Shown: piece by piece, positions 1 through 16,228 of the stretch
Layout of the letters: every line of letters starts with the position of its first letter
How positions within the stretch are numbered: the stretch's first letter is position 1
NCBI GenBank assembly: GCA_945871415.1
Contig: CAMBWG010000008.1
Coordinates: 1-16,228, forward strand
DNA: 16,228 nucleotides
Reading direction: 5' to 3'
Source of the DNA: an uncultured Desulfovibrio sp.
GTDB taxonomy: Bacteria; Desulfobacterota; Desulfovibrionia; Desulfovibrionales; Desulfovibrionaceae
The notes under the pieces: model-generated
The model's input: only the letters and a program-made list of their open reading frames with translations
What the model was told of the DNA's origin: nothing
The model's database searches: none
Translations under genes and position numbers: made by a program

Positions 1-34
1 CCCGCAGCTTCCTTCCCCCAGCGCGCTTTTTCCG
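1..34 (+). terminator. Partial terminator-like tail at window edge
   Basis: The stretch CTTCCCCCAGCGCGCTTTTT near the window edge matches, in opposite orientation, the 3' half and T-tail of the hairpin at 12301-12337 (TCCCTTCCCC then AGCGCGCTTTTTC). Here only the right half is visible, so it may end a plus-strand transcript coming from left of the window, or be a fragment of a recurrent terminator-type repeat. The pairing arm lies outside the window or is degraded. Confidence 0.35.
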
Positions 35-40
35 GCTCCA

Positions 41-186
41 GAGCAGTTTCAGTTTGAAATGCTCTGCATTTTCGACCATACGGTCTGTCGTTTCACGGAA
101 AAAAGCGCAGTTTTTCCGCGAAACGACAGACCGGGCGACGCCGTGACGCCGCCTTGCGTTTCACTTTTTCAAAGTTGAAACGCTCT
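41..186 (-). repeat. Structured intergenic repeat, full copy A
   Basis: This is a full-length copy (146 bp) of the dispersed element also found at 1012-1156 and 2981-3125, here in reverse orientation. Read on the minus strand it starts AGAGCGTTTCAACTTTGAAA and ends TTTCAAACTGAAACTGCTC, which are imperfect inverted repeats of each other. Internal hairpins include GCGTTTCA paired with TGAAACGC, a GC-rich stem, CGGAAAAA with TTTTTCCG, and GAAATGC (56-62) with GCATTTTC (66-73). The element starts on the last bases of the TAG stop of the outer-membrane gene. No coding potential is evident. Confidence 0.85.
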
Positions 187-943
187 AAAATCTGTACAGC
201 AGGCCCGCGCCTACGGAAAGTTTTGTGGCGTTTTCGACCATGGGACTGTCGTAAATTTCCTGATTGAGAAATTCGAGATTGCCGTTGGCAAAGATGCTCC
301 AGTTTTCGCTGAGGCCCACGCGGGCGGTAATACCCGCATTGGGGGACAGGGCGCTGCCGGGCTTGTATTCGGAAAGGCCGCTGGCGCGGGATTCGTCGCT
401 GTCGATACCGTAGTAATAGTCGTTGTATTCGCAGCTGGTCCATTTGAGGCCGACGGAGGGCACGAGTGTGACGCGTCCCAGATTGAAGGGATAGCTGTAG
501 GAAGCCTGCGCGATGAAGCCGTTGCTGTAGCCGAGGATATCGGCGGAGACGGTGGCCTGGAGGATGCCGTAGGGCGAAAGCAGACGATAGTTGAGGCCGG
601 CCAGCATGGAAGAATAGCGGTCGTCCAGCTGTTTCATGGCATGGTCGGTGCTCCAGCTGGCCAGATAGCGCTGCGGCAGATAGGAGAGCTGCACATTTAT
701 TTCGTGCATGTCGTTTTTGAAGAGGTGCAGGCCGCCGCTGATGCCGCGCAGATAGAAATGTTCGCCTTCATAGCCCAGCAGCGGGAGCGTGGCCCCGGCG
801 CTGTAAACGTCCTTGTATTCGGAGGTGATGACGGAGCCCCCCAGCCCCAGGTCAAAGCCCCAGCGCTCCTCGGCATGGAGCGAGGGCGGAAGGGCAAGCG
901 CGGCTGCGCAGCAGAGAGACAGCAGAGCGGAACGAAGTTTCAT
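185..943 (-). CDS. MipA/OmpV family outer-membrane protein
   Basis: The 252-residue protein has a clear Sec signal peptide: MKLRS, a hydrophobic Leu/Ala run, and a likely cleavage after SLHA (residue 24). The mature part alternates aromatic and polar residues as in a beta barrel and ends with the outer-membrane signature YRF. The segment with SPYG, SADILG, YSYPF and the tract NDYYYGIDSDESRASGL is typical of the MipA/OmpV family, and the length fits. The family is placed in the outer membrane; MipA of E. coli scaffolds murein enzymes, while the role of other members is unsettled. The ATG at 943 is preceded by AAAGGA about 7 nt upstream. The gene sits alone between repeat copies A and B, downstream of the nhaC terminator, so it probably has its own promoter; I could not identify one with confidence. 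Confidence 0.85.
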   Translation of the reverse strand: MKLRSALLSLCCAAALALPPSLHAEERWGFDLGLGGSVITSEYKDVYSAGATLPLLGYEGEHFYLRGISGGLHLFKNDMHEINVQLSYLPQRYLASWSTDHAMKQLDDRYSSMLAGLNYRLLSPYGILQATVSADILGYSNGFIAQASYSYPFNLGRVTLVPSVGLKWTSCEYNDYYYGIDSDESRASGLSEYKPGSALSPNAGITARVGLSENWSIFANGNLEFLNQEIYDSPMVENATKLSVGAGLLYRF

Positions 944-1011
944 GAGATAATCCTTTCAGAAAAATGGGGAATGTGCGGGCCTGCCGCTGGAAAGCGACGG
1001 CCGCGTATGCT

Positions 1012-1156
1012 GGAGCGTTTTACCTTTGAAAAGGTGAAACGCGAGGCGGCGGCACGACGCCGCCCGGCCCAATGAGAGCGGAAAAAACACGTTTTTTCCG
1101 TGAAACGACAGGCCGTGTGGTTTGAAAGGCGAGGTCTTTCAAACTGAAAATGCTCC
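1012..1156 (+). repeat. Structured intergenic repeat, full copy B
   Basis: This full copy (145 bp) begins GGAGCGTTTTACCTTTGAAA and ends TTTCAAACTGAAAATGCTCC. Four hairpins can be drawn: the left end (GCGTTTTACCTTT folding on AAAGGTGAAACGC), GGCGGCG with CGCCGCC, a perfect 10-bp stem CGGAAAAAAC (1079-1088) with GTTTTTTCCG (1091-1100), and GAAAGGC (1124-1130) with GTCTTTC (1134-1140). It lies between the nhaC terminator and the outer-membrane protein gene, so it occupies the region where that gene's promoter would be expected. Confidence 0.87.
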
Positions 1157-1164
1157 AGATGAAG

Positions 1165-1208
1165 AAAGGAAAGCTCGCTTTGCCGTGGCAAAGGAGCTTT
1201 CCTCTTTT
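1165..1208 (-). terminator. Intrinsic terminator downstream of nhaC
   Basis: A strong hairpin has left arm 1168-1184 (GGAAAGCTCGCTTTGCC), a two-base loop, and right arm 1187-1202 (GGCAAAGGAGCTTTCC), with one bulged base. Read on the minus strand it is followed by TTTCTTC, and it lies about 80 nt after the nhaC stop, so it most likely ends that transcript. The plus-strand side has TCTTTTG, so it could work in both directions. Confidence 0.7.
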
Positions 1209-1244
1209 GTGTACGTATTGCGTGCGGCTTTTTAGAGCCTTTTG

Positions 1245-1289
1245 CCCTATAGTCTGAAACGCACGGCGTTTCAGACTGACGATGTTCTA
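1245..1289 (+). repeat. Right-end fragment of the intergenic repeat, copy F
   Basis: A perfect 12-bp inverted repeat, AGTCTGAAACGC (1251-1262) and GCGTTTCAGACT (1266-1277), is separated by ACG and followed by GACGATGTTCTA. This resembles the right end of the repeat (GAAACGC, GCGTTTC, AACTGAAAATGCTCC) with several substitutions. The outer end runs into the TAG stop of nhaC. It is a diverged fragment, so membership is less certain than for copies A to C. Confidence 0.55.
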
Positions 1290-2837
1290 GGCGGCCGCTT
1301 CGCGGCTGCGAACACGGCTGCGGAAGTAGAGCAGGGTCAGCACCATCACGACGAGACCGGCCCCGAAGCTGATGGGCAGGCTCTGGCTGAAGCCCGCCAC
1401 GATATAGCCGACAAAGCTGCTGACGGCAACAACGCAGGCATAGGGCATCTGCGTGGAGACGTGTTCGATATGCGTACAGGCCGCGCCGGCGCTGGACAGA
1501 ATGGTGGTATCGGAAATGGGGGAGCAGTGGTCGCCGAAGACGCTGCCCGCGAGCGTGGCGGACAGGGAGATCAGCACCAGGCTGCCGTTGGGATCAATGA
1601 CCTGCGCCACGGGCACAACGATGGGGATCAGGATGCCGAAGGTCCCCCAGGCCGTGCCGGTGGAGAAGCTGAGGAAGCCCGCCAGAATGAAGATAATGGC
1701 GGGCAGAAGGCCGCCGGTAAGGCCGCCGTCGGCTTCCACAAGCGACTTCACGAAGACGGGTGTCTGCAGCAGGTCGCGGCAGACGCCGCTGATGGCCCAG
1801 GCCAGCACAAGAATGGTGTTGGCGGGCATCATGGCCTTCATACCCTGCATGCAGCCGTCCATGAACGCCTTGAGGGACAGGACGCCGCGGGGCACGAACT
1901 GGACAAAGGCCACGAGCAGAGCCGCAAATGAGGCCAGTGCCAGCGCGGGAGCCGCCGAGCAGTTGCCGAAGGCGGCCGCAAGGGTATGGTACGCGGGATC
2001 GCTGCCCCAGTAGCCGCCATTGAAGAGCAGGGCCATGATGGCAAAGACGATGAGAGCGGCAATGGGGATCAGCATGTCGAGCACATGGCCGCGCATACTG
2101 GCTTCGGGTTGCCTGTGCCCGTCGTCCTTCTTGTCGCTTTCGCCCACATCGCCGGCCTGAGCGCGCAGCTCCGCCTTGCGCATGGGGCCGAAGTCGAAGT
2201 TGCAGGAGCTGATCAGCACCACCATGATGATGGAGAGCAGCGCGTAGAAATTCCAGGGAATGGTCGCCACAAAGGCTGCCAGATCGCTTTCAAAGGCGCC
2301 GGTTGCCTTCAGATTGCTGCCCACGGCCGCGGCCCAGCTGGAGATGGGCGCGATGATGCAGATGGGGGCGGCGGTGGCGTCGATGATATAGGCCAGCTTG
2401 GCGCGGGAAATTTTATAGCTGTCCGTTACCGGACGCATGACCGTGCCCACGGTAAGGCAGTTGAAATAGTCGTCAATGAAGATGAACGCGCCGAGGGCGC
2501 TGGTGGAGAGCAGAGCGCTGGTCTTGCCCTTGATGCGTCGGGTGGCCCACTTGCCGTAGGCGCGGGTACCGCCGGCCAGCGAGATGACATAGACCAGCGA
2601 ACCCAGCAGGGTGCAGAAGATGATGATGTTGAAATCAACCTTTTTGACCATGACGGCAAAGGCCGTTTCGATGGTGCGGACAATGACGAAGTCCTGCCCC
2701 ATGCCGACAGTGTAGATGAGCGAGCCGCTCAAGATGCCGATCATGAGGGAAGAAAAGACTTCCTTGGTCCAGAGAGCCAGCGTGATGGCGATGATGGGCG
2801 GCAGCAGGGAAAGAGCGCCCGCGTTGAAAGGATCCAT
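1287..2837 (-). CDS. NhaC-family sodium/proton antiporter
   Basis: This is a 516-residue inner-membrane carrier with about 11-12 hydrophobic helices. The motif GDHCSPISDTTILSS followed by GAACTHIEHV and TQMPYA near residues 430-465 is the signature of the NhaC antiporter superfamily, and IDDYFNCLTVGTVMRP in the first half also fits. Members exchange Na+ for H+, or organic acids or amino acids with ions (NhaC, MleN), so the substrate cannot be fixed from sequence. I start at the ATG at 2837 (MDPFNAGALSLLPP) because GGAG lies 7 nt before it; an upstream ATG at 2885 has no such site. A short hydrophilic loop in the middle (DKKDDGHRQPEAS) is cytoplasmic by charge. The gene is monocistronic, with a terminator hairpin on each side. 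Confidence 0.88.
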   Translation of the reverse strand: MDPFNAGALSLLPPIIAITLALWTKEVFSSLMIGILSGSLIYTVGMGQDFVIVRTIETAFAVMVKKVDFNIIIFCTLLGSLVYVISLAGGTRAYGKWATRRIKGKTSALLSTSALGAFIFIDDYFNCLTVGTVMRPVTDSYKISRAKLAYIIDATAAPICIIAPISSWAAAVGSNLKATGAFESDLAAFVATIPWNFYALLSIIMVVLISSCNFDFGPMRKAELRAQAGDVGESDKKDDGHRQPEASMRGHVLDMLIPIAALIVFAIMALLFNGGYWGSDPAYHTLAAAFGNCSAAPALALASFAALLVAFVQFVPRGVLSLKAFMDGCMQGMKAMMPANTILVLAWAISGVCRDLLQTPVFVKSLVEADGGLTGGLLPAIIFILAGFLSFSTGTAWGTFGILIPIVVPVAQVIDPNGSLVLISLSATLAGSVFGDHCSPISDTTILSSAGAACTHIEHVSTQMPYACVVAVSSFVGYIVAGFSQSLPISFGAGLVVMVLTLLYFRSRVRSREAAA

Positions 2838-2903
2838 GATAAGACTCCGGCAAGGGGTGACGGCAGTGGGCAAACCCGATCGCACACTGCGGAAAGTCCT
2901 GTG

Positions 2904-2933
2904 ATGCTAGCATGAAAGTACACCTGCGGGCAA
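2904..2933 (-). promoter_or_regulatory. Weak sigma-70 promoter candidate for nhaC
   Basis: On the minus strand TTGCCC (2928-2933), an 18-bp spacer and TAGCAT (2904-2909) match the -35/-10 pattern in 4 of 6 positions each. It lies about 70 bp before the nhaC ATG and just after the 2947-2980 hairpin. The -10 box is inside a small palindrome, ATGCTAGCAT. Position is sensible, but the match is weak. Confidence 0.3.
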
Positions 2934-2946
2934 GGCGGGAAAACGC

Positions 2947-2980
2947 AAAAAAGCCCGTCCCGAAAGGGATGGGCTTTTTT
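2947..2980 (-). terminator. Bidirectional intrinsic terminator upstream of nhaC
   Basis: AAAAAAGCCCGTCCC (2947-2961) pairs with GGGATGGGCTTTTTT (2966-2980), giving a stem with one G-U or mismatch position, a short loop and runs of six T on either strand. It separates nhaC from the leftward transcript of the membrane-protein gene that ends at 3320. Its right T-run directly abuts repeat copy C. Confidence 0.8.
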
Positions 2981-3125
2981 GCGCGTTTCAACTTTGAAAA
3001 AGATGAAACACGAAGCGGCGGCACGACGCCTCCCGGCCAGAAGCGAGCGGAAAAACTGCGTTTTTTCTCTGAAACGACAGGCCGTATGGTCGGAAATGCA
3101 AAGCATTTCAAACTGAAAATGCTCT
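2981..3125 (+). repeat. Structured intergenic repeat, full copy C
   Basis: This third full copy (145 bp) is in the same orientation as copy B. It begins GCGCGTTTCAACTTTGAAAA and ends TTTCAAACTGAAAATGCTCT. It keeps the left stem (TTTCA with TGAAA), the GGCG/CGCC stem, the A-run/T-run stem and a perfect right hairpin, GAAATGC (3093-3099), AAA, GCATTTC (3103-3109). It starts in the tail of the terminator at 2947-2980 and stops about 20 bp before the orphan coding remnant at 3145. Confidence 0.87.
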
Positions 3126-3144
3126 CATGGACGGGAAGATGTCT

Positions 3145-3336
3145 TCATTCCCGCTGGAAGATGGCGGAGAGCGCCCGGCGGATTTCCAGCTGAGCCAACG
3201 CCGCCGGTTTCTCCGTCCCCGGGATCTGACAGGCTCCTTTGAGCATCAGAGGCAGATCCCGGGCGGAACCGCCGCTTCCGGGGAAATGGCGATCCGGCGA
3301 CAGACTGACAGTGACGCCGCTAGCCGGAGGTGTTTT
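3145..3336 (-). pseudogene. Start-less 63-codon open frame, probable 3' remnant of a lost gene
   Basis: A minus-strand frame opens right after TAA (3337-3339) and runs 63 codons to TGA (3145-3147). It has high G/C at third codon positions and a protein-like composition. The later part, with ARDLPLMLKGACQ, AALAQLEIRRALSAIF and QRE at the end, looks like an amphipathic helical C-terminus. It overlaps the end of the DUF6056-type gene by 17 nt and has no credible start; the only ATG would give 33 residues with no clear Shine-Dalgarno. It somewhat recalls the helical C-terminus of DNA polymerase III delta (HolA), but I cannot confirm that. A perfect 11-bp inverted repeat, CCCGGGATCTG at 3218-3228 and its complement at 3253-3263, lies inside. 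Confidence 0.4.
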
Positions 3337-5143
3337 TTAGCGGAATCAAATCAAAGGAAAATTTCCCCTTTCCAGGTGAGACCAGCCACATATCGCCTTG
3401 ATTGGAATACATACCCCATGGGATGGCCTTGCCGTTGCCCCCGTCGCCCTCGGACCAGTCCAGAGTAATATCCACACGAGCGCACAGGAGAGGCACAAGG
3501 AGGAGCCGGAGGTCTCCGGCACGACCTTTTTCCAGCCAGCGGAAGATAGTGTCCGCTAGCAGTTGCGGGAAGTTATCCAGCAGACCAGGTCTGCCATAAT
3601 AGTAGATGTGCATATATTTTGTTTTGGGGGCGGAGTCAGAGGGCGCGTAGTGCACGCTGATGGCGGAGGTGTCCGCCTCTACCGTCAGAGGGAGCGTCGC
3701 AGTCTGTTCCGTCTCTGGTATCAGATGAGACCGGGACGTGACAGTGGCAACGCTTTTGAGCCCGTACCAGGCCGCCACAGCGCGGTTTACCCAGAATCTT
3801 GGATCCGAATTGATATCCTGCAGGTGAGAACCCAGCACCATATGTCTGCCAGCCCGGATTCCCAGCGGAGGAACCTCGGCGTGACCTCCCTTATGCGCGG
3901 CAAAAATGGCTTCGCGCTGTGCTATGGCTTTGTCTACCTGCCAGAATTTCCATCCTTCGTAAGCGACAGTGCTGATACAGACAACCATCAGCACTACGCG
4001 CAGTATGGAGAGACGGCGCAGATCCTTCCGGGAGGCTGCCGGCAAGACGGCATAGGCCGTGATGCAGGCAGCAATGATGAACTGGACTGAGGTCGTGGCA
4101 AAGGCCCGGGGGGGCGGCCAGGACGTGAAAAAGTAGGCGGCATGCGTGACTGCCGCCGGGAGCAGAAAGAGCAGCGCCGCATGGGGCACATGCAGGGGCC
4201 AGCGTCTGCCGTAGTTGCGGTACAGAATCCGGCAGCCCCAGAAAAGCAGAAGCAGCGGAACGCCCTGCATCAGCAGAGACAGCGGCAGATGCAGGAAATA
4301 GGACAGGATTTTTTCAATGAAGGTACTGTCCAGATATCTGTGGACATTGGGATCCTTGGTCAGAAGCAGTCGTTCGGCGTTCCCCGGGGCCAGGATGGTA
4401 AGCGCGCCGCCGATACTGATGCCCAGCGCTCCTGCCAGCAGCAAGCGGGGAATGCGACGAACCTCCGGCTTTTGCCGGAAATACAGCCAGGCCGTGCAGG
4501 CAATGGCGGTTACCGGCAGGGCGGCGCTGGTGGCATAATCCAGCATGGCGACAAATATGCCTGCCGCAAAAAAGAGAATACACCGCACGGCGGGGGAGGA
4601 CGTCGAGACTTCTTCCTGATCCAGCGCAAAGCGGTACGGCAACAGAAAGAGCGCCTGACCAAGCAGCGTATAGAAGCCGCCCACGCTGATCCAGAAGAAT
4701 GCGGAACCGAAAGAAGGCATGCCGACCCAGAGCAGAGCGCCCAGTGCAAGCAGCCAGCCGGCACTCAGCGTTTCCCGCCAGCGTACCCCCCAGATACACA
4801 TATGCAGCAGGAACAGATACGCCACAAAGGCCGTGGCGGCCAGCAGGGCGTATACCGGATACGGCAGCATGAAAATAAGGTAAACGAGCAGGTTGCCGGT
4901 AAAGCGCCCGCACCATGTGGGATACATGGCCGCAGCCTGTCGCAGCGCCGCTTCAAACGTCATGGGATCGAGCCGCTCAATGGGGGCCCCGGACATGAAG
5001 ACTGAATAACATGGCTGCATGTTTCTGCTGAACAGAAAGTTATCCGTCATGTACGGGGTCAGAAGAAGGAAATAAAGCAGAACGAGCCAGATGATGGCGC
5101 AGGCAGCAACTATGGATTTATTGGCGGAATAATGAAGATTCAT
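3320..5143 (-). CDS. Polytopic membrane protein, DUF6056-like
   Basis: The protein is about 607 residues, with roughly ten hydrophobic helices in the first 390 and a soluble C-terminal region of about 200. The charged loop after the first helix (TDNFLFSRNMQ), the segment PTWCGRFTGNLLVYLIFMLP and the tail with WVNRAVAAWYGL resemble DUF6056 membrane proteins, which look like GT-C-type glycosyltransferase or polymerase proteins; the function is unproven. I chose the ATG at 5143 (MNLHYSANKS), 40 nt after the upstream stop, because the longer frame to 5239 overlaps that gene. No good Shine-Dalgarno precedes it. It is last in line behind the flagellar genes. It could modify a surface glycan or flagellin, but nothing in the sequence shows this. 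Confidence 0.7.
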   Translation of the reverse strand: MNLHYSANKSIVAACAIIWLVLLYFLLLTPYMTDNFLFSRNMQPCYSVFMSGAPIERLDPMTFEAALRQAAAMYPTWCGRFTGNLLVYLIFMLPYPVYALLAATAFVAYLFLLHMCIWGVRWRETLSAGWLLALGALLWVGMPSFGSAFFWISVGGFYTLLGQALFLLPYRFALDQEEVSTSSPAVRCILFFAAGIFVAMLDYATSAALPVTAIACTAWLYFRQKPEVRRIPRLLLAGALGISIGGALTILAPGNAERLLLTKDPNVHRYLDSTFIEKILSYFLHLPLSLLMQGVPLLLLFWGCRILYRNYGRRWPLHVPHAALLFLLPAAVTHAAYFFTSWPPPRAFATTSVQFIIAACITAYAVLPAASRKDLRRLSILRVVLMVVCISTVAYEGWKFWQVDKAIAQREAIFAAHKGGHAEVPPLGIRAGRHMVLGSHLQDINSDPRFWVNRAVAAWYGLKSVATVTSRSHLIPETEQTATLPLTVEADTSAISVHYAPSDSAPKTKYMHIYYYGRPGLLDNFPQLLADTIFRWLEKGRAGDLRLLLVPLLCARVDITLDWSEGDGGNGKAIPWGMYSNQGDMWLVSPGKGKFSFDLIPLKNTSG

Positions 5144-5183
5144 ATTATTTGGGTATAAAGGACAGTTGCCGGAATACGGAAGG

Positions 5184-5615
5184 TTACCCGGCCTGTGCCG
5201 GAGGATTCTGGGCAAGGATGAGCTCGACTTCATCGACACTCAGTCCGGCATTGCGGGCAATCTGGCGGGCCGAAAGACCCTTTTTGCGGCCGTTGAGAAT
5301 AATCTCGCGCAGAAACTGGGGGGAGCGCATGATGCCTTCCGCCTGCTCCAGCAGACGGCGCAGCTCCTTGCTGCGTTCCTCCAGCTTTTCTTCCAGATTC
5401 TTCAGTTCCGCCTGGCGCTGGGCAAAGGTGGCGACAACTTCCTTTTCGAGGCGGGCGTTCATTTCAATGCGCCCGAGCAGAGCCTGCTGATTGGACTGCA
5501 ACAGATTGAACAGCCGTTCGGAACGGCGCAGACGCATATAGAAAAAGAAAATGCCGCCGAGGATAAGCAGTTCCAGAAGGAAAAAAGCAAGAGCAATCAG
5601 GGTGATGTTGTTCAT
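5184..5615 (-). CDS. SwrB-like flagellar-operon protein: membrane anchor, coiled coil, C-terminal HTH
   Basis: This 143-residue protein has an N-terminal membrane helix (about 5-27), a charged, heptad-like coiled coil (about 55-95, with KNLEEKLEERSKELRRLLEQ) and a C-terminal helix-turn-helix-like segment (about 104-136, with GLSARQIARNAGLSVDEVEL). The order and the last motif resemble DUF6115 proteins including Bacillus SwrB, which ends the fla/che operon and promotes activation of the flagellar export gate. That is a resemblance of architecture, not proven homology. The start codon overlaps the upstream stop as ATGA, which indicates translational coupling and membership of the flagellar operon. 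The C-terminus ends in a short Pro/Ala tail. Confidence 0.72.
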   Translation of the reverse strand: MNNITLIALAFFLLELLILGGIFFFYMRLRRSERLFNLLQSNQQALLGRIEMNARLEKEVVATFAQRQAELKNLEEKLEERSKELRRLLEQAEGIMRSPQFLREIILNGRKKGLSARQIARNAGLSVDEVELILAQNPPAQAG

Positions 5616-5944
5616 ATCTTTATGTTCAAAAGGTTGCCCACAAGGGGAGAGCCGGACGGCCGGGGGCCGTCGTCTTCTTCCGGCGCGGGCTGGAAGGGAC
5701 GACGCTTGCGACGGTTGCCGAACATCTGGCCTCCGTTCTGATGCTGCGCATCGGGGCTGACTTTGGCTCCCTCCGCCTGGGGTTCAGCCTTGTTGACCTG
5801 CTGCTGTTCCTGCTTGGCCATTTCCGCGGCCAGCGTCCGGGACATGGCCGCCGCGGCCTGCGGGCCGACAGTCGTCGCATTGACGATGGGAGCCGCAAGA
5901 CCGGTCTGGGCATACAGAATGGCCATGGTGGACTCGATGCTCAT
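5612..5944 (-). CDS. Hypothetical 110-aa protein in flagellar operon
   Basis: A small soluble protein without signal peptide or membrane helix. The first 45 residues form an Ala/Met/Glu-rich helical stretch (VGPQAAAAMSRTLAAEMAKQ). The rest is polar and probably disordered, with a basic patch NRRKRRPF near residue 77 followed by acidic EEDDG. I do not recognise a family. GGGGGG lies about 5 nt before the ATG at 5944. Its end overlaps the start of the next gene by four bases and it begins 32 nt after fliL, so it is co-transcribed and coupled with flagellar genes. The layout suggests a lineage-specific flagellar accessory protein. Confidence 0.65.
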   Translation of the reverse strand: MSIESTMAILYAQTGLAAPIVNATTVGPQAAAAMSRTLAAEMAKQEQQQVNKAEPQAEGAKVSPDAQHQNGGQMFGNRRKRRPFQPAPEEDDGPRPSGSPLVGNLLNIKI

Positions 5945-5976
5945 GCGTCCCCCCGCGTACTCTTTAAAAATATGGG

Positions 5977-6660
5977 CTATTGCCCGATATAGCTTTCAAA
6001 GAGTACGTCTTTTGCCTTGTAGCGCGTCAGATAGTTGTTGATGGTATCCACGATATCCTTTTTCATGCCTTCCACCTGTCTGGCATCAAGCAGCGTTTCA
6101 AAGGTCTTGCTGCGCAGATAGAAGTAGATGGCGTCGCGGATGACGAGCATGTGCCGGTCAATTTCCTGTTCTGCCTGTATGTCGTCGCAGACAATGGAGA
6201 ACGTGCAGATCAGAAAATGGGAATGCCCCTGGGCATCCTTGTTTTCCACCCAGAAGGGATCGAGGGCCTTGAGACTTTCCGCGGGCGGCGGGGGTACGGT
6301 CTGAGTCGGCACCGTGATGATCTGGGGTTGCGGCGCGTTCGCGGGAGGCGGAGGCGGCACGGCGGGCGAGCGCAGGAAAAACCACCAGACGGCAGCCGCG
6401 CCGACCAGCAGAAGAATACCGGCCGCCGCAGCCATGATGATGAGCTTTTTCTTTTTGGCCGCGCCGGTATCAGGGGCGGGAGCGGCCGGCGTCGCCGGCG
6501 GACGGCTGGCAGGTCGCGCGGGCAGATCCTGGCGTTGTTCCTCTTCCTTCTGGAGGAAGGGCGCATCATCAAGGTCCAGCTCGACCTTCTTGCTGGCAGC
6601 CGGAGGCACAACCTCCATCTGAAGCGTGCCGGACGCTGTTTTTGTCTTGGTATCAGCCAT
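5977..6660 (-). CDS. fliL: Flagellar basal-body-associated protein FliL
   Basis: This 227-residue protein has a cytoplasmic N-terminus rich in Pro and Ala, a positive stretch AKKKKL, one membrane helix (about 73-96), a Pro-rich periplasmic linker and a C-terminal FliL domain from about residue 135. The family end pattern is visible: VIRDAIYFYLRSKTFETL, then KDIVDTINNYLTRYKAKDVL and the terminal FESYIGQ. FliL surrounds the stator near the basal body and supports motor torque. The N-terminal arm is longer than in typical FliL (about 150-180 residues). GGAG lies very close to the ATG at 6660, so initiation may be weak. It follows cheY after a 191-nt gap that contains hairpins. Confidence 0.88.
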   Translation of the reverse strand: MADTKTKTASGTLQMEVVPPAASKKVELDLDDAPFLQKEEEQRQDLPARPASRPPATPAAPAPDTGAAKKKKLIIMAAAAGILLLVGAAAVWWFFLRSPAVPPPPPANAPQPQIITVPTQTVPPPPAESLKALDPFWVENKDAQGHSHFLICTFSIVCDDIQAEQEIDRHMLVIRDAIYFYLRSKTFETLLDARQVEGMKKDIVDTINNYLTRYKAKDVLFESYIGQ

Positions 6661-6851
6661 TCTCCGAGCCTGCCGGGACGCCGTCGGGGCGTCAGAAAAA
6701 GGTTGTGTCAGGGGATTGCCGGACGCGGCGCTGACCTACGGAGGTGACGCATTTTTCGCCTGCCGCCGGACGGACAGCAGGCGAAAAAAGACGTGTTCTC
6801 GTTGCTGTGCCGGGGGGGCGGACCCCGGCCGGAAACGGGAAACCGTGTGCC
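6661..6851. other. Hairpin-rich gap between cheY and fliL
   Basis: No gene is supported here. It holds a perfect 12-bp inverted repeat, TTTTTCGCCTGC (6752-6763) with GCAGGCGAAAAA (6777-6788). Its T-run is on the 5' side on both strands, so it is not a standard intrinsic terminator. On the minus strand a GC stem (GCCGGGG with CCCCGGC, near 6809-6833) comes first, and GACGCC with GGCGTC at 6674-6691 is nearest to fliL. They could process, stabilise or partly block the transcript between cheY and fliL. No promoter was recognised. Confidence 0.5.
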
Positions 6852-7232
6852 TTAAGCGAAAATCTTGTCGATTTTCTGCTTCATGGTATCGGCGGTAAAG
6901 GGCTTTACAATGTAGTTGGACACCTTGGCCTGCACGGCTTCGATGATGTTTTCCTGCTGGGCCTCTGCCGTTACCATCAGGAAGGGAATGTCGGCAAACT
7001 GTTCGCTGGCGCGCACTTTCCGCAGGAGCTCGATGCCGGTCATGTTGGGCATATTCCAGTCGGAGACGATGAAATCGATCTTGTCGCGATTGAGAATGTC
7101 CCAGGCAGTGGTGCCGTCGTCGGCTTCGACCACATTGTTGAGATCAAGCTGGCGCAGGATGTTGCGCACAATGCGTCTCATGGTGGAAAAATCGTCCACG
7201 ACGAGGATGCGCATATTCGGATCGTAAGGCAT
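6852..7232 (-). CDS. cheY: Chemotaxis response regulator CheY
   Basis: A single receiver domain of 126 residues with no output domain. The acid pocket is D13 and D14 (ILVVDDFSTMRR), the phospho-acceptor is D58 (FIVSDWNMPNMTG), the switch residues are T88 (MVTAE) and Y107, and the conserved lysine is K110 (VKPF). All are offset by one from E. coli CheY. The phosphorylated form binds the FliM/FliN switch to change rotation. AGGAGGG precedes the ATG at 7232, one of the best ribosome sites in the window. Its place between fliA and fliL points to a motor-dedicated CheY rather than a general two-component regulator. Confidence 0.92.
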   Translation of the reverse strand: MPYDPNMRILVVDDFSTMRRIVRNILRQLDLNNVVEADDGTTAWDILNRDKIDFIVSDWNMPNMTGIELLRKVRASEQFADIPFLMVTAEAQQENIIEAVQAKVSNYIVKPFTADTMKQKIDKIFA

Positions 7233-7266
7233 GTTTCCCTCCTGAGTTCGTGACGGCTGCCGTGAC

Positions 7267-8055
7267 TTATGCGTGCGCTGCGGCGTCGTCTCCGTATAGT
7301 CTGATGAATTCCTTGCGAAGACGCCGGAGCGCCTGGGAGTGCAGCTGGGAAACGCGTCCTTCGGTGATGCCCATGATTTCGGCGGTCTCCCGCATATTTA
7401 GCTCATCAGCATAATAAAGGGAGAGTACCAGCTTTTCCCGAGGTGTCAATCGGTCTATCAGCGGCGCTATCCGCTCCACCAGTTCGCGTTGCGCCGTGCC
7501 GCCATAGGGTTCGTCGCCGGATGTGGCCGTTTCGGACGAGAGCGTGTCCTGAATGGCGTCCAGCGAAAGCCAGAGCTGATTTTGCAGGGCTTCGAGCCCC
7601 TGACGGATATCGCGCAGATCCAGGCCGGTAGCCGCCTGCAAATCCTCTTCCGTTGCCTGACGCCCCTGCTCGTGTTCAATTCTGCGCATGGCTTCGTCCA
7701 GCAGCCGGATACGCTGACGCAGCGAACGGGGCAGCCAGTCCAGACGGCGCAGTTCGTCGAGCATGGCCCCGCGGATGCGGTTTTCGGCGTACGTCTCAAA
7801 GCGGATGCCGAGCTGAGGGCGGAATTTGCCCAGAGCCTCCATGAGTCCCAGCGTCCCGGAGCTTATCATCTCGCCCAGCTCCACGTTGCGCGGCAGCTTG
7901 GATTTCAGGCGCAGAGCAAGAAAGCGGATTTTGGGCGCATAGTGACGCACCACCGCTTCCTGTTCACTCGGGGAAAAGTCTTCCCATGGCCGGGCGCCCG
8001 TTTCGAGGTCTTCCCACGGGCCCGCTGCCTGCGCGTATGCTGTGGCGTTTTTCAT
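7267..8055 (-). CDS. fliA: Flagellar sigma factor FliA (sigma-28)
   Basis: A 262-residue sigma-70-family factor of group 3. Region 2 spans about 32-105, with LGEMISSGTLGLMEALGKF and RFETYAENRIRGAMLDELR. The FliA hallmark DWLPRSLRQR follows at 106-115, region 3 runs to about 165 and region 4 from 185, with the helix-turn-helix MRETAEIMGITEGRVSQLHS. It directs RNA polymerase to late flagellar and chemotaxis genes. The N-terminus carries a duplicated PWED motif (13-16 and 23-26). The ATG at 8055 has no Shine-Dalgarno in the 20 nt before it. An 18-codon mini-frame (8052-8108) ends on it as ATGA, so translation may be coupled from upstream. It lies 60 nt after flhG and 34 nt before cheY. Confidence 0.92.
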   Translation of the reverse strand: MKNATAYAQAAGPWEDLETGARPWEDFSPSEQEAVVRHYAPKIRFLALRLKSKLPRNVELGEMISSGTLGLMEALGKFRPQLGIRFETYAENRIRGAMLDELRRLDWLPRSLRQRIRLLDEAMRRIEHEQGRQATEEDLQAATGLDLRDIRQGLEALQNQLWLSLDAIQDTLSSETATSGDEPYGGTAQRELVERIAPLIDRLTPREKLVLSLYYADELNMRETAEIMGITEGRVSQLHSQALRRLRKEFIRLYGDDAAAHA

Positions 8056-8115
8056 AGGAAATGGACGGAGCAGGAACCCATACGACCGGCGTATGTGCCT
8101 TCCGCCATGCCCGCG

Positions 8116-8928
8116 TTAGCGGAACAGCAGCTTTTTCCAGAAGAATTTGATATTACCGTCCAGCTCGTGCGGCGGCTCCCAGGTAGTGATGGTCGCAGCC
8201 ATGTCCGCCACGGCCCGCGCGGCGGACGAATCGGGCGCAAAGGCGCAGAAGGGCTTCTGCTGCACCACGCTGGCGCGCACGCCGGGATCGCGCGGCACGA
8301 AACCGAGGAAGTCCAGCGACACGCCGTCAAGGAAATGATCGCAGGCCTGATAAAGGCGCTTGAACATTTCCTTTGCCGTGGCGGCATCCTTGGCCATGTT
8401 GACGCAGACTTTGAAATGTTCCACGCCGTGCGCCATCTTGAGCACTTTGATCAGCGCATAGGCGTCCGTCAGGGATGTGGGTTCGGGCGTAAGCACCACA
8501 AGACGCTGCTGCGCCGCCAGATTGAAATACAGGACGTTTTCGTTGATGCCCGCGCCGGTATCCACAATCAGACAGTCAATGCTGCCTTCCAGATCGTCCA
8601 TGGCTTCCAGAAGCTCCAGCTTCTGTCCGGTGGAAAGAGTCAGCATCTCGCTCATGCCGGAACTGGCGGGCAGAATGGAAAAGCCGTACGGCGTGGGGAA
8701 AAGAATATCCCTGATTCCGGCCCCTTCATGGAACAGATGAAAAAGATTCCGCGGCGGCGTCAGGCCCAGCAGCACATCCACATTGGCCAGACCGAGATCC
8801 GCGTCAACAAGGACGACACGTTTGCCCTTTTTGGCAAGCTCCAGCGCCAGATTGACGGACAGGTTGGTTTTGCCGACGCCGCCCTTGCCGGAAGTGACGG
8901 AAAAAACCAGAGGAAAGGTATCGCTCAT
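8116..8928 (-). CDS. flhG: Flagellar number regulator FlhG (MinD-like ATPase)
   Basis: A 270-residue MinD/ParA-type ATPase. The deviant Walker A, SGKGGVGKTN, is at residues 13-22, followed by VLVDADLGLANVDVLLGL and the Walker B-like LIVDTGAGI. With FlhF it limits the number and site of flagella; FlhG stimulates FlhF GTP hydrolysis. I start at the ATG at 8928 (MSDTFPLVFSVTSGKGG), with GGAG 8 nt upstream; the longer frame to 9141 is an overlap with flhF. With this start there is no N-terminal DQAxxLR motif, the segment that activates FlhF in Bacillus. It lies 53 nt after flhF, as expected for the pair. Confidence 0.9.
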   Translation of the reverse strand: MSDTFPLVFSVTSGKGGVGKTNLSVNLALELAKKGKRVVLVDADLGLANVDVLLGLTPPRNLFHLFHEGAGIRDILFPTPYGFSILPASSGMSEMLTLSTGQKLELLEAMDDLEGSIDCLIVDTGAGINENVLYFNLAAQQRLVVLTPEPTSLTDAYALIKVLKMAHGVEHFKVCVNMAKDAATAKEMFKRLYQACDHFLDGVSLDFLGFVPRDPGVRASVVQQKPFCAFAPDSSAARAVADMAATITTWEPPHELDGNIKFFWKKLLFR

Positions 8929-8981
8929 GCCGGGTGCTCCATGCAGCTGATCAGAAAAAGAACGGCACTGTCGTTTACGGG

Positions 8982-10058
8982 CTAGTCGCCGGAGTGAATG
9001 GGCAGCTGTCGCTTGAAGATGAGCCGCCACACCAGAGGTTCCGTCGCCGGGCTGAGGCTCTGCTTCAGTTCCGGACCATAGGAAATGGCGGAAATGGGCA
9101 GCCTCGCCTCGTGGGCCACATTGACGAGCGCGCCGTAGCACACGGCCTCATCCAGCTTCGTCCAGATAAGGCTGGTGTCGCCGTCCGAGGCATAGCGGTG
9201 CAGCAGGGCCTGCATCTGTACGCCGTCATAAAAGGGGCACATAACAAGATGCGTCGCGTGGGGCTGTTCGTCAATGCCCATTTCATGCTGCCACTGGGCA
9301 AGGTTCATTTCCGGCGTCATGCCGGGCGTGTCGATGAAGACGGCGTCGGCCTCGGCCGTCAGGGCAAGCGCCTTGCGCATGCTCTCGGCGTCGGCGGCTT
9401 CAAGGTAACCGAAATCCGACAGCTCGGCCCAGTGGCGCAGAGTCAGACGGCCGTTGCCGCGCAGACAGTCCGTATTGATGAAGGCTATCTGCATTTCCGG
9501 CTTTTCCTTGCGCAAATGCAGGGCGCAGCGGAGCGCGGCCGTGGTCTTGCCGTTGCCGTAGGGGCCGGCAAAGAGGTGGATGCGCTGCGGCCAGGCCGCG
9601 CCGCCCCAGGAACGGATGGGCACGATACCGGCCAGACTTTCCAGTACCGAAGCGCCGGGGCGGGCCGCCAGCATATTGTAAAGAGCGATGGAGACGCCGT
9701 CGGATACGCCCTCCCGCTGCAGATATTCCAGCGCCACACGCTGACGGGGCGTCAGGCGATCCATGCGGATGGCGGGCTTCATCAGCATGAAAAGCTGTTC
9801 CTTGACGCGAACCCAGTCCTTGTGCCATTCGCTCCAGCCCGCACCGGACGAGGGCGCGGGGGCCACGCCTTCAGCCGGCGCGGAAGCGCCGGCGCCGGCC
9901 TGGGCCGGGCGTTCGACACCCGCCATGATTTCGTGGCACAGCTCGCCGTTTTTGCGATAGGTGCGATTGGAGAGGATCACCGCGTCGGCGCCCAGCTCCG
10001 CCTTGATTTGCGCGAGCACTTCCTGTGAACTGGCGCCTGAAAATGTCTTGACCTGCAT
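8982..10058 (-). CDS. flhF: Flagellar biosynthesis GTPase FlhF
   Basis: A 358-residue SRP-family GTPase. The N-terminal B domain begins MQVKTFSGASSQEVLAQIKA, typical of FlhF; an Ala/Pro linker (about 50-73) and a helical N domain follow, then the G domain from about 158. The P-loop is GPYGNGKTT (165-173), the G3 element is DTPG (243-246) and the G4 element is TKLDE (300-304). FlhF recruits early flagellar parts to the pole. The P-loop, the NTDCLRGNG region and the end (GPELKQSLSPATEP) depart from the usual GPTGVGKTT, DTYRIGA and VPDDL forms, so it is a diverged member. AAGGAAG lies before the ATG at 10058. A sigma-54-like promoter is 98 bp upstream; flhA, often next to flhF, is not here. Confidence 0.9.
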   Translation of the reverse strand: MQVKTFSGASSQEVLAQIKAELGADAVILSNRTYRKNGELCHEIMAGVERPAQAGAGASAPAEGVAPAPSSGAGWSEWHKDWVRVKEQLFMLMKPAIRMDRLTPRQRVALEYLQREGVSDGVSIALYNMLAARPGASVLESLAGIVPIRSWGGAAWPQRIHLFAGPYGNGKTTAALRCALHLRKEKPEMQIAFINTDCLRGNGRLTLRHWAELSDFGYLEAADAESMRKALALTAEADAVFIDTPGMTPEMNLAQWQHEMGIDEQPHATHLVMCPFYDGVQMQALLHRYASDGDTSLIWTKLDEAVCYGALVNVAHEARLPISAISYGPELKQSLSPATEPLVWRLIFKRQLPIHSGD

Positions 10059-10155
10059 CGTCTGCTTCCTTGAACTGCGAATCTGTCGGGCGCCTTGTCC
10101 GGCGCGGCCGCCTGCGCGTCAATTATTCGTAACGGCCATCATCGACCATAACAAA

Positions 10156-10171
10156 TGCAAGATGCAGGCCA
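10156..10171 (-). promoter_or_regulatory. Sigma-54-type promoter for the flhF operon
   Basis: On the minus strand TGGCCT-GCATC-TTGCA matches the -24/-12 consensus TGGCAC-N5-TTGCA, with GG and GC at the exact spacing and a perfect -12 element. Transcription would start near 10144, about 85 nt before the flhF ATG. Early and middle flagellar genes of many polar flagellates use RpoN with an FlrC or FlgR-type activator, which fits the gene content. Confidence 0.65.
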
Positions 10172-10513
10172 GAACGGAAGAACCGCCGGACACCAGGGTT
10201 GCGCATTCCGTTGGGGGACACAAGGCGCGTTATCCTACGGCGAAGCCGTTTTTTTTGCAAATCCCGGTGTACGGGCGTGCGACAGCGGCAGAGAAGGCGC
10301 GGCAGGCGGTATGGGGCAGGGAACGTCAGGCAAAAGGCAAGCGGCATGTCGCTGGAGAACAACATGCCGCTGACTGCGGAGCGAATCCGCTGAAGGGTAT
10401 TTTCCACATTGGATTTTCCGATCCCGACCCCATGCCGGGATCGGAAAATCTGTGGGGAGGGGAAATTCAGGGTGCGCGGCGCCGTCGGGCCCTCGCGGGG
10501 GTTCTCGCCGTGA
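10172..10513. other. Intergenic region with inverted repeats, no gene recognised
   Basis: About 340 bp between the TPR-gene terminator and the flhF promoter. It contains a perfect 15-bp inverted repeat (10412-10426 and 10436-10450, GATTTTCCGATCCCG and complement, 9-nt loop), a 10-bp one (10340-10349 and 10362-10371, AGCGGCATGT and complement), and a short plus-strand stem followed by eight T (10237-10256). A 136-codon minus frame across it is Arg/Pro/Leu rich and not convincing. The structures could belong to a small RNA or a long leader, but no known RNA family is recognised. Confidence 0.45.
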
Positions 10514-10546
10514 CGAAAACCGGGGACGCCCACTCCCGCGTCCCGG
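10514..10546 (-). terminator. Probable intrinsic terminator of the TPR gene
   Basis: On the minus strand CCGGGACGC (10538-10546) pairs with GCGTCCCCGG (10520-10529) with one bulge and is followed by TTTTCG. It lies about 15 nt after the TPR stop codon. The T-run is short, so efficiency may be moderate. Confidence 0.55.
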
Positions 10547-10560
10547 AATATGTAACGGGC

Positions 10561-11124
10561 CTAGGCAGCCACGGTATTGAGCATTTCCTTGGCGCCGGCA
10601 TTTTCGGGGTTGGAGCCCAGCACGATTTCGAGGTGACGGCGGGCTTCGTCGTTGCGACCCAGATACATGAGGCAGCCGGCCAGAGCCACGCGCACGGCCT
10701 CGGCCTGTTCGCTGCTTTCAAGGGCGGCTTCCAGGTAGGGCACGATTTCTTCCACGCGCTGGAGCTGATAGCCCACGCGCACAAGGCAGTTGAGGGCGAC
10801 AATATTGTCGGGAAGCTTCTTCAGGGTCTCGGCGAAGCTGGCAAAGGCTTCTTCGTTGTGGCCGAGCTGCATGTAGACAAGACCGATACCGCAATGAGCC
10901 TTGCCGTTGTTTTCCACCGAAAGGGCCTTCTTGTAGAGCGTCAGGGCATTGTCATACTCGCCGTGCTGGATGGCGATGGTGGCCAGACCCATGTAAGGGG
11001 CGGCGCCGCAGTTGGGAGCGGTCGCGGCCTTGCGGTAGTAGTCGGCGGCCTTGTCGTAGTCGCCCATGAACAGATAGCATTCGCCCAGTTCGTTGTTGAT
11101 TTCGTAATCGAGCTTGTTTTCCAT
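10561..11124 (-). CDS. Tetratricopeptide (TPR) repeat protein
   Basis: A 187-residue protein made almost wholly of TPR-like helix pairs, with units starting near residues 8, 42, 76, 109 and 142. Typical positions are visible: NELGECYLFMGDYDKAADYY, GLATIAIQHGEYDNALTLYKKAL, GIGLVYMQLGHNEEAFASF and CLMYLGRNDEARRHLEIVL. There is no signal peptide or membrane helix, so it is a cytoplasmic scaffold. I use the ATG at 11124, preceded by GGAGG 7 nt upstream; the longer frame to 11313 crosses the promoter. A sigma-54-like promoter about 50 bp upstream suggests co-regulation with the flagellar operon it precedes. Partners cannot be inferred from sequence. Confidence 0.85.
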   Translation of the reverse strand: MENKLDYEINNELGECYLFMGDYDKAADYYRKAATAPNCGAAPYMGLATIAIQHGEYDNALTLYKKALSVENNGKAHCGIGLVYMQLGHNEEAFASFAETLKKLPDNIVALNCLVRVGYQLQRVEEIVPYLEAALESSEQAEAVRVALAGCLMYLGRNDEARRHLEIVLGSNPENAGAKEMLNTVAA

Positions 11125-11175
11125 GGTTTTCCTCCCCAGAGGCTTATGCGGCTGTACCGCGTTTGCCTCTCCTCT

Positions 11176-11191
11176 TGCATCTCGTATGCCA
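11176..11191 (-). promoter_or_regulatory. Sigma-54-type promoter for the TPR gene
   Basis: On the minus strand TGGCAT-ACGAG-ATGCA fits TGGCAC-N5-TTGCA with two mismatches and the exact GG-to-GC spacing. The predicted start near 11165 gives a leader of about 40 nt ending at the GGAGG/ATG of the gene. The AT-rich stretch just upstream (11208-11240) could hold an activator site or a sigma-70 promoter instead. Confidence 0.58.
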
Positions 11192-11292
11192 AGTAGTGTT
11201 GAAAATGTAAAAATATTAAATATCAATATGTTATGTTTTGTGTCTGGAAACGGTGCGGCAGTTTTGTCCCTTTTTTGCCCGGCGCCGGGCAT

Positions 11293-11327
11293 AAAAAAAG
11301 GCCCCGGCCGCAAAAGCGACGGGGCCT
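11293..11327 (-). terminator. Intrinsic terminator of cmk
   Basis: On the minus strand AGGCCCCG (11320-11327) pairs with CGGGGCCT (11299-11306), with a smaller hairpin inside the loop, and is followed by a run of seven T. It lies about 40 nt after the cmk stop, so it separates cmk from the TPR gene promoter. Confidence 0.85.
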
Positions 11328-11366
11328 CTGGGAGCGGTATGGGCAGAATTTGCCGTGCCGGGGGGA

Positions 11367-12068
11367 TCAGGAGCGGGAGAGCCCTCCTTTATCCCGGATA
11401 TGCTGCAGGATGCGCTCCTGCACGGCGGCAATATCGAGGTATGATGTGTCCACGATGACGGCATCGTCCGCCGGGCGCAGCGGGGCTATGGCCCGATTGC
11501 GATCCTGGGCGTCCCTTTGACGGATTTGTTCCGCAAGCTCGTTGATGTCCGCCTCCTGTCCGCGCTGCCGCAGCTCAAGCAGGCGACGCTGCGCCCGTAC
11601 TTCCGGAGCCGCGTCAAGAAAGAACTTGTGGCGTGCCTGCGGAAAAACCACGGTTCCCATGTCGCGTCCTTCGGCGACCAGCGGCCCGGCTGTGGCCAGC
11701 GACCGCTGGGCTTCCAGCAGTATCTCGCGGATGACCGGCACGGCCGCAATGCGCGACGCCAGCATGCCCACTTCTTCCGTGCGGATTTCCTCGCCGACAG
11801 GATCGCCGTTGCAGCGCAGGCGGGTCCGGCTCCCCTGTCCTTCCAGGCTGAAAACCCACTGACGGCCGGCCTCCAGCAGGTCGGCGGCGGAGCGTTGTTC
11901 CGCGCCGGGGCCGAGACGCAGGGCCAGCGTGCGGAACATGGCCCCGGTATCCATATAAAAGATGCCGAGAGCTTCGGCCACATTGCGGGCAAGCGTGGTC
12001 TTGCCGACACCGGCAGGGCCGTCAAGGGTGACGATCGCTGCCAGGGAACCTTTTTCATCCAGAGGCAT
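11367..12068 (-). CDS. cmk: Cytidylate kinase
   Basis: A 233-residue P-loop nucleoside monophosphate kinase that phosphorylates CMP and dCMP. It shows the P-loop DGPAGVGKTT (16-25), the substrate-site motif MDTGAMFRTLAL (39-50), VAEGRDMGTVVFP and KFFLDAAPEVRAQRR in the middle, and the LID-type stretch IRQRDAQDRNRAIAPLRPADDA with the closing VIVDTS. Its length is close to the family norm of about 225. AGGA lies about 7 nt before the ATG at 12068. It has its own terminator, and the 300-bp gap to hisC holds a repeat copy, so it is probably transcribed alone or from a promoter in that gap. Confidence 0.93.
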   Translation of the reverse strand: MPLDEKGSLAAIVTLDGPAGVGKTTLARNVAEALGIFYMDTGAMFRTLALRLGPGAEQRSAADLLEAGRQWVFSLEGQGSRTRLRCNGDPVGEEIRTEEVGMLASRIAAVPVIREILLEAQRSLATAGPLVAEGRDMGTVVFPQARHKFFLDAAPEVRAQRRLLELRQRGQEADINELAEQIRQRDAQDRNRAIAPLRPADDAVIVDTSYLDIAAVQERILQHIRDKGGLSRS

Positions 12069-12150
12069 GAAGAATCCTTTTTGAACGTGTGGAATACTGC
12101 GCCAGTTTCTTCAGGGTGTGTTTTCCCGAGGGCTCCCCGGAAAACTCCTC

Positions 12151-12230
12151 AGAGTATTTTCAGTTTGAAACGCTGGGCGTTTCAAAACTCCCGCCCTGTC
12201 GTTTCACCTTTTTCAAAGTTGAAACGCTCC
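12151..12230 (-). repeat. Shortened copy D of the intergenic repeat
   Basis: This copy is 80 bp, in reverse orientation. It keeps both ends: on the minus strand GGAGCGTTTCAACTTTGAAA at the start and GCGTTTCAAACTGAAAATAC at the end. It lacks the GC-rich stem and the A-run/T-run stem. The right hairpin is strong: TTTGAAACGC (12164-12173), TGG, GCGTTTCAAA (12177-12186). The rest of the cmk-hisC gap (12231-12300) is AT-rich with no recognised gene and a small GGAAAC/GTTTCC hairpin near 12283-12296. Confidence 0.82.
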
Positions 12231-12300
12231 AAGGGTCGCTAACTCAAATTTACAATTTTTTCAAATAAATAGAAATGTCGGAAACTCCTGTTTCCTCTGA

Positions 12301-12337
12301 AAAAGCGCGCTGGGGAAGGGATGGGGGTCCCTTCCCC
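12301..12337 (-). terminator. Intrinsic terminator of hisC
   Basis: On the minus strand GGGGAAGGGA (12328-12337) pairs with TCCCTTCCCC (12312-12321) around a six-base loop, followed by AGCGCGCTTTTTC. The T-run starts seven bases after the stem, which is unusual, but the same tail recurs at the left window edge, suggesting a reused terminator module. It lies about 35 nt after the hisC stop. Confidence 0.6.
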
Positions 12338-12370
12338 CCAAAAACAACTTACGAATAGTGTCAACAGACC

Positions 12371-13534
12371 TTAGAAGACGTCGGCCCGGTGTTCGTTCGT
12401 ATCCAGCTCGCGCAGCACATCCTCCAGCGCGGCGAGGAAGGCGTCGTTTTCTTCCTTTGTGCCGATGCTGATACGCAGATGATCCGGCAGCTGATAGCTG
12501 CCGAGCGGGCGGATGATGAAACCGCGCCTGAGCAGGGCTTCAAAGCAGGCTTTGGCGTCGGGTCCGTCGTCGTCGGGGCGGCAAAGGAGGAAGTTGGCAT
12601 GGCTGGGCCAGACGGAAAAGCCGAGATCGCGCAGGCGTTCCGTCAGGCGGCGGCGTTCCGTGCGGACAAGGGTCAGCGTGGCGTCGCGAAAGGCAGTGTC
12701 GCGCAGGGCCGCCAGCGCGGCCTCCTCGGCCAGAACATTGACGGAGAAGGGCAGGCGTGCGCGCCAGTAATACTGGGCCAGCTCCTCGGGAAGCACGGCA
12801 TAGCCGATACGCAGTCCGGCCAGTCCGTAACTTTTGGAGAAGGTGCGGCAGACGAGAGCGTTAGCGGGCAGCTCGCCGTTTGCCAGGAGGGAGAAGCAAC
12901 GTTCGCCGTCGGCATCATCTCCGGCAAAATCCATATAGGCTTCGTCAATGACCAGCAGGGCCTGCGGGGCTCTGGCGGCAAGCCGGGCCGCCAGGGCGGC
13001 CACGTCGGCACGCGGCGGACAATAGCCGGAGGGATTGTCCGGCGTGGTGACGAAGACGAGACGCGTCCTGTCGGTGACAAGGTTCAGCAGGGCGTTGAAA
13101 TCGAAGCTGAAGTCGCCGTTGAGCGGCTGTCTGCGGACTTCGACGCCGCAGATGCTGCTCTGAATGGGATAAATGCTGAAACAGGGGCGGAAGCAGACGA
13201 TATTGTCGCGTCCCGGTTCGGCCAGCATGCGGATCAGCATGTCGAGGATTTCGTCGGAGCCGTTGCCGATGGCGATACGCCGCACATCGACACGGTGCAG
13301 CTCCGCCAGCGCGGCCGCAAGGCGTGGATTGCCGGACTGAGGATAGCGGAAGGCTCCCGCGGCGCAGCGGCGGATGGCCTCCATTGCCAGCGGCGGCGTG
13401 CCGAGGGGGTTTTCATTGCTGGCCAGCTTGACGACGTTTTCCAGCTGGTAACGCTGCCGGATTTCTTCAATGGACATGCCCGGCACATAGGGACTGAGGG
13501 CGGCAATTTCCGGGCGGACAGAAAAAGAAGGCAT
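12371..13534 (-). CDS. hisC: Histidinol-phosphate aminotransferase
   Basis: A 387-residue fold-type I PLP enzyme that makes histidinol phosphate from imidazole-acetol phosphate and glutamate. Motifs: LASNENPLG (38-45) near the N-terminus, GNGSDEILDML (90-100), TPDNPSG (164-170), the PLP-contacting DEAYMDF (197-203) and the Schiff-base lysine K234 in TFSKSYGLAGLRIGY. The C-terminal RISIGTKEEN is typical of HisC. Close relatives act on aromatic amino acids or cobalamin precursors, so activity is assigned by similarity. The ATG at 13534 has only a weak GAGA site, and the T-run of a strong terminator ends about 11 nt before it. No other his gene is present. Confidence 0.9.
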   Translation of the reverse strand: MPSFSVRPEIAALSPYVPGMSIEEIRQRYQLENVVKLASNENPLGTPPLAMEAIRRCAAGAFRYPQSGNPRLAAALAELHRVDVRRIAIGNGSDEILDMLIRMLAEPGRDNIVCFRPCFSIYPIQSSICGVEVRRQPLNGDFSFDFNALLNLVTDRTRLVFVTTPDNPSGYCPPRADVAALAARLAARAPQALLVIDEAYMDFAGDDADGERCFSLLANGELPANALVCRTFSKSYGLAGLRIGYAVLPEELAQYYWRARLPFSVNVLAEEAALAALRDTAFRDATLTLVRTERRRLTERLRDLGFSVWPSHANFLLCRPDDDGPDAKACFEALLRRGFIIRPLGSYQLPDHLRISIGTKEENDAFLAALEDVLRELDTNEHRADVF

Positions 13535-13545
13535 AGATATCTCTC

Positions 13546-13585
13546 AAAAAAGGCCGCCTCCCCCGAACAGGTCCGGGGAGGCGGC
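13546..13585 (-). terminator. Strong intrinsic terminator between uspA and hisC
   Basis: On the minus strand GCCGCCTCCCC (13575-13585) pairs with GGGGAGGCGGC (13553-13563), a perfect 11-bp stem followed by CTTTTTT. It would end the uspA transcript. It lies almost on top of the hisC start, leaving no room for a downstream promoter. A small hairpin, CGGAGT-GAAG-ACTCCG, lies just before it on the same strand. It may therefore be a conditional terminator for hisC. Confidence 0.85.
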
Positions 13586-13671
13586 AACGGAGTCTTCACT
13601 CCGGGTCAGGGACAGGAGAAAATGACGCGCCGGCATCGGCGCTGCAAAGCGGCGGCCGTTGCGTCAATGGA

Positions 13672-14130
13672 TTAGGCTTCCGTGCTGTCTTCCGTGGGAC
13701 GCACGGTGAGAACCGGCATGGTGGCGTTCTTCACGACCTTTTCCGCCACGGAGCCGAAGAGGATGCGGTCGATGCCCTTGCGGCCGTGAGTACCCATGAC
13801 GATGACGTCGGCGTTTTCTTCCTTGGCGCGATTGAGAATTTCCTCAGCGGCATAACCGATGAGCACCTGGCCCTTGGCTTCCACGTCGGGGAAGTTTTCG
13901 GCAACAAAGGCGTCCATGGACTTTTCGGCGCCGGTCACGATTTCGCCCACGAAGTTTTCAATGGTGTTGGGCGGCACATGGAAACCGACATACTGGCTCA
14001 GCGACGGGGCCGTGTAGACGACAACGACGCTGGCGTGCAGGGCCTTGGCCAGCAGCGTGGCGTATTCGGCCACGGACTTGCTGTGATCGGAGAGGTCGAC
14101 GGCGCACAGAATCTTCTTGATGTCCTTCAT
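13672..14130 (-). CDS. UspA-family universal stress protein
   Basis: A single-domain protein of 152 residues. It begins MKDIKKILCAVDLSDHSKSV, with the conserved D12, and has the ATP-binding signature G-x2-G-x9-G-S in GTHGRKGIDRILFGS (113-127), followed by VVKNATMPVLTVRP. Such ATP-binding Usp proteins dimerise in the cytoplasm and respond to starvation and other stresses; the target is unknown. I start at the ATG at 14130, preceded by GGAGG 8 nt upstream; the longer frame to 14208 lacks such a site. A good sigma-70-type promoter lies about 125 bp upstream and a strong terminator follows. Confidence 0.9.
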   Translation of the reverse strand: MKDIKKILCAVDLSDHSKSVAEYATLLAKALHASVVVVYTAPSLSQYVGFHVPPNTIENFVGEIVTGAEKSMDAFVAENFPDVEAKGQVLIGYAAEEILNRAKEENADVIVMGTHGRKGIDRILFGSVAEKVVKNATMPVLTVRPTEDSTEA

Positions 14131-14255
14131 GAGAAATTCCTCCGGGTGAGCACAGAGTTCTTTTATCGCCATCCAGAGCCCATACCGGGGCGACAAGGGG
14201 ATACCCACGGGCAGCCTGGTTTACGTCGGCGGCCCTTTCCATAGTTTCTGTTGTG

Positions 14256-14284
14256 AATATACGAACTTTATCCGGGATAGACAA
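14256..14284 (-). promoter_or_regulatory. Sigma-70 promoter for uspA
   Basis: On the minus strand TTGTCT (14279-14284), a 17-bp spacer and TATATT (14256-14261) match the -35 box in 4 of 6 and the -10 box in 5 of 6 positions. Transcription would start near 14249, giving a leader of about 120 nt before the uspA ATG. Confidence 0.6.
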
Positions 14285-14456
14285 GAGCTTTTCAACAGGC
14301 TATGAGGCTGTAACGCGCATTCATGTGCCGGAAGCGCGGAGGCCGCGATAGGCAAGCTTTGCCCGCGAGGCGGCCCGCTGTGGCTTCCGGGCAAAATTTG
14401 CCGCTGTAATGTAACAAAAAAATGTGAAAAACCGCCAAGATAAGATTGGTGTTGCA

Positions 14457-14472
14457 CGGCATGTTTCTTGCT
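14457..14472 (+). promoter_or_regulatory. Sigma-54-type promoter for the 168-aa gene
   Basis: CGGCAT-GTTTC-TTGCT fits the -24/-12 consensus with exact GG-to-GC spacing (GG at 14458-14459, GC at 14470-14471). The start would fall near 14483, about 24 nt before the ATG at 14507. The preceding 60 bp are AT-rich and could bind an activator or IHF. Confidence 0.6.
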
Positions 14473-14506
14473 TTGGTCCGGGCAAACGCCAACCCTGGAG
14501 GCGAAG

Positions 14507-15013
14507 ATGAAGATTCGCAATGATCAAGATCCGTCGCTGGATGCGCTGCTTGGTTTGCAGGAAGGCGGCGCGTCTTCCGTCGAGGGAGATGCGCAGGCTT
14601 TTCAGGCTGCTTTGAGCGAGCGTCTGGACACGGGAGCCGCACAGGCGGAGAACGCTGTTCCGTCCATGCCCGGGGGTGCGCAGACTGAACTGATCAGCCA
14701 GCTCCTTCTCGGCGCGGGAGACGATGGCGAAGGTTCGGCCATGTCCGCCAAGGCGGCGCAGACCGCCTTCCATGAAGCGTCCGGCGCCCTGGATATGTGG
14801 GATTCCTATGTGGAAATGCTGGGCTCCGGCCGTCAGGAATCTCTGCGTGATGCGTATGACCTGCTGGAGGGAATCAACAGAAAGGTCAGCGAACTCAAGC
14901 ACAGCACGATCACCGTGGATGAGCAGATGCCCGGTTTCGGGGAAATTATACATCGGCTGGATGTGCTGACTGCCATCGAGCGGTTCAAGTTCAACCGCGG
15001 CGATTACGTATAG
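14507..15013 (+). CDS. Unrecognised 168-aa protein, probably sigma-54 controlled
   Basis: I do not recognise the family. The first 80 residues are Ala/Gly/Glu-rich and low in hydrophobics. From about residue 85 it looks compact and helical (AFHEASGALDMWDSYVEMLG, LRDAYDLLEGINRKVSEL) and ends with LDVLTAIERFKFNRGDYV. There is no signal peptide or membrane helix. The ATG at 14507 has GGAGG 6 nt before it; an in-frame ATG at 14468 lies inside the promoter and is rejected. It is the only plus-strand gene, with its own sigma-54-like promoter and strong terminator, so it is an autonomous unit. Sharing this promoter type with flhF suggests a flagellar or surface-related role, which is an inference only. 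Confidence 0.8.
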   Translation: MKIRNDQDPSLDALLGLQEGGASSVEGDAQAFQAALSERLDTGAAQAENAVPSMPGGAQTELISQLLLGAGDDGEGSAMSAKAAQTAFHEASGALDMWDSYVEMLGSGRQESLRDAYDLLEGINRKVSELKHSTITVDEQMPGFGEIIHRLDVLTAIERFKFNRGDYV

Positions 15014-15120
15014 CGCCGTCGACGCTTGAGACCTGAACATGTTTCAGCACGGCATCTTTCACGATTCCGTGCCGGGCGCGGGAAGGGATTTCCTGTCGGC
15101 TGACGCAGGGATGCGAACAG

Positions 15121-15161
15121 AAAAGGCCGTCTTCCGTAAGGAAGGCGGCCTTTTCTGGTTT
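15121..15161 (+). terminator. Intrinsic terminator of the 168-aa gene
   Basis: AAAAGGCCGTCTTCC (15121-15135) pairs with GGAAGGCGGCCTTTT (15140-15154) across a GTAA loop, with one T-G wobble, followed by TTTTCTGGTTTTT. The A-run and T-run flanks could also stop leftward transcription. Confidence 0.88.
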
Positions 15162-15228
15162 TTACCGGTCTGAGCGGCGAAAGAATGTTTCCGCCTGAGG
15201 CGGGATGCCCCGGCACGGGCCGCCGCCG

Positions 15229-15280
15229 GGCCTGTCGTTTCGCTTGAAAAGCGCACGGCGTTTCAAACTGAAAATGCTCC
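15229..15280 (+). repeat. Right-end fragment E of the intergenic repeat
   Basis: The end TTTCAAACTGAAAATGCTCC is identical to copy B. The inner hairpin is TTGAAAAGC (15244-15252) with GCGTTTCAA (15258-15266) and one mismatch; before it is CCTGTCGTTTC, an inverted form of the GAAACGACAGG found in the full copies. The left half of the element is absent or rearranged. Confidence 0.7.
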
Positions 15281-15310
15281 ATTGGGCGGGTTTTGGGGAG
15301 GACGGGGGAG

Positions 15311-15367
15311 TTTGATGGGGAAGAAAACCCTTTTGCCGCAGGCAAAAGGGTTTTCTTCCCCATCAAA
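15311..15367 (-). terminator. Perfect 27-bp inverted repeat downstream of the ABC ATPase gene
   Basis: The left arm 15311-15337 and right arm 15341-15367 are exact complements with a three-base loop (GCA). The arm starts TTTGATGGGGAAGAAAACCC and ends TTTTGCC. It lies about 22 nt after the ATPase stop on the minus strand. The stem ends in A-T pairs without a separate long T-run, so it is either an unusual terminator or a transcript-end stabiliser. Confidence 0.7.
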
Positions 15368-15389
15368 ACAATATCTGCTGGTCCCGGGC

Positions 15390-16119
<730 letters not shown>

Positions 16120-16136
<17 letters not shown>

Positions 16137-16228
16137 AGTAGTTGAGCCTCGCTTCAATAACGCTGACGATTTTGGAAAGGAGCAGGGTAATAATCAGATA
16201 AACGAGCGCCACGACGGTATAGGCCTCG
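16120..16228 (-). CDS. ABC transporter permease, C-terminal fragment (cut by window edge)
   Basis: About 35 residues are readable on the minus strand to TAA at 16120-16122: [16 protein letters not shown], then [20 protein letters not shown] final hydrophobic helix followed by a basic tail with the pattern IEARL matches the end of HisM/GlnP-type polar amino-acid permeases. It overlaps or nearly touches the ATPase start, as usual for these operons. The rest of the gene, and probably the binding protein, lies beyond the right edge. Confidence 0.75.

Follow-up and report, generated by a model that had tools for sequence, protein, structure and literature searches.

A probable IS630-type mini-transposon of 144 bp with a folded interior and insertions in stop codons in an uncultured Desulfovibrio

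Copies in the window

A 144-bp repeat from an uncultured Desulfovibrio sp. is probably a non-autonomous mini-transposon of the IS630 family (Tc1/mariner superfamily) whose folded interior would have been selected during its spread. Within the window, by which we mean the whole 16,228-nt stretch of DNA that was analysed, three full copies and three partial copies were located together with two genes whose stop codons they enter:

41-185, minus strand: full copy 1 of the 144-bp element (blastn and profile)
185-943, minus strand: gene for a MipA/OmpV-type outer-membrane protein (Pfam MipA, E 1.5e-47); its stop codon contains copy 1
1013-1155, plus strand: full copy 2, between the genes at 185-943 and 1287-2885; flanks TG and CA
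1235-1287, strand not given: 53-bp derivative with both tips kept; TA at 1233-1234 and 1288-1289
1287-2885, minus strand: gene of the Na+/H+ antiporter family (Pfam Na_H_antiporter, E 5.1e-53); its stop codon contains the 53-bp derivative
2981-3124, plus strand: full copy 3, upstream of the gene at 1287-2885 (minus strand); flanks TT and TC
12152-12229, minus strand: 78-bp derivative (profile positions 1-35 and 90-144), intergenic, between cmk and hisC
15234-15279, plus strand: right-hand fragment of a copy (profile positions 101-144), with weak blastn similarity to about 15211

Compared by blastn, the full copies share 78-84% pairwise identity along all or almost all of their length (E 6.7e-28 to 9.2e-39), with copy 1 reversed relative to copies 2 and 3, and blastn or profile matches also bore out the partial copies proposed in the initial annotation, the last of them through the profile, with blastn being weak there. 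The outermost letters of the 145-146 bp copies described in that annotation belong to the flanks, and the element proper (GAGC...GCTC) measures 143-145 bp in the window. Its statement that no copy lies inside a gene had to be amended for copy 1 and the 53-bp derivative, which overlap the third base of stop codons; the TAG that ends the gene at 185-943 takes its third base from the tip of copy 1 (position 185). Both the stop-codon insertions and the preservation of structure between genera were absent from it.

Intact TA flanks were absent from copies 2 and 3, and the TT and TC flanks of copy 3 mean that a TA duplication is not visible there. No copy was found at the place orthologous to that of copy 2 in two related genomes (G021 and G048). 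Copy 3 adjoins a terminator-like hairpin at about 2943-2978 and has the least regular predicted RNA fold among the three full copies.

Copy number and distribution

In the window's own genome (G000), a first look returned 617 candidates, and all 40 that were scored proved to be matches (122-155 bp, 84-100% identity), a number well beyond chance. Density was 1.33 full copies per 10 kb of a 338-kb sample, which extrapolates to approximately 340 full copies, and 620 in all, over the 2.56-Mb assembly; the scarcity of further copies that would have spoken against the initial proposal was therefore not seen. The element accounted for approximately 2.5-2.75% of sampled DNA. For G048, density was taken from nine of the 20 stretches fetched, the others having been chosen for known hits. 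Some species carried the element densely, in many other species of the genus it was not found, and matches to its interior core spanned six genera of one family.

Target site and relationship to IS630

The target is TA, preferably within YTAR. Among 145 full copies, TA flanked the left end in 91, the right end in 97 and both ends in 69, with a pyrimidine before (n = 121) and a purine after (n = 122) the flanking dinucleotides, and duplications of more than 2 bp were not conspicuous. Empty sites showed one TA, both at the locus of the 53-bp derivative, where G021 and G048 have an empty site with a single TA and the antiporter gene ends in TAA, and in seven cross-locus pairs that were clean by eye (L052/L078, L047/L167, L136/L020, L193/window, L233/L236, L163/L196 and L111/L174). 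The empty-site test covered 234 copies and flagged 42, many flags being neighbouring element copies within one locus; the best-match junctions of the flagged copies were TA (n = 26), TG (n = 8) or other (n = 8).

A 989-bp IS630 element was present in the closely related G048, and the left 19 bp of the 144-bp element matched its tip at 19/19. NCBIfam assigned the transposase to IS630 (E 7.8e-57), and the IS terminal inverted repeats (TIRs) matched at 17/22 and 20/22 positions. The DDE_3 domain (PF13358) was detected in G048 and G021. In a further genome, G002, the first 15 bp at the right tip are identical between one element copy and one IS copy; other copies are one base off, and the left tips agree little past GAGC. 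The interior has nothing long in common with the IS and, at 144 bp, the element is too short to encode a transposase. These likenesses of sequence support its classification as a miniature inverted-repeat transposable element (MITE) of IS630 type, probably moved in trans by an IS630-family transposase, which would mobilise it into TA (YTAR) targets.

Relatives of the transposase (E <= 1e-10) occurred in only six of 16 element-bearing genomes. G043 (100% complete, with 360 first-look element candidates) yielded neither a DDE_3 nor a transposase match, and the window's genome gave one DDE_3 match, which had no ends of this kind close to it, but no relative of the transposase. Since metagenome-assembled genomes (MAGs) lose repeats, these absences are weak counter-evidence. 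Class B copies (G007, G037, G004, G283 and G301) keep the interior without IS630-like tips.

The initial annotation had left the choice between a MITE and a REP/BIME-like element. The former is upheld by the TA duplication, the TIR shared with IS630, the hundreds of copies extrapolated and the empty sites. In a REP/BIME-type element, moved by a RAYT (Y1) transposase, short palindromic units at high copy number between genes would likewise be expected, and Y1 matches were obtained in seven of the 14 genomes searched. However, the Y1 domain PF01797 was not found in the other seven (G000, G048, G007, G037, G004, G301 and G033; G048 is 99% complete, and G000, G004 and G301 are incomplete), and the element shows a TA duplication and a TIR that it shares with IS630. 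Given carriers with no Y1 match, such as G000, G048 and G007, and the TA duplication, we rejected this extremely improbable origin. Cargo of phages or plasmids was likewise discarded, with no match in phage or plasmid collections. A 19-base motif is matched exactly twice in a 6.4-kb IMG/VR contig.

Insertion into stop codons

Approximately one-third of full copies (35 of 108) begin in a stop codon. The base in the third codon position after the second TA is a purine in 34 of the 35, and in all 18 where the second TA is intact, so the codons before insertion were TAA or TAG rather than tyrosine codons, which rules out insertion into tyrosine codons as the origin of the pattern. Both tips begin with G, so when the element enters the TA of a TAA or TAG stop codon, TAG is restored at once, and such insertions would leave the encoded protein without visible change. 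YTAR is scarce within genes and common at stops, which explains the proportion observed. In G000, 66 YTAR sites fall in stop codons and 106 are intergenic, with 13 of 42 full copies in stop codons; in G048 the corresponding sites number 60 and 263, with 22 of 66 copies in stop codons, approximately 1.8 times the share expected. Strong enrichment beyond the availability of targets is thus not needed for G000.

In the two genomes sampled, 26 of 257 and 30 of 277 called genes (approximately 10%) have the element over the stop codon, directly at it or no more than 3 bp away. Overlaps of more than 10 bp with our own gene calls affect 15 of the 108 full copies, mostly with the called start within the element (n = 13), with one call spanning its copy and one ending in it. 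The presence of hundreds of copies in one genome could be explained simply by this stop-codon niche. Copies in this position probably fragment MAG assemblies as well and alter the usage of stop codons.

Conservation and decay of the folded interior

The interior comprises four hairpins, the third with a conserved internal loop, and it is found with different tips. Over the alignment, 19 of 34 pairs were altered on both sides, and the covariation score (0.262, compared to 0.109 when shuffled) was reached by none of 500 shuffles, although the number of pair types, one measure in the same test, was reached by 21 of 500; visual selection of rows with an intact fold makes the percentage paired too high. 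Of 33 distant candidates, 25 were combined with five near copies into alignment A2 (30 rows) and eight were left out as degenerate, misanchored, redundant or partial (L246, L255, L257, L261, L262, L268, L269 and L270). Alignment A3 retained 27 of these rows after removal of L239, L265 and L267, in which hairpin 2 is broken or long.

Within single copies, decay was mostly one-sided: one-sided changes numbered 1388 and double Watson-Crick changes 331, and three subfamily pairs accounted for 261 of the double changes. Outside those pairs, 70 double changes were counted compared to 24.5 in the shuffle, so individual loci may retain or copy some of the pairing. Since the interior is compensated between lineages and decays mostly one-sidedly in single copies, selection would have acted during spread and not mainly at each host locus. 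We infer that the folded interior is a structure selected while the element spreads, acting as DNA or RNA, and it would either aid transposition or make insertions tolerable.

The compensatory changes could instead be mutational, with template switching at palindromes (quasi-palindrome correction) copying one arm onto the other in place of selection. Copy 1 resembles such a product, as the left arm of its hairpin 3 is now complementary to the right arm throughout (with one G-T pair), so that the internal loop is gone; the same pattern occurs at two places in L096, and the excess of double changes outside the subfamily pairs also fits. Were correction at work, the unpaired internal loop should disappear, but most aligned lineages retain it, and the 3' strand of this loop ranks among the least diverged parts of the interior (0.036, compared to 0.175 in the apical loop, although the 5' strand of the internal loop reaches 0.181). 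Corrected places amounted to three among the matches listed by the pattern search, and the surplus of one-sided changes also speaks against the process, which we regard as an unlikely source of the compensation.

Benefit to the host would be another ground for keeping the fold, if plus-strand transcripts formed the four hairpins and these served the preceding genes as terminators, as processing sites or to stabilise 3' ends. The many copies that begin in stop codons are compatible with such a role, as are the settings of the 88 classifiable copies (27 between convergent, 56 between co-directional and five between divergent genes), but orientation relative to the gene is unbiased both at stop codons (17 same, 18 opposite) and within 300 bp downstream of gene ends (59 versus 47, p 0.29). 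G-T mismatches outnumber A-C mismatches in copies (478 versus 410), including hairpin 4 and the inner stem of hairpin 3 (199 versus 131), as pairing in RNA would favour, whereas across lineages the two are equal (17 versus 17). Class B copies keep the fold despite unlike hairpin sequences, and G283 and G301 each carry one between leuC and leuD; against this, several of the same genes have no copy in related genomes. A terminator scan of window positions 1-3600 gave six hits, two of them in copy 1 and none in copies 2 or 3, which is not above shuffles (mean 4.2, sd 2.2), and an intrinsic terminator was rejected accordingly. Taken together, we consider a host-serving RNA quite improbable. A known structured RNA family was also rejected, as Rfam gave no match in the window at the gathering score, and at E up to 5 none of 21 matches at seven loci with distant copies reached it; a match to a catalogued family, which would have spoken against the initial proposal, was thus not seen in these searches.

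Beyond the preferred reading of an IS630-type mini-transposon with a selected interior, the four-hairpin core could, tentatively, be a travelling nucleic-acid device kept through its structure rather than its sequence, with tips that vary with the IS630 lineage and a low-copy class B lacking them, as between leuC and leuD in two species, a possibility that we hold to be rather doubtful. If true, the device would be a structured cargo, perhaps RNA, that improves the spread of its carrier or the tolerance shown to it, and bacterial repeats of a new selfish or domesticated kind could be defined by it.

Comparison with known elements and significance

Set beside the 144-bp element by description, RUP of Streptococcus pneumoniae, a 107-bp MITE with IS630-Spn1 as its proposed mover, similarly has an IS630-like TIR, a TA target and intergenic locations according to excerpts of PMC2229807. 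Its 108 copies compare with approximately 340 full copies (extrapolated), core matches in six genera and stop-codon insertions here, and its TIRs pair together in the fold (excerpts of PMC3049150), whereas the 144-bp element forms four separate hairpins. Correia/NEMIS elements of Neisseria, again by description, are also small with TA ends, and NEMIS transcripts carry long stem-loops (excerpts of PMC2229807), for which cleavage by RNase III has been proposed; they differ in their 24-bp TIR and host. QMITE1 and QMITE2 of Coxiella are MITEs for which the affected functional annotated genes were all hit at the 3' end, with 45 and 78 copies, 0.93% of the genome and repeats of 7-9 bp among the rows listed (excerpts of PMC5896051), unlike the TA duplication and larger share of sampled DNA in the present case. 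BOX and SPRITE of S. pneumoniae are likewise small interspersed repeats with a strong predicted RNA fold, SPRITE lying near gene 3' ends with no IS match and no target duplication established; the excerpts of PMC3049150 do not mention covariation between genera for either. No paper on a Desulfovibrio MITE or on the 144-bp element was found in the open-access literature searched.

Bacterial MITEs are commonly regarded as IS remnants (abstract of PMC5896051). Insertion into stop codons and a compensated four-hairpin interior go beyond ordinary MITE features. In matches from six genera, the fold of an interior that is unrelated to the IS persists together with its unpaired loop while letters and tips change. 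With the fold kept across genera, the role of MITE hairpins becomes a testable question.

A high-copy element in Desulfovibrio

All three full copies of the dispersed element claimed in the initial annotation were recovered, at 78-84% pairwise identity, as were its further partial copies, here treated as derivatives.

Copies of the element in the window, and the IS630-family element of genome G048
41-185, minus strand, full copy 1
1013-1155, plus strand, full copy 2
2981-3124, plus strand, full copy 3
1235-1287, derivative, 53 bp
12152-12229, derivative
15234-15279, derivative
G048 locus L157, 1398-2386, IS630-family element of 989 bp, between TA dinucleotides

The consensus is 144 bp long, with ends GAGCGTTTCA...TGAAAATGCTC. 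From the assembly of the window's genome (2.56 Mb, 435 contigs, 79% complete), blastn extracted 617 first-look candidates, and all 40 that were scored were matches (122-155 bp, 84-100% identity). A profile search of 21 stretches of this assembly (337,763 bases, the window among them) yielded 82 hits without overlap, of which 45 were full length, a density of 1.33 per 10 kb for full copies, with 2.75% of bases occupied. Extrapolated to the genome, these counts give about 340 full copies and about 620 in all, in keeping with the initial annotation's dispersed element, against which few copies would have spoken. Nine stretches of G048 (180 kb), picked without regard to copy content, held 38 hits (24 full, 2.5% of bases). 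An Rfam search returned no match to the element, and the open-access literature yielded no account of a comparable element in Desulfovibrio. Among the matches listed, an exact 26-base motif occurred in MAGs named Candidatus Desulfovibrio intestinigallinarum, uncultured Desulfovibrio, Desulfovibrionaceae and Mailhella. Copies also lie at or near the ends of contigs C50, C154, C182, C219 and C289 of the window's genome, so the repeat probably fragments this assembly. At locus L279 (1322-1757), three copies stand in head-to-tail tandem with 146-bp spacing, neighbours having one TA in common.

TA target and empty sites

Among 145 full copies with flanks, TA bounded the element on the left in 91, on the right in 97 and on both sides in 69, the other common flanking dinucleotides being CA and TG, each one change from TA. 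The base outside the left dinucleotide was C or T in 121 of the 145 and that outside the right A or G in 122, whilst duplications longer than TA were rare (k = 3 in 3 of 145 vs 0.5 in shuffled sequence). Copies 2 and 3 of the window lack intact TA flanks. Positions 1233-1289 read TA-element-TA in the window, and a single TA between the same flanks in genomes G021 (L140) and G048 (L141). When the joined flanks of 234 copies were compared by script with all loci, 42 were flagged; seven of these were judged to be clean empty sites, where the flanks meet at one TA. Copy 2 is absent from the orthologous loci of G021 and G048. The G048 stop codon at the position of copy 1 is empty, with another copy approximately 70 bp away, and G021 has an element-like end at the same stop codon.

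A candidate IS630-family mobiliser

Pfam DDE_3 was matched in three of five genomes searched. The transposase of the G048 IS630-family element (322 aa) matched the NCBIfam IS630 model at E 7.8e-57, and the leftmost 19 bp of this IS and of the 144-bp element are the same; together with the TA boundaries and one-TA empty sites, this tip supports the MITE reading, one of the two first proposed from size and ends. Outside these 19 bp, the two have no common stretch longer than 13 bp. A G021 relative of this IS, with terminal inverted repeats matching at 20 of 22 positions, carries a stop in the transposase frame. Within the genus, relatives of the G048 transposase (E<=1e-10) were found in 17 of 61 genomes and the element in 16 of 61 (blastn), with both together in only six; G043, a marker-complete genome with 360 first-look element candidates, had neither a G048-type transposase nor a DDE_3 match. 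Because co-occurrence is only partial, a putative mobiliser is identified in some carriers and is missing, lost or unassembled in others.

Genome G002 may hold a second element/IS630 pair, judging from the first 15 bp common to the right tips of one element copy and one IS630 copy; the right tips of its other IS630 copies show one base change, and there is little agreement between the left tips. Hairpin 3 of the G002 element has a stem with CCTGAAAA/TTTTCAGG in place of CGGAAAAA/TTTTTCCG. At a contig edge in genome G040 (C136:3-119), 39 residues are 100% identical to the G048 transposase, although the antiporter of the window's genome shares 93% identity with its G040 counterpart and 97% with the G048 one, a hint of recent IS transfer.

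Insertion at stop codons

Genes were predicted with a small in-house caller. In 35 of 108 full copies (13/42 in the window's genome, 22/66 in G048), the first base of the element is also the third base of a stop codon; together with TA it reads as a stop, nearly always TAG. Insertion into tyrosine codons, which looks the same from one side, was rejected, as a purine followed the second dinucleotide in 34 of the 35, indicating original codons of TAA or TAG; the purine was present in all 18 stop-codon copies with an intact second TA. The overall preference for YTAR (84% R) itself favours a purine there. The window holds two cases, one at the MipA-type gene (copy 1) and one at the antiporter gene (53-bp derivative), and at both sites the G048 stop is TAA. 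Conversely, a cheY-like gene stop is filled by a copy in G048 and is an empty TAA in its window counterpart (6852-7232). The sample of the window's genome contained 66 YTAR sites at stop codons and 106 in intergenic sequence, and G048 stop codons were hit approximately 1.8 times as often as expected; much of the stop-codon share is explained by target availability.

A conserved hairpin interior

Other species of the genus carry distant copies in which the sequence has changed and the hairpin order has not. In 30 chosen sequences, RNAalifold predicted 30 pairs, 19 of which showed double compensatory changes. In a trimmed 27-sequence alignment, 19 of 34 pairs had changed on both sides and 91.5% of cells paired, a percentage inflated by the choice of rows whose fold was intact. 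The covariation score was 0.262 vs 0.109 when shuffled, reached by 0 of 500 shuffles (slid partners, at most 0.060); for the number of pair types, 21 of the 500 shuffles attained the observed value.

A covariance model of hairpins 2-4, searched with strict filtering throughout, gave matches at E<=1e-4 in 28 of the order's 297 genomes searched, all from one family and in six of 55 genera, one genus reaching only E 9.4e-5, and four of 297 genomes of the phylum, all from the window's genus. Most matches outside the training set form these hairpins from new stems; regularity is lower in the weakest (L294, L296, L297, L299, L300). In five genomes (G007, G037, G004, G283, G301) the core is present without GAGC/TA tips; in G283 and G301 such a copy lies antisense between leuC and leuD, adjoining the leuC stop codon (genes named by family search in G283 and by likeness in G301). 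Divergence within the interior is uneven: the internal loop scores 0.181 on its 5' strand but 0.036 on its 3' strand, which, like the TATG that follows hairpin 3 (also 0.036), ranks among the least diverged parts; the apical loop stands at 0.175. In genome G294, from another genus, the six listed of nine core matches all fall within the first 30 kb of contig C3 (184 kb; L065, L315, L316), reflecting an island acquired by transfer or, alternatively, a chimera produced by binning.

What the fold may do

Across 310 distinct near-full copies, one-sided changes affected 1388 pair cells, and in 331 both partners had been replaced to give a different Watson-Crick pair, indicating that single copies mostly decay and that compensated states sit in spreading groups. 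Three pairs (9/25, 10/24, 117/125) account for 261 of the 331 and look like subfamily marks; the remaining 70 exceed the 24.5 of shuffled data. Some paired changes may stem from template-switch correction, which does occur in this family, hairpin 3 being the near-perfect palindrome it predicts in window copy 1 (41-185) and at two places in L096, but such correction would be expected to remove the internal loop, and most aligned lineages keep that loop. Two results count against a strand-specific role in host mRNA: G-T and A-C are equally frequent across lineages (17 to 17), and stop-codon copies are evenly oriented to the gene (17 to 18). Within copies, G-T exceeds A-C in two hairpins (199 to 131), in favour of a possible RNA role. 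On our reading, the fold would help the element to spread or to be tolerated.

Other repeats nearby

Another palindromic, purine-rich repeat is dispersed in the same way (GGGGAAGGGA...TCCCTTCCCC; locus L188:19650-19745, window 12301-12367) and gave 26 blastn pieces in the 338-kb sample of the window's genome, two of them in the window. A longer unit at L188:19540-19771, with ends GGGCCTGTTAACAC / GTGTTAACAGGCTC adjoining TA, is possibly another IS630-type MITE with the common GAGC tip; the sample holds one exact instance of this unit's tip, but longer pieces recur in G021, G040 and the window's genome.

Relation to RUP

The RUP element of pneumococcus is an IS630-type MITE with a TA target (PMC2229807). 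The Desulfovibrio element would work in the same manner and has the sequence-level features of that kind, but differs in its copy number, in its multi-hairpin core, matched in six genera with different tips, and in its stop-codon niche.
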